Shown here piece after piece: positions 1 through 64,000 of a DNA stretch of 64,000 bases. The notes under the pieces are model-generated. The model was not told where the DNA came from. It saw nothing but the letters and a program-made list of their open reading frames with translations, and did no database searches. The stretch comes from Azorhizobium caulinodans ORS 571 (GTDB taxonomy: Bacteria > Pseudomonadota > Alphaproteobacteria > Rhizobiales > Xanthobacteraceae): the NCBI RefSeq assembly GCF_000010525.1, contig NC_009937.1, positions 1,803,501-1,867,500 of the forward strand. Reading direction: 5' to 3'. Both the position numbers and the translations under genes were made by a program. Positions within the stretch are counted from its first letter, which is position 1, and every line of letters starts with the position of its first letter.

Positions 1-154
1 CCCATACCGGTGGGGCAGGCCCTGCGCCGCCCCCACATCACCTGCGGCCATCCGGCCTTGCGGGGGCCATCTTTGCGCCACCTTTGCACGGCCTTTGCCG
101 GCCCGGCGTTTCTGCTATTGTCCGCGCCGAATTCGACCTGGGTCCGCATCACGC

Positions 155-1885
155 ATGGCTATCACCGCACCGGCGTCCACGACGCGCCGGCCTTTGGCAT
201 TGGAATTGGCGCATCGGCTGTCCCGCGGCTTTGATGCCGCCGCCGGCAGCCATGTGCGCGCCTGCGCGCTGCTTCTCATCGTGACCCTCGTGGCCTTCCT
301 GCCCGGCCTTGGTTCCATCTCGCCCATCGACCGGGACGAGGCCCGCTTTGCCCAGGCCAGCAAGCAGATGCTGGAGAGCGGCAATTACGTGGACATCCGC
401 TTCAAGGAGGATGTCCGCTACAAGAAGCCGGTCGGCATCCACTGGCTGCAGGTGGCCAGCGTCTCCGTCGGCGAGGCCCTCGTCGGCCCCTCGGCCCGCA
501 CCACCATCGCCTTCTACCGCATCCCCTCGCTGCTCGGCGCCATCGGCGCGGTGCTGCTCACCTACTGGACGGCGCTCGCTTTCGTCGGCCGGCGCGGCGC
601 GCTGCTCGCCGGGCTCATGATGGCGAGCTGCGTGCTGCTCGGCATCGAGGCGCGCCTTGCCAAGACCGATGCGGTGCTCCTCTTCACCGTGCTCGCCTCC
701 ATGGGCGTATTGGCTCGCTCATGGATGGCGGCCCCCGACGTGAAGCGCCTGTCGTTCGGCCTGTCCGCGATCTTCTGGACCGGCCTTGCCGGCGGCATCC
801 TCATCAAGGGGCCGATGGCGCCGCTCTTCGTGGGCCTGCCCATCGTCGTGCTCGCCATCATGGAGCGCTCGGGCCGGATCTTCACCCGTTTGCGGCCGCT
901 GCCCGGCATCCTGTGGTGCCTGCTGCTGGTGCTGCCGTGGTTCGTGGCCATCTATTACGTCACCAACGGCCAGTTCTATAAGCTCGCCGTGGGCGTCGAC
1001 ATGCTCGGCAAGGTGACTGAAGGGCAGGAAGGCCACTGGGCCCCGCCCGGCACCTATCTTCTGGCCATCTGGGGCACCTTCTGGCCGTCCATCGTGCTGG
1101 CGGTGATGGCGCTGCCCTTTGCGTGGCGGATGCGCCGCGAGCGGGCGGTGCGCTTCCTGCTGGCCTGGATCGTGCCGACCTGGATCGTGTTCGAGATCAC
1201 AGCCACCAAGCTGCCGCACTATGTGCTGCCGCTCTATCCGGCCCTCGCCATCCTGACGGCCCTTGCCTTCGAGCGCGGCAACCTCTCGGCCGGGCGGCGC
1301 CTCGCGCCGCTCGTATGGCTGTGGCCGGTCATGGGCACCCTGCTGGTGGGCGCGCTGGTGTTCGGCTTTGTCATGCTCGGGCAGGGGCTGGCTCTGCTCG
1401 CCTGGCCCTTCATGGCGCTGGCCCTCGTTCTGCTGGTCTTCGCCGCCCGCGTTCTGCCGGAGGCGGGTCCGCAGCCGGCCTTCCTCATCGCGGTCGCCGG
1501 TGCGCTGGCACTCTACATCGGCGTCTTCCAGGGGCTGATGCCGCAACTGCGCGGCGTGTGGATCTCCGAGCGCCTCGCCGCCATCGCCCGCGACAGCGGG
1601 TGTCCGGCGGACCGTATCGCTACCGTGCCCTATCAGGAGCCGAGCCTCGCCTTCCTCGCCGGCACCAATATCCGCTTCACCGGACCGGATGGCGCGGCCG
1701 ACCTGATGAAGGAAGGCGGCTGCGCGCTCGCCTTCATCGGCAAGCCCATGCTGCCCTTCTTCGAGGCACGGTCGAAGGCCATTGGCGTCGAACCGAAGCT
1801 GCTCGAGCGGGTCGACGGCTTTGCCTATAACGGCGGGCGGATGCAGGAGATTTCCGTCTTCCGGGCACCGGAGCGCACCCCGTGA
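155..1885 (+). CDS. ArnT-like glycosyltransferase family 83 membrane protein
   Basis: Integral membrane glycosyltransferase that probably moves a sugar from a polyprenyl-phosphate carrier to lipid A or another envelope acceptor on the periplasmic side. After the first membrane segment (about 36-55) the motif DRDEARFA (59-66) matches the catalytic first-loop acidic pair of the ArnT/PMT superfamily, and YKKPVGIHW follows as in ArnT relatives. About ten further hydrophobic segments fill the middle, with a soluble C-terminal tail, and 576 residues is usual for the family. The ATG at 155 is preferred; an in-frame ATG at 95 adds a Cys/Arg-rich leader with no family resemblance. The stop overlaps the start of the PAP2 gene, so the two are translationally coupled. 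The sugar and the acceptor cannot be read from sequence. Confidence 0.85.
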   Translation: MAITAPASTTRRPLALELAHRLSRGFDAAAGSHVRACALLLIVTLVAFLPGLGSISPIDRDEARFAQASKQMLESGNYVDIRFKEDVRYKKPVGIHWLQVASVSVGEALVGPSARTTIAFYRIPSLLGAIGAVLLTYWTALAFVGRRGALLAGLMMASCVLLGIEARLAKTDAVLLFTVLASMGVLARSWMAAPDVKRLSFGLSAIFWTGLAGGILIKGPMAPLFVGLPIVVLAIMERSGRIFTRLRPLPGILWCLLLVLPWFVAIYYVTNGQFYKLAVGVDMLGKVTEGQEGHWAPPGTYLLAIWGTFWPSIVLAVMALPFAWRMRRERAVRFLLAWIVPTWIVFEITATKLPHYVLPLYPALAILTALAFERGNLSAGRRLAPLVWLWPVMGTLLVGALVFGFVMLGQGLALLAWPFMALALVLLVFAARVLPEAGPQPAFLIAVAGALALYIGVFQGLMPQLRGVWISERLAAIARDSGCPADRIATVPYQEPSLAFLAGTNIRFTGPDGAADLMKEGGCALAFIGKPMLPFFEARSKAIGVEPKLLERVDGFAYNGGRMQEISVFRAPERTP

Positions 1886-2769
1886 GCGAGACGGCCGCGA
1901 CGCCCCCGCAGCCTTCGCTCTGGCAGGAGGAGGTGCGCGCGACGCTCCACGGCGTCGGCGCCGCATGGCAGATGCTGCGCACCCGCAAGGTGCGCACGCC
2001 GCTGCCCCGCGTGCCCATGGACCAGACGGTGGAACTGCTCTGCCTGTTCCTGCTGGCCTGCGGCGTCGTCGCGGGGACATTGGTTCTCGTCGACCCACTG
2101 GTGCTCGGCCTGCGCGCCCGCCTGCCTCTGGAACTCGTGCGCGTGTTCGAGCGCGTCACGGACCTCGGCCTCGGCTCGGTGGTGCTCATTCCGCTCGGCG
2201 TCGCCTTCTTGTTCCTGCTCGCCACCCTGCGCCGGTTCGATCCGCTCTACCGGCGGGTTGCGGCGGCGGTGGTGGCCCGGCTCGGCTTCCTCATCCTGAG
2301 CGTCACCGGCGTCTCGCTTTTCGTGCTGGTGGTGAAATATGCCCTTGGCCGGGCGCGGCCGAGCCTCGCCATGACGCTGCCGGGCCCGCACCCGCACCTC
2401 ACCTTCGAGTTCTTCCGTCTGAAGGCCAGCTACGCCAGCTTCCCCTCCGGCCATTCCGCGGTGGTCTTCTCCTTCGCGGTGGCGCTGGCCCTGCTGTTCC
2501 CGAAGGCCCGCTGGTGGCTGATCGGGCTCGCGGTTCTGGTTGCAACCTCCCGCGTGGTGCTGGGCTCGCACTATCCCAGCGACGTGCTCGCCAGCGCGGC
2601 GCTCTCCACTGCCTTCGTCTTCTTCATGGCCAAGGTGTTCGCGGCCCGCCGCCTCGTCTTCGCCGTGGCGGCCGACGGCACCATCCGCCCGAAGCCCGGC
2701 CCGTCCATGCGGCGCCTGCTCGCCTTGTTTTCTCCCGCCCACCGTACCAACGGTTCGAAAGAGGCCTGA
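1882..2769 (+). CDS. PAP2-family membrane phosphatase
   Basis: Type 2 phosphatidic-acid phosphatase family, 295 residues, GTG start overlapping the preceding stop. All three catalytic motifs are present: K152 to R159-P160 (KYALGRARP), PSGH at 188-191, and SR at 223-224 with H230 and D234 (SRVVLGSHYPSD). There are about six membrane segments. Relatives dephosphorylate undecaprenyl pyrophosphate or lipid A (LpxE, LpxT and BacA-like functions) at the periplasmic face. Its position between an ArnT-like transferase and a polyprenyl-phosphate glycosyltransferase suggests lipid A dephosphorylation or carrier recycling linked to sugar transfer; the exact substrate is an inference. Confidence 0.87.
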   Translation: MSETAATPPQPSLWQEEVRATLHGVGAAWQMLRTRKVRTPLPRVPMDQTVELLCLFLLACGVVAGTLVLVDPLVLGLRARLPLELVRVFERVTDLGLGSVVLIPLGVAFLFLLATLRRFDPLYRRVAAAVVARLGFLILSVTGVSLFVLVVKYALGRARPSLAMTLPGPHPHLTFEFFRLKASYASFPSGHSAVVFSFAVALALLFPKARWWLIGLAVLVATSRVVLGSHYPSDVLASAALSTAFVFFMAKVFAARRLVFAVAADGTIRPKPGPSMRRLLALFSPAHRTNGSKEA

Positions 2770-2772
2770 TCC

Positions 2773-3510
2773 GTGACCTCCACCCTCGCCGGCGATGCCG
2801 GCACGCCGCGCCTGTCCGTCGTCATCGCCGTCAAGAACGAGGCGGGCAATGTCACGCCGCTGATCGAGGAGATCGACGCGGCGTTCAAGGAGCCGTTCGA
2901 GTTGATCTTCGTAAACGACGGCTCCACCGACACCACGCCGCAGGAGCTGGCAGCGGCCGCGCGCACGCGCCCCTACATGCGGGTCATCACCCACGCCAAT
3001 TCCTGTGGAAAGTCGGCGGGCATGGATACCGGCGCGCGCCGCGCGCGGGGCGACATCCTCATCATGCTGGACGGCGACGGCCAGAACAATCCGACCTATC
3101 TGCCCCAGATGGTCCGGGTGCTGGACGAGGGCGGACCGCGCGTCGGCATGGTCCAGGGCGAGCGGCAGGGACGCAAGGATACGGCCTTCAAGCGCTTCCA
3201 GTCCCGCACCGCCAACCGCGTGCGCCGCGCCTTGCTGAACGACGACACCCGCGATACGGGATGCGGCCTGAAGGTGGTGCGCCGTCACATCTATGTCGCG
3301 CTGCCCATGTTCGACGGGCTCCACCGTTTCACGCCCGCGCTGGTGAAGCGCGAGGGATATGAGATCCGCACGCTGCCGGTGGTGGATCGGGCCCGGTGGC
3401 ACGGTGTGTCCAACTACGGCTTCTGGAACCGTCTCTGGGTCGGCATCGCCGATCTTCTGGGTGTCTGGTGGCTGATCCGACGGCGGCGGGTGCCGCAGGT
3501 CGTGGAGTGA
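2773..3510 (+). CDS. Family 2 glycosyltransferase, polyprenyl-phosphate sugar synthase type
   Basis: Cytoplasmic GT-A glycosyltransferase of the dolichol-phosphate-mannose synthase/ArnC type, 245 residues, GTG start three bases after the PAP2 stop. The nucleotide-sugar motif VNDGSTD (47-53) and the metal-binding LDGDGQN (99-105) are intact. There is no multi-span C-terminal anchor, only a hydrophobic stretch near the end (GIADLLGVWWL). The family transfers a sugar from a nucleotide sugar to a polyprenyl phosphate, the donor that ArnT-like enzymes use, so this gene and the ArnT-like gene form a logical two-step pathway. Rhizobium RgtE, which makes a polyprenyl-phosphate galacturonate donor, belongs to the same family; identity of the sugar here is unknown. 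Confidence 0.87.
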   Translation: MTSTLAGDAGTPRLSVVIAVKNEAGNVTPLIEEIDAAFKEPFELIFVNDGSTDTTPQELAAAARTRPYMRVITHANSCGKSAGMDTGARRARGDILIMLDGDGQNNPTYLPQMVRVLDEGGPRVGMVQGERQGRKDTAFKRFQSRTANRVRRALLNDDTRDTGCGLKVVRRHIYVALPMFDGLHRFTPALVKREGYEIRTLPVVDRARWHGVSNYGFWNRLWVGIADLLGVWWLIRRRRVPQVVE

Positions 3511-3517
3511 GAGCGAG

Positions 3518-3853
3518 ATGCTGCTGGTCCAGCTGGTGCAGTCGGTCGGCGACTATCTGCACGACGTGTTCGTGACCCAATTCGACGGTTGGGTGGTCCT
3601 CGGTTTCGTGGCGCAGGTGATGTTCACCGGCCGCTTCGTGGTGCAGTGGATCGCCAGCGAGCGGGCCGGCCGCTCGGTGCTCCCCTTCGCCTTCTGGACC
3701 TTCTCCCTCGGTGGCGGGACGCTGCTGCTGATCTACGCCATCTACCGGCGCGACCCGGTCTTCATCGCCGGCCAGGCGCTCTCCACCTTCATCTACATCC
3801 GCAACCTGCAGTTCGCGATCCGCGAGCGGCGCGCCAACCGCGCGACCACCTGA
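3518..3853 (+). CDS. Lipid-A-disaccharide synthase N-terminal-like (LAB_N) membrane protein
   Basis: Small membrane protein of 111 residues with three to four membrane segments. It carries the LAB_N signature: FVVQWIASE, then VLPFAFWTFSLGGGTLLLIY and AIYRRDPVFIAGQ. LAB_N occurs as a free-standing protein next to polyprenyl-phosphate glycosyltransferases, and also fused to some LpxB proteins. It lies seven bases after the glycosyltransferase and ends the operon. Its biochemical role is not established; being an auxiliary subunit or flippase-like partner for the lipid-linked sugar is an inference. Confidence 0.83.
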   Translation: MLLVQLVQSVGDYLHDVFVTQFDGWVVLGFVAQVMFTGRFVVQWIASERAGRSVLPFAFWTFSLGGGTLLLIYAIYRRDPVFIAGQALSTFIYIRNLQFAIRERRANRATT

Positions 3854-3864
3854 TACGGAGCGCG

Positions 3865-3893
3865 GCCGCCGCCCGGCCGGACCGGACGGCGGC
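3865..3893. terminator. Hairpin between convergent genes
   Basis: GCCGCCG (3865-3871) pairs with CGGCGGC (3887-3893), with further CCGG pairing inside. It lies between the LAB_N stop and the metC stop, so it could end transcription from either side. There is no clear U tract. Confidence 0.4.
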
Positions 3894-3901
3894 GCAAGGC
3901 A

Positions 3902-5083
3902 TCACGCGGCGGCGGCCATCTTCTCCAGCGCCTGCTCGAGATCAGCGATGATGTCCGCCGGCTCTTCGAGGCCGATGTGGAGCCGCACGGCCGGGCCTTC
4001 CGCCTGCCACCTGGTGGCGGTGCGGTAGCTGGAGCAGTCGAAGGGGATGGCGAGGCATTCGAAGCCGCCCCAGGAATAGCCCATGCCGAACAGCTTCAGG
4101 CTGTCGAAAAAAGTGGCCACCGCCGCCTCGGGCACCGGCTTCAGGATCAGGCTGAACAGGCCGCAGGCGCCGGTGAAATCCCGCTTCCAGACCGCATGGC
4201 CAGGGTGGCTCTCCAGCGCCGGATGCAGGACCCGCGAGACATAAGGCGAAGCTTCCAGCCAGCGCGCCACCTCAAGGCCCGATGCCTGATGCCGGGCGAG
4301 GCGGACGGCGAGCGTGCGCAGGCCGCGCAGGCCGAGCGCCGCATCGTCCGGACTGATGCAGATGCCCATGTCGCCATGGGTGGCGATGAGGCCCTTCCAC
4401 GCATCGCCCTTGGCCGAGACGGTGCCGAGGTTGAGGTCCGCATGGCCGCCCAGATATTTGGTGCCGGCCTGGATCGAGAGGTCGATGCCGAAGGCGTGCG
4501 GCTTGAAGAAGAGCGGCGTCGCCCAGGTGTTGTCGATGAGGGTGGTGATGCCGCGGGCCTTCGCCACCGCCACGATGGCCGGGATGTCCTGCATCTCGAA
4601 GCTCTGGGAGCCGGGGGATTCCAGGAAGATGGCGCGGGTGTTCGGGCGGATGAGGTCGGCGATGCCGGCGCCCACGAGCGGATCGTAATGGGTGGTCTCC
4701 ACCCCCATGCGCTTCAGCACGCGGGTACAGAACTGGCGGGTGGGATTGTAGGCCGTGTCCACCATCAGCAGATGGTCGCCGGCACCCACCACCGAGAGCA
4801 GGGCGACGGAGATGGCAGACAGGCCCGACGGCGTGAGCACGGTGCCGTCGCCGCCTTCGAGGGCCGTCACGGCATTCTGAAGCGCCTCGGAGGTCGGGTT
4901 GCCGCGCCGGCCGTAGCTGTAGCGGCCGGTATGGCCGACGAGATCCTTGTAGGTCGGCGAGAGCACGGTGGAGCCACGCACCACGGGCGGATTGACGAAG
5001 CCGTCAAAGCGGAAGGGGTCGAGCCCCAGATGGACCACACGGGTCTCGGGCGCGAGGGCGTCGTCATCGCCGGCATGACTCAT
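3902..5083 (-). CDS. metC: Cystathionine beta-lyase
   Basis: PLP enzyme of the Cys/Met metabolism family that cleaves cystathionine to homocysteine, pyruvate and ammonia in methionine synthesis; 393 residues from the chosen start. YGRRGNPT (57-64) is the phosphate/PLP-binding loop of the adjacent subunit, DNTWATP gives D184 that contacts the pyridine nitrogen, and K209 in GTKYLGGHAD is the Schiff-base lysine. The ATG at 5083 is preferred because GGGAG lies eight bases upstream; upstream in-frame starts at 5098 and 5134 lack this. It is divergent from aapJ across a region with a perfect inverted repeat. Sister families (cystathionine gamma-lyase, O-acetylhomoserine sulfhydrylase) are possible but the DNTWATP-type sequence fits MetC best. 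Confidence 0.88.
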   Translation of the reverse strand: MSHAGDDDALAPETRVVHLGLDPFRFDGFVNPPVVRGSTVLSPTYKDLVGHTGRYSYGRRGNPTSEALQNAVTALEGGDGTVLTPSGLSAISVALLSVVGAGDHLLMVDTAYNPTRQFCTRVLKRMGVETTHYDPLVGAGIADLIRPNTRAIFLESPGSQSFEMQDIPAIVAVAKARGITTLIDNTWATPLFFKPHAFGIDLSIQAGTKYLGGHADLNLGTVSAKGDAWKGLIATHGDMGICISPDDAALGLRGLRTLAVRLARHQASGLEVARWLEASPYVSRVLHPALESHPGHAVWKRDFTGACGLFSLILKPVPEAAVATFFDSLKLFGMGYSWGGFECLAIPFDCSSYRTATRWQAEGPAVRLHIGLEEPADIIADLEQALEKMAAAA

Positions 5084-5171
5084 GAAAAATTCTCCCATTT
5101 GCCTATAACGGCACCGTGCGCAATGTCGCGCCACCTATTGACCAAGACGGTGCGAGTGTTTGAGATGGGGT

Positions 5172-5202
5172 GAATAGACGCCGGGGAAACGGGCGTCTAT
5201 TC
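5172..5202. repeat. Perfect 11-bp inverted repeat in the metC-aapJ divergent region
   Basis: GAATAGACGCC (5172-5182) and GGCGTCTATTC (5192-5202) are exact reverse complements separated by nine bases. It sits about 90 bases before metC and 70 bases before aapJ. It could be an operator or a 5'-leader hairpin; it has no U tract after it. Confidence 0.6.
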
Positions 5203-5275
5203 CGTCCTGGCGGGGCGGGGACCGAGTTGGCCAACATAATCCCCATCAGGGGGGCCATCAGAGAAGGGACCATCC

Positions 5276-6286
5276 GTGAAACGCATCCTCATCGCCGTGG
5301 CAGGTGTTCTTGCCCTGACCGCGGGCGCAGCTAAAGCCGGCACCCTCGATGACGTGAAGGCCCGCGGCGCGCTCAACTGCGGCGTCAGCCAGGGCCTTCC
5401 GGGCTTCTCCAGCCCCGACGACAAGGGCAATTGGAAGGGCCTGGACGTTGATTTCTGCCGCGCCGTCGCGGCCGCCATCTTCAATGATCCCAACAAGGTC
5501 CGCTTCACGCCCCTCTCGGCGAAGGACCGCTTCACCGCGCTCCAGTCCGGCGCCATCGACCTGCTGTCGCGCAACACCACCTGGACCATGTCCCGCGATA
5601 CCACGCTCGGCTTCAACTTTGCCGGCGTGATGTATTATGACGGCCAGGGCTTCATCGTCCGCAAGTCGCTGAACATCAAGTCGGCGAAGGAACTCAACGG
5701 CGCGTCCATCTGCGTGCAGGCCGGCACCACCACCGAGCTCAACCTCGGCGACTTCTTCCGTGCCAACAACATGAAGTATGAAGTCATCACCTTCTCGACC
5801 GAAGACGAGACCGTGAAGGCTTATGAATCCGGCCGCTGCGACAGCTTCACCTCCGACCAGTCGCAGATCTATGCCATCAAGCTCAAGCTCACGAATGCGG
5901 CGGACCATGTGGTTCTGCCGGAGCTGATCTCCAAGGAGCCGCTCGGCCCGCTCGTGCGCCACGGCGACGACCAGTGGTTCGATCTGGTGAAGTGGACCTA
6001 TTACGCGCTGCTGAACTCCGAGGAGCTCGGCGTCTCGCAGAAGACCCTCGACCAGTCGATGACCTCCACCAATCCGGAGATCAAGCGCCTCCTCGGCACC
6101 GACGGCAAGTTCGGCGAGGGCATCGGCCTCACCAACGACTGGGTGGTCCGCATCATCAAGGCCGTGGGCAATTACGGCGAGATCTTCGACCGCAACGTCG
6201 GCACCGGCTCGCCGCTCGGCATCGACCGCGGCGAGAACAAGCTCTGGAACAAGGGCGGCCTCCAGTACGGCATGCCCATCCGCTGA
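5276..6286 (+). CDS. aapJ: General L-amino acid ABC transporter, periplasmic binding protein
   Basis: Solute-binding protein of the broad-specificity rhizobial Aap system, 336 residues, GTG start. A Sec signal peptide (MKRILIAVAGVLALTAGAAKA) is followed by TLDDVKARGALNCGV, the standard start of mature AapJ. The internal block LSRNTTWTMSRDTTLGF and the cysteine pair in GASICVQ and GRCDSF are typical of this polar-amino-acid binding family (SBP_bac_3). It is the first gene of aapJQMP. A stem-loop directly after the stop and a 326-base gap to aapQ suggest the binding-protein message is stabilised and made in excess of the membrane subunits. Confidence 0.95.
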   Translation: MKRILIAVAGVLALTAGAAKAGTLDDVKARGALNCGVSQGLPGFSSPDDKGNWKGLDVDFCRAVAAAIFNDPNKVRFTPLSAKDRFTALQSGAIDLLSRNTTWTMSRDTTLGFNFAGVMYYDGQGFIVRKSLNIKSAKELNGASICVQAGTTTELNLGDFFRANNMKYEVITFSTEDETVKAYESGRCDSFTSDQSQIYAIKLKLTNAADHVVLPELISKEPLGPLVRHGDDQWFDLVKWTYYALLNSEELGVSQKTLDQSMTSTNPEIKRLLGTDGKFGEGIGLTNDWVVRIIKAVGNYGEIFDRNVGTGSPLGIDRGENKLWNKGGLQYGMPIR

Positions 6287-6296
6287 CGCGCACGCT

Positions 6297-6319
6297 GTGC
6301 CCGGCGACAGGCCGGGCAC
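6297..6319 (+). repeat. Intra-operon stem-loop after aapJ
   Basis: GTGCCCGGC (6297-6305) pairs perfectly with GCCGGGCAC (6311-6319) around a GACAG loop, eleven bases after the aapJ stop. There is no U tract, so full termination is unlikely. Such hairpins after binding-protein genes commonly protect upstream mRNA or attenuate downstream expression. Confidence 0.65.
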
Positions 6320-6612
6320 CGCCCTTATGCCAGAGCCGGCGTGACGGGGAGGGAGGGCCTCGTCCATCGCGGCGGCACTTCCAGCCGGACAGCCCGCCGG
6401 CACCGGCCATTCCGGCCGGCCGGGCGCGATCCGCGCAGCTTCTTCTTTGACATCACCGGATCCGTGCACCCGCACGGGAGGTCCAAAGGGCCATCAGAGC
6501 CCAGGACCCACGAGCCCGCCCCCGGGAGGCCTGCCTCCGCGGGAGAGGGTTTGCAATCCAAAGACGGTCACGTGCCGAAGGCGCGGTCCGATCCACTTAT
6601 TCGAGGGGTAAC
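6320..6612 (+). other. aapJ-aapQ intercistronic spacer
   Basis: Non-coding stretch with further GC-rich dyads, for example GGAGGC/GCCTCC around 6530, and a GAGGGG ribosome-binding site (6602-6607) ahead of the aapQ ATG. No convincing ORF or promoter is seen. Confidence 0.5.
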
Positions 6613-7902
6613 ATGACAGACGCTAGCCTGCGTGGGGGGGAGCCCACCCGTCGCTGGTCGTGGACCGATCCCAAGGTCCGATCCCTGGTTCTGCAGGTGC
6701 TGCTCGGCCTGTTCCTGATCTGGATGGCCTGGTCGATCATCGCCAATGCGCAAGCCAACCTTGCCCGCCAGGGCATCGCTTCCGGATTCGGCTTCCTCGA
6801 CAATTCCGCCGGCTTCGGCATCACGCAGACGCTGATCCCCTATGGGGAAAGCGACAGCTACGGCCGCGCCTTCCTGGTGGGCCTGCTCAACACGCTGCTG
6901 GTGGCTGTCCTCGGAATCATCCTCTCCACGATCATCGGCTTCCTGATGGGCGTGGCGCGTCTGTCCAACAACGTCGTCATCAAGGGGCTCTCCACCGCTT
7001 ATGTGGAGATCACCCGCAACCTGCCCCCGCTGTTCCAGATCATGTTCTGGTACATCGCCGTGCTCGCTGCCCTGCCGGGGCCGCGCCAGAGCATCGGCTT
7101 CGGCCTCCAGCCGCTGCTGAACGTGCTCGGTGACGGCCTGAACGCGGTGGGCCTTGCCTCCGTGGGGACCAGCCTCAAGGCGCTCGCCGGCGGCGTGAGC
7201 GCGCCCGGCGTGTTCCTCAACAACCGCGGCCTCGTCATCCCGCGCGCCATCTTCGGCGAGGGGGCGCAGTTCGTGTTCTGGGCCTTCGTGGTCGCGCTCG
7301 TGCTGGTGTTCGTGCTCGGCCGCTGGGCCAAGCGCCGTCGCGAGGCGACGGGGCAGCAGTTCCCGGTCTTCTGGACCTCGCTTGCGCTTCTCATCGGCCT
7401 GCCGTTCCTCACCGGCGCGGCGCTGGGCTTTCCGGTGACGTTCGAGAAGCCCGAGCTGCGCGGCTTCAACTTCGCCGGCGGCGTTCGCGTCATTCCCGAA
7501 CTCGTCTCGCTGCTCCTGGCCCTGTCCATCTACACCGCCGGCTTCATCGCCGAGACGGTGCGCAGCGGCATCCTCGCGGTGTCGAAGGGGCAGACAGAAG
7601 CGGCCCACTCGCTGGGCCTCAAGGGCGGGCTGACCATGCGCCTCGTGGTCATTCCGCAGGCCATGCGCGTCATCATCCCCCAGCTGACCAGCCAGTATCT
7701 GAACCTGACCAAGAACTCGACGCTGGGCGTCGCGGTGGGCTACCCGGACCTCTTCTCCGTGTTCGCCGGCACCACGCTGAACCAGACCGGCCAGGCCATC
7801 GAAATCATTGCCATCACCATGGCCGTCTATCTGACGATCTCGGTGGTCACGACGCTGATCATGGACTGGTACAACCGGCGCGTTGCGCTGATTGAACGCT
7901 GA
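6613..7902 (+). CDS. aapQ: General L-amino acid ABC transporter permease AapQ
   Basis: Inner-membrane subunit of the Aap importer, 429 residues. It has an N-terminal span, a long insertion between early spans that is typical of AapQ, and the C-terminal binding-protein-dependent transport domain. The EAA loop that contacts the ATPase reads QTEAAHSLGLKGG, followed by RLVVIPQAMRVIIP. A GAGGGG ribosome-binding site precedes the ATG. It pairs with AapM to form the heterodimeric channel, and is followed 12 bases later by aapM. Confidence 0.94.
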   Translation: MTDASLRGGEPTRRWSWTDPKVRSLVLQVLLGLFLIWMAWSIIANAQANLARQGIASGFGFLDNSAGFGITQTLIPYGESDSYGRAFLVGLLNTLLVAVLGIILSTIIGFLMGVARLSNNVVIKGLSTAYVEITRNLPPLFQIMFWYIAVLAALPGPRQSIGFGLQPLLNVLGDGLNAVGLASVGTSLKALAGGVSAPGVFLNNRGLVIPRAIFGEGAQFVFWAFVVALVLVFVLGRWAKRRREATGQQFPVFWTSLALLIGLPFLTGAALGFPVTFEKPELRGFNFAGGVRVIPELVSLLLALSIYTAGFIAETVRSGILAVSKGQTEAAHSLGLKGGLTMRLVVIPQAMRVIIPQLTSQYLNLTKNSTLGVAVGYPDLFSVFAGTTLNQTGQAIEIIAITMAVYLTISVVTTLIMDWYNRRVALIER

Positions 7903-7914
7903 GGAGCCACGGTC

Positions 7915-9315
7915 ATGGATGCCAATGCTCCCGCTTCCGCGCCGGTTTCCGGCTTCGTCGCCCCGGCCATGAAGGCCCCCGAGCCGCCGCCGGTTTCCGC
8001 CCGCGGCCCGGTCGCCTGGGTGCGCGCGCACCTGCTCGGCTCGCCGCTCCAGATCCTGCTCACGCTCTTCGGCCTGTGGGTGGTGTGGCTGGCGGTGCCC
8101 CCGCTCATCCGCTTCTTCCTCATCGACGCGGTCTATACGGGCGACAACCGCAACGCCTGCCTGCCCGATGTGGTGGGCCGGCCGGTGGGGGCCTGCTGGC
8201 CCTTCATCGCCGCCAAGTGGAACCAGATCGTCTATGGCTTCTATCCGGAAGCCGAGCGCTGGCGGGTGAACGTCGTCTATGCGCTGGCGGTCATCCTGCT
8301 GGTGCCGCTGCTGCTGCAGAAGGTGCCCTACAAGCGGCTGAACGCGCTGCTGTTCTTCGGCGTCTTCCCGGTGGTGGCCTTCGTGTTGCTCACCGGCGGC
8401 CACCTGTCGCTGAACAGCTTCATCCTGAGCTGGATCGGCCTCGGCGGCGTGTTCACCGCCATCGGCAAGGCCGTCGGCCTGCCCAGCGGTTTCTGGCCCG
8501 ACTATGTGGTCTCGGCGCTGCTGGTTTCGGCCATCGTCGGTGCGGTCGCGCCGCTGCTTGCGGGCTCGCGCCGCTCCGCCTTCCGGGCCACGCTCGTGGT
8601 CTTCGCGGTGCTCGGCGTGGTGCTGGCGGCGGTCAACATCAACTTCGGCCTCGAATGGGTGGAGACCCGCCAGTGGGGCGGCATGATGGTGACCCTGGTG
8701 ATCGCGGTCACCGGCATCATCGCTTCCCTGCCGCTCGGCATCCTGCTTGCCTTGGGCCGGCGCTCGAAGATGCCGCTGATGCACATCGCGTCCACGCTCT
8801 TCATCGAGTTCTGGCGCGGCGTGCCGCTGGTGACGGTGCTGTTCTTCGCCACCTACATGCTGCCGCTGTTCCTGCCCGGCCGCTTCACCATCGACGGGCT
8901 GCTGCGCGCGCTGGTGGGCGTCGCGCTCTTTGCGTCCGCCTATATGGCGGAGGTGGTGCGCGGCGGCCTTCAGGCGATCCCCAAGGGCCAGTATGAGGGC
9001 GCCATGGCGCTCGGCCTGCCGGGCACGCTGATGATGCGCCTCGTGGTGCTGCCGCAGGCGCTGAAGCTGGTCATCCCCGGCATCGTCAACACCTTCATCG
9101 CGCTGTTCAAGGACACGACGCTGGTGCTGATCGTCTCGATCTTCGACCTGCTCGGCGTGCTGCGCGCGGCCTTCACCGATCCGTCCTGGGCGACGCCCAC
9201 GACCCTCTACACGGGCTTCGGCTTTGCCGGCCTGTTCTACTTCATCTTCTGCTTCGGCATGTCCCGTTACTCGCTGGCGCTGGAGAAGCGCCTCGACCGC
9301 AACCATCGTCATTGA
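7915..9315 (+). CDS. aapM: General L-amino acid ABC transporter permease AapM
   Basis: Second membrane subunit of the Aap importer, 466 residues, longer than AapQ because of a proline-rich N-terminal tail and a larger insertion. A loop with [12 protein letters not shown] and VGACWPFI is characteristic of AapM. The EAA loop reads [13 protein letters not shown] and is followed by [15 protein letters not shown] and [12 protein letters not shown], as in the histidine/glutamine permease class. GAGGAG lies upstream of the ATG. The stop lies 11 bases before the preferred aapP start. Confidence 0.94.
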
Positions 9316-9326
9316 GGCCAGACCCC

Positions 9327-10103
<777 letters not shown>

Positions 10104-10108
10104 GACGG

Positions 10109-10153
10109 CATCCCGCGCCGGGCGCCGGGATCAAACCGCGCGCCCGCGCGTTT
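10109..10153 (+). terminator. Tandem hairpins after aapP
   Basis: ATCCCG/CGGGAT (10110-10115 and 10126-10131) is followed by AAAC-GCGC/GCGC-GTTT pairing at 10133-10153 ending in three T. This is a likely but weak end for the aap transcript. Confidence 0.45.
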
Positions 10154-10182
10154 GCATGGCAGAACCCAAGGAGGAGGCTGCC

Positions 10183-10377
10183 ATGCAGGAGCCGACGGAA
10201 CGGCGCGAGGAGCGCGAATTCTACGCGGGCGAAGGCACGGGCATTGCCGGCGAGCCGGTGAAGCCGCAGGCACAGGCCAAGCAGGGCATCGGCTCGGGCC
10301 GCGTGCTCACGGTGCTCGCCTGCGGCATCGCCCTTGTGGTGATCGGGTTCGCCGTTTCTTATCTCGGCGCAGTCTGA
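10183..10377 (+). CDS. Small single-pass membrane protein, unknown function
   Basis: Predicted 64-residue protein with a charged N-terminal half (EPTERREEREFYAGEG) and one C-terminal membrane segment (VLTVLACGIALVVIGFAVSYL) ending in GAV. An AAGGAGGAGG ribosome-binding site at 10168-10177 fits the ATG at 10183 far better than the upstream in-frame ATG at 10156. I do not recognise a family. It stands alone between the aap operon and convergent panC. The strong ribosome-binding site supports it being real. Confidence 0.6.
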   Translation: MQEPTERREEREFYAGEGTGIAGEPVKPQAQAKQGIGSGRVLTVLACGIALVVIGFAVSYLGAV

Positions 10378-10390
10378 GCGAGTCCGACGC

Positions 10391-11245
10391 TCAGACGCCG
10401 ATATTGTCTATGAGGCGGGTGGTGCCGAGCCACGCCGCTGCCAGCAGTCGCACGGGCTCGTCCGGGGACGCGAGCGGCGCCAGCGTCTCGGCGTTGCGGG
10501 CGGCGACGTAATCCACCTTGAGCCCGGCTCGGGCGATGGTCGCCTCGGCCTCGGCTGCGGCAGCATCCGGCACCGCGCCTGCTTTGATGGCGATGGCAGC
10601 CGTGGTGAGCGCGCGGTGGATGACCGGCGCGACGGTCCGTTCCTCGGGCGTCAGATAGCGGTTGCGGGAGGAGAGGGCGAGGCCGTCGCTTTCGCGCACG
10701 GTCGGACCCGGCACGATACGCACCGGCAGGTCGAGATCCCGCGCCATCTGCGTCACGACGCGCAGCTGCTGATAATCCTTCTCACCGAACACGGCGACGT
10801 CAGCGGCTGTCTGGAGCAGCAGCTTCGCCACCACGATGGCGACGCCCGAGAAGAAGTGCGGGCGGAAGTCGCTCTCCAGCCCCTGCGCGGGGCCGGCGAT
10901 GCTGATGCCCGTGGAAAAGCCCGCCGGATACATGTCTTCGCGCCCCGGCGCATAGACGAGGTCGCAGCCGGCCTGGGCGAGCTTGTCCACATCCGCATCA
11001 AAGGTGCGCGGATAGCGGGAGAAATCCTCATTGGGGGCGAACTGGGTCGGATTGACAAAGATGGACACCACCACCCGGTCAGCCAGGGTCTGCGCCTGTT
11101 TCACCAGCGCAATATGGCCCTCGTGCAGGGCGCCCATGGTGGGCACGAAGCCGAGCGTCTCGCCCGCGCGGCGATAGTCCGCCACTGCGCTGCGCAGCTC
11201 CGCCACCGTACCGACGATCTTCGGCGCCTTGCCCGCCTCGGCCAT
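10391..11245 (-). CDS. panC: Pantothenate synthetase (pantoate-beta-alanine ligase)
   Basis: Joins pantoate and beta-alanine with ATP to give pantothenate, a coenzyme A precursor. 284 residues, standard for PanC. The nucleotide-binding PTMGALHEGH (35-44) contains the HIGH-type signature; VFGEKDYQQL and LSSRNRYLTPEER, the second ATP-binding motif, are intact. The ATG at 11245 is preferred, with GGGGAG at 11253-11258 upstream, over a GTG at 11260. It appears monocistronic; panB is not in the window. Confidence 0.95.
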   Translation of the reverse strand: MAEAGKAPKIVGTVAELRSAVADYRRAGETLGFVPTMGALHEGHIALVKQAQTLADRVVVSIFVNPTQFAPNEDFSRYPRTFDADVDKLAQAGCDLVYAPGREDMYPAGFSTGISIAGPAQGLESDFRPHFFSGVAIVVAKLLLQTAADVAVFGEKDYQQLRVVTQMARDLDLPVRIVPGPTVRESDGLALSSRNRYLTPEERTVAPVIHRALTTAAIAIKAGAVPDAAAAEAEATIARAGLKVDYVAARNAETLAPLASPDEPVRLLAAAWLGTTRLIDNIGV

Positions 11246-11413
11246 CCTCTGTCTCCCCACAATCTTGTCTTGCCCCGCGCTGAGGCGGGGCGCGCGACCC
11301 TAACGGCCCCGAGCTCTGGAGGAAAGCCACAGGGCCGCATCGTCTGGGCCTTGGTGATCGCGGGGGCACCGCCTATTTTGCGGCCATGACCATCGTGCCG
11401 CCGCGTCCCCGCA

Positions 11414-12127
11414 ATGCCTGACGATCCTGCCCTTCCGGCCGGCGCACCGTCGGCGCCTGGAGAGATCGAGGCGTTCCTGCGCAAGGCCGGGGAGATCGCG
11501 CCGCCGCGTCCGCAGGCCGGGCAGGGAAGGCTCGCCTTCGCGCTCGACGCCACCGCCTCCCGCCAGCCCACCTGGGATCTCGCCTGCGGCCTCCAGGCGG
11601 AGATGTTCTCGGTTGCGGCCGCGCTCGGCGGGCTGGAGGTGCAACTCGTCTATTATCGCGGCGCCAGCGAGTGCCGGGCCTCCGGATACGTGAGCGACGA
11701 GGCGCGGCTCGCCACGCTCATGGGTCGCATCTCCTGTGCCGGCGGACGCACGCAGATCGGCCGCGTGCTGCGGCATCTGGAAACCGAAGCCGGACGCTCG
11801 GGCCTGCGCGCCGCCGTTTTCGTGGGCGACGCGCTCGAGGAGCCGGCGGCCGGATTGCTGGAAGCGGCCGGGCGGCTCGGCGTGATGGGACTGCGCCTGT
11901 TCGTGTTTCAGGAGGGGTGGGATGCTTCCGTGGAGCGGGTCTTCCGCGAAATGGCAGGCCTCACGGGCGGGGCGTGGTGCCGCTTCGATGCATCCGCGCC
12001 CGGTGAGCTCGCGACCCTGCTCAAGGCCGTCGCCGCTTATGCGGCTGGTGGTCAGGCGGCCCTGCTGGCCTCGCCCGAGGCCGGTGCCCGTCGTCTTCTC
12101 GCCGCCATGCCGCGTCAGCGCGGATGA
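11414..12127 (+). CDS. VWA-like domain protein paired with a J-domain protein
   Basis: 237-residue cytoplasmic protein without a signal peptide. After a Pro/Ala-rich start, the first strand ends in FALDATASRQP, giving D45-x-T47-x-S49, close to the DxSxS metal-ion-dependent adhesion site of von Willebrand A domains; GGRTQIGRVL and VFVGDALEEP could supply the remaining metal ligands. The overall alternation of strands and helices fits a Rossmann-like VWA fold. It is followed after 29 bases by a J-domain membrane protein on the same strand, suggesting a functional pair. Function is unknown. Confidence 0.7.
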   Translation: MPDDPALPAGAPSAPGEIEAFLRKAGEIAPPRPQAGQGRLAFALDATASRQPTWDLACGLQAEMFSVAAALGGLEVQLVYYRGASECRASGYVSDEARLATLMGRISCAGGRTQIGRVLRHLETEAGRSGLRAAVFVGDALEEPAAGLLEAAGRLGVMGLRLFVFQEGWDASVERVFREMAGLTGGAWCRFDASAPGELATLLKAVAAYAAGGQAALLASPEAGARRLLAAMPRQRG

Positions 12128-12156
12128 GCGGCATCGCCTTTTCTCAGGAGCCCTGA

Positions 12157-12876
12157 ATGGCAAGCGTTCTGGCGGGTCTCGCGCTGCTCGGCGTCGGACT
12201 TTACGTGCTGAAACTCTGGACGGGCATGGATGCCAAGACGCTCTCGCGCTTCGTTATGCGCACGGGGGCCTGGCTCGCGCTTACAGGCGCGGTGGGAGCG
12301 CTGGTGACGGGCCGGATCGGGGCGGCCATTCCGCTGGCGGTGGTGGGGCTGGCACTGCTCGGCCGCGTCAGCCCCAACGGGGACTGGAAATCGGCGCTCG
12401 GCGGACTGTTCGGCGGCGGGGCGGCCCGTGTGTCACGGGTGCGTTCGGCCATGCTGGAAATGGCGCTCGATCACCGCAGCGGTACCCTCACGGGGCGCAT
12501 CATTGCGGGACCCTTGGCCGGCACCGAACTCGATTCGCTCGACCTGCCGGCCCTGCTCTCGCTGCGGACGACGCTCGATCCTCAGTCGCTCGGCCTAATC
12601 GAAGCTTATCTCGACCGCCGGGCGCCCGCCTGGCGTGAACACGTTCAGGGTGATGCGGGTCGGGGGAATATGGGCGGTGGCCGACCGGTCGACACCGCGA
12701 TGTCGGAAGAGGAGGCCTATCAGGTTCTTGGTCTTGAGCCCGGAGCCGACGAGGCGGCGGTTCGGGCGGCCCACCGGACCCTGATGAAGAAACTCCATCC
12801 CGACCAGGGGGGCTCGGACTATCTGGCTTCGCGGGTCAACCAGGCCAAGGACGTGATCCTGCGCCGACATCGCTGA
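12157..12876 (+). CDS. Membrane-anchored C-terminal J-domain protein (Tim14/Pam18-like layout)
   Basis: 239-residue protein with an N-terminal membrane segment (about 1-18), further hydrophobic segments near 44-70, and a short J domain at the C-terminus (about 184-239) with HPD at 214-216 in TLMKKLHPDQGG. The J domain ends the protein and its last helix is short, as in mitochondrial Tim14/Pam18. J proteins stimulate the ATPase of DnaK, so this one would recruit DnaK to the membrane. AGGAG precedes the ATG. It is likely co-transcribed with the VWA-like gene. DnaK is known to be the general partner of such proteins; the client is not known. Confidence 0.8.
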   Translation: MASVLAGLALLGVGLYVLKLWTGMDAKTLSRFVMRTGAWLALTGAVGALVTGRIGAAIPLAVVGLALLGRVSPNGDWKSALGGLFGGGAARVSRVRSAMLEMALDHRSGTLTGRIIAGPLAGTELDSLDLPALLSLRTTLDPQSLGLIEAYLDRRAPAWREHVQGDAGRGNMGGGRPVDTAMSEEEAYQVLGLEPGADEAAVRAAHRTLMKKLHPDQGGSDYLASRVNQAKDVILRRHR

Positions 12877-12889
12877 GGACTCCCTCACA

Positions 12890-14593
12890 TCAGTTCCGAA
12901 GAGTCATGCAGTCGAATTTGTTGCGCTCGAGTAAACGGCAGGCCTCTTTCGCATCCTTTTCCGTGAGACCGGCAAAGCGGGCGCGGTAAATGTCGCTGCG
13001 GCCCTTCTCCACCTTCTCCGTGTAGGGATCGGCGCTCTTGAGCAGCTTGCCGGCCTTGCCGCGGGCGGCGTCGAGCTGGGAGCGGGCTTCCTTCTCGCCG
13101 CCGAAGGCGCCGATCTGGATGATCCAGCCCGAGCGGGGCGGCGCGCTGCGCGGCGTCGCGACAGGTCCCGTGGAGGCGACGCGGACAGGCTTGGGAGCGG
13201 GCGTGGTGGCGCTCGCCACCGTAGCGGCCGGAAGGGCGACGGGAGCGGCCGAGGCGGTGCGCACACCATGGGCGACCGGCGAGGTCTCACGCTCGGGGGG
13301 AGGGCCCATCAGCAGGTCGCCGGGAGGAGATTCCATGTCGGACTGGGCGGCGGCGGCGGACTGGGCGGGCAGATAGCCCAGCGTTCCGGAGGGCTGGCCG
13401 CTGAAGGTGGGCGCCGGCATCTGGTTGCTGCCGGGACGGGCGATGGTCGTGGTCCGCACAGCCACCGGCTTGATGGGCTCGGCGGATCCCGGCGTCGGGG
13501 CGCGCACCGGCGCGACACTGGCGGTGGTCACCGGATCGGCGGCGGCATAGGCGACGCGCTGCGGCGGCGGCAGCGGGGCCACGGCCTGCGCGGGCTCGCT
13601 CTGGCGGGCCGCGACCGGAATGGGCATGGGGCGCGGCGCCGGCTCGTCGTCGCGCTGGGCGGTCTCGATGACCTTCGGCGCAACGCGGCCTCCCGCATAG
13701 GCGCGCGGCAGGTTGGAGGTGAGGATGCTGGCCATGCGCTGGTCGCGCGAGCTGGCGCTGGAGCCGCCGAGCACCACGCCCACGAGGAAGCGGTCGTCGC
13801 GGTGCAGCGAGGTCACCAGATTGAAGCCGGACGCGTTGGTGTAGCCGGTCTTGATGCCGTCCACGCCTTCCATGCGGAGCATCAGGCGGTTGTGGTTGCC
13901 GATGGTCTCGCCGCGATACACGAAGGCGCGGGTGGAGAAGTAGCGATACTCCCGCGGGAAGCGGTCCTGGATCGCCCGGCCGAGGACGGAGAGGTCGCGC
14001 GCGGTGGTGACCTGGCCGGGGTTGGGCAGGCCGGAGGCATTGCGGAAGGTGGTGTTGCTCATGCCGAGCGCGCGCGCCTTGCGCGTCATCATCTCGGCGA
14101 AGTTGGATTCCGTGCCGCCGATGGCTTCGCCGATGACCACGGCCGCGTCATTGGCCGAGCGGGTGACGACCGCCTTGATGGCGTCCTCCACCTCGATGGT
14201 GGAGCCCGGACGCAGGTTGAGCTTGGTGGGCGACTGGGACGCCGCATGGGCGGAGACGGGCAGGTCGCTGTCGAGCTTGAGCCGGCCGGCCTGAAGCTGC
14301 TCGAACAGCATGTAGAGGGTCATGATCTTGGTGAGGGAGGCAGGATGCCGCAGGGAGTCGGCATTCTCCTCGTAAAGCACCTTGCCCGTGTTGCCATCCA
14401 CCACGATGGCCGCCGTGCCGCGCTTCCAGCCGGCATATTCATCGCCGCCCGAGGAGCGGGAGGACGAGGACTGCGCGGCGCTCCGCGACTTCTTCGGCTT
14501 CGCCTCGGCTGCTGTTGCCGTCACCGCAAGGGCCGCCACGAGGGCGGCCGCAAGCCACTTTCGGGTGAGAGAGGGGCCGAGCGCAAGGGTCAT
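12890..14593 (-). CDS. D-alanyl-D-alanine carboxypeptidase (S11) with SPOR domain
   Basis: Periplasmic penicillin-binding protein that trims the terminal D-Ala from peptidoglycan stem peptides; 567 residues from the ATG at 14593. Signal peptide (KWLAAALVAALAVTATAAEA), then a Ser/Lys-rich patch, then the S11 domain with S86-L-T-K89, S146-A-N148 and K248-T-G250. A disordered Pro/Ala/Thr-rich linker of about 160 residues (about 325-485) leads to a SPOR domain (489-567, GWIIQIGAFGG onwards), which binds glycan strands lacking stem peptides at division sites. The upstream in-frame extension to 14779 is not protein-like. It is divergent from the phasin gene. Confidence 0.9.
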   Translation of the reverse strand: MTLALGPSLTRKWLAAALVAALAVTATAAEAKPKKSRSAAQSSSSRSSGGDEYAGWKRGTAAIVVDGNTGKVLYEENADSLRHPASLTKIMTLYMLFEQLQAGRLKLDSDLPVSAHAASQSPTKLNLRPGSTIEVEDAIKAVVTRSANDAAVVIGEAIGGTESNFAEMMTRKARALGMSNTTFRNASGLPNPGQVTTARDLSVLGRAIQDRFPREYRYFSTRAFVYRGETIGNHNRLMLRMEGVDGIKTGYTNASGFNLVTSLHRDDRFLVGVVLGGSSASSRDQRMASILTSNLPRAYAGGRVAPKVIETAQRDDEPAPRPMPIPVAARQSEPAQAVAPLPPPQRVAYAAADPVTTASVAPVRAPTPGSAEPIKPVAVRTTTIARPGSNQMPAPTFSGQPSGTLGYLPAQSAAAAQSDMESPPGDLLMGPPPERETSPVAHGVRTASAAPVALPAATVASATTPAPKPVRVASTGPVATPRSAPPRSGWIIQIGAFGGEKEARSQLDAARGKAGKLLKSADPYTEKVEKGRSDIYRARFAGLTEKDAKEACRLLERNKFDCMTLRN

Positions 14594-14766
14594 GAAACTG
14601 TTCCATCTGCCCGGCCGGGGCGGAGGACCCGGCTGGTGGTGCATTGCGGTAAAGCTCAAGCTGGATGTGTCGCGGGAGCCAGCGAGCCCGTACCGCAGGA
14701 ATGAACTCTGGATGCAGCCTAAGAACGTGCGGTTACCAAGGCGTAAACCCGACATTGCATGCCATA

Positions 14767-14816
14767 TTGTGCAGTGCACAAAAATGCTTGACGGTTATGG
14801 TGCGTTGCACGATATT
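14767..14816 (+). promoter_or_regulatory. Phasin promoter with palindromic operator candidate
   Basis: The perfect palindrome TTGTGCAGTGCACAA (14767-14781) lies just upstream of a sigma-70-like promoter: TTGACG (14788-14793), 17 bases, GATATT (14811-14816). A further TTGCAC half-site lies in the spacer (14805-14810). TGC/GCA dyads are typical of PhaR-type repressors of phasin genes, so PhaR control is a reasonable inference. The phasin ATG is about 65 bases downstream of the expected transcription start. Confidence 0.6.
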
Positions 14817-14886
14817 TGGGCTGCGGGAGGTAGCGCCGACGACACCCGCTCATGCGTCAGTCGGCAAAAATGGATGGAGACACCCG

Positions 14887-15216
14887 ATGGTTCAGGGACC
14901 CGTGGATTTCCAGAAGTTCGGCAAGGAAAACCTGGATCTGGCGATGACCAGCTTCGGCGCCGTGTCGAAGAGCGCGCAGGCGATCGCCGTCGAGCTCGCG
15001 GACTACACCAAGACCTCGTTCGAGACGAGCACTGCCACTCTCGAGAAGCTGCTGGGCGCCAAGACGCTCGAGCAGGCGGTCGAGATCCAGCAGGGCTTTC
15101 TGAAGTCCTCCTACGAGGCGCTGGTCGCCGAGACCTCCAAGCTCGGTGAGCTCTATGCGGACCTCGCCAAGGAAGCCTACAAGCCCTACGAAGCGGCCTT
15201 CTCCAAGGCTGTCTGA
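14887..15216 (+). CDS. Phasin family protein
   Basis: 109-residue, almost wholly helical protein of the phasin family, which coats polyhydroxyalkanoate granules. Characteristic blocks are FGKENLDLAMTSFGAVSKS, IAVELADYTKTSFE, and LEQAVEIQQGFLKSSYEALVAE. GGAG lies about ten bases before the ATG at 14887; an open frame extends further upstream but is not phasin-like and crosses the promoter. A TGC-dyad operator and a good promoter precede it and a long stem-loop follows. It implies that the organism stores PHA; no pha synthesis genes are in this window. Confidence 0.88.
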   Translation: MVQGPVDFQKFGKENLDLAMTSFGAVSKSAQAIAVELADYTKTSFETSTATLEKLLGAKTLEQAVEIQQGFLKSSYEALVAETSKLGELYADLAKEAYKPYEAAFSKAV

Positions 15217-15230
15217 TCCGAACGACATGA

Positions 15231-15283
15231 GGTTCCGCGACGCGGCGTCCGCTCATCTGTGAGAGCGGCGCGGATGCGGAACC
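15231..15283 (+). repeat. Long imperfect stem-loop after the phasin gene
   Basis: GGTTCCGC (15231-15238) pairs with GCGGAACC (15276-15283), and inside it CCGCTC (15249-15254) pairs with GAGCGG (15263-15268). No U tract follows, so it may stabilise the abundant phasin mRNA rather than only terminate it. Confidence 0.5.
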
Positions 15284-15540
15284 CCTATTGCCCCGGGCGC
15301 GCCGTCGCACGGTCCTGCCGGAGCCGCAGGGCTGTTACCCGACTGGCCCGGTTGCCGCCCTCGTCGCGCGCCTTTCGGCGTCAAGCTGTGCGCGGGCTTG
15401 CATGACTGCCGCCTGAGGGCGTGCCGGCGCACAATTCCATCCTTGCCTGCTCTGGCGCTTCGGGGCTCTGCTTCCTATTATTCTGTCTGCGCTGAAGGTG
15501 GCCGCACGGGCCGTGCCTGCCGGACAGGGCGCAGAAGCCG
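15284..15540. other. phasin-clpS intergenic region
   Basis: No gene seen. A TTGCCT near 15443 and an AT-richer TTCCTATTATTCT patch near 15471-15483 may form the clpS promoter, but spacing is not convincing. Confidence 0.3.
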
Positions 15541-15936
15541 ATGATGACAGGGCAAGAGATGGTTTCAGACATGTCGGGCGTCCGGGCGCCGCAGCCGCGG
15601 GCTGCCGGGGATGACGACAAGCAGCGCCGGGGTCCGGGCGGACCCGGGACAGCCGTTATCACGCGCACCAAGCCGCAGGTGAAACGGCCCAATCTCTATC
15701 GCGTTCTGCTGCTGAACGACGACTACACCCCCATGGATTTCGTGGTGCACGTGCTCGAGCGCTTCTTTTCCAAGAGCCGCGAGGAAGCCAACACCATCAT
15801 GCTGCACGTCCACCACCATGGTGTGGGCGAGTGCGGCGTCTACACCTACGAAGTGGCCGAGACCAAGGTCACGCAGGTCATGGATTTTGCCCGCAAGCAT
15901 CAGCATCCGCTGCAGTGCGTGATGGAAAAAAAGTGA
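15541..15936 (+). CDS. clpS: ATP-dependent Clp protease adaptor ClpS
   Basis: N-recognin adaptor that delivers N-degron substrates to ClpAP. The core [20 protein letters not shown] holds the substrate pocket and the ClpA-binding surface; [21 protein letters not shown] and the C-terminal [10 protein letters not shown] are standard. The 131-residue reading from 15541 includes an unusually long, Gly/Pro-rich N-terminal tail; starts at 15559 (MVSD) or 15571 (MSGV) are equally possible and the ribosome-binding site does not decide. It precedes clpA by 165 bases, the usual order. Confidence 0.93.
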
Positions 15937-16101
15937 GCGCGCATCCCTGATTATCTCCATTGCGGTGCATCACGAGGCCGCGCGTGGATGTATTGGGGGG
16001 TTGCGCAGCGGGGAGGTCGGTACGAAGTTTTACGGAGCGCGTGCATGTTCGAGTTGGCGGACTGTCCGTCTTCTCGATCAGGGCACGAGATAGAGGTGTC
16101 G

Positions 16102-18555
16102 ATGCCTACATTTTCCCGCAGCCTCGAACAGTCGCTCCATCGCGCTCTGGCTCTCGCGAACGAACGCCACCACGAATATGCGACTCTCGAGCACCTGCTG
16201 CTCTCGCTGGTGGATGATCAGGACGCGGCTGCGGTCATGCGGGCCTGCAACGTCGATCTCGACAAGCTCCGCCGCAACCTCGTCGAGTATGTGGACACGG
16301 AACTCGAAAACCTGGTGCAGGCCGGAGGCGACGATTCCAAGCCGACCGCCGGCTTCCAGCGCGTGATCCAGCGCGCGGTGATCCACGTCCAGTCCTCCGG
16401 CCGCGAGGAAGTGACCGGCGCCAACGTGCTGGTCGCCATCTTCGCCGAGCGCGAGAGCCATGCCGCCTATTTCCTGCAGGAGCAGGACATGACGCGGTAC
16501 GACGCGGTGAACTACATCTCCCACGGCATCGCCAAGCGGGCCGGCATGTCCGAGAGCCGCCCCGTGCGGGGCGCCGAGGACGAGACCGAGACCAAGTCCG
16601 GCGAGGAGCCGAAGAAGAAGGCGGATGCGCTCGACGCCTATTGCGTGAACCTCAACAAGAAGGCGCACGAGGGCAAGATCGATCCACTCATCGGCCGCGA
16701 CAAGGAAATCCAGCGCACCATCCAGGTGCTCTGCCGCCGGCAGAAGAACAACCCGTTGTTCGTGGGTGATCCGGGCGTCGGCAAGACCGCCATCGCCGAA
16801 GGCCTTGCGCGCCGCATCATCAATGGCGACGTGCCGGAGGTGCTCGCCACCGCCACCATCTTCGCCCTCGACATGGGCGCGCTGCTCGCCGGCACCCGCT
16901 ATCGCGGCGACTTCGAGGAGCGTCTCAAGCAGGTGGTGAAGGAGATCGAGGCCTACCCGAACGCCATCATGTTCATCGACGAGATCCACACGGTGATCGG
17001 CGCCGGTGCGACCTCGGGCGGCGCCATGGATGCCTCGAACCTGCTGAAGCCGGCGCTGGCCTCGGGCACGCTGCGCTGCATGGGCTCGACCACCTACAAG
17101 GAATACCGCCAGTATTTCGAGAAGGACCGGGCGCTGGTGCGCCGCTTCCAGAAGATCGACGTGGCCGAGCCGACCGTGCCGGACACCATCGAGATCCTGA
17201 AGGGCCTCAAGCCTTACTTCGAGGACTATCACAAGCTGCGCTACACCAACGAGGCCATCAAGGCCGCGGTGGAACTCTCGGCCCGCTATATCCATGACCG
17301 CAAGCTCCCCGACAAGGCGATCGACGTGATCGACGAGAGCGGCGCGGCGCAGATGCTGGTGCCCGAGGCGCGGCGCAAGAAGACCATCGGCCTCAAGGAG
17401 ATCGAGGCGACCGTCGCAACCATGGCGCGCATCCCGCCCAAGTCCGTCTCCAAGGACGACACGGAGATGCTGTCCAACCTCGAAACCACGCTGAAGCGCG
17501 TGGTGTACGGGCAGGACAAGGCCATCGAGGCGCTCGCCTCCTCCATCAAGCTCGCCCGGGCGGGCCTGCGGGAACCGGAGAAGCCCATCGGCTCCTACCT
17601 GTTCTCCGGCCCCACCGGCGTCGGCAAGACGGAAGTGGCCAAGCAGCTGGCCTCGACCCTCGGCGTGAACCTCCTGCGCTTCGACATGTCGGAGTATATG
17701 GAGCGCCATACCGTGAGCCGCCTCATCGGCGCGCCTCCCGGCTATGTGGGCTTCGATCAGGGCGGCCTGCTCACCGATGGCGTGGACCAGACCCCGCATT
17801 GCGTGCTGCTGCTGGACGAGATCGAGAAGGCCCATCCGGACCTCTTCAACATCCTCCTGCAGGTGATGGACCACGGGAAGCTCACCGACCATAACGGCAA
17901 GCAGGTGGACTTCCGCAACGTGATCCTAATCATGACCACGAATGCGGGTGCGGCGGACCTCTCCCGTGCAGCCTACGGCTTCACCCGCAACAAGCGGGAG
18001 GGCGACGACGTGGAGGCGATCAACCGCACCTTCGCGCCGGAATTCCGCAACCGTCTCGATGCGGTGATCCCCTTCGCCCACCTCTCGCCCGAGATCATTG
18101 GTCTGGTGGTGGAGAAGTTCGTCCTTCAGCTGGAGGCCCAGCTCGCCGACCGGAACGTCACCATCGGCCTGTCCGACGAGGCGACCCGCTGGCTGGTGGA
18201 TCGCGGCTATGACGAGCAGATGGGCGCCCGTCCCATGGGCCGCGTCATCCAGGAGTTCATCAAGACGCCGCTGGCGGACGAGGTGCTCTTCGGCCGGCTC
18301 AAGAATGGTGGCCACGTCCGCGTGGTCGTGGTGGGCGAGGGCACGGCGGCGAAGCTCGGCTTCGAGTTCCCCGACGGCCCGATCACCCCGAAGCCGGACA
18401 AGATCCAGCCGGCCGCTCCCAAGCGGGCGCCCCGCAAGCGCGCCGCGCCCCGCACCTCCAAGGACGGCGGCAAGGGCGGGCCGAAGGGCGGTGGCTCCGG
18501 CGGCAGCCCGCGCCGGGGCAGCCCGGTGCCGAAGGTGCCGCTGGTCAAGGCCTGA
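16102..18555 (+). CDS. clpA: ATP-dependent Clp protease ATP-binding subunit ClpA
   Basis: Hexameric AAA+ unfoldase for ClpAP, 817 residues. The N domain (about 1-145, [16 protein letters not shown]) binds ClpS. NBD1 has Walker A GDPGVGKT (222-229) and NBD2 has GPTGVGKT (503-510); both Walker B motifs (MFIDEIH, LLLDEIE) are intact. After the core, about residues 755-817 form a Lys/Pro/Gly-rich tail ([19 protein letters not shown] and beyond) absent from E. coli ClpA. The ATG at 16102 matches family starts; upstream in-frame codons to 15988 do not. A strong terminator follows. Confidence 0.95.
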
Positions 18556-18576
18556 ACGGTCCGGCACAGACAGTCA

Positions 18577-18603
18577 AAGGGCGGCTTCGGCCGCCCTTTT
18601 TCA
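18577..18603 (+). terminator. Rho-independent terminator of clpA
   Basis: AAGGGCGGC, loop TTCG, GCCGCCCTTTTT: a nine-base stem with a UUCG tetraloop and a U tract, 20 bases after the clpA stop. It abuts the convergent GNAT gene stop. Confidence 0.9.
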
Positions 18604-19224
18604 TGGGTGCTGGCTTGAAGCGGGTTGCGCCTCGAAAGCGGCGCGCGTCAGCCGATAGAGCACATGCCGCTTCAGGCGGTGGCCGCTCGGCACCAGCGGG
18701 CTGTCAAAATCCTCCGCCGGATCGCGGGTCATGCCGAGGCGGTGCATCACCGCCTGCGAGCGGGTGTTGGCCGGGACGGTGAGCGCCACCACCTCCTTGA
18801 GGCCGAACCTGGTAAAGGCATCCGCCAGCGCGAGGCGGGCGGCTTCGCTCACATAGCCATGGCCCCAATGGGCCTTCTGGATGCGCCAGCCGATTTCCAC
18901 CGCCGGGGTAAAGGCCGCCGCATAAGGCACATGCACGAGGCCGGTGTAGCCGATGAAGGGCGAGACGCCCGGCAATTCCATGGCCCAGAGGCCGAAGCCA
19001 TAAGCGGCGAAGTGGCGCTCGATGCGCTGGGCGACGGCATCGCTCTCCGCCCGGCCGTTCACCGGCATCAGATGTTCCATCACGTCCGGGTCCGACAGCA
19101 TCTGGGCGAGGCTGTCCCAATCCGCCTTGCGCCACAGCCGCAGGCGCACGCGAGGGCCGACGAGGGCTTCCGGCGGAGTGGAATAGGGCAGGTCCAGCAT
19201 GGGAAAGCCGGCGGGCGTGGTCAT
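18601..19224 (-). CDS. GNAT family N-acetyltransferase
   Basis: 207-residue acetyl-CoA-dependent acetyltransferase of the RimJ/RimL-like class. LRLWRKADWDSLAQMLSDPDVMEHL is the usual N-terminal block; the acetyl-CoA loop region reads HWGHGYVSEAARLALADAFTRFGL and ends with VPANTRSQAVMHRLGM. The substrate is unknown; relatives acetylate ribosomal protein N-termini or small amines. Its start overlaps the stop of the aminotransferase gene by four bases, so it is coupled to the pab genes without an obvious metabolic link. Confidence 0.85.
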   Translation of the reverse strand: MTTPAGFPMLDLPYSTPPEALVGPRVRLRLWRKADWDSLAQMLSDPDVMEHLMPVNGRAESDAVAQRIERHFAAYGFGLWAMELPGVSPFIGYTGLVHVPYAAAFTPAVEIGWRIQKAHWGHGYVSEAARLALADAFTRFGLKEVVALTVPANTRSQAVMHRLGMTRDPAEDFDSPLVPSGHRLKRHVLYRLTRAAFEAQPASSQHP

Positions 19225-20006
19225 GGGATCTCCGTCCGCAGGCGCTCCGCCACGGCGAAGCTCGAAAACACCCGGTCGCCGAAGGACCGGACAGATCGCA
19301 GGCCTAGGCTGGAGGTGAGGAAAGCCTCTTCGGCGGTCGCGACATCGTCCGACGTCAGCGGCCGTTCCACGGCGCCGCGCGCCAGCACCTCCGCCCGCAT
19401 CACGCCGGGCAGGGCGCCTTCCGACAGGGGCGGGGTGAGAAGCTGGCCGTCGCGTTGCACGAAGAGATTGGCGATGGTGCTCTCGGCGAGGCGCCCTAGC
19501 GTGTTCAGGAGGAGCGCATCATCGCAGCCGGCGCGCTGCGCTTCCTGCCGGGCGAGGATGTTATCGAGATAGTTCAGCGACTTGATGCCGCTCAGCGGCG
19601 AGAACTCGTTGCGCCGCGTGCCCTGCGCCAGCATCAGACGGGCCGGCGGCGCGGGGGCGGCCATTGGCGCAGCCGTGACGAGGAGCGTCGGTCGCGGCGC
19701 CTCAGGCGGCAGTACGCCGCGCGGTCCTTCGCCGCGCGTGAGGGTGAGGCGCAGCACCGCATCGGTGAGGCCGTTGGCGGCAAGCAGTGCGGTTGCTATG
19801 GCGGACAGATCAAAGGTCGGCAGCGGCAGGCCGATCACCTCCGCGCCCCGCGCGAGCCGGGCGAGGTGGGCGGACAACCGCAGGGGCGTGCCACCGCGCA
19901 CGGCGATGGTTTCGAACAGGCCGTCGCCCAGCGTGAAGCCGCGATCGCCGGGGGCGATGCGGGCGGCGGCGGCATCAACGAGACCGCCGTTCAGCCACAG
20001 CTTCAT
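19221..20006 (-). CDS. pabC: Class IV aminotransferase, probable 4-amino-4-deoxychorismate lyase
   Basis: 261-residue fold-type IV PLP enzyme. DRGFTLGDGLFETIAVRGG is the family N-terminal block, and K142 in IKSLNYLDN is the Schiff-base lysine; ESTIANLFV follows. Class IV includes branched-chain and D-amino-acid aminotransferases, but the four-base overlap with pabB on one side favours PabC, which releases pyruvate from aminodeoxychorismate to give 4-aminobenzoate for folate synthesis. The symbol rests on context. Confidence 0.78.
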   Translation of the reverse strand: MKLWLNGGLVDAAAARIAPGDRGFTLGDGLFETIAVRGGTPLRLSAHLARLARGAEVIGLPLPTFDLSAIATALLAANGLTDAVLRLTLTRGEGPRGVLPPEAPRPTLLVTAAPMAAPAPPARLMLAQGTRRNEFSPLSGIKSLNYLDNILARQEAQRAGCDDALLLNTLGRLAESTIANLFVQRDGQLLTPPLSEGALPGVMRAEVLARGAVERPLTSDDVATAEEAFLTSSLGLRSVRSFGDRVFSSFAVAERLRTEIP

Positions 20007-21442
20007 GGCGTCTCTCCCGCAGCCGCCTTCAGCAGGGGCGCCACTTTCACCAGGCTCTCCTCATATTCCGCCGCTGGGTCGCTGTCGGCGACGATGCCGC
20101 CGCCCGCCTGCGCCACCAGGGTTTCGCCCGCGCGCACCAGCGTGCGGATGACGATGGAGGAATCCATGGCGCCGTCAAAGCCGATCCACGCCACGCTCCC
20201 GCAATAGGGCCCGCGCGGCGCGGGCTCCAGTTCGTGGATGATCTCCATGGCCCGCACCTTGGGCGCCCCAGTGATGGAGCCGCCGGGGAAACAGGCCCGC
20301 AGCAGGTCCACCGGCCCGCGGCCGGGGGCAAGGACGCTCCGCACCTCGGAGACGAGGTGATGCACGCTGGCAAAGGTCTCCAGCGCGCAGAGCGCCGGCA
20401 CGGTGACGCTGCCGAGCCGTGACACACGGCCGAGATCGTTGCGCATGAGGTCCACGATCATCAGATTCTCGGCCCGGTCCTTCTCGCTGGCGAGAAGCGC
20501 GGCGGCGAGGGCCGTGTCCTCGGCCGTCGTGCCGCCGCGCGGCCGGGTGCCCTTGATGGGCCGCGTCTCCACGCCGCCATCGGGCGCCACCTTCAGGAAG
20601 CGCTCGGGCGAGGCGCTCATGAGGGCAAGGTCCGGTCCGCAGACGAGCAGGGCCGAGAAGGGGGCGGGCGAGAGGGCGGTCAGCCGCCGGTAAAGGTCGT
20701 AATCGGACAGGCCCTCCGGGCGGCGGCTCAGGAAGCGCTGGGTGATGTTGGCCTGGAAGATGTCGCCCGCGTGGATGTAGTCCACCGTGCGGCCGATGCG
20801 GGCCTCCATCTCGGCGCGCGAGAGTTCTGCCGTCCAGTCCGCGCGGGCTGTGATGTCCGGCGGCGTGTCCTCGGCCGGCGCCTTCGAGAGGCGGGCGAGG
20901 AGATGCGCGACCCGCGCCTTGGCCCGTGCCGCGCGAACGTTCGCCGCTATCTCCGGCAGGCCGGTGGAGATCAGGACGGCCGCCCGCGCCGCATGATCGA
21001 AGGCGATCACCACGTCATAGAGGCCCATCACCATGTGGGGGATGGGCAGCCCCGGCTTCGGCGGCGGCAGGCGCTCCACATGCCGACCCAGCTCATAACC
21101 GAGGAAACCGACCGCGCCGCCGGCGAACGGCACGGGCGCAAGCCCCTCGGGTGCCGGACAGGCGGCGAGCTGCGCGCCCAGAACGGTGAACGGATCGCCC
21201 GCCACCGACGCGCCGTCCACCCGCACGCCGTCGGCGTCCGCGACGATGACCCGGAAAGGTTCGGCGGCGATGTAGGAATAGCGCCCGCGCGCGCCATCCT
21301 GCGCCGCGCTGTGCAGCAGGGCGGCCATGGGGTCGTCCGCAAAGGCTCGGAACAGGCGGACGGGATCGCCATAGGCGATGGGGACCACGTGCACGGGCGG
21401 GGCATCTCCGGGCTGCGGCGATTCCACCGCGTGCCGTAACAT
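20003..21442 (-). CDS. pabB: Aminodeoxychorismate synthase component I
   Basis: 479-residue chorismate-binding enzyme that, with a glutaminase (PabA, not seen here), makes 4-amino-4-deoxychorismate for folate. PIKGTRPRG holds the active-site lysine of PabB, which distinguishes it from anthranilate synthase; NLMIVDLMRNDLGRV, HHLVSEVRSVL and GSITGAPKVRAMEIIHELEP are intact. The N-terminal half has the weaker component I N domain (YSYIAAEPFRVIV). It is the first gene of a coupled pabB-pabC-GNAT unit and lies divergent from azlC. Confidence 0.92.
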   Translation of the reverse strand: MLRHAVESPQPGDAPPVHVVPIAYGDPVRLFRAFADDPMAALLHSAAQDGARGRYSYIAAEPFRVIVADADGVRVDGASVAGDPFTVLGAQLAACPAPEGLAPVPFAGGAVGFLGYELGRHVERLPPPKPGLPIPHMVMGLYDVVIAFDHAARAAVLISTGLPEIAANVRAARAKARVAHLLARLSKAPAEDTPPDITARADWTAELSRAEMEARIGRTVDYIHAGDIFQANITQRFLSRRPEGLSDYDLYRRLTALSPAPFSALLVCGPDLALMSASPERFLKVAPDGGVETRPIKGTRPRGGTTAEDTALAAALLASEKDRAENLMIVDLMRNDLGRVSRLGSVTVPALCALETFASVHHLVSEVRSVLAPGRGPVDLLRACFPGGSITGAPKVRAMEIIHELEPAPRGPYCGSVAWIGFDGAMDSSIVIRTLVRAGETLVAQAGGGIVADSDPAAEYEESLVKVAPLLKAAAGETP

Positions 21443-21590
21443 TCACCTTGCGGTAGCGGGCGCAAGCCCTCTCCGCACGTCAGCCCGCCAAGCCATGCAT
21501 CCCGTTGCCTGCCGCGCCGGGCGGACCGATGCTAAAGCACGCAGCGGCCTTGCCGAAGGCCGGTCCCGTCACCGCCCGAAGCCCCCGCCC

Positions 21591-22337
21591 ATGCTCGACA
21601 CTGTTCCCGAAGCCCCGCCGCCCGTGTCCCACGGCGCCCTGCATTATGCGCTGGCCGGCGTGCGCGGAGCGATGTCGGTGCCGCTGCTGGTGCTGATCGC
21701 CTCCTATATCGGCTTCGGCGGCCTGCTCCATGGCGTCGGTTTCCCGCTGCTGCCGGGCATGCTCTCCACCATCTTCATCTGGGCGCTGCCGGCGCAGGTC
21801 ATCCTCATCGGCGGGCTCGCGGCGGGCACGGCGCTGCCGGCCATCGCGCTGGCGGTGGGCCTCTCTTCCATCCGCCTCCTGCCCATGGTGGTGGCGCTCG
21901 CCCCCTTCACGCGCGGGCGTCACCGCTCGACGGTGGGGGAATTCTGCGCCTCCCATTTCGTCGCCATGACCATGTGGGTGGAGGGCATGCGTCTGCTGCC
22001 CAAGGTGCCCGTGGAGGGGCGTCCGGCCTATACGCTAGCCATGGGCGCCACCTATGTGGGGGTGAGCACGCTGGCGACCTGGGCCGGGTTCGAGCTGGCG
22101 GGCAGCCTGCCGCCGGCCTTCGGCGCGGGCCTCCTGTTCCTCACGCCGGCGTCCTTCACCATCCTCATGGTGCGCAATTCCCGCACGGCGCTGGACTGGA
22201 TGGCGCTGGCGTTCGGCCTCGCCTCGGCACCGCTGGTGGCCGGGCTCGATGGCGGCATGGACCTGATGATCGGCGGCGTCGGCGGCGGCACGCTCGCTTA
22301 TGGCATCGCCCGGCTCCTGAAGCGGAGGGCGGCATGA
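21591..22337 (+). CDS. azlC: AzlC family branched-chain amino acid exporter, large subunit
   Basis: 248-residue inner-membrane protein with about seven to eight spans. GFGGLLHGVGFPLLPGMLSTIFIWALPAQ and SIRLLPMVVALAPF are family hallmarks. AzlC with AzlD exports branched-chain amino acids in characterised systems (BrnFE, AzlCD). The ATG at 21591 gives the family N-terminus; an open frame extends upstream to 21378 but is not homologous-looking. Its stop overlaps the azlD start. Confidence 0.87.
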   Translation: MLDTVPEAPPPVSHGALHYALAGVRGAMSVPLLVLIASYIGFGGLLHGVGFPLLPGMLSTIFIWALPAQVILIGGLAAGTALPAIALAVGLSSIRLLPMVVALAPFTRGRHRSTVGEFCASHFVAMTMWVEGMRLLPKVPVEGRPAYTLAMGATYVGVSTLATWAGFELAGSLPPAFGAGLLFLTPASFTILMVRNSRTALDWMALAFGLASAPLVAGLDGGMDLMIGGVGGGTLAYGIARLLKRRAA

Positions 22338-22681
22338 TCTATGACAACGCACTCGTGGCGGCGCTTATCGTGATCGTGGTGGGTTTCCTGCCAACCGAGA
22401 TCTGGCGCTGGCTGGCGGTGGTCGCCGGCCGCCGGGTGGAGGCGGGGAGCGAACTCTTCCACTGGATCAAGGCGGTGGCGACGGCGCTGCTCGCCGCCGT
22501 GGTGGGCCGCCTCGTCTTCATGCCCACGGGCGCGCTGGCGGAGGTGCCGCTGTCGCTGCGCCTCGCTTCGGTGGGGGCAGGCGTCCTCGCCTTCCTCCTC
22601 ATCCGCCGCTCGGTGCTGGCGGGCGTGGTGGCCGCGCAGGTGGTGCTGCTCGGCGGCATCTGGTGGCTCGGCATCCACTGA
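22334..22681 (+). CDS. azlD: AzlD family branched-chain amino acid exporter, small subunit
   Basis: 115-residue, four-span membrane protein, start ATG at 22334 overlapping the azlC stop (ATGA). FLPTEIWRWLAVVAGRR and AVATALLAAVVGRLVF match AzlD. It completes the AzlCD exporter. It converges on glnA; the intervening hairpin belongs to glnA by its T tract. Confidence 0.87.
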   Translation: MIYDNALVAALIVIVVGFLPTEIWRWLAVVAGRRVEAGSELFHWIKAVATALLAAVVGRLVFMPTGALAEVPLSLRLASVGAGVLAFLLIRRSVLAGVVAAQVVLLGGIWWLGIH

Positions 22682-22713
22682 AGCCGGCCTGATCCCGAAC
22701 GCTGTAAACAAAA

Positions 22714-22733
22714 GGGGCGCCCGAAGGCGCCCC
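22714..22733 (-). terminator. Rho-independent terminator of glnA
   Basis: GGGGCGCC, loop CGAA, GGCGCCCC: a perfect eight-base stem. Read on the minus strand it is followed by TTTTGTTT, so it ends the glnBA transcript about 70 bases after the glnA stop. Confidence 0.85.
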
Positions 22734-22804
22734 AGTCTGGGAGAGACCCGTAAAGGTCTCCGGTCGATGCGGACGCGCTGGCTGTGACGCCAGCGCGAAC
22801 GGCA

Positions 22805-24214
<1,410 letters not shown>

Positions 24215-24267
24215 TTGAGTAAACGCCTTTCCTGAAGGTAAAGGTAGGTAAGGGCTGGGAGAGGAGA

Positions 24268-24726
<459 letters not shown>

Positions 24727-24823
24727 CTAAATAGTATGCGATGTGCCCGCAAAATAGGCGACATTTCGCGGGCGGAAATTCTGTGTATGGATGCCTTTTA
24801 GGCAGGGTGATGCGGAGGGCGGT

Positions 24824-26323
24824 ATGAGCGAGCTTCTCGATCCAGGTGAAATGGCGATCGCCGACCGGACGACCATCGCGCAGGGCACGCCCGGGATCAC
24901 CCTCATGGACCGAGCCGGTGCGGCGGTGGCCGACGTGGTGGCGCGGCGTCCGCTCACCTCCCGCGTGCTCGTCCTCTGCGGTCCCGGCAACAATGGCGGC
25001 GACGGCTTCGTGGCCGCCCGCATCCTCGCCCAGCGCGGCTTCCGCGTGCGCCTCGCGCTGCTCGGAAGCATCGAGGCGCTCAAGGGTGATGCGGCGCTGG
25101 CCGCCGGCCGCTGGACGGGACCGGTGGAGGATGCCGTGCAGGCGGATCTCTCGCAGGCCGACCTCATCGTGGATGCGCTGTTCGGCGCCGGCCTCGCGCG
25201 CGATCTGGAGGGTGATGCGCTGGCGCTCGTGGAGCGGATGGGCGAGAGTGGCAAGCCGGTCATTGCCGTGGACCTGCCCTCGGGGGTCGATGGCGCGACG
25301 GGCGCCGTGCGCGGCGCGGCGGCGCCGGCGGTGGAGACGGTCACCTTCTTCCGCCGCAAGCCGGGGCATCTGCTGCTGCCGGGGCGGGGGCTCTGCGGCA
25401 AGGTCCGCGTCGCGGACATCGGCATCCCGGACAGCGTGCTCGCGGAGATCGCGCCCCGCACCAGCGCCAATGACCCGGACCTCTGGGGCGCGCATTTCCC
25501 GGTCCCCACCGTCGAGGGACACAAATACGGGCGCGGCCATGCGGTGGTGATGAGCGGCGGGCGCTGGACGGCTGGGGCGGCGCGGCTCGCCGCGCGCGGC
25601 TGTCTGCGGGCGGGAGCGGGGCTCGTCACGGTCGCCTGCCCTGAAGGCGCGGCCCTCGTTCACGCCGCCTCCTATGCGGCGCTCATGGTCCGGCACGTGG
25701 AGAACAGCGGCGATCTCAGCGATCTCCTGGTGGATCACCGCTATTCCTCTGTCGTCCTGGGACCCGGCCTCGGCGTGGGCGATGAGACGCGCGACATGGT
25801 GGAGGCGGCGGTGGCCGAGCATCGCAGCCTCGTGCTCGATGCCGATGCGCTGACGAGCTATGCCGGGGCGCCGCAGGCGCTGGCCGAGCGGATCGCGGGC
25901 GCCAAGGCCGCCGTCATCACGCCTCATGAGGGCGAGTTTGCCCGCCTCTTCGCCGACACCGACCTCATTCCCGCCGACGCCGACAAGCTGACGCGGACCC
26001 GCGCGGCGGCGGAGGCGCTGAAGGCCGTGGTGGTGCTCAAGGGGGCGGATACGGTGGTGGCGGCACCGGACGGGCGCGCCAGCATCGCGGAGAATGCGCC
26101 GCCTTTCCTTGCCACGGCCGGGGCGGGGGATGTGCTCGCCGGCATCCTCGGCGGCCTTCTGGCGCAGGGCATGCCGGCGTTCGAGGCGGCGGCAGCGGCG
26201 GTCTGGCTGCATGGGGAGGCCGCCCGCCAAGCCGGCCCCGGCCTCATCGCCGACGATCTGCCGGAAGCCCTGCCCAAAGTTTATGCGGCGCTGTTCGAGG
26301 CTTTGGGGGCGCGCGCCGGGTGA
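24824..26323 (+). CDS. nnr: Bifunctional NAD(P)H-hydrate repair enzyme (epimerase/ADP-dependent dehydratase)
   Basis: Repairs hydrated NADH and NADPH. 499 residues: N-terminal epimerase of YjeF_N type (about 1-210, with CGPGNNGGDGFVAARIL as the nucleotide loop and VDLPSGVDGATG), C-terminal ribokinase-like dehydratase (about 220-499, with KYGRGHAVVMSGG, VITPHEGEFARLF and the catalytic-type GAGDVLAGILGGLLAQG). The ATG at 24824 has GGAGGG upstream and replaces a longer reading from 24791. It is divergent from glnB and not in an obvious operon. Confidence 0.93.
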   Translation: MSELLDPGEMAIADRTTIAQGTPGITLMDRAGAAVADVVARRPLTSRVLVLCGPGNNGGDGFVAARILAQRGFRVRLALLGSIEALKGDAALAAGRWTGPVEDAVQADLSQADLIVDALFGAGLARDLEGDALALVERMGESGKPVIAVDLPSGVDGATGAVRGAAAPAVETVTFFRRKPGHLLLPGRGLCGKVRVADIGIPDSVLAEIAPRTSANDPDLWGAHFPVPTVEGHKYGRGHAVVMSGGRWTAGAARLAARGCLRAGAGLVTVACPEGAALVHAASYAALMVRHVENSGDLSDLLVDHRYSSVVLGPGLGVGDETRDMVEAAVAEHRSLVLDADALTSYAGAPQALAERIAGAKAAVITPHEGEFARLFADTDLIPADADKLTRTRAAAEALKAVVVLKGADTVVAAPDGRASIAENAPPFLATAGAGDVLAGILGGLLAQGMPAFEAAAAAVWLHGEAARQAGPGLIADDLPEALPKVYAALFEALGARAG

Positions 26324-26325
26324 GA

Positions 26326-26351
26326 GATGCCCCGGTCAATTCCGGGGCATC
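26326..26351. terminator. Hairpin between convergent nnr and multicopper-oxidase-like genes
   Basis: GATGCCCCGG and CCGGGGCATC form a perfect ten-base stem around TCAATT, directly after the nnr stop. No U tract is seen on either strand, so termination is likely but not of the classic type. Confidence 0.6.
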
Positions 26352-26373
26352 GGATGGCGGTCCGAAACGCGCC

Positions 26374-27633
26374 TCACTTCACTTCATAAGCGGCGGCGGC
26401 GACGATCTCCGTCGAGCCGCCCTTCTGGCCGAGGATGGCCCATTTGCCGGCAGCATCGGGCCGCAAGGCCACGCGCACGGTGGCCTTGCCCGGCACAGGC
26501 ACGGTGTCGTGCCACCAGGGCTTCCAGCCGTCGTCCGCGCCGTCCAGCACGCGGACCGGCATGCCGTGGAAATGCACGGCCACCGGCTCCTCCAGCTTGT
26601 TCGCCAGCGTCACCACGGCGGACTTGCCCGCCGCGACCGAGAACAGGGTCGGCAGGTTGGCGAGGTTCGCCGCGCCGGGGCCGAGGGCCAGTTCCGCCCG
26701 TGTCGCGCCCTGAAGCGGGATCTCGGTCGGCAGGGCATTGGCGGGCAGGGCGGCGGGTGTCGCCGTTGGGGCCGGCGCGGTGCTGGCGCCCACGGGCGCG
26801 ATCAGCGCCAGTTGCACAGGCGCTTTCGGCGTCTCGATCTCGAGGATGATGGGGTCGCCCGCGCCGCCACTCAGGTTGACGTCCAGCGCGAGGTCGATGC
26901 GCCCGCCCGGCACCAGTTGCGCCCGCCCGTCCTTCAGTACGAAGGGGGAGGTCGGCTGGCCGTCGATGGCCATGACCCAGCTTTGGGCGTCCACCACATG
27001 GAGCTTGAGGAAGTCCACCGAGGCATTGATGAGACGCAGCCGCGCGCGGGCGGCGGAGGGGGCCTGAAGGGTGGGCGAGACCGCGCCATTCACGGTGATG
27101 AGCGGCATGCCGAGCACCGGGTCCGGCGCCCAGGTCTGGATGAGCAGCGTGTGGTCGGCGCCGAAGGGGGAGGGGCCGGGCTCCTCCACGATCAGCGCGC
27201 CGGCGAGCGCCCGGCGGGTCTGTGCGGCGTCGAACGCGTGATACCAGAAGGTGCCGGCATCCGGCGGCGCGAAGCTGACGGTGCGGCTGGCGCCGGGCGC
27301 GATGGCCGGGCCGGTGAGGCCGGGCACGCCATCAAGCGCGTTGGGGACGCGCACGCCGTGCCAGGTTACGTCCATGGGCGCCTTGAGCGCGTTGGCGGCG
27401 GCAACCGAAAGCGTCTCTCCCTTCTTCACCCGCAAAAACGGACCGGGGAGCCCGCCCTCGAAGAGGTCGATGGGCCCGGCACCCGCGAGTTCGATGCGGT
27501 CGGCGGTGGCTGCCTTCAGCGAGACCGGCGCTGCGGCCGACTGTGCGAAGGCCAGGCGCGGCAGCAGGCCGCTCAGGGTCAAGGCGGCGGCGCCGGAAAG
27601 GGCCGCGCGGCGGGAGAAGGCTGGGACGCGCAA
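26374..27633 (-). CDS. Multicopper-oxidase-fold Tat protein lacking copper ligands (SufI/FtsP-like)
   Basis: 419-residue exported cupredoxin-type protein. S7-R8-R9 in FSRRAALSG followed by a hydrophobic stretch ending AFA is a Tat signal. Three cupredoxin-like parts are recognisable, but the usual copper motifs are eroded: the HxHG site reads TWHG (90-93), the second reads WYHAF (130-134), the third keeps only HFHG (354-357) without the type 1 histidine, and the C-terminal HCH motif is absent (AGKWAILGQKGG). It resembles copper-free SufI/FtsP more than an active oxidase. The start is inferred as TTG at 27633 with GGAG eight bases upstream, because no ATG gives the signal peptide; a different non-ATG start is possible. 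Confidence 0.72.
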   Translation of the reverse strand: MRVPAFSRRAALSGAAALTLSGLLPRLAFAQSAAAPVSLKAATADRIELAGAGPIDLFEGGLPGPFLRVKKGETLSVAAANALKAPMDVTWHGVRVPNALDGVPGLTGPAIAPGASRTVSFAPPDAGTFWYHAFDAAQTRRALAGALIVEEPGPSPFGADHTLLIQTWAPDPVLGMPLITVNGAVSPTLQAPSAARARLRLINASVDFLKLHVVDAQSWVMAIDGQPTSPFVLKDGRAQLVPGGRIDLALDVNLSGGAGDPIILEIETPKAPVQLALIAPVGASTAPAPTATPAALPANALPTEIPLQGATRAELALGPGAANLANLPTLFSVAAGKSAVVTLANKLEEPVAVHFHGMPVRVLDGADDGWKPWWHDTVPVPGKATVRVALRPDAAGKWAILGQKGGSTEIVAAAAYEVK

Positions 27634-27863
27634 GACGATCGCTCCGCAACTTTTTGAAACTGCGCCGCGACCTTCCCTCGCCGCATCCCAAAGGGCAAGT
27701 GGCGATTGGTGGCACCATTGTGTGGTCCCGCGGGATATGACGCCCCGGGCCGGCACACCATGCGGCTGCTTCCGCATGCGGCCCACGCCGATCAGGCGCC
27801 GCCCTGCGATCCGGGCCCGCCGGATCGCAGGGGTGAGAGCCTTTTTCGCTGGGTGGCGCCCCG

Positions 27864-28754
27864 TCAGCCGGCGCGGCCGATGCCGTCGAGGGCGGCGAGG
27901 GCCTGAGGGGGCAGGTCCAGGTCCGCTGCCGCCAGATTTTCTTTGAGATGCGCGGTAGATGAGGTGCCGGGGATGAGCAGGATGTTGGGCGAACGCTTCA
28001 GCAGCCACGCCAGCGCCACCTGCATCGGGGTGGCCTTCAGTCCTTCGGCCACCTCCGACAGCGTGGCGGACTGGAGCGGCGAGAAACCGCCGAGGGGGAA
28101 GAAGGGCACATAGGCGATGCCGTCGCGGGCGAGATCGTCGATGAGCGCATCGTCCGCCCGGTGGGCGAGATTGTATTGGTTCTGGACGCAGACGATGGGC
28201 ATCATCTGCCGCGCCTCCGCGATCTGGCGCGCGGTGGCGTTGCTGAGGCCGATGTGGCGGACGAGGCCTTGATGGCGCAGGTCCGCCAGCACGGCCAGCT
28301 GCTCCGCGATGGGGCCTTCGGCCGGTCCGTGCGTATCGAACATCAGCCGCAGGTTCACGACCTCCAACTGTTCCAGCCCGAGGTTCCTGAGATTGTCGTC
28401 CACGGCCCGCTTCAGTTCGTCCGGCGAGAAGGCGGGGAGCCAGGACGCATCCGCCCCGCGGCGGGCGCCGATCTTCGTCACCAGCACGAGGTCTCCAGGA
28501 TAAGGCGCGAGTGCCTCGCGGATGATCTCGTTGGTGACATGCGGCCCGTAGAAGTCGCTGGTGTCGATGTGGTTCACCCCGGCGGCCACAGCGGCGCGGA
28601 GCACCGCGAGCGCTTCCGGCCGGTTCTTCGGCGGGCCGAATACGCCGGGCCCGGCAAGCTGCATGGCTCCGTAGCCGAGGCGGTTCAAAGTGCGATCGCC
28701 CAGCCGGTAGGTGCCGGCGGCCGTGATGCTGGAGGTGGATGACATGTTGGACAT
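27864..28754 (-). CDS. Aldo/keto reductase, YdbC-like
   Basis: 296-residue NADPH-dependent oxidoreductase with a TIM-barrel fold. HIDTSDFYGPHVTNEIIREAL carries the catalytic Asp and Tyr, LVLVTKIGARRG the Lys, and NLRLMFDTHGPAEG corresponds to the histidine-bearing strand in the E. coli YdbC (pyridoxal reductase-like) branch. The C-terminal IPGTSSTAHLKENLAAADLDL is the cofactor-binding end. It is divergent from a LysR regulator with a strong dyad between them, so it is probably that regulator's target. The natural substrate is unknown. Confidence 0.88.
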   Translation of the reverse strand: MSNMSSTSSITAAGTYRLGDRTLNRLGYGAMQLAGPGVFGPPKNRPEALAVLRAAVAAGVNHIDTSDFYGPHVTNEIIREALAPYPGDLVLVTKIGARRGADASWLPAFSPDELKRAVDDNLRNLGLEQLEVVNLRLMFDTHGPAEGPIAEQLAVLADLRHQGLVRHIGLSNATARQIAEARQMMPIVCVQNQYNLAHRADDALIDDLARDGIAYVPFFPLGGFSPLQSATLSEVAEGLKATPMQVALAWLLKRSPNILLIPGTSSTAHLKENLAAADLDLPPQALAALDGIGRAG

Positions 28755-28821
28755 GGGCGTCTCCGTTGGGTGGCCGAAGGCTCGGCCCCTGAATTAGGCC
28801 TTGCCGCCCGCGTCGATAATC

Positions 28822-28847
28822 CCGCACAGTCCGTACGGCTTGTGCGG
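28822..28847. promoter_or_regulatory. Nested dyad operator between aldo/keto reductase and LysR genes
   Basis: Outer half-sites CCGCACA (28822-28828) and TGTGCGG (28841-28847) are exact reverse complements, and the centre CCGTACGG (28831-28838) is itself a perfect palindrome. It ends 11 bases before the LysR ATG and about 70 bases upstream of the reductase start. This is a good candidate for the LysR binding site with autorepression. Confidence 0.65.
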
Positions 28848-28858
28848 ATTTCAGAACA

Positions 28859-29764
28859 ATGAGCATCGATCTGTCCGACCTCGGCGCCTTCATGGCTGTG
28901 GCGCGGGCGCGGGGCTTCCGGGATGCGGCGCGGGTGAGCGGGGCGAGTCCCTCGGCCCTCAGCGACGCCGTGCGGCGGGTGGAGGCGCAGCTCGGGGTGC
29001 GGCTGCTCCACCGCACCACCCGCAGCGTTGCCCCCACCGAGGCGGGCGCCCGGCTGATGGAGCGGCTCGGCCCGGCGCTCGGCGAGGTGGAGGCGGCGCT
29101 CGATGTGGTGAACGGGTTCCGGGATCGGCCGGCCGGCACCCTGCGGCTCAATGTGCCGGTGAGCGCGGCGCGGCTCGTGCTGCCGTCGCTCGTGCCGGAT
29201 TTCCTGGCCGCCTATCCCGACATCCGGCTGGAGATCACGGCGGAGGATACGTTCGTCGATCTTCTGGCGGCGGGCTGTGACGCCGGCATCCGCTATGACG
29301 AGCGGCTGGAGCAGGACATGATCGCGGTGCCCATCGGCCCGCGCACGCAGCGCTTCGCGACGGCGGCGGCGCCGGCCTATCTCGACCGGCGGGGTCGGCC
29401 GGCGCATCCGCGCGACCTGCTCGCCCATGCCTGCCTGCTCGCCCGCTTCAGCAGTGGCGCCATGATGGCCTGGGAGTTCGAGCGGGACGGGGAGGTGGTG
29501 CGCGTCGAGCCCACCGGCCCGCTGCTGGTGAGCGTCGGGGCCGCGACGGAGCTTGCAGTGGAGGCGGCGGTGGCCGGAACGGGCATCATTGCTCTGTTCG
29601 AGGACTGGCTGCGCCCGCATCTGGACAGCGGCGCGCTGGAGCCCGTGCTGGAGGCGTGGTGGCCACGCTTCTCGGGGCCCTTCCTTTATTATCCGGGCCG
29701 CCGGCTGGTGCCGGCGCCGCTCAGGGCCTTCGTGGATTTCGTACGGACGCGGCAGGAAGGCTGA
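28859..29764 (+). CDS. LysR family transcriptional regulator
   Basis: 301-residue regulator: winged helix-turn-helix at 1-60 (DAARVSGASPSALSDAVRRVEAQLGVRLLHRTTRSVAPTEAG region) and a periplasmic-binding-protein-like effector domain from about 90 (RLNVPVSAARLVLPSLVPDF). FVDLLAAGCDAGIRYDERL and HACLLARFSSG are typical of the subgroup that controls adjacent oxidoreductases. The inducer is unknown. It is divergently arranged with the aldo/keto reductase. Confidence 0.9.
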   Translation: MSIDLSDLGAFMAVARARGFRDAARVSGASPSALSDAVRRVEAQLGVRLLHRTTRSVAPTEAGARLMERLGPALGEVEAALDVVNGFRDRPAGTLRLNVPVSAARLVLPSLVPDFLAAYPDIRLEITAEDTFVDLLAAGCDAGIRYDERLEQDMIAVPIGPRTQRFATAAAPAYLDRRGRPAHPRDLLAHACLLARFSSGAMMAWEFERDGEVVRVEPTGPLLVSVGAATELAVEAAVAGTGIIALFEDWLRPHLDSGALEPVLEAWWPRFSGPFLYYPGRRLVPAPLRAFVDFVRTRQEG

Positions 29765-29825
29765 CGCTGGGTCCGTCTGCGGCGGGCGTTGTCCATAAGC
29801 CTGCCCTGGTGACGGGTGCTTTTTC

Positions 29826-29854
29826 TTGCTGCACGGGAAATCGGGCGTGATATA
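29826..29854 (+). promoter_or_regulatory. Promoter of tRNA-Leu
   Basis: TTGCTG (29826-29831), 17 bases, GATATA (29849-29854), with TG extending upstream of the -10. The tRNA begins about 75 bases after the expected start. Confidence 0.6.
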
Positions 29855-29936
29855 AGCCCCAACCCGGCCGGACCCGAGTCAATCGGTCGAACGGGCGAGA
29901 GGGGTGCGCCTTGCGCGTGCGCCCCGATGCCCGTAT

Positions 29937-30021
29937 GCGGGCGTGGCGGAACTGGTAGACGCGCGGGATTTAGGTTCCCGTGACGAAAGTCGTGGGGGTT
30001 CGAAACCCTCCGCCCGCACCA
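29937..30021 (+). tRNA. tRNA-Leu(TAG)
   Basis: 85-base type II tRNA with a long variable arm. Acceptor GCGGGCG (29937-29943) pairs with CGCCCGC (30011-30017), then A and encoded CCA. The anticodon loop ATTTAGG between GCGGG-type stem halves gives TAG, which reads CUN leucine codons. T loop GTTCGAAAC is standard. Confidence 0.95.
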
Positions 30022-30123
30022 CGTCCACACCCGTTTCCGCAGGGATGAGGGCGCAGCGCTTCCGCCGCGCCGGACAGATTCGAACCGAACCGCCGTGCGC
30101 GGCTTATGGATGAAGGCAAGACG

Positions 30124-31473
30124 ATGCAGGTGACCGAAACCCAGGCCGAGGGCCTCAAGCGCGCCTACACTGTGGTGCTCCCCGCGGCCGAGCTCGACGC
30201 CAAGGCTCAGGATCGCCTGGTCGAGCTCAAGGACAAGGTCCGGATCAACGGCTTCCGCCCCGGCAAGGTGCCGCTGTCCCACCTCAAGTCGCTGTACGGC
30301 AAGTCCGTCATGGCCGAGGTGATCGAGCAGGCCGTGACCGAGGCCAACGGCAAGATCGTCGAGGACAACGGCCTGCGCCTCGCGCTGCCGCCGAAGGTCG
30401 AGCTGCCCCAGGCCGAGGACGAAGTGAAGAGCGTCATCGAGGGCCAGGCCGACCTCAAGTACACGGTCGAGCTGGAAGTGCTGCCGAAGATCGAGCTCGG
30501 CAACTTCAAGGACATCGCCATCGAGAAGCCCGTCGCCATCGTCACCGATGAAGAGGTGGACGAGATGGTGAAGCGCATTGCCGACGGCAACCGCTCCTTC
30601 GACGCCAAGGAAGGCGCCGCCGCTTCGGGCGACCGCATCACCGTGGACTTCGTGGGCTCCATCGACGGCGTCCCGTTCGAGGGCGGCGCTGGCGAGGACG
30701 TGCCGGTGGTGATCGGCTCCAACAGCTTCATCCCCGGCTTCGAGGAGCAGCTCATCGGGCTGTCCGCCGGCGAGGAGCGCACCATCAATGTCACCTTCCC
30801 GACGAACTATCTGTCGGCCCAGCTCGCCGGCAAGGATGCGTCCTTCGCGGTGAAGGCCAAGCAGGTGGAGGCTCCCGGCGAGCTGACCATCGACGACGAG
30901 TTCGCCAAGACGCTCGGTCTCGAGAGCCTCGACAAGCTCAAGGAGAATGTGCGCGAGCGCATCGCCAAGGAGCATGAAGGCGCGACCCGCCAGCGCGTGA
31001 AGCGTCAGCTGCTCGACGCGCTCGACGCCGGCCACAAGTTCGACGTACCCCCGACCCTCGTCTCGCAGGAGTTCGAGGGCGTGTGGCAGCAGATCCAGAC
31101 CGATCTGCAGCAGCAGGGCCGCACCTTCGCCGACGAGAGCACGACGGAAGAGGAAGCCCGCGCCGAATATCAGCGCATTGCCGAGCGCCGCGTGCGCCTT
31201 GGCCTGGTTCTTGCGGAGATCGGGGAGCGCAACAATATACAGGTCACCGACGACGAGGTGACGCGTGCGGTTGTCGAGCGGGCGCGTCAGTTCCCCGGCC
31301 AGGAACAGCAGGTGTGGGAATATTATCGCCGCAATGCGCAGGCGATGGCGTCCCTGCGTGCGCCCCTGTTCGAGGAGAAGGTCGTCGACTTCCTTCTGGA
31401 GCTCGCCAAGGTGACCGAGAAGCAGGTCAGCCGCGAGGAGCTCTACAAGGAGGAAGAGGAGAAGGCGGCCTGA
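30124..31473 (+). CDS. tig: Trigger factor
   Basis: Ribosome-associated chaperone and prolyl isomerase, 449 residues. N-terminal ribosome-binding domain with [21 protein letters not shown] (the usual GFRxGKxP signature), central FKBP-type isomerase domain ([20 protein letters not shown]), and a long helical C-terminal chaperone domain ending in acidic, Lys-rich sequence. GAAGG precedes the ATG at 30124; an in-frame ATG at 30106 is less likely. It heads the tig-clpP-clpX-lon-hup block. Confidence 0.96.
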
Positions 31474-31537
31474 GTTCAGGCCTCCTTCACCGCTGCCTGC
31501 GACGATTTGCGCGCATTCTCCGCGCCGAGGACCAAAA

Positions 31538-32170
31538 ATGCGTGATCCTGTCGATACTTATATGAACTACCTCGTCCCCATGGTGGTCGAGCAGACCAAC
31601 CGCGGGGAGCGCGCGTACGACATTTATTCCCGTCTCCTGAAGGAGCGGATCATCTTCCTGACCGGTCCGGTGGAAGACGGGATGTCCACGCTGGCGGTGG
31701 CGCAGTTGCTCTTTCTTGAGGCGGAAAACCCCAAGAAGGAAATCTCCATGTACATCAACTCGCCGGGCGGCGTGGTGACGTCGGGTCTTGCGATCTACGA
31801 CACCATGCAGTTCATCCGCCCGGCGGTGTCCACGCTGTGCATCGGCCAGGCTGCCTCCATGGGCTCCCTGCTGCTGACCGCCGGCGAGAAGGGCCTGCGG
31901 TTCGCGCTGCCGAATGCTCGAATCATGGTCCATCAGCCGTCCGGCGGCTTCCAGGGCCAGGTCACGGACATCATGCTGCACGCGCAGGAGATCCTCAGCC
32001 TCAAGAAGCGGCTGAATGAAATCTATGTGAAGCATACGGGCCAGCCGATCGAGAAGATCGAGGACGCCCTCGAGCGCGACAACTTCATGACGGCGAACGC
32101 CGCTCAGGAGTTCGGGCTCATCGATACCGTCATCGACAAGCGTCCCTCGGACGAGCCGGCCAAGGCCTGA
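31538..32170 (+). CDS. clpP: ATP-dependent Clp protease proteolytic subunit
   Basis: Serine protease that forms the tetradecameric chamber for ClpX and ClpA; 210 residues. Catalytic triad S107 (GQAASMGS), H132 (MVHQPSGG) and D181 is intact. The N-terminal propeptide-like start [16 protein letters not shown] is typical of alphaproteobacteria. It follows tig by 64 bases and is probably co-transcribed, and is separated from clpX by a long spacer. Confidence 0.97.
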
Positions 32171-32731
32171 TCCTTCGACGTTTTCAGGGGGCGGTGTGCG
32201 CAATGCTCTTGCGTGCACCGCCATATCGCGCTTGCATGGCCCCAATAGCCGGCATTTGACCGGCTGCGTCGGGGCTTCGCAATTTTAGCGTCGCGCCGGG
32301 GCAGGAAATACCGCCTCGGCGTTCCCGATGTAGCCATCCGTCCGATGGCGGCGCACGATCCGGGGTGCGCGACTGGCTTCACCATTCGTTCATTTCCGGG
32401 TCGCGGGTCTCTGGCAGGACGCGTGTCGGCACGCCATATGCATGTGCCAACACAGGCGTCTTGATTGGACCCAAGAGGGATGCTTGGCTGATACGGGGCG
32501 GAAAACGTCACGTATATGACAGGTAGCCGCAAGGCTGAGGCGGTACTCAGGGCTGCGGTGACAAGGCGAGGCATGGAACCCGGACCGCAAGGTGCGACGT
32601 TCCAAGAAACGGTCGAAAGGCCGGCACGGGGCTCAGGCGCAGCGTCGCCGGCCCCAACAAGGGTTCCGTCCAGACGGGGAGGGGTCCTGAACAGGACCTG
32701 AGCCGGAGGGGCGGACCGCACGGAGATGAAG
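32171..32731 (+). other. Long clpP-clpX spacer
   Basis: About 560 bases with no credible gene. It holds a strong inverted repeat at 32419-32459 and possible weak promoter pieces (TTGACC at 32256). The ribosome-binding site GGAG (32722-32725) serves clpX. The length suggests independent promoter control of clpX. Confidence 0.5.
32419..32459. repeat. Inverted repeat in the clpP-clpX spacer
   Basis: GTGTCGGCAC (32423-32432) and GTGCCAACAC (32444-32453) pair with one mismatch around an 11-base centre containing CATATG; the flanks ACGC and GCGT extend the symmetry with a small bulge. It could be an operator for clpX or an mRNA hairpin. Confidence 0.55.
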
Positions 32732-34000
32732 ATGAGCAAGACCGGCGGCAGCGACAGCAAGAACACGCTTTACTGCTCGTTCTGCGGCAAGAGCCAGCAC
32801 GAGGTCCGCAAGCTCATCGCAGGGCCTACGGTCTTCATTTGCGACGAGTGTGTCGAACTCTGCATGGACATCATCCGCGAGGAGAGCAAGTCCTCCCTGG
32901 TGAAGTCCCGCGATGGCATCCCCACCCCGAAGGAGATCCGCAAGGTTCTCGATGACTACGTCATCGGCCAGGACCATGCGAAGAAGGTCCTCTCGGTGGC
33001 GGTGCACAACCACTACAAGCGCCTGAACCACGCCACCAAGCACGGCGATGTGGAACTGGCCAAGTCCAACATCATGCTCATCGGCCCGACGGGTTCCGGC
33101 AAGACGCTGCTGGCCCAGACGCTGGCGCGCATCCTGGACGTGCCCTTCACCATGGCCGACGCCACCACGCTGACCGAGGCCGGCTATGTGGGCGAGGATG
33201 TGGAGAACATCATCCTCAAGCTGCTCCAGGCCGCCGACTACAATGTGGAGCGGGCGCAGCGCGGCATCGTCTACATCGACGAGATCGACAAGATCAGTCG
33301 CAAGTCCGACAACCCGTCCATCACCCGCGACGTCTCGGGCGAGGGCGTGCAGCAGGCCCTGCTGAAGATCATGGAAGGCACCGTTGCCTCCGTGCCCCCG
33401 CAGGGCGGCCGCAAGCACCCCCAGCAGGAATTCCTGCAGGTGGACACCACCAACATCCTCTTCATCTGCGGCGGCGCCTTCGCGGGCCTCGACAAGATCA
33501 TCTCGTCCCGCTCCAAGGGCGGCACCTCCATCGGCTTCGGCGCCAAGGTGGCTCCCGTCGAGGAGCGTCGTCCCGGCGAGTTGTTCCGCGAGGTGGAGCC
33601 CGAGGATCTGCTGAAGTACGGCCTCATCCCCGAGTTCATCGGCCGTCTGCCCGTGCTTGCCACGCTCAACGACCTCGACGAGGCGGCGCTCAAGCAGATC
33701 CTGGCCGAGCCGAAGAACGCGCTGGTGAAGCAGTATCAGCGCCTCTTCGAGATGGAGAACGTGGATCTCACCATCCATGAGGAAGCGCTGGGCGCCATCG
33801 CCCGCAAGGCCATCGAGCGCAAGACGGGCGCGCGCGGCTTGCGCTCGATCATGGAAGGAATCCTGCTGGACACCATGTTTGACCTTCCCGGCCTCGAAGG
33901 CGTCGAGGAAGTGGTGATCAGCAAGGAAGTGGTCGAGCAGAATGCGCGCCCGCTCTACATTTACGCGGACCGTGTCGGCGACGCCGGCGCCAGCGCCTGA
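32732..34000 (+). CDS. clpX: ATP-dependent Clp protease ATP-binding subunit ClpX
   Basis: AAA+ unfoldase of ClpXP, 422 residues. Zinc-binding domain C15, C18, C37 and C40 ([10 protein letters not shown] and [10 protein letters not shown]) recognises adaptors and substrates; Walker A GPTGSGKT at 118-125; Walker [10 protein letters not shown]; pore and IGF-type ClpP-binding loop (SIGFGAKV) intact. In alphaproteobacteria ClpXP degrades cell-cycle regulators. The ATG at 32732 has GGAG six bases upstream; the ATG six bases earlier overlaps that site. Confidence 0.97.
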
Positions 34001-34019
34001 CGGGGTTTATCCCGCTTCC

Positions 34020-34046
34020 TTCCCTCGCGCCGCCGGCGCGGGGGAA
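34020..34046 (+). terminator. Hairpin after clpX
   Basis: TTCCCTCGCGCC and GGCGCGGGGGAA form a 12-pair stem (one G-U) with a three-base loop, 20 bases after the clpX stop. No U tract; may terminate partly or process the message. Confidence 0.5.
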
Positions 34047-34108
34047 ACGCCAGAACCTGCCTGTTTCATGAATGTTTCACGTGCGGTGTCGGGAGCCTTC
34101 CCAACGGT

Positions 34109-34137
34109 CTTGAAAGCCAGCGGGGCGCTCTCCATGT
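34109..34137 (+). promoter_or_regulatory. Sigma-32 heat-shock promoter of lon
   Basis: CTTGAAA (34109-34115), 14 bases, CTCCATGT (34130-34137). This matches the sigma-32 (RpoH) consensus CTTGAAA-N13-15-CCCCATNT at all but one defined position. Transcription would start near 34145, giving a leader of about 145 bases before lon. Confidence 0.8.
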
Positions 34138-34288
34138 CTTGGTCAACACTCCGGTTCCCGGGCTCGGTTCCTGTGCCTCTCGCGGCCTTATCGCCGCTCC
34201 AGCATCGATCATCCGCTCCCGTCCCGGCTGCGACCACGCAGGCGAATGCATTGTCGTCTGCGTTGGCGTCTTTAGAAAGGATTGGGTC

Positions 34289-36709
<2,421 letters not shown>

Positions 36710-36734
36710 GTCGTCGCCCATCGCGGTTGGAAGT

Positions 36735-36765
36735 GGCCCGGAATCACGATTCCGGGCCATTTTTC
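36735..36765 (+). terminator. Rho-independent terminator of lon
   Basis: GGCCCGGAATC and GATTCCGGGCC form a long stem with a very short loop, followed by ATTTTTC. It lies 26 bases after the lon stop. Confidence 0.88.
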
Positions 36766-37060
36766 TTTGTGTGGATGCCGCCTGCGACGCCGCCGGCCGT
36801 GCCTTTGCTCCACCGCTGTCGCCCGGCTCCGGGCGCTTCGAAAATTCCACTGCAAACACAGCTACTTAAGTAACGCTGCTCCGGAGGCTCCGGGGCGCGA
36901 ACGCTGGTGCGCGCGGCTGCCGGAACCGTTGGAAATCGTTTGTTTATGCGGGTTTGTGGCGCTTTGGCGCTTGCAAAAGCCACATTTTCCGTAAAGCTTC
37001 CCGCCCATCGTTGAGGCCAACGCCCTGCGATTCGAGAGATACAATGGAAGGAACGGTCAC

Positions 37061-37339
37061 ATGACCACCAAGAACGAACTGATCGCCGCGGTGGCCGAAG
37101 AGGCCAAGCTCACGAAGGCGGCTGCGGCGGCTGCCGTGGATGCCACGTTCGACATCATCGCCAAGGCGCTGAAGGACGGCGAAGAAGTGAAGCTCATCGG
37201 CTTCGGCTCCTTCTCGGTCGTGACCCGCGCCGCCCGCGAGGGCCGCAACCCGCGGACCGGCAAGCCGGTGAAGATCGCCGCCTCCAAGGCGCCGAAGTTC
37301 ACCCCCGGCAAGGGCCTCAAGGAAGCGGTCAACGACTGA
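37061..37339 (+). CDS. hup: DNA-binding protein HU
   Basis: 92-residue nucleoid protein. MTTKNELIAAVAEEAKLTKAAA begins the helical dimer core, and the DNA-binding arm RAAREGRNPRTGKPVKI has the proline that intercalates in the minor groove. HU downstream of lon is conserved in alphaproteobacteria. The 350-base leader behind the lon terminator is AT-richer and contains the palindrome TACTTAAGTA (36863-36872), suggesting its own promoter, which I could not place with confidence. Confidence 0.95.
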   Translation: MTTKNELIAAVAEEAKLTKAAAAAAVDATFDIIAKALKDGEEVKLIGFGSFSVVTRAAREGRNPRTGKPVKIAASKAPKFTPGKGLKEAVND

Positions 37340-37430
37340 TCCATTCCGTGTGGCGCTCCGTCCGCGTTGTGCGGGCGGGGCGCCCCGGCTCCCCGTCCCG
37401 AGGTCTGGCTTGCGCCATCCCGGGGCCGGT

Positions 37431-38819
37431 TTACCTGAGGCTGTTGAACCAGTTCAGGATGTTGTCGCTCCCCGCGAGCGTCGCGGCATCGCCATAGAGA
37501 CCGGCGATGAAGGTTCCGCGGTGGCTTCCCCCCGCCACCGGCACGCCCGCCGCCTGCCTGCCCCCCGCCGAAAGCGCGCGGAACACCATGGCCGGGTGGA
37601 TCGCCTCGTCGGCGAGCCCGTAATGGAAGCGGATCGGGCTGTCATATTTCCAGTAGGATGCGCGGTTGGCCGCCAGATGCCGCAGGAAGGCGCTGTTCTG
37701 GTCGGCGGTGAAGCGCTCGAAGAAGCCCGGCACCATCAGCTCCGCGCCCGTCGGCAGCCGTTTCATCTGCGCGTCGTCGAGCTCGTAGCGCGTCCAGTAG
37801 GTCTGCGCGAGATCCTGATATTCGGGGCGCACGGCCGTCTTCAGCAAGCCCGTCAGATTGTACTGAAGCTCGTAGCTGCCGAGCGCGATGATCATGCACA
37901 AGGCGATCCAGACCGGCAGCGGGGGATAGGAGGTCGTGCCCTTGGGCAGCGGAAACATCGCGTCTCCGGTCCAGAAGCGCCACGTCTCGTTTAGGTCATT
38001 GAAGGGGCTGGCGACGGCCGTCGCGGCGATGGGCCGGCCGTCCTCCCGCAGCGCCTGGTGCAGCCATTGCGTGTTGATCGCGCCCTGCGACCAGCCGTGG
38101 AGGAAGAGTTTGCCAGGGCTGCACCCCAGGGCCCGCAGCGCCGTCTTGCCGGCGGCCAGCATCTGGAGGCAGGTGCGCACGGAGGCGCCTTTCACCGCAT
38201 AGGCCTCGCCCCGGTCGCCCCGGAACGGTCCCTTGCCCAGATAATCGGCGGCGATCACCGCATACCCCTGTCCGGCGAAGCGCTGCACGTTGAAGAGCGT
38301 TTCGAGGGAATCCGCCGCATCGCTCGTCCGGTAAGTGGGATCGGCGAGACGCGTCAGGTTCGAGGGCACCTGATCGAAGGACAGGATCGTGCCGTGCTGC
38401 CAGGACACGACGGGCAAGGGCCCCTTGGCGCCCGCCGGAAGGGCCAGAAGGCCGCTGATCTTGAGGCGTTCGCCAGTCTCGGGGACGGTGACGTCCGTGA
38501 CGAGGCGGTGCAGGTCCACGTCGAAGCTCGCGCCGTTCGCCTTGGCATCGAAGGCGGGAAGAATGACCGGTGCGTTGAAGAGCGGAAACGCCTCTGCCAC
38601 CAGCGCATCGAGCCGCGCGCGGCTGACCCGGCAGGAGAGATCGATGCCGCGTCCCGCCCCACTGGCAGCATGCGCGGAGTGCTTGGCGTCAGCCAGTCCC
38701 AGTGCCGCCACGCCCGTGCCCAGCACCAGCGCCCGCCGCAGCCCATCGACGGGGCCGGTCGCGCGCGCGTCTTCATCTGGCGGGGCAGGGACGGGGACGG
38801 ATCGTGACATGGGCGCCAT
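37431..38819 (-). CDS. Exported alpha/beta-hydrolase, secretory-lipase-like
   Basis: 462-residue hydrolase with an N-terminal twin-arginine-like segment (LRRALVLGTGVAALGLADA, cut likely after AHA) placing it in the periplasm or outside. The nucleophile elbow GWSQG and oxyanion region VSWQHGT identify the fold; the catalytic Asp and His are probably in LADEAIHP and GSHRGTF near the C-terminus. Architecture resembles the LIP/secretory lipase family, with a central insert. The ATG at 38819 has GAGGAG eight bases upstream. The substrate is unknown; it may be an esterase rather than a true lipase. Confidence 0.72.
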   Translation of the reverse strand: MAPMSRSVPVPAPPDEDARATGPVDGLRRALVLGTGVAALGLADAKHSAHAASGAGRGIDLSCRVSRARLDALVAEAFPLFNAPVILPAFDAKANGASFDVDLHRLVTDVTVPETGERLKISGLLALPAGAKGPLPVVSWQHGTILSFDQVPSNLTRLADPTYRTSDAADSLETLFNVQRFAGQGYAVIAADYLGKGPFRGDRGEAYAVKGASVRTCLQMLAAGKTALRALGCSPGKLFLHGWSQGAINTQWLHQALREDGRPIAATAVASPFNDLNETWRFWTGDAMFPLPKGTTSYPPLPVWIALCMIIALGSYELQYNLTGLLKTAVRPEYQDLAQTYWTRYELDDAQMKRLPTGAELMVPGFFERFTADQNSAFLRHLAANRASYWKYDSPIRFHYGLADEAIHPAMVFRALSAGGRQAAGVPVAGGSHRGTFIAGLYGDAATLAGSDNILNWFNSLR

Positions 38820-39128
38820 GGCGCAACTCCTCGGGATCACGGGGCCGGTGCACGTCTCAATGCCCATGCGCGAGCCGGACGATCAGAAGGCGTGACGATG
38901 CGCGGACGTTACTGCCTGCCGCGTCAAAGGCGAAGATCAAGCTTCGATCACGCGGCGTTTCGCTCCCTCCAGGCCTTGCGGGGCGCGCCGGCGCATGTCC
39001 GGCCGGGGGGCTCTGCACGGCTTCGCATGGCTGGGGCTCCGTCCATGTGGATTGAGCCGGCAAATGAATGGCGCTAAGGACGCGCGCCGCATGCGCGGAC
39101 CGCCGGACGGCGGGCAGGGAGGCGCCCC
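38820..39128. other. Divergent promoter region, lipase-like gene and MFS gene
   Basis: About 310 bases, no credible gene. Short open frames here overlap both strands without family features. It should hold the promoters of both flanking genes, but no convincing -35/-10 pair was found. Confidence 0.35.
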
Positions 39129-40358
39129 ATGAGTGCAGACATCACCGCCGGCGCAGGGGCCGGATCGTCACCGGACTATGCGCGCAAGGCGCTGATCGGC
39201 TCCACGCTCGGCTTTGCCATGGATGGCTTCGACCTGCTCATACTCGGCTTCATGCTGCCGGCCATCGCCACCGACCTCGGCCTGTCCCCGGTGCAATCCG
39301 GCGCCCTCGTCACCTGGACGCTTATCGGCGCGGTGCTGGGCGGCATCCTCTTCGGCGTCCTGTCGGACTATTACGGCCGCGTCCGCGTGCTGGCCTGGAC
39401 CATCCTGCTGTTTGCCGTCTTCACCGGCCTCTGTGCGCTCGCCCAGGGCTTCTGGGACCTGCTTGCCTATCGCTTCGTCGCTGGCCTTGGCCTCGGCGGC
39501 GAGTTCGGCATCGGCATGGCGCTCGCGACCGAAGCCTGGTCGGCGGAGAAGCGCGCCCGCGCCTCGTCCTATGTGGCGCTCGGCTGGCAGGGCGGCGTCC
39601 TGCTGGCGGCGCTGGTCACACCGCTCCTGCTGCCGCTCATCGGCTGGCGGGGCATGTTCGCAGTGGGCATCGCGCCGGCCGTGGTCGCCTTCATCGTGCG
39701 CCGTACACTCGGGGAGCCCGAGATCTTCGTCGCCCGCGCCAAGGGTCCGCGCCAGCCCCTGCCGCTGGGCCTGCTGGTGAAGGACTGGGAGACGACGAAG
39801 ACGAGCTTTGCCATGTTCGTCCTCTGCGCGGTCCAGAATTTCGGCTATTACGGCATCATGATCTGGCTGCCGAACTATCTCTCCCAGAGGTTCGGCTATT
39901 CGCTTACCAAGTCCTCGCTCTGGACGGCCGTGACCATCCTCGGCATGGCGGCGGGCATCTGGGGCTTCGGCCAGCTGGCAGACCGCATCGGCCGCCGCCC
40001 GAGCCTCATCCTCTACCAGATCGGTGCGGCCGTCTCGCTGGTGGTCTATTCCCAGCTCACCGATGCCTCGGCGCTTCTCATCGGCGGCGCCGTCATGGGC
40101 TTCTTCGTCAACGGCATGATGGGCGGCTATGGGGCCTTGCTGTCCGAGTGCTATCCCACCGCCGCCCGCGCCACGGCGCAGAACGTGCTCTTCAATCTCG
40201 GGCGCGGGGTGGGCGGCTTCGGGCCGCTCGTCATCGGCATCCTCGCCAGCCAGTATTCCTTTGCGCTCACCATCGCCCTGCTGTCGGGCATCTATGTGCT
40301 CGACATGGTGGTGACCGTGTTTCTGGTGCCGGAGCGCCGGGGCGAGGCGCTGACCTGA
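39129..40358 (+). CDS. MFS transporter, aromatic acid/metabolite:H+ symporter type
   Basis: 409-residue permease with twelve membrane segments. ALIGSTLGFAMDGFDLLILGFMLPAI carries the Asp pair of the AAHS/MHS groups in the first span; GVLSDYYGRVRV is motif A after span 2, repeated as FGQLADRIGRRPS after span 8; RFVAGLGLGGEFGIG is the span-4 signature. The group imports carboxylic or aromatic acids with protons. The substrate is unknown and no degradation genes lie nearby. A very stable hairpin follows the stop. Confidence 0.87.
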   Translation: MSADITAGAGAGSSPDYARKALIGSTLGFAMDGFDLLILGFMLPAIATDLGLSPVQSGALVTWTLIGAVLGGILFGVLSDYYGRVRVLAWTILLFAVFTGLCALAQGFWDLLAYRFVAGLGLGGEFGIGMALATEAWSAEKRARASSYVALGWQGGVLLAALVTPLLLPLIGWRGMFAVGIAPAVVAFIVRRTLGEPEIFVARAKGPRQPLPLGLLVKDWETTKTSFAMFVLCAVQNFGYYGIMIWLPNYLSQRFGYSLTKSSLWTAVTILGMAAGIWGFGQLADRIGRRPSLILYQIGAAVSLVVYSQLTDASALLIGGAVMGFFVNGMMGGYGALLSECYPTAARATAQNVLFNLGRGVGGFGPLVIGILASQYSFALTIALLSGIYVLDMVVTVFLVPERRGEALT

Positions 40359-40372
40359 CGGGCGAACTGGCG

Positions 40373-40410
40373 TCGCAAGCCGGACGCCCCGCGAGGCGCC
40401 CGGCTTGCGA
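40373..40410. terminator. Strong hairpin between convergent MFS and pyrC genes
   Basis: TCGCAAGCCGG (40373-40383) and CCGGCTTGCGA (40400-40410) pair perfectly, and after one mismatch CGCC pairs with GGCG, leaving a six-base loop. It lies 15 bases from the MFS stop and 7 bases from the pyrC stop, so it probably ends both transcripts. Confidence 0.7.
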
Positions 40411-40416
40411 TCGGGA

Positions 40417-41469
40417 TCAGGCCGACTCGATCTGCGACCACGGCACCTGTTCGCCATGGAACAGGGGGATGAGTTCGCCCTCGCCGGGGATGTTCACCGC
40501 CTCGCAGGTGGGGGAGAGCGTGTCGGTGATGGTGATGCGCGCTTCATTGGGCTTGAGGCCGTAGAAGGCCGGGCCGTTGAGGGAGGCGAAGGCCTCGAAC
40601 TTGTCCAGCGCGCCTTCCTCGGCGAACACCTTCAGATAGGCTTGAAGCGCGACAGGCGCGCTGAAAACGCCGGCGCAGCCGCAGGCATTTTCCTTCAGGT
40701 GGCGCATATGCGGCGCGGTGTCGGTGCCGAGGAAGAAATTCGCTTCCCCGCTGGTCGCCGCCTGACGGAGCGCAAGCCGGTGCTGCTCGCGCTTGAGGAT
40801 CGGCAGGCAGTACATGTGCGGCCGCACGCCACCCTGGAACAGCGCGTTGCGGTTATAGAGCAGGTGCTGGGGCGTGATGGTGCCGCCCACATGGCTCCGG
40901 TGCCGGCGCACGAGGGCAACGCCCTCCGCCGTGGTGATGTGCTCCATCACCACCTTGAGGCGCGGGAACTTGGCGAGCATGGGCTCCAGCACCGCATCGA
41001 TGAACGCGCGCTCGCGGTCGAAGATGTCGATATGCTCGCGTGGCAGCTCGCCATGGACGAGCAGCGGCATGCCCGCCTCTTCCATCGCCGCCAGTACCTG
41101 CTCGATGCGGGCGATCTCGGAGACGCCGTGGGCCGAGTTGGTGGTGGCGTGCGCCGGATAGAGCTTGGCGGCGGTGAGCACGCCGTCGCTGTGGCCGGCG
41201 ATGAGATCCTTCGGATCGGTGCCGTCGGTGAGATAGACGGTCATCAGCGGCGTGAAATCGACGCCGGCGGGAATGGCGGCGCGGATGCGCTCGCGATAGG
41301 CGGCGGCCATGGCGGTCGTCACCACCGGCGGCGTCAGGTTCGGCATCACGATGGCTCGCCCGAACTGCCGGGCGGTGAAGGGCACAACCTCCTTCAGCAC
41401 CGCACCGTCGCGGAAATGGACATGCCAGTCGTCTGGCCGCCGGATCGTCAAGCTCGCCACGTCACCCAT
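40417..41469 (-). CDS. pyrC: Dihydroorotase
   Basis: Zinc enzyme that cyclises carbamoyl-aspartate to dihydroorotate in pyrimidine synthesis, 350 residues as in E. coli PyrC (class II). Metal ligands are visible: HVHFRDG, carboxylated Lys in AAKLYPAHATTNS, His in LLVHGE and MEHIT, and catalytic Asp in GTDTAPH. The start is uncertain: at 41469 the GGAGG touches the ATG, so a GTG at 41460 nine bases after GGAGG may be used. It is apparently monocistronic. Confidence 0.93.
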   Translation of the reverse strand: MGDVASLTIRRPDDWHVHFRDGAVLKEVVPFTARQFGRAIVMPNLTPPVVTTAMAAAYRERIRAAIPAGVDFTPLMTVYLTDGTDPKDLIAGHSDGVLTAAKLYPAHATTNSAHGVSEIARIEQVLAAMEEAGMPLLVHGELPREHIDIFDRERAFIDAVLEPMLAKFPRLKVVMEHITTAEGVALVRRHRSHVGGTITPQHLLYNRNALFQGGVRPHMYCLPILKREQHRLALRQAATSGEANFFLGTDTAPHMRHLKENACGCAGVFSAPVALQAYLKVFAEEGALDKFEAFASLNGPAFYGLKPNEARITITDTLSPTCEAVNIPGEGELIPLFHGEQVPWSQIESA

Positions 41470-41793
41470 CCTCCGAAACAGCCCCATGCTTCGGGCTGAA
41501 GTCCAGTCTCGCGCGCCCTGGCCGTCACGGTCCGCAGGCCCGGCCGCCGATGCCGTAAGGACGGCGGCGGGCGTGCTGCGGCATGTCGATCGGCGGCTGT
41601 GCCGCCAAGGCAGCGCCGCCCCGCAGCTGCCCGGCAAGGGGCTGCGCGGGCGCGCGCCTGTGTTAGCTGGTCCGTCCTCGCTTCGTCCATGGCGGCAGCG
41701 CGGAAATGCGCGCGGATACCCGCTGCCCCCGCTCGGCGCGCGCCGGCGGCGGCCCGGCCGTCCCGTGGCCACAGCTTATCGCGCGGTCCGGAG
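41470..41793. other. pyrC upstream region
   Basis: GC-rich stretch of about 320 bases with no supported gene. The pyrC frame stays open through it on the minus strand but gives Arg/Ala/Pro-rich sequence with no family resemblance. Confidence 0.4.
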
Positions 41794-41822
41794 TTTACGC
41801 TGGCGCGGCGGCGTCTTATATG
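41794..41822 (+). promoter_or_regulatory. Promoter of tRNA-Val
   Basis: TTTACG (41794-41799), 17 bases, TATATG (41817-41822), about 58 bases before the tRNA. Confidence 0.6.
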
Positions 41823-41880
41823 GCGGTCAGTGGTCGCCATGACGCGGCCGGCCCCATGGCCATAAGGTGCACGGGGCCGT

Positions 41881-41956
41881 GGGCGGTTAGCTCAGTTGGT
41901 AGAGCATCTCGTTTACACCGAGAGGGTCGGCGGTTCGAGCCCGTCACCGCCCACCA
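41881..41956 (+). tRNA. tRNA-Val(TAC)
   Basis: 76-base tRNA. Acceptor GGGCGGT pairs with ACCGCCC, followed by A and encoded CCA. D arm GCTCAGTTGGTAGAGC, anticodon loop with TAC between TCTCG and CGAGA, T loop TTCGAGC. Reads GUN valine codons. Confidence 0.96.
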
Positions 41957-42001
41957 GTACCGCCAGTCGCTTCCAAGCTGTTGTTCTTGTTCGTTCGGCC
42001 G

Positions 42002-42028
42002 ACGCTTGCGCGAAACTTGCGCAAGCGT
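42002..42028 (+). terminator. Hairpin after tRNA-Val
   Basis: ACGCTTGCGC and GCGCAAGCGT pair perfectly over ten bases with a seven-base loop, 46 bases after the tRNA. It lacks a U tract; it may be a terminator or a processing signal. Confidence 0.5.
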
Positions 42029-42070
42029 TGCAGCACGGGCCGTTTGATTAACAAAACGTCAGAATGCGCC

Positions 42071-42100
42071 TTGATCGGGTCTGCGCGTGCGCCCTACTAT
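42071..42100 (+). promoter_or_regulatory. Promoter candidate for the first PilZ gene
   Basis: TTGATC (42071-42076), 18 bases, TACTAT (42095-42100). It would give a leader of about 110 bases. Confidence 0.45.
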
Positions 42101-42218
42101 AGTTAACAGCGATGGCGTCGAATCCCGGCCCTTCGCGCGTAACATGGGATGCATCGGCGCAGATGACCGGTTGGCCGGCTCCGCAGCAGGGGATCCCGTT
42201 GAGTTGGGATGTACTCTG

Positions 42219-42536
42219 ATGAAGCCGCAACTCGTTCAGATCAGCCCCCGGCCCGTGCCGCAGCGCGTATCTGCCAACCGTCGCGCCAGTCGGCGTTTTC
42301 CCACGGCGCAACGCGCCTTCATCGTGAATGGCGATGAGCGCCTTTGCGTCTGCGAACTGGTCGACATGTCCGCCGGCGGCGCGCAGGTGCGCATCACCAG
42401 TGCCAACGAGCTTCCGGAAATGTTCGACCTGCTGATCGCGGGCGACACCTATCTCAAGACCGTGCCCGTGGAAGTGCGCTGGCGCGGCGGCGACCGGATG
42501 GGCGTGCAATATCTGTCGGATGGCGTCTGCGCCTGA
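42219..42536 (+). CDS. Single-domain PilZ protein (copy 1)
   Basis: 105-residue PilZ domain protein, a probable c-di-GMP receptor or a degenerate relative. NRRASRRFPTAQRAF supplies the Arg-rich RxxxR c-di-GMP site and VDMSAGGAQVRI the D/NxSxxG strand motif. No other domain is attached. The ATG at 42219 matches the second copy in length; the open frame to 42087 upstream is not PilZ-like. It is followed by its own terminator and then by a close paralogue, so the pair looks like an old tandem duplication. Confidence 0.85.
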   Translation: MKPQLVQISPRPVPQRVSANRRASRRFPTAQRAFIVNGDERLCVCELVDMSAGGAQVRITSANELPEMFDLLIAGDTYLKTVPVEVRWRGGDRMGVQYLSDGVCA

Positions 42537-42564
42537 TCGTTCACGCCGATTCCCACCTTCCCTG

Positions 42565-42602
42565 ACGCCGCATCACAAGCCTTGGATGCGGCGTTTTGCT
42601 TT
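42565..42602 (+). terminator. Rho-independent terminator after PilZ copy 1
   Basis: ACGCCGCATC and GATGCGGCGT form a perfect ten-base stem, followed by TTTGCTTTT. It separates the two PilZ genes into distinct transcripts. Confidence 0.88.
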
Positions 42603-42781
42603 TGCGCGCCCGCGTCGTTCCCTGTTGCACTCGTCTGCTTATTCTTTCACCAGACGGAGGTTAAATAGTAACGTTATTTCAAATATCGAAATTGTTTGTT
42701 GCGGTTGCCATTGGGCCTCTGTAGAGGCCGGTATCTGCCGACGGGCATCGCTCCCGAGGCTGCCATGACTGTGGAACCCGC

Positions 42782-43099
42782 ATGAGACGGCAGATCGTTC
42801 ATCTGACTGCGCATTCGGCCGCCCGGCAGCGGCAGGACAACCGGCGTTCCGTCCGGCGTTTTCCCACATCGCAGCGGGCCTGGATCATCAACGACAGCGA
42901 ACAGCTCTGCTTCTGCGAGATCGTGGACATGTCCTCGCGGGGCGCGCAGATCCGCGTCTCCCTGAGCGCCCAGATCCCCGGCACCTTCCAGTTGCTCATC
43001 GTGGGCGAGACCTACATGAAGCGCGTGCCGGTCTCACTCCAGTGGCGCGGCGGCGATCGGCTCGGCGTGATGTATCTCTCAGAGGGCGTCATCGTCTGA
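42782..43099 (+). CDS. Single-domain PilZ protein (copy 2)
   Basis: 105-residue PilZ protein, same length as copy 1 and similar throughout (DNRRSVRRFPTSQRAW, EIVDMSSRGAQIRVS, SLQWRGGDRLGVMYLSEGV). Both c-di-GMP motifs (RRSVR and DMSSRG) are kept. The 245-base region before it is unusually AT-rich with the palindrome TAACGTTA (42669-42676), so it probably has its own promoter. Output target unknown; such small PilZ proteins act as c-di-GMP-responsive partners of motility or polysaccharide machinery. Confidence 0.85.
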   Translation: MRRQIVHLTAHSAARQRQDNRRSVRRFPTSQRAWIINDSEQLCFCEIVDMSSRGAQIRVSLSAQIPGTFQLLIVGETYMKRVPVSLQWRGGDRLGVMYLSEGVIV

Positions 43100-43320
43100 C
43101 GCAGCCTCTCGCTCGCAGCATGGGTTGAGGGAAGGGCAGCCGCTTCCAAGGGGCAGGGTGTCGCGAACGACCGTGACCATACCGCCGCGTTCCGATGCAT
43201 TCTTGGAGATCGGGCGAAGACGGCGTCAGACCGCAGGCGCAGCTTAGTAAAGCGGATGGGGTCGCCTGACCAAGTCGATCTGATTGTCTTTTGAAGCGTC
43301 AGGCTCATCGAGCCATATGA

Positions 43321-43397
<77 letters not shown>

Positions 43398-43439
43398 GAA
43401 TTCGCCGCCGCAGAAGCAATCAGCGCGTCGAGTGAGGGG

Positions 43440-43468
43440 TTGATACGGTCCGCCCCTTTCCAAGTCAA
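43440..43468 (-). promoter_or_regulatory. Promoter of tRNA-Asp
   Basis: On the minus strand TTGACT (43468-43463), 17 bases, TATCAA (43445-43440), about 35 bases from the expected start to the tRNA. Confidence 0.7.
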
Positions 43469-43554
43469 GCGAGGCCCAAATCTTTTCGTGACACCTGTGT
43501 AAAACCTGCGCCGCAAATTCACCCAACCCCTTGAAACGTAAGGGCTGAAGATGA

Positions 43555-43590
43555 GGGCGACGGCGTCGCCACGGCGTCGCCCGCCCTTTT
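43555..43590 (+). repeat. GC-rich hairpin with a duplicated 11-mer
   Basis: GGGCGACG (43555-43562) pairs with CGTCGCCC (43575-43582), and CGGCGTCGCC occurs twice in a row in between, followed by CGCCCTTTTCC. It lies in the gene-free 43469-43712 spacer downstream of the DUF892 gene. T4 lies on the plus strand, where no upstream gene needs ending, so its role is unclear. Confidence 0.4.
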
Positions 43591-43712
43591 CCGGGCCTGT
43601 TGGCGGCCGGGCCGGCGATTCCGGAAGCGGCCGGACAAGGTTCCGCATGAGCGGCGAGAGGAGGGGAGGGCGGCTGAACGCGCGAGAGTGCCGGCGCGTG
43701 CCGCCCCAGGGA

Positions 43713-44225
43713 TCAGCGCTTGGCCTGAAGGCCCGCCGTCTCGCGTTCCATGTAGCGCAGGGTGAAGGGCTTCAACTGGCCTTCGAGCCAGCGGGCCATG
43801 TCCTCTTCCTGTTCGAGGCTCTGCTGGAGGAGGGGCATGGCTTCCGTGAAGGCGCCCTGCTCGGCCATGGCGAGCAGCGAGCGATAAGCGGCGATCTCGT
43901 AATTCTCGAAAGCGTAATCCGCGAAGGTGTTCTTCAGGATCTCGTCGCCCGCCACCGTATGGCCGAGGGCCGCCATGTTGCCCATCACGGACGCGGCCGT
44001 GTCCTTCAGCGTCGAGGCATCTTCCGAGAGGCCTTCCAGAATGGCGTCCAGCCGGTCGATCTGGCCTTCGGTCTCGTCCACGTGCAGCCGCAGGCGCAGC
44101 GCCAGTTCCGGATAGCTCTCCAGCCGATCGAGCTGGCGGTTCATGATGGAGAGGGCTTCGTTCTCGAGCGCGTGGGCGTTGCGCAGTCCGACGACGAAGA
44201 TGTCGCGGATGGTCTGTTCGGTCAT
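43713..44225 (-). CDS. YciE/YciF-type ferritin-like (DUF892) protein
   Basis: 170-residue four-helix ferritin-like protein. RDIFVVGLRNAHALENEALSIM, LRLHVDETEGQIDRL and FADYAFENYEIAAYRSL carry the Glu/His residues expected of a di-iron site, and LLQQSLEQEEDMARWL the last Glu pair. Relatives (YciE, YciF) are stress-induced, function poorly defined. The ATG at 44225 has GGAG six bases upstream. It may be co-transcribed with the small gene upstream, 105 bases away. Confidence 0.85.
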   Translation of the reverse strand: MTEQTIRDIFVVGLRNAHALENEALSIMNRQLDRLESYPELALRLRLHVDETEGQIDRLDAILEGLSEDASTLKDTAASVMGNMAALGHTVAGDEILKNTFADYAFENYEIAAYRSLLAMAEQGAFTEAMPLLQQSLEQEEDMARWLEGQLKPFTLRYMERETAGLQAKR

Positions 44226-44330
44226 TGTCATCTCCAGGGGGCAGGGGTGTCCCCTTGGAGAAAAGGTTCAGCGCGCGGCTTCGTTCCTCATGCGCGGCCC
44301 GGCGTCTCGGTGCGGGACCGGCCGGTCGTC

Positions 44331-44579
44331 TCAGAGCGGATAGCGGGGCAGGGGAAGCTGGGAAGGGACGGAGGCGATATCGGCAGACGGGGCCGCAACC
44401 GCCGCGGTGGGCGCAGGCGTGCCGACATGGCGGGCGACAAAGCGTTCCAGATGCTCGTCCCACTGGTCGAGTTCGCGGGCCAGCGTGATCGCGAGATCAT
44501 AAATGGGCTCGGCGTTGCCTTCGGCTCTCGCGCGCTCGATCAGAGCGCGGGCGCGGGCTTCTCTGGAATCGTAGATCAT
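44331..44579 (-). CDS. Small hypothetical protein, 82 residues
   Basis: Arg/Glu-rich helical N-terminal half (SREARARALIERARAEGNAEPIYDLAITLARELDQWDEHLERFVARH in pieces) and a Pro/Ala-rich tail ending LPLPRYPL. GGAG lies six bases before the ATG at 44579. I do not recognise the family. It sits directly upstream of the DUF892 gene in the same direction, so a shared stress role is possible. Confidence 0.6.
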   Translation of the reverse strand: MIYDSREARARALIERARAEGNAEPIYDLAITLARELDQWDEHLERFVARHVGTPAPTAAVAAPSADIASVPSQLPLPRYPL

Positions 44580-44678
44580 TGCGGGCTCCACGCACGAATA
44601 CGCCATTCTGGCGCATGGGGCGCTGCCCGCCAGCCCGTGAGATTACGGAGTGGTTGCGAAGACGCGGGGCCGCGGGCC

Positions 44679-45779
44679 TTAGGGGGCGGGAGGCGCCGGT
44701 GGATCGAACAGGATGCTGCGGTTCACCGTATCCAGCGTCGGCCGTCCGGTGAGCGCCATGGCCACTTCCAGCTCCGCCCGCAGCACATGCATGGCATGGG
44801 CGACACCCGCCGCCCCGGCCACCGCCAAGGCGTGGATATAGGGCCGCCCGATCATCACCGCATTGGCGCCCAGCGCCATGGCCTTGAGGATGTCGGTGCC
44901 CCGGCGGATGCCGCCGTCCACCAGAACGGGAATGCGCCCTTCCAGCGTCTCCACGATGCGCGGCAGGGCCTCGATGGAGGCCGGGAGGCTGTCGAGGACC
45001 CGTCCGCCGTGGTTGGAGACGATGATGCCGTCCACGCCCTCCGCAAGGGCGCGGGACGCATCGTCCGGCGCGAGCACGCCCTTCAGCAGGATGGGCAGGC
45101 GGGTCAGGCTGCGCAGCCGCGCCACGTCGCCCCAGAGCGGCGTATGGGGCAGGGCGGTGCCGAACAGCGGGCTCGATCCGATGCCGCCGCTGTGCAGGGG
45201 GCGCGGCTTCAGGCCGGCGAGATTCACCGCCTCGACACCCGGCGGCAGGGAAAAGCCGGCCCGCCGCTCCTGCGTGCGCAGGCTCACCGGCGCGTCCACC
45301 GTCAGCACCACGGCGCTGTAGCCGGCGGCCTCCGCCCGCCGCAGCAGGTTCACGGTGAAACCCCAGTCCGGCTGGATGTAGAGCTGGAACCAGAGCTGCC
45401 CCCGGCTCGCCGCCCGCACCTCCTCGAGGCTGGTGCTGGCCTGCGTGCTCACCACCAGCGGCGCCTGCGCGATGGCGGCACCCTGGGCGGTCGCCAGCTC
45501 TCCATCGGGATGGAACAGGCGATGGTAGGCGACCGGCGCCAGCAGGATGGGGTGCTCCAGCGCAAACCCCATCAGGTTGATGCGCGTCGTGGCCTTGGAC
45601 AGGTCGCTGAGCACGCGCGGCAGCAGGCGCAGCCGGTCATAGGCGGCGCGGTTGGCGGCGTTGGTCAGGCCGTCCCCCGCGGCGGCGGCGAGGTAGGCCC
45701 AGCTCGCCGCCGGCACGCGCTCGCGCGCCAGAGCCTCGTAGTCGCTCAGGTCATAGGCTTCCGGCAGATGCAGCTGCAT
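44679..45779 (-). CDS. FMN-dependent alpha-hydroxy-acid dehydrogenase/oxidase
   Basis: 366-residue TIM-barrel flavoenzyme of the lactate oxidase, glycolate oxidase and LldD family. The catalytic His and Arg lie in VSNHGGRVLDSLPA; the phosphate-binding glycines are in DGGIRRGTDILKAMALGANAVMIGR; YHRLFHPDGELATAQGA and VSTQAS are conserved substrate and FMN contacts. The ATG at 45779 is preferred over a TTG at 45815. It runs 45 bases behind a thioesterase gene. The exact 2-hydroxy acid (lactate, glycolate, mandelate) is not determinable here. Confidence 0.88.
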   Translation of the reverse strand: MQLHLPEAYDLSDYEALARERVPAASWAYLAAAAGDGLTNAANRAAYDRLRLLPRVLSDLSKATTRINLMGFALEHPILLAPVAYHRLFHPDGELATAQGAAIAQAPLVVSTQASTSLEEVRAASRGQLWFQLYIQPDWGFTVNLLRRAEAAGYSAVVLTVDAPVSLRTQERRAGFSLPPGVEAVNLAGLKPRPLHSGGIGSSPLFGTALPHTPLWGDVARLRSLTRLPILLKGVLAPDDASRALAEGVDGIIVSNHGGRVLDSLPASIEALPRIVETLEGRIPVLVDGGIRRGTDILKAMALGANAVMIGRPYIHALAVAGAAGVAHAMHVLRAELEVAMALTGRPTLDTVNRSILFDPPAPPAP

Positions 45780-45824
45780 GGGATTTTCGCCAGGCGCGGG
45801 AGCAGGAAAGGACAAACCGCCGTC

Positions 45825-46211
45825 TCAGGCCGGAGACACCGGACGCGGGCGCCCCTCGGCATCAAGCGCCACCATCACGAAAACGGCCTCCGTCACCTTC
45901 TCGCGGACGGCGCTGTGCTGGCGGCGCGCCCAGGCTTGCACGTCCAGCGTCATGGAGGTGCGGCCCACCTTCAGCAGGTTGGTGTAGATGCACATGGTGT
46001 CGCCCACCTTCACCGGCAGGCGGAAGTTGATTTCCTTCACACCCGCCGTCACGACGCGGCCGGCGGCCACCTCGGCGGCGCGGATGCCCGCCGCAAGGTC
46101 CATCTGCGCCATCACCCAGCCGCCGAAGATGTCGCCGGACGGATTGGCGTCCGCCGGCATGGCGAGCGTGCGCAGGGTGAGTTCGCCGGTGGGTTCGGCC
46201 GTATCGGGCAT
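45825..46211 (-). CDS. Acyl-CoA thioesterase, YciA-like hotdog protein
   Basis: 128-residue hotdog-fold thioesterase. ANPSGDIFGGWVMAQMDLAAG holds the active-site Asp and the HGG-like turn of the YciA family; VGDTMCIYTNLLKVGRTSMT is the conserved strand pair. YciA hydrolyses a wide range of acyl-CoAs. It precedes the alpha-hydroxy-acid oxidase on the same strand, with no clear shared pathway. Confidence 0.9.
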   Translation of the reverse strand: MPDTAEPTGELTLRTLAMPADANPSGDIFGGWVMAQMDLAAGIRAAEVAAGRVVTAGVKEINFRLPVKVGDTMCIYTNLLKVGRTSMTLDVQAWARRQHSAVREKVTEAVFVMVALDAEGRPRPVSPA

Positions 46212-46319
46212 TTCGGGCTCCAGCTCCGCAGGACAACCTGTGCTTGGTAGGCCCGTAATGGCGGGGGAGGCAAGAGCCGCCTACGACGCGGCCCCAAGCC
46301 CACCATCCTGCTGCGCACC

Positions 46320-48047
46320 TCAGGCCATGTCGGCGAACTGGGTGTCGTGAAGGCGGCGGTAGAGGCCGTCGCGGGCCACCAGATCGCCGTGCCGACCCTG
46401 CTCGGCGATGCCCTCCGGGCTGACCACGATGATGTGGTCGGCGTTGCGGATGGTGGAGAGGCGGTGGGCGATGGTGAGCGTCGTGCGCCCTTCCGAGAGC
46501 GCGGCGAGCGACTGGCGGATTTCCAGCTCCGTCTCCGTGTCGAGGGCAGAGGTGGCCTCGTCGAGGATGAGGATGGGCGGGTCCTTCAGGAAGATTCGCG
46601 CGATGGCCACCCGCTGCTTCTGCCCGCCCGAGAGCTTCACCCCGCGCTCGCCGACGATGGTGTCGAGCCCGGCCGGCAAGGCGGCGATGAGCCCATCGAG
46701 GCGCGCGCGCCGGGCGGCGTTCAGGATGTCCTCCTCCGTCGCACCGAGGCGGCCATAGGCGATGTTCTCCCGCAGCGTGCCGGCGAAGAGGAAGACGTCC
46801 TGCTGCACGATGCCGATGTGGCTGCGCAGGGAGGCGAGGGTGAAGTCGCGGATGTCCGTCCCGTCGATGGTGATGCGTCCCGCCGTCGGCTCGTAGAAGC
46901 GCGGCAGCAGCGAGCAGATGGTGGTCTTTCCAGCCCCCGAGGGCCCGACAAATGCCACCGTCTCGCCCGCGCGGATGGTGAGGGAGAGGTCGTTGAGCAC
47001 GCTCTTTCCTTCGCCATAGCCAAAGGAGACGTGCTCATAGCGGATGGCGTCCTTCAGCCCGGTGAGCGGGCGGGCGCCAGGGCGGTCGGCGACGTCGGGG
47101 GCCGTGTCCAGCAAATCGAGATAGCGGCGGAAGCCGGCGAGGCCCTTGGGATAGATCTCCAGCACCGCGTTGATCTTCTCGATGGGCCGGAAGAACACGC
47201 CCACCAGCAGCAGGAAGGAGATGAAGCCACCGTTGGAGAGTTCGCCCCGGATGACGAACCACGTGCCGGCGATCATCACCATCACTTGCGTGAGGCGCAT
47301 TCCGAGATAGTTCAGCGTCATGTTGGCCGCCATGATGCGGTAGGCGGCGAGCTTGGTGGCGCGATAGCGCTCGTTGTCCTTGGCAAACAGCGCCCGCTCG
47401 TGCGCCTCGTTGGCGAAGGCCTGCACCACGCGGATGCCGCCCACATTCTCCTCGATGCGGGCGTTGAAATCGCCCACCCGGCCGAACAAAGCGCGGAAAT
47501 TCTCCGTCATCCGGCTGCCGTAATGGGCGCCGAGCCAGGCCACGACCGGCACGATGGCCCCGGTGATGAGGGCAAGATGCACGTTGACCATCATCATCAG
47601 CGCAAACGCGCCGATGAAGGTCATGATGGCGATGAACACGTCCTCCGGCCCGTGGTGGGCGACCTCGCCCACCTCTTCCAGATCCTTGGTGATGCGGGCG
47701 ACGAGATGGCCGGTCTTCTGATTGTCGAAGAAATGGAACGAGAGCTTCTGGAGATGGTCGAACGCGCGGCGGCGCATGTCGGTCTCCATATTGATCCCGA
47801 GCATGTGCCCCCAGTAGGTGACGATGGCCATCAGCGCCGCATTGAGCAGATAGATGCCCACGAGGGCGGCGGCCGCGGCGGCGATGAGGCCCCATTCCTG
47901 GCCGGGTAGGAGCTGGTCCACGAACAGCTTCACCGCCATGGGAAAGCCGAGTTCCAGCAGGCCGGACACCACCGCGCAGGTGAAATCCAGCAGGAACAGG
48001 CCCTTGTAGGGCCGGTAATAGGCGAAGAAGGCGCGCAGCAAGGACAT
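46320..48047 (-). CDS. ABC-type exporter, fused membrane and ATPase domains
   Basis: 575-residue half-transporter of the MsbA/multidrug class: six membrane spans in 1-300, nucleotide-binding domain from about 335 with Walker A GPSGAGKTT (368-376), signature LSGGQKQR (472-479), Walker B ILILDEA (492-498). It works as a homodimer. It lies 32 bases behind the siderophore-interacting reductase, at the end of the iron operon, so siderophore export or recycling is a reasonable guess, though lipid or drug export cannot be excluded. The ATG at 48047 gives the family N-terminus; the upstream open frame overlaps the previous gene and is not homologous. Confidence 0.88.
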   Translation of the reverse strand: MSLLRAFFAYYRPYKGLFLLDFTCAVVSGLLELGFPMAVKLFVDQLLPGQEWGLIAAAAAALVGIYLLNAALMAIVTYWGHMLGINMETDMRRRAFDHLQKLSFHFFDNQKTGHLVARITKDLEEVGEVAHHGPEDVFIAIMTFIGAFALMMMVNVHLALITGAIVPVVAWLGAHYGSRMTENFRALFGRVGDFNARIEENVGGIRVVQAFANEAHERALFAKDNERYRATKLAAYRIMAANMTLNYLGMRLTQVMVMIAGTWFVIRGELSNGGFISFLLLVGVFFRPIEKINAVLEIYPKGLAGFRRYLDLLDTAPDVADRPGARPLTGLKDAIRYEHVSFGYGEGKSVLNDLSLTIRAGETVAFVGPSGAGKTTICSLLPRFYEPTAGRITIDGTDIRDFTLASLRSHIGIVQQDVFLFAGTLRENIAYGRLGATEEDILNAARRARLDGLIAALPAGLDTIVGERGVKLSGGQKQRVAIARIFLKDPPILILDEATSALDTETELEIRQSLAALSEGRTTLTIAHRLSTIRNADHIIVVSPEGIAEQGRHGDLVARDGLYRRLHDTQFADMA

Positions 48048-48079
48048 GATGCTTCCGTGGGGCGGGGCGGCGGGCCGCG

Positions 48080-49153
48080 TCACTCGCCGAGGTCCACTCC
48101 CTGATAGCCCCGGCGCCAGTAAGCGGCAACGGAGCGGCGGTCTTTGGGAAGGCCGAGCGCGGCCGCATGGGCGCGCAGGGCACGGGCGGCGGCCTGCTCG
48201 CAGCCCGCCCAAAGATAGGGAGCGTCGGCGTCCATGGGGAGGGGGATCGTCGTCACCGCCTCTTCCAGCAGGCGGCTCGTGCCCGCCTCCGCGCCGTTGC
48301 GATGGAGCCAGACGAGATCGACGCTGGCGCGGGAGGGCATCTCCTGCTCTTCCGCCGCGTCGGCGATCTCGATGCGCACCACCGCGCGGACATGGGCGGG
48401 CAGCTCCGAGACCATGCGTGCGATGGCGGGCAGGGCCGTCTCATCTCCCGCGAACAGAACCCAGTCCGCCTCTGGCAGCAGTCCGCCGCCGGGTCCCATG
48501 ACAGCGGCGGGCTGGCCGGGTGCGGCTTCCCGCGCCCAGTCCGAGCCCGGCGAACCGGGGTGAAGCACGATGTCGAGCACGGCTTCGCCCACCGCCACAT
48601 CCACATGGCGCAGCGTATAGACGCGCGGGGTGAGGGCATCCGCGCCCTGCGGCCACAGCACCCGCCCATCCGCCTGCGCGGTGGGCCACACGGGCATGCG
48701 GCCCTTCGGCGGAATGAGCAGGCGCACATGGAGGCCGTTGGCCAGCAGCCCCGACACATCGCCCCTGAGCACCACCCGCCGCATCCGGGGCGTGATTTGC
48801 CGGGCGGCCTTTACGGTAAGCTCGCGCAGATAGGGCAGGCGGGCCTCGGTGGCGAGATCGCCTGTCCAAGTGAAGTCCGGGCGCGCATCGCCCGCGAACG
48901 TGCAGATGTGCTCCGCCAGCACCATCTTGGAGACCGAAAGTCCCGCCGCCGAAGCGCTCTCCACATGGCAGACGAGATGGGTGCCGTCTGCCACCAGATC
49001 CGCCGTGCCGAACGTGCCGATGAAGGTGGCGCGGCCATCGGCGCGCGTGACGGTGCCGTGGGTCTCGAAATGCGCGGCGAGCTTCTCCAGCATGGTGGCC
49101 GGATCGGGCAGGGGAACACGGGTCGCGGCGTGCAGAAGCGCGGGGGCGGCCAT
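48080..49153 (-). CDS. DUF2218 and siderophore-interacting FAD/NAD(P)H reductase fusion
   Basis: 357-residue cytoplasmic protein with two parts: residues about 15-95 match the DUF2218 type (LEKLAAHFETHG, GTFGTADLVADGTHLVCHVE), and about 105-357 match the siderophore-interacting protein fold (ITPRMRRVVLRGD, TPRVYTLRHVDVA for flavin; DWVLFAGDETALPAIARMV for NAD(P)H; YLWAGCEQAAARALRAH). It would reduce ferric siderophore after uptake to release iron. Its start is three bases after the permease stop, so coupling is tight. Confidence 0.88.
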   Translation of the reverse strand: MAAPALLHAATRVPLPDPATMLEKLAAHFETHGTVTRADGRATFIGTFGTADLVADGTHLVCHVESASAAGLSVSKMVLAEHICTFAGDARPDFTWTGDLATEARLPYLRELTVKAARQITPRMRRVVLRGDVSGLLANGLHVRLLIPPKGRMPVWPTAQADGRVLWPQGADALTPRVYTLRHVDVAVGEAVLDIVLHPGSPGSDWAREAAPGQPAAVMGPGGGLLPEADWVLFAGDETALPAIARMVSELPAHVRAVVRIEIADAAEEQEMPSRASVDLVWLHRNGAEAGTSRLLEEAVTTIPLPMDADAPYLWAGCEQAAARALRAHAAALGLPKDRRSVAAYWRRGYQGVDLGE

Positions 49154-49156
49154 GGA

Positions 49157-51139
49157 TCAGGCTCCTGTGCCGGGGCTGCGTCGCAGCAGCCAGATGAGAT
49201 AGTGCCCGCCCACCAGCGCGGCGAAGAGGCCCACCGGGATCTGGTAGGGGAAGGCGAGCGTGCGCCCTAGCCAGTCCGCTAACACCATCAGGCCCGCGCC
49301 GATGAGCGCGGCGGCGAGCAACTGGTGGGCGCCGCGCGCGAAGCCCGAGAGGCGCGCCAGATGCGGGCCGATGAGGCCGACGAGGCTCAGCGGGCCGACG
49401 ATGAAGGCAGCGCAGGCCGTCATCAGCGCGGCGGCAAGCGCAAGGAGCAGGCGGCTTGCGAGCAAAGGCACGCCCAGCGCGCGGGCCATGGTGCTGCCGA
49501 GCGGCAATATGTCGAGCCAGCGGGAGGCCAGCAGCAGCGGCGGGACAAGCAGGAGCACGAGGCCCACCGCCGCGCCCGCCTCCACGCTGCCCACGCGATC
49601 CGTGGTGCCGGCCATCCAGCCCAGCAGCAGGAAGGCGCGGGCATCTCCCGAGGCCAGAACGGCGGAGATGAAGGCAAGGCTCGCGGCGCCGAGCGCGATG
49701 CCGCCAAGCAGCAGCCGCTCAGGCCCGAAGCCGGTGGCGAGCGCGAAGGCGAGAATGCCAAGCAGCGCCACGAGCGCGCCCGCTGCGCTGCCGCCCATCA
49801 TGACGGCAACCGTGGGCGCGGGCAGGAGCAGCAGAACCACCGAGAGCCCGACGCCCGCCCCGGCACTGACGCCTAGCACCTCCGGCCCCGCCAAAGGATT
49901 ACCCGTGAGGCGCTGCATCAGCGTGCCCGCCGCCCCCAGGAGCGCGCCCGCCGCTGCGGCGGCGACCACGCGCGGCACGCGGAAAGGGGCGAGGGCCTCG
50001 AACAGCGCGCCCGTCGCCAGCCGCCAGCCCTCATAGGAGCGCCCGATCAGCAGAGCGGCGAGGATGAGAAGCGCCAGCCCGCCGGCGAGAAACAGGAGAC
50101 CGCGCAGGGGATGGGAGAGGCGCCGGCCTGTCGGTGCTGCGGCTTGCGGGCGCTGGACGTGCTTGAGGCGCGGCAGCAGCCATAGCAGCAGCGGCCCACC
50201 GATGAGGCCCGTGGCGGCGCCCGTGGGCAGGACGTCGGCGCCCAAGACCTGCACGAGCCCGTCCGTGAGCCACAGCAGCAGCGCGCCGAGGAGCGGCGCC
50301 AGCAGCAATTGGGCGCGGGGCGTGCGCGCGCCCGCGAGCCTCGCGAAGGCCGGCGCGGCAAGGCCGACGAAGCCGATGATGCCCACCAGCGCCACGACGC
50401 TCGCCGCCAGCCACACGGCGAGGGCGATGATGGCGAGCCGGGCGCCGTTCACGGCCATGCCAAGGCTGCGGGCGCTGGAGTCGTCCAGCGTCAGAACCGA
50501 GAGCGGGCGGAGCAGGAGCACGGCTGCCGCAAGGCCGAAGGCGAAGCGCCACGCCAGCCCCAGCGCAGGCCCCCAGCTCTGCTGGTGCAGCGAGCCGGCG
50601 CCCCAGACGAAAAGCGAGAGCACATATTCGCCGCGCGCCAGCACGAGGGCCGAACTCAAGGCGGCGCAGATGAGCGAGAGGGTCATGCCCGAGAGCACGA
50701 CCGTGATCGGCTCCAGCCCGCGCTTCCAGCTCAGCATCAGCAAGAGGCCGACGGCGGTAACGCCGCCCATGAGCGCCACGACCTCGCGGGGCCATTCGGC
50801 GAGGGCTGGAATGAGCAAGGCGGAGGCGGTGAGGGCCAATTGCGCGCCGGAGGCGATGCCCAGCGTCGAGGGATCGGCGATGGGGTTGCGCAGCACCCGT
50901 TGCAACAGCGCGCCCGACAGGCCCAGCGCCGCACCCGCCAGCAGCGCCACCACGGCGCGTGGCAGCAGGCTGTGCCAGAGCACGACCTGTTCCAGCGCGC
51001 GCGCCGTGGCCGGATCGCCGGGCAGGACCGGCTGCCGCAGCAGGCCCATGACGCACAGGGTCAGCGCCAGAAGGGCGAGCCCGGCCACCGCCAGTGGTGC
51101 GCGAGGCAAGGGGCGGGGGAGGCGGGCGACATCAGCCAC
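49157..51139 (-). CDS. Fused FecCD-type ferric siderophore ABC permease (FhuB-like)
   Basis: About 660 residues, two FecCD permease halves in one chain as in E. coli FhuB, each with about ten spans. Half 1 carries GALLQRVLRNPIADPSTLGIASGAQ and half 2 GTLMQRLTGNPLAGPEVLGVSAGAG, the paired family motif; each has a GIIGFVGLAAPAFARL or GLIGPHLARL ATPase-contact loop. The start is uncertain: GTG at 51139 overlaps the binding-protein stop, and ATG at 51169 is the alternative. It forms the inner-membrane channel of the iron operon. Confidence 0.87.
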   Translation of the reverse strand: MADVARLPRPLPRAPLAVAGLALLALTLCVMGLLRQPVLPGDPATARALEQVVLWHSLLPRAVVALLAGAALGLSGALLQRVLRNPIADPSTLGIASGAQLALTASALLIPALAEWPREVVALMGGVTAVGLLLMLSWKRGLEPITVVLSGMTLSLICAALSSALVLARGEYVLSLFVWGAGSLHQQSWGPALGLAWRFAFGLAAAVLLLRPLSVLTLDDSSARSLGMAVNGARLAIIALAVWLAASVVALVGIIGFVGLAAPAFARLAGARTPRAQLLLAPLLGALLLWLTDGLVQVLGADVLPTGAATGLIGGPLLLWLLPRLKHVQRPQAAAPTGRRLSHPLRGLLFLAGGLALLILAALLIGRSYEGWRLATGALFEALAPFRVPRVVAAAAAGALLGAAGTLMQRLTGNPLAGPEVLGVSAGAGVGLSVVLLLLPAPTVAVMMGGSAAGALVALLGILAFALATGFGPERLLLGGIALGAASLAFISAVLASGDARAFLLLGWMAGTTDRVGSVEAGAAVGLVLLLVPPLLLASRWLDILPLGSTMARALGVPLLASRLLLALAAALMTACAAFIVGPLSLVGLIGPHLARLSGFARGAHQLLAAALIGAGLMVLADWLGRTLAFPYQIPVGLFAALVGGHYLIWLLRRSPGTGA

Positions 51140-52013
51140 GGGCGGCCGCCTTCGCAAAGGGGAGCGCATCGGTGAGGAGGCGTGCGAAACGCAGGGCCGC
51201 GGGCAGGGCACCGAAAGGATTGACGGGCGCCAGTTCGACGATCCGTCCGGCGCGGACGCTCGGCAGGGCCTTCCAGAAGGCGCTCTGCGCCATCATGCGG
51301 CGTGCTTCGGGCGGCACGGGCGGCAGCAGTGCGATCCAGGCGTCGCCCACCTGCGCCAGCGTCTCGAGTCCCATGGGGGCGGTGGCGGAATAGCGCGTGC
51401 TGCCGCGCCACGCATTGGCAAGACCAAGGCAAGTGAGCGCCTCGCCGAACATGCTGTCGGCGCCGAAGACACGGAAATGCCGGTCGTCACCCAGATTGAT
51501 GACCAGCGCCGGCCGCCCGTCGCCGCCGGTGAGCCGCGCCTTCAGCGCCGCGAACTCGGCATCCGCAAGGGCGATTAGCGCCGCGCCGGCGGGAGCCATG
51601 TCGAGCCGACTGGCGATGGCGCGGGTGGCAGCTTCGGCGGCAGCATAGGGATGCCCGCCGGGTGCATAGATGGAGAAGCTCTCCACCGGCGCAATGCGGC
51701 TGAGCGTCGGTTCAGCCCAGGCAGTATAATTGGAGCCGAGGATCAGGTCCGGCGCCAGCAGCTTCAGGGCCTCGAAGCTGGGCGAGCCGCGCAGGCCGAG
51801 ATCGGCGACGCTCTCCGGCACGGCCGGCTCGATGACCTGCCGCCGATAGAGCACCAGTTCCGCCGCCGCGACCGGCACCACGCCGAGGGCCAGCAGGGTC
51901 TCCAGCAGCGCCCAGTCCAGCGTCGCGACCCGCAGGGGCGAGGCAGCCCTTGCCCGCGAGACGCCGGCAAGGCCAAGGGCCGCCAGAAGCGCGCGGCGGG
52001 AGAGGCCGGTCAC
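51132..52013 (-). CDS. Ferric siderophore periplasmic binding protein (FhuD-like), Tat-exported
   Basis: 293-residue class III binding protein. LSRRALLAALGLAGVSRARA is a Tat-type signal peptide (SRRALL). VATLDWALLETLLALGVVPVAAAE and VADLGLRGSPSFEALKLLAPDLILGS are FhuD/FecB hallmarks. It hands ferric siderophore from the outer-membrane receptor to the fused permease. Start overlaps the ATPase stop by four bases and its stop overlaps the permease start. Confidence 0.88.
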   Translation of the reverse strand: MTGLSRRALLAALGLAGVSRARAASPLRVATLDWALLETLLALGVVPVAAAELVLYRRQVIEPAVPESVADLGLRGSPSFEALKLLAPDLILGSNYTAWAEPTLSRIAPVESFSIYAPGGHPYAAAEAATRAIASRLDMAPAGAALIALADAEFAALKARLTGGDGRPALVINLGDDRHFRVFGADSMFGEALTCLGLANAWRGSTRYSATAPMGLETLAQVGDAWIALLPPVPPEARRMMAQSAFWKALPSVRAGRIVELAPVNPFGALPAALRFARLLTDALPFAKAAARG

Positions 52014-52801
52014 AGCACATAGCCCATGGGTTCGCCCCGCACGGGATGGGGGATGACCCCCATGGGCAGGCCATAGAGCGCGCCCAGCAGGTCCGGCGTC
52101 ACCAGATCGGCAGCCGCCCCCTGCGCGAGGATGCGCCCACCGCGCAAGGCGATGAGCTCATCGCATGTGCGCACGGCGAGATTGATGTCATGCAGCACCA
52201 CGACGACGGTCATGGCCTCCCCCTCCGGCGAGCGGCAGAGCCGGCGCACGAGGGCCAGCACCTCGCTCTGGTGCGCGATGTCGAGAGCGGACGTGGGCTC
52301 GTCCAGCAGCAGGCAACGCGGTTCCTGTGCCAGCATGAGCGCCACCCACGCCCGCTGGCGCTCGCCGCCGGAGAGGCTGTCCACGCTGCGGTCCGCCAGC
52401 GCCGCGAGGTCCGTTCGCGCGATGGCGCTCTCCACCTTGGCCCGGTCAGCCGCCGTGAAGCGGCCGAGGGTTCCGTGCCAGGGAAAGCGGCCGAGCGCCA
52501 CCAGCTCGCGCACGCTCATGCCGTCGGTGGGCGGCGTGAACTGCGGCATGTAGGCGACGGCGCGGGCAAAGTCGCGCGCCCGCCAGTCCGCGAGGGGGCG
52601 GTTCTCGAAGCGGATGGTGCCGCCGCTCGGAGCCTGCTGGCGGGCCAGCAGTTTCAGGAGCGTGCTCTTGCCAGAGCCGTTCGGGCCGATGAGCCCATAG
52701 ACGCGCCCCGGGGCCAGCGACAGGGAGAGCGGCGCCAGGATCTCCCGTCCCGGCACCGCGAAGGAGACCTCAGAGAGCTGCCAGAGCGGCGTGCTCACCA
52801 T
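52010..52801 (-). CDS. Ferric siderophore ABC ATPase (FhuC-like)
   Basis: 263-residue ATPase with Walker A GPNGSGKST (39-47), signature LSGGERQR (143-150), Walker B CLLLDEP (163-169) and H-loop VVLHDINLA. The sequence matches FhuC/FecE. It overlaps the receptor gene stop by seven bases and the binding-protein gene start by four, giving a fully coupled receptor-ATPase-binding protein-permease-reductase series. Confidence 0.92.
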   Translation of the reverse strand: MVSTPLWQLSEVSFAVPGREILAPLSLSLAPGRVYGLIGPNGSGKSTLLKLLARQQAPSGGTIRFENRPLADWRARDFARAVAYMPQFTPPTDGMSVRELVALGRFPWHGTLGRFTAADRAKVESAIARTDLAALADRSVDSLSGGERQRAWVALMLAQEPRCLLLDEPTSALDIAHQSEVLALVRRLCRSPEGEAMTVVVVLHDINLAVRTCDELIALRGGRILAQGAAADLVTPDLLGALYGLPMGVIPHPVRGEPMGYVL

Positions 52802-54945
52802 TTGTAGGTGACCTTTCCGGTGACGGTGCGCCCGTCGCCATAGAAGCAGCCGAAGAAGCCGCAGCTCGCCACATAGGTGACATCGGCGATGTTGGAGACA
52901 TTGAGCTGGGCCTTGAACGGCCCTTTCTCATAATGGATCGCCGCATCGACCAGCGTGTTGGCGGGCAGGAGGTTGGCGTTGCTGTCGAGATCGTAGCGCT
53001 CGCCCACGTAGCGCACGCCGCCGCCGAGGCCGAAGCCCTTCAGCGGGCCGGTCTGCCACGTATAATCGAGCCAGGCGTTGGCGGAATTCTTCGGCACGTT
53101 GCCGGGCTGGTTGCCGGCATACTGGCCCTGCGTGATCGCCGCATCCATGTAGGTGTAGTTGGCGATCAGCTTCAGCCCCTGCGTGAGGCTGGCGGTGGCG
53201 GAGAGCTCGACGCCCTTCACATGCACCTCACCATTCTGCACCGCATAGCTCACGCCATTGATGAGATCGGTGGACTGCACGTTGCTCTGGGTGAGGTCAT
53301 AGACGGCGGCGGTGAAGAAGGCATTCCAGCCCACCGGCTGATACTTGATGCCGGCCTCATACTGCTTGCCTTCCGAGGGCTGGAAGGCCGCGCCGCCGAG
53401 CGCCGCCGGCATGTTTCCGATCACCGGCTCGAAGGAGGTGGAATAGCTGACATAAGGCGCGATGCCGTTGTCAAACAGATAGGTCAGGCCCGCGCGCCAG
53501 GTGGCGGCGCTGTCGTCCTGATCCTGCGTGGTCAGGCCGTAATTGGTGAGGGTGGACGAATTGGTGCTGGCCCAGTCCTGCCGCGCGCCCAGGGTCAGCA
53601 GCCAGCGGTCGAGCTTGATCTGGTCCTGCGCATAGAGGCCCAACTGGTCCACCGTGCCGTTGACCTTGGAAGCGTACCAGATGGAATTGCCGATATACTG
53701 GTTATAGAGCGGCGCGAAGACATTGATGGTCGGCGCGGTGCCGAAGGTGGAGAAGGTATCGGTGTTGAAGTTCCGATAGTCCGCACCGATCAGGATGTCG
53801 TGGCTCAGCGGACCCGTGGTGAGCTTCGCCTCGAGCTGGTTGTCGATGGTGAAGGTGCCGAGGTTCTCGTCATTGGTGGACGAGCCGCGATTGGCGATGG
53901 CCGGGTTCGTGGTGCTGAGGCCGTTGTAATAGAGCGCCGCATAATCCCAGTCGAGCTTCAGGTAGCGGGCGTTCTGGCGGAAGGTGACGTTGTTGTCGAA
54001 GGTGTGGCTGAATTCATAGCCGACGGACGACAGCGTGCGGCTGGAGGAGTTGAAGTCCGGATCGCCCAGATAGGTGTTGCGCGACAGCTTCAGGCCGTTG
54101 AGCGATTGCAAAGTATATTGCGCCGGCAGGCCGACGGTGGAGTTCGGCGTGTCGTACTGCACCATGGCGAGCAGGGTGAAGGAGGTGGCGGCATCCGGCT
54201 GGAAGGTGAAGGAGGGCGCCAGCAGGTAGCGGTCCATGTCCACGAAGTCGGTCTGGGTGCCCGTGGTGCGGGCAAGGCCGGTGAGGCGATAGGCGACCTT
54301 GGAATCGGGGGAGGTCGGCCCGCCGAAATCAAAGCTCGCGGAATAATTGTCGAAGGTGCCGGCCTCAAGGTTGAACTCGCCGAAGTTGGTCCAGGTGGGC
54401 CGCTTGCTGATCATGTCGATCAGGCCGCCGGGATTGCCCTGCCCGTAGAGCACGGAGGCCGGCCCGCGCAGCACGTCCACGCGCTCCAGCGCATAGGGGT
54501 CGATGGAGGTGGCGCCCGCGTCGCGCATCAGCTTCAGGCCGTTGAGATACTGGCTGGTGGCGGACGAGAAGCCGCGGATGATGGGCGAGTCGAAGCGCGG
54601 ATCGGTGCCATAGGGCTGCGAAACCACGCCCACCGAATAATCCAGCGCCTGGCCGAGGTTCTGCACCTGCCGGTCGTCCATCTGGTCGCGCGTGATGACG
54701 GAGATGGACTGCGGCACCTCCAGGAGCGGCGTGGCGGTCTTCGTGCCGGTCAGGGTCTGGCGGGCCACATAGCCCTGAACGGGGCCGGTGGGGCTCTCCT
54801 TCTGACCCTGCGTTTCCACGGTGATCGTATCGAGCAGGATGGAGGACGTCTCGCCGGCCTGCTGCGCCCGCGCGGGGCCGGCCAGCAGCGCGGAAAAGGC
54901 CACGCCGAGCATGAGAAGGTAGCGAAGGGACATCGGATGGCGCAT
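52795..54945 (-). CDS. TonB-dependent siderophore receptor
   Basis: 716-residue outer-membrane receptor. Signal peptide (LRYLLMLGVAFSALLAGPARA), plug domain with TATPLLEVPQSISVITRDQM and SPIIRGFSS, 22-strand barrel, and a terminal aromatic in GKVTYKW. VPQSISVITRDQMDDRQ is diagnostic of the TonB-siderophore subfamily (FhuA/FhuE/FpvA-like); hydroxamate siderophores are likely from the FhuBCD-type partners, an inference. The ATG at 54945 or 54933 may be used. Upstream lies an iron-control-like motif and a divergent AraC regulator. Confidence 0.92.
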   Translation of the reverse strand: MRHPMSLRYLLMLGVAFSALLAGPARAQQAGETSSILLDTITVETQGQKESPTGPVQGYVARQTLTGTKTATPLLEVPQSISVITRDQMDDRQVQNLGQALDYSVGVVSQPYGTDPRFDSPIIRGFSSATSQYLNGLKLMRDAGATSIDPYALERVDVLRGPASVLYGQGNPGGLIDMISKRPTWTNFGEFNLEAGTFDNYSASFDFGGPTSPDSKVAYRLTGLARTTGTQTDFVDMDRYLLAPSFTFQPDAATSFTLLAMVQYDTPNSTVGLPAQYTLQSLNGLKLSRNTYLGDPDFNSSSRTLSSVGYEFSHTFDNNVTFRQNARYLKLDWDYAALYYNGLSTTNPAIANRGSSTNDENLGTFTIDNQLEAKLTTGPLSHDILIGADYRNFNTDTFSTFGTAPTINVFAPLYNQYIGNSIWYASKVNGTVDQLGLYAQDQIKLDRWLLTLGARQDWASTNSSTLTNYGLTTQDQDDSAATWRAGLTYLFDNGIAPYVSYSTSFEPVIGNMPAALGGAAFQPSEGKQYEAGIKYQPVGWNAFFTAAVYDLTQSNVQSTDLINGVSYAVQNGEVHVKGVELSATASLTQGLKLIANYTYMDAAITQGQYAGNQPGNVPKNSANAWLDYTWQTGPLKGFGLGGGVRYVGERYDLDSNANLLPANTLVDAAIHYEKGPFKAQLNVSNIADVTYVASCGFFGCFYGDGRTVTGKVTYKW

Positions 54946-54979
54946 CTCAGCCTGCCATGTGCGAGAATCCCGAGCGCAG

Positions 54980-54996
54980 TTCAGAAGTATTCAAAT
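54980..54996 (-). promoter_or_regulatory. Iron-control-element-like site ahead of the siderophore receptor
   Basis: TTCAGAA-GTA-TTCAAAT resembles the Irr-bound iron control element TTTAGAA-N3-TTCTAAA at 11 of 14 positions. It lies 35 bases upstream of the receptor start. Irr is a known iron regulator of this order; binding here is an inference. Confidence 0.4.
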
Positions 54997-55201
54997 CTAA
55001 AACGCGCCTGCGGGATCAATAGGTTCGATGTCGTGCTCATATCAATGGCGTTTGCTGCTTGATTGTCGCATCCTGTTGCGCATAGAACTTTTTTGGTCTC
55101 CTGTCGCGGCATGAGACCCGTTGCGGCAGATCGCGATCGGAAGATTGTAATTTCTATAAAATGCAGCGTTGCTTTGCCGGTATGCTCGGGAGATGGCCGG
55201 G

Positions 55202-56080
55202 ATGTTCAAACCCCGCATGACATCGTCGCGTGAGGGCATCACGGTTCTGGAGGATCTGCGCTGGCGGCGGTGGAATGGTGCGGTGGCTGACGTGTGGCAT
55301 GCCGCCTGCGAGGCCGGTGCGCACGGATATTATGTGGCCAAGGATCCGCGCCTCTTTGTCGTGCTGGAGCGCTCCGGCGGTGGGTCAGACCTGAAGCTCA
55401 GCCCCGGCGCCAACGAGGTGGTGGCGAGCCGCGCCGAGCATCACCTGACCTTCGTCCCCGCCGGCATGCCGCTCTGGTCGCGCATCGACGCGCCCATGAC
55501 CATCCGGCATCTGGATATCCACTTCGACGTGGACACGCTGTCCTCGCGCATCGGCGAGGAACTGGATGCGGACCGCCTCTCAACGCCCCGTCTCAGGTTT
55601 ACGGATGCGCGGATGATGAGCCTTGCCCGTCTCATCGCGGCCGAATGCATGGATGGGGACGGGCACCACGATCTCTACGGCGACGGGCTCATCGTGGCCC
55701 TGTTCATCGATCTGATGCAGCTTGCCCGCGTGCCGGAGCGCAAGCGCGGGGCGCTGGCGCCGTGGCAGTTGCGCCGCGTCACCGATTTCATCGAGGCCAA
55801 CTGCCTGCGCAACATCCGCCTTCAGGAACTGGCGGAGCTCGCCGAACTCTCGCAATCCTATTTCAGCCACGCCTTCAAGGCGGCGACCGGCCTTGCGCCC
55901 TATCAGTGGCACACCCAGGCGCGGCTGAAGCGCGTGCAGCAGATGCTTGCGGGCGACATGCCGCTGACCGACATTGCGGCAGCGGCCGGCTTTGCCGATC
56001 AGGCGCACCTCACCCGTGTGTTCCGCCGCGCCTTCGGGCAGACGCCCGGCGCGTGGCGCCGGGGTCTCAGAGCGAACTGA
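55202..56080 (+). CDS. AraC family transcriptional regulator
   Basis: 292-residue regulator. The N-terminal half is a ligand domain of unknown ligand with ITVLEDLRWRRWNG and HHLTFVPAGMPLWS; the C-terminal 100 residues are a double helix-turn-helix (LRNIRLQELAELAELSQSYFSHAFKA and MPLTDIAAAAGFADQAHLTRVFRRAFGQTPG in two pieces). Start chosen at 55202, nine bases after GGGAG. It is divergent from the siderophore receptor, and AraC regulators in this position usually activate uptake in answer to the ferric siderophore. Confidence 0.88.
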   Translation: MFKPRMTSSREGITVLEDLRWRRWNGAVADVWHAACEAGAHGYYVAKDPRLFVVLERSGGGSDLKLSPGANEVVASRAEHHLTFVPAGMPLWSRIDAPMTIRHLDIHFDVDTLSSRIGEELDADRLSTPRLRFTDARMMSLARLIAAECMDGDGHHDLYGDGLIVALFIDLMQLARVPERKRGALAPWQLRRVTDFIEANCLRNIRLQELAELAELSQSYFSHAFKAATGLAPYQWHTQARLKRVQQMLAGDMPLTDIAAAAGFADQAHLTRVFRRAFGQTPGAWRRGLRAN

Positions 56081-56086
56081 TGGCGT

Positions 56087-56968
56087 TTACGCGGCCTTCA
56101 GCGGCACGCCGAGCCGGCCGGCCAGATCCTGCACGAACTGCCACGCCGTGCGGCCGGAGCGGGCGCCGCGCGTGGTGGCCCATTCCAGCGCCTGCGGACG
56201 CCAGTCGGCTTCCGTGACCGGGAGGCCGTGATGGGCCACATAGCCTTCGACCATCGCCAGATATTCGTCCTGGCTGCACTTGTGGAAGCCGAGCCAGAGC
56301 CCGAAGCGGTCCGAGAGCGAGACCTTCTCTTCCACCGCCTCGCCGGGATTGATGGCGGTGGAGCGCTCATTCTCCATCATGTCGCGCGGCAGCAGGTGCC
56401 GGCGGTTGGAGGTGGCGTAGAAGATCACATTGTCCGGCCGGCCCTCGATGCCGCCCTCCAGCACCGCCTTCAGCGACTTGTAGGAGGTGTCGTCCGCATC
56501 GAAGGAGAGATCGTCGCAGAAGACGATGAAGCGGTGACGGGCGGCGCGCGCGTGGGCCATCAGCGCCGGCAGGGTCTCGATGTCCTCGCGGTGGATTTCC
56601 ACGAGCTTGAGGCGCGGGGCAGCCGGGTCGGTAATGGACCGGTTCACATGCGCATGGGCCGCCTTCACCAGCGAGCTTTTGCCCATGCCGCGCGCACCCC
56701 ACAGCAGGGCGTTGTTGGCGGCAAGCCCGCGCGCGAAGCGCTCGGTGTTCTCCACCAGCTGGTCGCGCACCCGATCGATGCCCTGGAGCAGATCCATCTC
56801 CACCCGGTTGACACGCGGCACCGGCTCGAAGCGGGACGGCTGTGTCGCCCAGACGAAGGCGTCCGCCGCCTCGAAATCCGGGGCGACAGTGGCGGGCGGG
56901 GCCGCGCGCTCCAGCGCGTCGGCGATCCGGCTCAGAAGGCTGGTGAGGGTGGCGATATCGTTTGTCAT
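56087..56968 (-). CDS. DUF815 family P-loop ATPase
   Basis: 293-residue AAA-type ATPase with Walker A GARGMGKSSLV, Walker B HRFIVFCDDLSF, and the sensor region VIFYATSNRRHLLPRDMMENE; RFGLWLGFHKCSQDEYLAMVEGY is the DUF815 hallmark. Function in the cell is not established. It converges on the AraC gene six bases away and has no partner gene, so it appears solitary. Confidence 0.88.
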   Translation of the reverse strand: MTNDIATLTSLLSRIADALERAAPPATVAPDFEAADAFVWATQPSRFEPVPRVNRVEMDLLQGIDRVRDQLVENTERFARGLAANNALLWGARGMGKSSLVKAAHAHVNRSITDPAAPRLKLVEIHREDIETLPALMAHARAARHRFIVFCDDLSFDADDTSYKSLKAVLEGGIEGRPDNVIFYATSNRRHLLPRDMMENERSTAINPGEAVEEKVSLSDRFGLWLGFHKCSQDEYLAMVEGYVAHHGLPVTEADWRPQALEWATTRGARSGRTAWQFVQDLAGRLGVPLKAA

Positions 56969-57211
56969 CTCGTGCCGCTTCGTTTTCTCCCGCTGCGGGA
57001 TTAGGGCCGGGGCGCGGTGGCGGCAAGGGCGCGGGGCGGGGCTGTTGCGCCAAAGCCATGCATGGCGCGCAGAATGACGGACGGCATTCGGGTGTTGTTG
57101 CGGTGCGGCAAGAATGTCTTAACCTGCATCCGGGACAAAGGGGTGGGCTGGGTCGAATGGATCGGACCTGATGGGTTCGTCCGCTGATGCGCAACATCAA
57201 CGGAGCACCAG

Positions 57212-57901
57212 ATGCGACCGCAGGAATTCATGGCGACGCGTGCAATTGGCATGGCGGCGCTGGCGTTGGTCATGGCGGGGGCAACGGCCCGCGCGGATGA
57301 CGGCAAGACCTCCATCAACCGTGAGGTGAAATCGGACGGTTCCTCGTCCGTGAATGTGTCCTCGACGCCGGGCTGGCTCGACGGTGCCTCCTACGGCGTG
57401 GACATGTCGCTGGCCGCGCAGCCCTCCACCACTGTCCAGCCGGCCAAGCCCCTGCCGTGGACACAGCCCGATTCGTCCAGCGCCGCCGCCTGGGCCAAGG
57501 TGAATGTGCCCACCAATACGGATGTGCTGCCGTGGAGTCAGACGACGGTGGAGATGCGTGTCGATCCCACCCAGAACCAGGGCAAGGTGGGCACCACCTT
57601 CTCGCGGGACATGAAGGTGACGGACCACATGACCGCCAGCGTCAACGACAGCTATTCCATGGTCCGCAATTCGGACAACGCGAGCGTGGTGGAGACTGGC
57701 AAGTCGCTGAGCCTGAAGCTGGATGACTTCGGCACCACCTTCTCGGTCGGAGCGACCAATACGGTGGGCGACAAGGCCTGGCTGCCCAGCGCCAGCGCCG
57801 AGCAGAAACTGATCGGCCCGCTCAGCGTCACCACCTCGGTGGCCGACACGGGTTCGGAGATCAACAAGAGCATCACCGCCGGCTTCAAGAGCAAGTGGTG
57901 A
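57212..57901 (+). CDS. Unknown secreted, beta-rich protein
   Basis: 229-residue exported protein. A signal peptide (IGMAALALVMAGATARA) is followed by a Ser/Thr/Asp-rich mature part, with two related motifs PLPWTQPD and VLPWSQTT flanking a proline-rich hinge. From about 120 onward alternating hydrophobic residues suggest strands (FSRDMKVTDHMTASV, FGTTFSVGATNTV, LSVTTSVADTG, ITAGFKSKW), ending in Trp as outer-membrane barrel proteins often do. No cysteines or known domain are seen. GGAG lies six bases before the ATG at 57212. Its stop is three bases from the convergent TauE gene stop. A surface or outer-membrane role is an inference. Confidence 0.65.
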   Translation: MRPQEFMATRAIGMAALALVMAGATARADDGKTSINREVKSDGSSSVNVSSTPGWLDGASYGVDMSLAAQPSTTVQPAKPLPWTQPDSSSAAAWAKVNVPTNTDVLPWSQTTVEMRVDPTQNQGKVGTTFSRDMKVTDHMTASVNDSYSMVRNSDNASVVETGKSLSLKLDDFGTTFSVGATNTVGDKAWLPSASAEQKLIGPLSVTTSVADTGSEINKSITAGFKSKW

Positions 57902-57904
57902 GCC

Positions 57905-58741
57905 TCATTCGCTGAGGATGGCCACGAGGAAGCGGGCCGCCACCGCAAGGAGGAAGACGCCGAAGCCCACCTCCAGCCCCCGCCGTGGCAGCCGGTGGGC
58001 GAGCCGCGCGCCGATGGGGGCGGTGAGCGTGCTCACCGGCGCCATGAGCGCGAAGCCGATCACAGAGACATAGCCGAGCGACAGCGGCGGCAGGTCGGAG
58101 AGGTGTGGCCAGCCGCTGATGGCATAGCCCAGAACGCCGGGAAGGGGGATGAAGATGCCCACCCCGGCGGACGTGGCCACCGCCGCATGGATGGGCACGC
58201 CGTAGAGCGTGAGCAGGATGGTGGAGAGCCCGCCGCCGGCAATGCCTACCATCGAGGAGGCCATGCCGATGAAGAAGCCCCAGATCCTGAGCGTGGCCTT
58301 TCCGGGCAGTTGATCGCCGAGCCGCCAGTCGGTGCGGCCGGAGATGCTGCGGGCGGCGAGCACCACCGAGAGGGCGATGAAGACGCCCTGAAGGATCTTG
58401 CCGTTGACCATGCCGGCGATGGCGCTGCCCAGCGCCACGCCGATGACGGCCGGCGGGCCGAGCACCTTCAGCAGGCCCGGCACCACCAGTCCGCGCGCCT
58501 TGTGGGCATGGAAGGAGCGGATGGACGTGGGGACGATAATGGCGAGGGATGTGCCTATGCACAGCTGCATCCGCACATCGTCCGAGACGCCGATGATGCG
58601 GAACACCTCATAGAGCACGGGCACGATGATGCCCCCGCCGCCGACCCCGAGCAGGCCGGCCAGAATGCCGGAGGCCACCCCGCCGGCCAGCAGGGCGCCG
58701 CACAGAATGAGGATTTCAGACCAGGGAATGGTGGCGAGCAT
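57905..58741 (-). CDS. TauE/SafE family sulfite/anion exporter
   Basis: 278-residue membrane protein with about eight spans in two repeats. ILAGLLGVGGGGIIVPVLYEVF and SSMVGIAGGGLSTILLTLYGVPIHAAVATSAGVG show the paired GxGGG motif of the family. Relatives export sulfite, sulfoacetate or organic anions. No sulfur-metabolism gene is nearby, so substrate is unknown. The ATG at 58741 is used rather than a TTG at 58756. Confidence 0.86.
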   Translation of the reverse strand: MLATIPWSEILILCGALLAGGVASGILAGLLGVGGGGIIVPVLYEVFRIIGVSDDVRMQLCIGTSLAIIVPTSIRSFHAHKARGLVVPGLLKVLGPPAVIGVALGSAIAGMVNGKILQGVFIALSVVLAARSISGRTDWRLGDQLPGKATLRIWGFFIGMASSMVGIAGGGLSTILLTLYGVPIHAAVATSAGVGIFIPLPGVLGYAISGWPHLSDLPPLSLGYVSVIGFALMAPVSTLTAPIGARLAHRLPRRGLEVGFGVFLLAVAARFLVAILSE

Positions 58742-58898
58742 GGCAGCCGGGAGCAAAGCGGACGGAAGGGCATCTGGCGCTTGGCGCCGACGTTTGTCCA
58801 GAGCTTGCTATGAGAATGAATCGCATCTTGCGCATTGCAGCATATCCGGCCGGCGTGCGGCGCGCGGATGTTTCAGTGAGCTTCTGTTTTTCTTGGAA

Positions 58899-58926
58899 TT
58901 GACAGATTTTGCGTCCTGATCATAGG
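58899..58926 (+). promoter_or_regulatory. Promoter of the Tat-exported FAH gene
   Basis: Consensus TTGACA (58899-58904), 16 bases, CATAGG (58921-58926). The -10 match is weak but the region is AT-rich and 45 bases from the start codon. Confidence 0.45.
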
Positions 58927-58969
58927 TTGATCTGACAGTAAAAATGAATAAAATAGCAGGGAGGCATTG

Positions 58970-60007
58970 ATGGATACGGGACGCAGGTCGTTCATGGTTT
59001 CTGTCGCGGCTGCCGCAGCGGCAGCGGCGCCTTTGATGGTCGGCCCAACACATGAGGCTGTGGCGCAGACCAATGATCCGGGCGGCGCGCTGAAACTATT
59101 GAGCTTCCGCTTGCGGGACGGGGCGCCGCCGCGCGTCGGCGTCGCGCTTGCGGATGGCACGTTGGTTGATCTCACGGCGGAGGCCGCGCGCAGCGGCAAG
59201 ACGCTGTCCTTCAAGCCGGACGATATGGTCTCGCTCATCGCGGCGGGCGACACCGGGCTGGCGGAGGTACGCGAACTGGTGGCGCAGGCGGCGCCGGGGC
59301 GCGTGAAGCTCACGGAGATCATCTATCTGCCGCCGATCCCCAATCCCCAGCGCAACATCTATGCGGTGGGCTGGAATTATCTGGAGCACTTTGCCGAGGG
59401 GCAGGCGGTGCGGATGACGGACACCAAATATCCCGAACATCCGGTCTTCTTCACCAAGGGCACACATTCCATCAACGGCCCGTTCGATCCCATTCCCTTC
59501 GACCCCAAGGTTTCCACCCAGATCGACTGGGAGGGGGAACTCGCCATCGTCATCGGCAAGCGAGGGCGCAACATTCCCGAGGCCGAGGCTATGGACTATG
59601 TCTTCGGCTATTCCGTTATCAACGACACCACCGCCCGCGATGTGCAGAATGCGCGCCATGGCGGCCAGTGGTTCAAGGGCAAGAGCCTCGACGGGCACGG
59701 GCCGATGGGGCCGTGGATCGTGACCAAGGGCGCGTTCGATCAGGACAAGCTGCACCTCGTCACCCGCGTCAATGGCGTGGTGAAGCAGGATGCGAGCACG
59801 GGGCAGATGTATTTCAAGGTGCCGCGCATCATCGCGGAGCTGTCGCTGGGGCAGACGCTGGAACCCGGCGACATCATCGCCAGCGGCACCCCACCGGGCG
59901 TGGGCTTCGCGCGCAAGCCGCAGGAATTCCTGAAGCCGGGCGACGTGATGGAGACGGAGATCGTCGGCATCGGCACGCTGCGCAACGAGATCAAGGCGGT
60001 GGGCTGA
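58970..60007 (+). CDS. Fumarylacetoacetase-family hydrolase with Tat signal peptide
   Basis: 345-residue protein with an intact FAH-type catalytic fold and an N-terminal Tat signal (R5-R6-S7-F8 then a run of Ala, cleaved after AVAQ near 33). Metal ligands E188 and E190 (DWEGELA) and D219 (NDTTARD), plus K238 and GTPPGVGF, match acylpyruvate/fumarylacetoacetate hydrolases and related ureidoglycolate lyases. Export of such an enzyme to the periplasm is uncommon. GGGAGG precedes the ATG by five bases. It lies alone between TauE and a convergent TonB receptor; the substrate is unknown. Confidence 0.86.
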   Translation: MDTGRRSFMVSVAAAAAAAAPLMVGPTHEAVAQTNDPGGALKLLSFRLRDGAPPRVGVALADGTLVDLTAEAARSGKTLSFKPDDMVSLIAAGDTGLAEVRELVAQAAPGRVKLTEIIYLPPIPNPQRNIYAVGWNYLEHFAEGQAVRMTDTKYPEHPVFFTKGTHSINGPFDPIPFDPKVSTQIDWEGELAIVIGKRGRNIPEAEAMDYVFGYSVINDTTARDVQNARHGGQWFKGKSLDGHGPMGPWIVTKGAFDQDKLHLVTRVNGVVKQDASTGQMYFKVPRIIAELSLGQTLEPGDIIASGTPPGVGFARKPQEFLKPGDVMETEIVGIGTLRNEIKAVG

Positions 60008-60042
60008 ACGCCGGCAGCACGGGACGCGGACGCAACTGAAAG

Positions 60043-60068
60043 GGCGGCGCGGGAGCATCCGCGCCGCC
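60043..60068. terminator. Hairpin between convergent FAH and TonB receptor genes
   Basis: GGCGGCGCGG and CCGCGCCGCC form a perfect ten-base stem with loop GAGCAT, 36 bases after the FAH stop. No U tract; probably ends transcripts from both sides. Confidence 0.6.
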
Positions 60069-60084
60069 GCTGCCTCGCGCCCTG

Positions 60085-62265
60085 TCAGATGTGGGCGCGC
60101 AGGCTCAGGAGGTAGGTGCGGCCCTGGCCCGTGTCTCCCGAGAAGCCGGTGGGCTGGATGGAGAGGGCAGGGGTGTAGTTTTCATTGAGCAGGTTCGTGG
60201 CATCAAACCGGAACGTCAGCTTGTCGCTGACGGCGTAGCTGCTGAACAGATCGACGATGTTGTAGGCGGGTGAGGGCGTGGAGCTGACCGTGCCGAGGAA
60301 GCTGGCGTTATAGGCCAGCGTCTGCCCTTCCGACACATAGGTGTAGCGGCCGCCGACGGACAGCTTCTCCTCCAGGAAGCGCAGGCCCGCCGAAACGGTC
60401 ACGATGTCCTCCGGCAGATACTGATTGGCGCCGAAGCCCTGTGTCTGCGCAGGCAGGTCGTTGGTATTGTGCGTGTAGGTCAGGTCCGCGAAGACCTTCC
60501 GGGCATCGTAATGGGCCTCGAATTCCACACCGCTCACGGTGGAGGTGCCTGCCACGTTGCAGAAATAATACTGCGTCTTTCGACAGGTGACGATGTAATT
60601 GTCGATGTCGTTCGTGAAGTAGTCCGCCTTCAGGCGCAGCTGATCGTTGGCCGTGAAGATGCCGTTCCGGCGGATGTTGACGCCGAATTCCCAGCCCTTC
60701 GAGACCTCCGGCTGGAGATAGGGATTGGCGGAATAGCTGACGCTCGTGCCGGGATGCTCGCCGCCGATCATGGTTTCCGAGGCGGTCGGCGCGCGCATGG
60801 TTTCCGCATAGGTCACATACGGCTGCAGCCAGTCGAACGGGCTGATGGCGAAGGTGACCTTCGGGTCGAAGCGGCCCTTGTCCTGATCCACCGTCCATGG
60901 ACCCACGGGCACCGCGCCGCCCATGGAGTTCTCATATCCGGAGCCGTTCAGGTTGAAGAAGTCGTAGCGCAGGCCCACGATGAGTTCGAAGATGGAATAG
61001 TTGAACTTGGTCTCGTCGAACACGCCGCCGATGGCGCTCGTGCCGGCCGGGTTCACGCCACCATAGAGCGAGGGCGTCACCGTGTTGGTGCTGCTGACAT
61101 CGTCATAGAAATATTCGGCCCCATAGGTCGTGGCGACGGCCACCTGACCGAGCAGGAAGCGCGAGGTGTTGGAGGTGTCGAAGCCCCAGCCTCGGTCGTC
61201 GATCACCCGGCCGCGATACGAACTCGTGGTCGCCGGCACATTGCCGTAGACCATCTTGAGGTCGTTCAGATAGGCGTTGAGGCGGAAGTCGATCCAGTCG
61301 TTGCCCGGCGTATAGCTGTAATTGCCGGTGAAGGTGTTGTTGCGCACGTGCTGATCGGCGGAATCCGCATAGAAGAAATTGTTGTAGAAGACGGCGCCGA
61401 GTTTCAGGCGGGAATCGTCCGTGAGCTTCATATCCGCCTTGAGCAGGCCGGACGTGAGGTCCTGCCCGGTATAGGGCACGGTCTGTCCGTCACCGTTCTT
61501 GTAATTGCCGGTGTCGCGGGTCGCTACCGCGCCGCCCACCGCGAAGCGGTCGTTCATGCGCACGGCGCTGGCCACCATTTCCTGCCAGCCCTGCCCGTTA
61601 CTGCCCCACTGGACATTGGCGATGGCGCCCCATGTGCTGCCGGGTTTGATGATGTCGTCGATGCCGAGCGTGCGCATGTTGACCGCTCCGGCCAGCGCGC
61701 CGGCCCCGCCTGCGGTGCTGACCGCCCCGCGGGCGATATCCATGCCCGCCAGCAGCTGGTCGTCCACATAGGTGAAGCCGCCCGCCTCGTGCCCGACGAA
61801 GCGGAAGTTCTGGCGCACCCCGTCGATCATCATGTTGACGCGGCCCATCCCCTGGAAACCGCGAATGTTGACCGCAACGCCGGGGTTCGAGGTGCTCTGG
61901 GTGGTGAAGGTGCCGGGCACGGAACGCAGCACATCGTCGAGCCGCTCATAGTCGCCGGGACTGTTCAGCAGGTCTACGCTGCTGACGGCCGCCGGCGTCG
62001 CATAGGGATCGCCGAACAGGCTGTTGCCCGCGTCATTGACGCTGATCGTGGGCAACGCCTGCTGGCTGTCGCCGCCTGTGGCGCCATTTACATTCCCTGC
62101 GGGCGCTGTAGCCGTGGCGGGTGTGCTGCGCGCACCGCTGGCGGCCTGCTGCGCGAGCGCGGGGGCGGCGGCAAGGAGGGTCGCCAGGGAGATGCCGATC
62201 ATAAGTGATTTATTGATCAATATAAGCGCGTGCTCTGCGCGGGCCATGTCGTGCATGCGGGCCAT
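60085..62265 (-). CDS. TonB-dependent hemoglobin/heme-type receptor
   Basis: 726-residue outer-membrane receptor. Signal region ends ATLLAAAPALAQQ; the plug has DDVLRSVPGTFTTQS and VNIRGFQGMGRVNMMIDG; the barrel has YAETMRAPTASETM, like the FRAP box, and NPYLQPEVSKGWEFGVN, like the NPxL box of the heme receptor family; it ends GRTYLLSLRAHI. This fits the HmuR/BhuR/hemoglobin group more than siderophore receptors. The ATG at 62265 has GGAAAG upstream and is preferred over 62343. It follows an AT-rich leader with palindromes. No heme ABC importer or heme oxygenase is present nearby. Confidence 0.85.
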   Translation of the reverse strand: MARMHDMARAEHALILINKSLMIGISLATLLAAAPALAQQAASGARSTPATATAPAGNVNGATGGDSQQALPTISVNDAGNSLFGDPYATPAAVSSVDLLNSPGDYERLDDVLRSVPGTFTTQSTSNPGVAVNIRGFQGMGRVNMMIDGVRQNFRFVGHEAGGFTYVDDQLLAGMDIARGAVSTAGGAGALAGAVNMRTLGIDDIIKPGSTWGAIANVQWGSNGQGWQEMVASAVRMNDRFAVGGAVATRDTGNYKNGDGQTVPYTGQDLTSGLLKADMKLTDDSRLKLGAVFYNNFFYADSADQHVRNNTFTGNYSYTPGNDWIDFRLNAYLNDLKMVYGNVPATTSSYRGRVIDDRGWGFDTSNTSRFLLGQVAVATTYGAEYFYDDVSSTNTVTPSLYGGVNPAGTSAIGGVFDETKFNYSIFELIVGLRYDFFNLNGSGYENSMGGAVPVGPWTVDQDKGRFDPKVTFAISPFDWLQPYVTYAETMRAPTASETMIGGEHPGTSVSYSANPYLQPEVSKGWEFGVNIRRNGIFTANDQLRLKADYFTNDIDNYIVTCRKTQYYFCNVAGTSTVSGVEFEAHYDARKVFADLTYTHNTNDLPAQTQGFGANQYLPEDIVTVSAGLRFLEEKLSVGGRYTYVSEGQTLAYNASFLGTVSSTPSPAYNIVDLFSSYAVSDKLTFRFDATNLLNENYTPALSIQPTGFSGDTGQGRTYLLSLRAHI

Positions 62266-62656
62266 GGGTTCTTTCCAAAAAGCTGCGTGGCCGCCGCAGG
62301 CTCCCCGTCCCATGGCGCCGAATGACGACGATTCCACCACCAATCGTCACTGCACCTGTAAAATGCCAGCGAATTGACGAGTCAATGAGATGTAATTGCG
62401 TTTGTATTTATAACTGTTTCAGTGTCACGTTGAATTTGTATGAATTACATTTCGCATGAGTGTTGGTGGGCAATGTTTTATAAGCAAATGACCTTAGGTA
62501 ATTCTTATCGAATTTCGGCTTTGTGGATTTAGACGCATTCAAGCCGGTGTCGATGTCACCGTGCACCTGTTGCGCGCGTGCCACATCATCCGCATAGGCG
62601 TCTGGCAAGCCGTGTTGGGGCCAAGGCTGCTTCTTCTGCGGAAGGACAGGAGGGGC
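62266..62656 (-). promoter_or_regulatory. AT-rich leader of the heme-type receptor with palindromes
   Basis: This spacer is strikingly AT-rich compared with the genome. It holds the palindrome ATTGACGAGTCAAT (62373-62386), the inverted pair ATGTAATT/AATTACAT (62390-62397 and 62443-62450), and AATTC-N5-GAATT (62500-62514). A weak iron-control-like TTTAGACGCATTCAAGC occurs at about 62528-62544. No gene is seen. It probably drives the receptor, since dusA lies upstream and ends before it. Confidence 0.5.
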
Positions 62657-63673
62657 TCAGCCCTCCGTTCCCGTCCGTGTGCCATCGTCCTTCGCGAGGG
62701 GGCGGCGGATGGCGGCAACCGCCTTGCGCAGCACCTCAAGGCCCGCGCCGGGCACGAGCGCTTCCGTCGCCAGCGTGCGGCGATAGGTGCGCGCGCCCGG
62801 GCGACCTCCGAACAGGCCGAGCATGTGGCGGGTGATGTCGTGCAGCCGCCCGCCCGCCTCCAGATGCGCGGCGATATAGGGCTCGAAGGCGGCGATGGCC
62901 TCGAAGGCGTCCGCATGGGGCGGGGTCTCGCCATGCACCTGCGCATCCACTTCCAGCAGCAGGTCCGGATCCTGATAGGCGGCGCGGCCCAGCATCACGC
63001 CGTCGAGGCCGGCACCGGCCGCGCGGGCGTCTTCAAGGGTGACGAGCCCGCCGTTCAGTTCGATGGGCACGTGGGGCAGGCGGGCCTTGAGACGATGCAC
63101 GCGATCATAGTCGAGCGGCGGGATCTCGCGGTTTTCCTTCGGCGAGAGGCCCTTCAGCCAGGCCTTGCGGGCATGCACGATAAGGCGCGCGCAGCCGGCC
63201 GCGAGCACGGCATCCGCGAGCGCGTCCAGGGCTTCCTCGACGTCCTGATCGTCCACACCGATGCGGCATTTGACGGTGACGGGAATGGAAACGGCGGCCC
63301 GCATGGCGGCGACACATTCGGCCACCAGCGCCGGATCGCGCATGAGGCAGGCGCCGAAATTGCCGCCCTTCACTCGATCGGAGGGACAGCCCACATTGAG
63401 GTTGATCTCGTCATAGCCGAAATCCGCGCAGATGCGCGCGGCCTCCGCCAGAAGCGCGGGATTGCTGCCGCCAAGCTGCACCACCACCGGGTGCTCGGCC
63501 TGCGAATAGCCAAGCAACCGCGCCCGGTCGCCATGGATGATGGCCGGGGCCGTTACCATCTCCGTATAGAGCCACGCCCGCCGCGACAGGGTGCGATGGA
63601 AGGCCCGGCAGTGGCGGTCCGTCCACTCCATCATGGGGGCTATGGAAAAGCGAAAATTTTGTTCGGTGGGCAT
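62657..63673 (-). CDS. dusA: tRNA-dihydrouridine synthase A
   Basis: FMN enzyme that reduces uridines in the D loop of tRNAs, 338 residues from the ATG at 63673. APMMEWTDRHCR (12-23) and the FMN-binding QLGGSNP are conserved; C96 in NVGCPSDRVKGGNFGACLM is the catalytic cysteine; the length and GGNFGACLM favour DusA over DusB or DusC. The upstream in-frame extension to 63781 is AT-rich and not homologous. The 5' end of dusA is a known integration site for mobile elements, and an integrase relic lies directly upstream. Confidence 0.93.
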   Translation of the reverse strand: MPTEQNFRFSIAPMMEWTDRHCRAFHRTLSRRAWLYTEMVTAPAIIHGDRARLLGYSQAEHPVVVQLGGSNPALLAEAARICADFGYDEINLNVGCPSDRVKGGNFGACLMRDPALVAECVAAMRAAVSIPVTVKCRIGVDDQDVEEALDALADAVLAAGCARLIVHARKAWLKGLSPKENREIPPLDYDRVHRLKARLPHVPIELNGGLVTLEDARAAGAGLDGVMLGRAAYQDPDLLLEVDAQVHGETPPHADAFEAIAAFEPYIAAHLEAGGRLHDITRHMLGLFGGRPGARTYRRTLATEALVPGAGLEVLRKAVAAIRRPLAKDDGTRTGTEG

Positions 63674-63755
63674 TATTTTTATAACTTCAAGGAATTGGGT
63701 CTTGTCGTGTGCACTCGATTTTTCGCCACGATACGCCCCGATTTCCGATTTTCGA

Positions 63756-63780
63756 CGTGTGTGTGCACATGGAGCGCACA
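63756..63780. repeat. Inverted repeat upstream of dusA
   Basis: CGTGTGTGC (63756-63764) and GCGCACACG (63772-63780) pair over nine bases with one G-U, loop ACATGGA. It lies between the dusA start and the integrase relic and may be a regulatory site or part of the island boundary. Confidence 0.5.
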
Positions 63781-63820
63781 CGGATTGGCTACCCTCACTA
63801 AACTAAAATCCGACTCCTGA

Positions 63821-64000
63821 AGAGGCCATATCCGTCGGAGGGGGCAGTACGTCAACGAGACGTTCCTGCGTCGCAAGGATGCCGAGGAGTGGGTGCTCGA
63901 CACGGAACGCCGCATCGATCGCAGGAACCCGCCGTCACGCGCAGGTCGCACGACGCGAAACGCTTCCGTGGCACCGTCGCGTGAGTGTGATGGTCTCCGT
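63821..64000 (+). pseudogene. Frameshifted tyrosine-recombinase (integrase) N-terminal relic
   Basis: No start codon: after an in-frame TGA (63818-63820) the frame reads GHIRRRGQY, then FLRRKDAEEWVLDTERRID, the N-terminal DNA-binding arm found in phage-type tyrosine integrases. From about 63922 the similarity continues in another frame as QEPAVTRRSHDAKRF, then a stop at 63982-63984, so the copy is decayed or has a frameshift. It runs off the end of the window. Its place directly upstream of dusA fits the known dusA-targeting integrase group. Family assignment rests on pattern memory of about 35 residues and could be wrong. Confidence 0.55.

Follow-up and report, generated by a model that had tools for sequence, protein, structure and literature searches.

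The 5' end of dusA and its neighbour

The window, the whole stretch of 64,000 nucleotides that was analysed, corresponds to C1:1803501-1867500 of the Azorhizobium caulinodans genome, a single contig of 5.37 Mb. Close to its right end lies an intact dusA, and the closest named relatives of its product belong to Xanthobacter (76%), a genus of the Xanthobacteraceae in GTDB. Divergent from dusA, starting 112 bases from its start codon, is the broken beginning of a tyrosine integrase, and a noncoding module fills the space between the two (Table 1). The first-pass annotation had described a frameshifted relic of an integrase N terminus within 150 bases of the dusA 5' end, set in a locally AT-rich stretch, and these observations are borne out: G+C content is 0.515 at 63600-63799, compared with 0.665-0.745 for windows within dusA. 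No tandem repeats were detected at 62000-64000.

Table 1. Features at the dusA 5' end, in window coordinates
Feature	Position	Strand	Basis
dusA, tRNA-dihydrouridine synthase A, intact, 338 aa	62657-63673	minus	Pfam Dus PF01207, 4.9e-83
Conserved attachment core TCCATCATGGGGGC, inside dusA codons	63627-63640	plus	lies in the segment duplicated at the far ends of relatives' elements
Element-derived noncoding module, 111 bp, from dusA to the integrase start	63674-63784		identity to G019
GTGTGCAC motif 1	63707-63714	plus	10 of 10 relatives scanned, at most one mismatch, same position
GTGTGCAC motif 2	63761-63768	plus	site present in 10 of 10 relatives scanned, on either strand
GTGTGCAC-type motif 3, one mismatch	63774-63781	minus	present in 9 of 10 relatives scanned
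Relic of a dusA-type tyrosine integrase, ~65 N-terminal residues	63785-63981	plus	tblastn with the G019 integrase
Junction: end of homology to an intact element, unrelated DNA beyond	63981-63982		pairwise alignment with G019

The relic was compared with the integrase of G019, a genome of another genus in which an open copy of 353 aa adjoins dusA (Phage_integrase, 3.4e-22). Residues 1-49 of that protein align to 63785-63931 with 78% identity and residues 47-66 align, in a second frame, to 63922-63981 with 85% (tblastn, E 3.6e-22). The reading frame is damaged by an in-frame TGA at 63818-63820, by a one-base gap near 63921 that shifts the frame, and by truncation at ~63981, where the number of matches to G019 in every 20 alignment columns drops from 16-20 to 5-9. 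With its stop, frameshift and truncation, the relic falls short of the intact integrase of a dusA-specific island. An intact copy past the window, which the first-pass annotation had proposed to look for, did not turn up: when the whole 5.37-Mb genome was searched with the integrase, the sole close match was the relic itself (E 1.9e-18, with one TGA inside), beside a distant match (24%) at C1:934870.

The module is 88% identical to its counterpart in G019, and 60% and 41% identical to those of G001 and G002, both members of the same genus as Azorhizobium caulinodans. This pattern of identity, together with the variable loci of relatives described below, indicates that the DNA upstream of dusA is element DNA and not a constant part of the host. 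For the relic the values are 88% and 91%; conservation of the module thus does not exceed that of the broken integrase gene, and its sequence carries no sign of special selection. In 28 aligned rows, losses stop at or past the final ~20 bases of this module, except for a small internal gap in G135, a pattern that is biased because most rows were found using the module sequence itself. These are 28 of 31 rows, G001, G002 and G000 (the Azorhizobium genome itself) being left out. The element rows resemble dusA codons 2-9 (63650-63669) poorly (0.45-0.47), so the exact boundary between host and element is uncertain; judged from these alignments, it may lie to the right of the attachment core. As to replacement of the dusA 5' end, the upstream module is element DNA, but the first dusA codons are unlike the element rows.

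By analogy with a published dusA element (PMC8409611), we presume that the module holds both the present promoter of dusA and the former promoter of the integrase, and it would very likely still drive dusA. A consensus scan of the module detected no sigma-70-type promoter, and its single-strand fold is not unusual in comparison with shuffled sequences (z -1.0). Matches to GTGTGCAC number 3-5 per module in four modules versus 0.07-0.09 in shuffles of single bases, a count in which a palindromic site may score on both strands. The relatives in which the motifs were scanned were 10 hand-picked ones. The three GTGTGCAC-type sites are candidate integrase arm sites or a candidate operator.

The dusA locus across the family

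A query of positions 63690-63985 found matches in 67 of 391 family genomes, Azorhizobium itself included, some of them over only ~70 bases. The 30 best-matching loci (29 new ones, among them Azorhizobium's own, and L012) contain dusA within the stretch covered in 27 cases. The integrase is open and of roughly full length (352-381 aa) in eight, broken or partial in 13, including Azorhizobium, and undetected in six; three are left unclassified, as their match ends at most ~210 bases from a contig end. Several loci with open, full-length integrases show 85-90% DNA identity to the query. G058 and G210 retain the module (88% and 85% identity to G019), and their integrase part is unrelated.

A second sample, picked by likeness of the DusA protein and made up of the best 80 of at least 589 loci, is free of the bias of a module query, yet not wholly independent of the first sample, since L098 is apparently the same record as G007. 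It contains the module with an integrase at five loci, the module without a nearby integrase at three (at one of which, L102, the match spans just 39 bases), a nearby integrase without a recognisable module at 10, and neither at 62. The first-pass annotation had set an island against the case in which all relatives share one sequence upstream of dusA and neither repeat nor cargo follows beyond 64000. No repeat and no recognisable cargo were found there, as set out below, but the upstream sequence does vary, as those 62 of 80 loci attest.

We surveyed 30 regions of 7 to 77 kb for a recurrence of the dusA 5' segment (attR); given these lengths, absence of attR means little except for the Azorhizobium genome. 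Second copies (E <0.001) occur in four of the 30, at 24.0 kb in G234, 25.3 kb in G019, 42.1 kb in G128 and 54.2 kb in G002, where the copy measures 41 bases at 93%; G283 has a weak one at 24.9 kb (E 0.55). G019, G128 and G002 (364 aa) have open integrases, and that of G234 aligns from residue 21 only. The element of G019 (G019:C1:92059-117653, L035-L036) is 25.3 kb long and has a DUF3363 relaxase adjoining its open integrase. Past its attR lies the decayed start of a second integrase, indicating that insertions succeed one another at this site in a stacked manner; tandem insertion at dusA is on record (PMC8409611).

The first-pass annotation had also advised comparison with the empty site in relatives. 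Neither of the two same-genus genomes offers one, as both hold other occupants. G002 has an integrase of a different type, which shares 35% identity with the G019 protein. G001 carries an ORF of 127 aa with 73% DNA identity over ~90 bases and no protein match at 1e-8, probably a relic of its own. Hence the native upstream sequence of the genus is not seen directly, and the three members examined, with the Azorhizobium scar, the probable relic of G001 and the element of G002, differ at dusA.

At five loci (in G145, G276, G193, G249 and G003) likeness to the element ends near one and the same point of the integrase, equivalent to window positions ~63828-63860; this point might be one at which breaks are preferred. 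G003 (L038) has its integrase start split between C6:265-482 and 13613-13878, and two copies of some 40-60 bases enclose ~13 kb of genes that mostly look metabolic; this resembles an insertion within the integrase gene, or else a junction of a second kind. Across the family, the dusA site displays two-ended elements, stacked insertions, relics, and loci with the ~100-bp module alone.

DNA beyond the relic and the search for a second end

The first-pass annotation had suggested that cargo might follow beyond the window and that an attR be looked for there. The genes from 64100 on encode a DUF4114 protein, a polysaccharide deacetylase, a GntR/FCD regulator and a solute-binding protein, and further on a 592-aa protein without a Pfam match followed by HlyD and ABC-2 proteins; next come, as judged by eye, a second HlyD-like protein, an MscS-like protein and a P-type ATPase. 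No mobility genes were recognised in the ~16 kb past 64000 (by Pfam for the first genes, by eye for the later ones), and G+C content, at 0.63-0.72, is ordinary for the neighbourhood. This stretch (G000:C1:1867500-1883643, window 64000 to ~80143) is not syntenic with G001, G002 or G019, and conservation with G001 and G002 picks up again at window coordinate ~80143. Compared with 198 loci at E 1e-30, the genes of the 16 kb give matches of 31-52%, except for the deacetylase (81% over 64 residues, in G001), and the gene after them, a HAD-type one that borders the conserved block, gives 54-55%. At the same cut-off the P-type ATPase is the only one of them with a match in relatives' dusA regions, and that a distant one (37% in G087, 34% in L126). 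Cargo running from attL to attR was not found; the 16 kb hold neither recognised mobile genes nor clearly shared cargo.

Searches for a repeat of the dusA 5' end gave nothing convincing, either in the 135 kb past the window or in the whole genome, although an attR that had diverged beyond the search patterns would have escaped detection. The best repeats of 63500-64000 over those 135 kb are 12-17 bases long (E 1.2), and a 23-base pattern of the dusA 5' end, with up to three mismatches allowed, has no second site genome-wide. The 14-base core has one further match in the genome, at C1:3508948, within an unrelated coding sequence. Its strand fits an attR as it would lie after rearrangement, but it is inside an ORF of 749 aa with no dusA-like sequence around it, and we regard it as a chance match. 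This ORF presumably encodes a membrane pyrophosphatase. Two weak candidates, 21 bases at ~64347 and 15 bases at ~95510 in window coordinates (both E 0.54), were likewise taken as chance.

The yajC-secD genes lie upstream of dusA in G001 (~19 kb), G002 (~66 kb) and G019 (~32 kb); they were not seen in the dusA regions of the remaining relatives, which represent other genera and mostly span 20-40 kb. In Azorhizobium the counterpart of this G002 flank is found 1.45 Mb away from dusA, at C1:3309275-3319694 (minus strand). Since these genes sit so far off and on the other strand, the scar lies at a rearrangement junction. A simple inversion explaining both ends is not supported: G001 and G002 carry different DNA to the left of the block that starts at ~80143. 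DNA of G002 a few kb further out maps to C1:2240542-2245748 in the Azorhizobium genome, and the DNA past the displaced flank scatters over several places in G001 and G002. Such shuffled flanks mean that several rearrangements took place, and the junction at the scar is not necessarily due to the element. A genome-wide search for repeats of the junction DNA returned none except one 31-base match, and no insertion sequence was found there.

Probable origin and fate of the scar

We consider it highly probable that the locus is the scar of a lost dusA-specific element, later brought beside rearranged DNA, with the module left on dusA. Under this interpretation a dusA-specific element with a tyrosine integrase would have entered the 5' end of dusA, and its attachment arm would have supplanted the native upstream region, a step for which we rely here on the origin of the sequence and, for the mechanism, on published work. 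The integrase would then have decayed through the nonsense codon, the frameshift and the truncation at ~63981, the rest of the element and its attR, neither of which was found in the genome, would have been lost, and chromosomal rearrangement would have set unrelated DNA against the scar, the genes upstream of dusA in relatives ending 1.45 Mb off. What remains would be inert as a mobile element, and excision as a circle is not expected since attR and integrase are missing, while the 111-bp module would very likely go on driving dusA. A broader claim, that domestication of the module is a regular outcome in the family, the module persisting long past the integrase because dusA depends on the foreign promoter, and that the scar may end at a rearrangement junction, we advance only tentatively, leaning somewhat against it.

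The proposal of the first-pass annotation, the edge of an island integrated at dusA, survives in that element-derived DNA, 88% identical to G019, does lie beside dusA; no island follows it. An extant island would have the scar as its edge and would carry the ~16 kb between 64000 and ~80143 as cargo. That stretch begins directly at the scar and finds no syntenic counterpart in the three genomes compared, as an island would; but with no convincing attR, no intact integrase of the dusA type and no recognised mobility genes, a G+C content that matches the neighbourhood, a far end where gene order differs between G001 and G002, and a distant P-type ATPase as all that relatives' dusA regions share with it, we judge a surviving island very unlikely.

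Hardly more probable, and still improbable, is that the module and the integrase start alone were acquired by homologous exchange from the dusA locus of another strain, the full element never having been present. Modules without a detectable integrase are common (six of the 30 best loci, three of the 80 chosen by DusA), and exchange of flanks could spread them. Within the genus, however, the probable relic of G001 and the 54-kb attR-bounded element of G002 argue that direct insertion happens at this site, and the abrupt right end at 63981 suits deletion or rearrangement equally well. That this is an ordinary host upstream region which resembles an integrase by chance can be practically dismissed: no evidence in its support was found, and the genome-wide E value of the relic and the 85-90% DNA identity to loci with open, full-length integrases both contradict it. 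The scar of a lost element thus remains our preferred reading.

The scar resembles the dusA-specific islands and prophages of Farrugia et al. 2015 (PMC4482086) in the location of its integrase, by the 5' end of dusA, and in a conserved attachment sequence within that gene. Insertion of those elements gives dusA a new 5' end along with putative promoter sequences; in Azorhizobium the upstream module is element-derived. Unlike them, Azorhizobium has an integrase that is a relic, and neither attR nor cargo was found, so that it presents a scar and no island. One dusA element, from Vibrio, drives dusA expression from its own promoter (PMC8409611). IMEVchUSA3 of Vibrio excises and is mobilized (PMC8409611), whereas Azorhizobium keeps only ~310 bases of its element. 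The G019 element is 86% identical in DNA to the scar over the dusA end, the module and the integrase start, and differs in possessing an open integrase, a relaxase and attR. The kind of element and the donation of dusA promoters and 5' ends by islands are known (PMC4482086, PMC8409611); modestly new is a module that outlasts its element, for which a narrow search, covering part of the literature on dusA elements, found no account.

As a scar the locus is fairly ordinary, and it is of some interest because the upstream DNA of the element remains joined to dusA. At this known integration hotspot, many stages of turnover are found within one bacterial family. If the module controls dusA after loss of the element, mobile elements would have lastingly rewired a housekeeping tRNA-modification gene.
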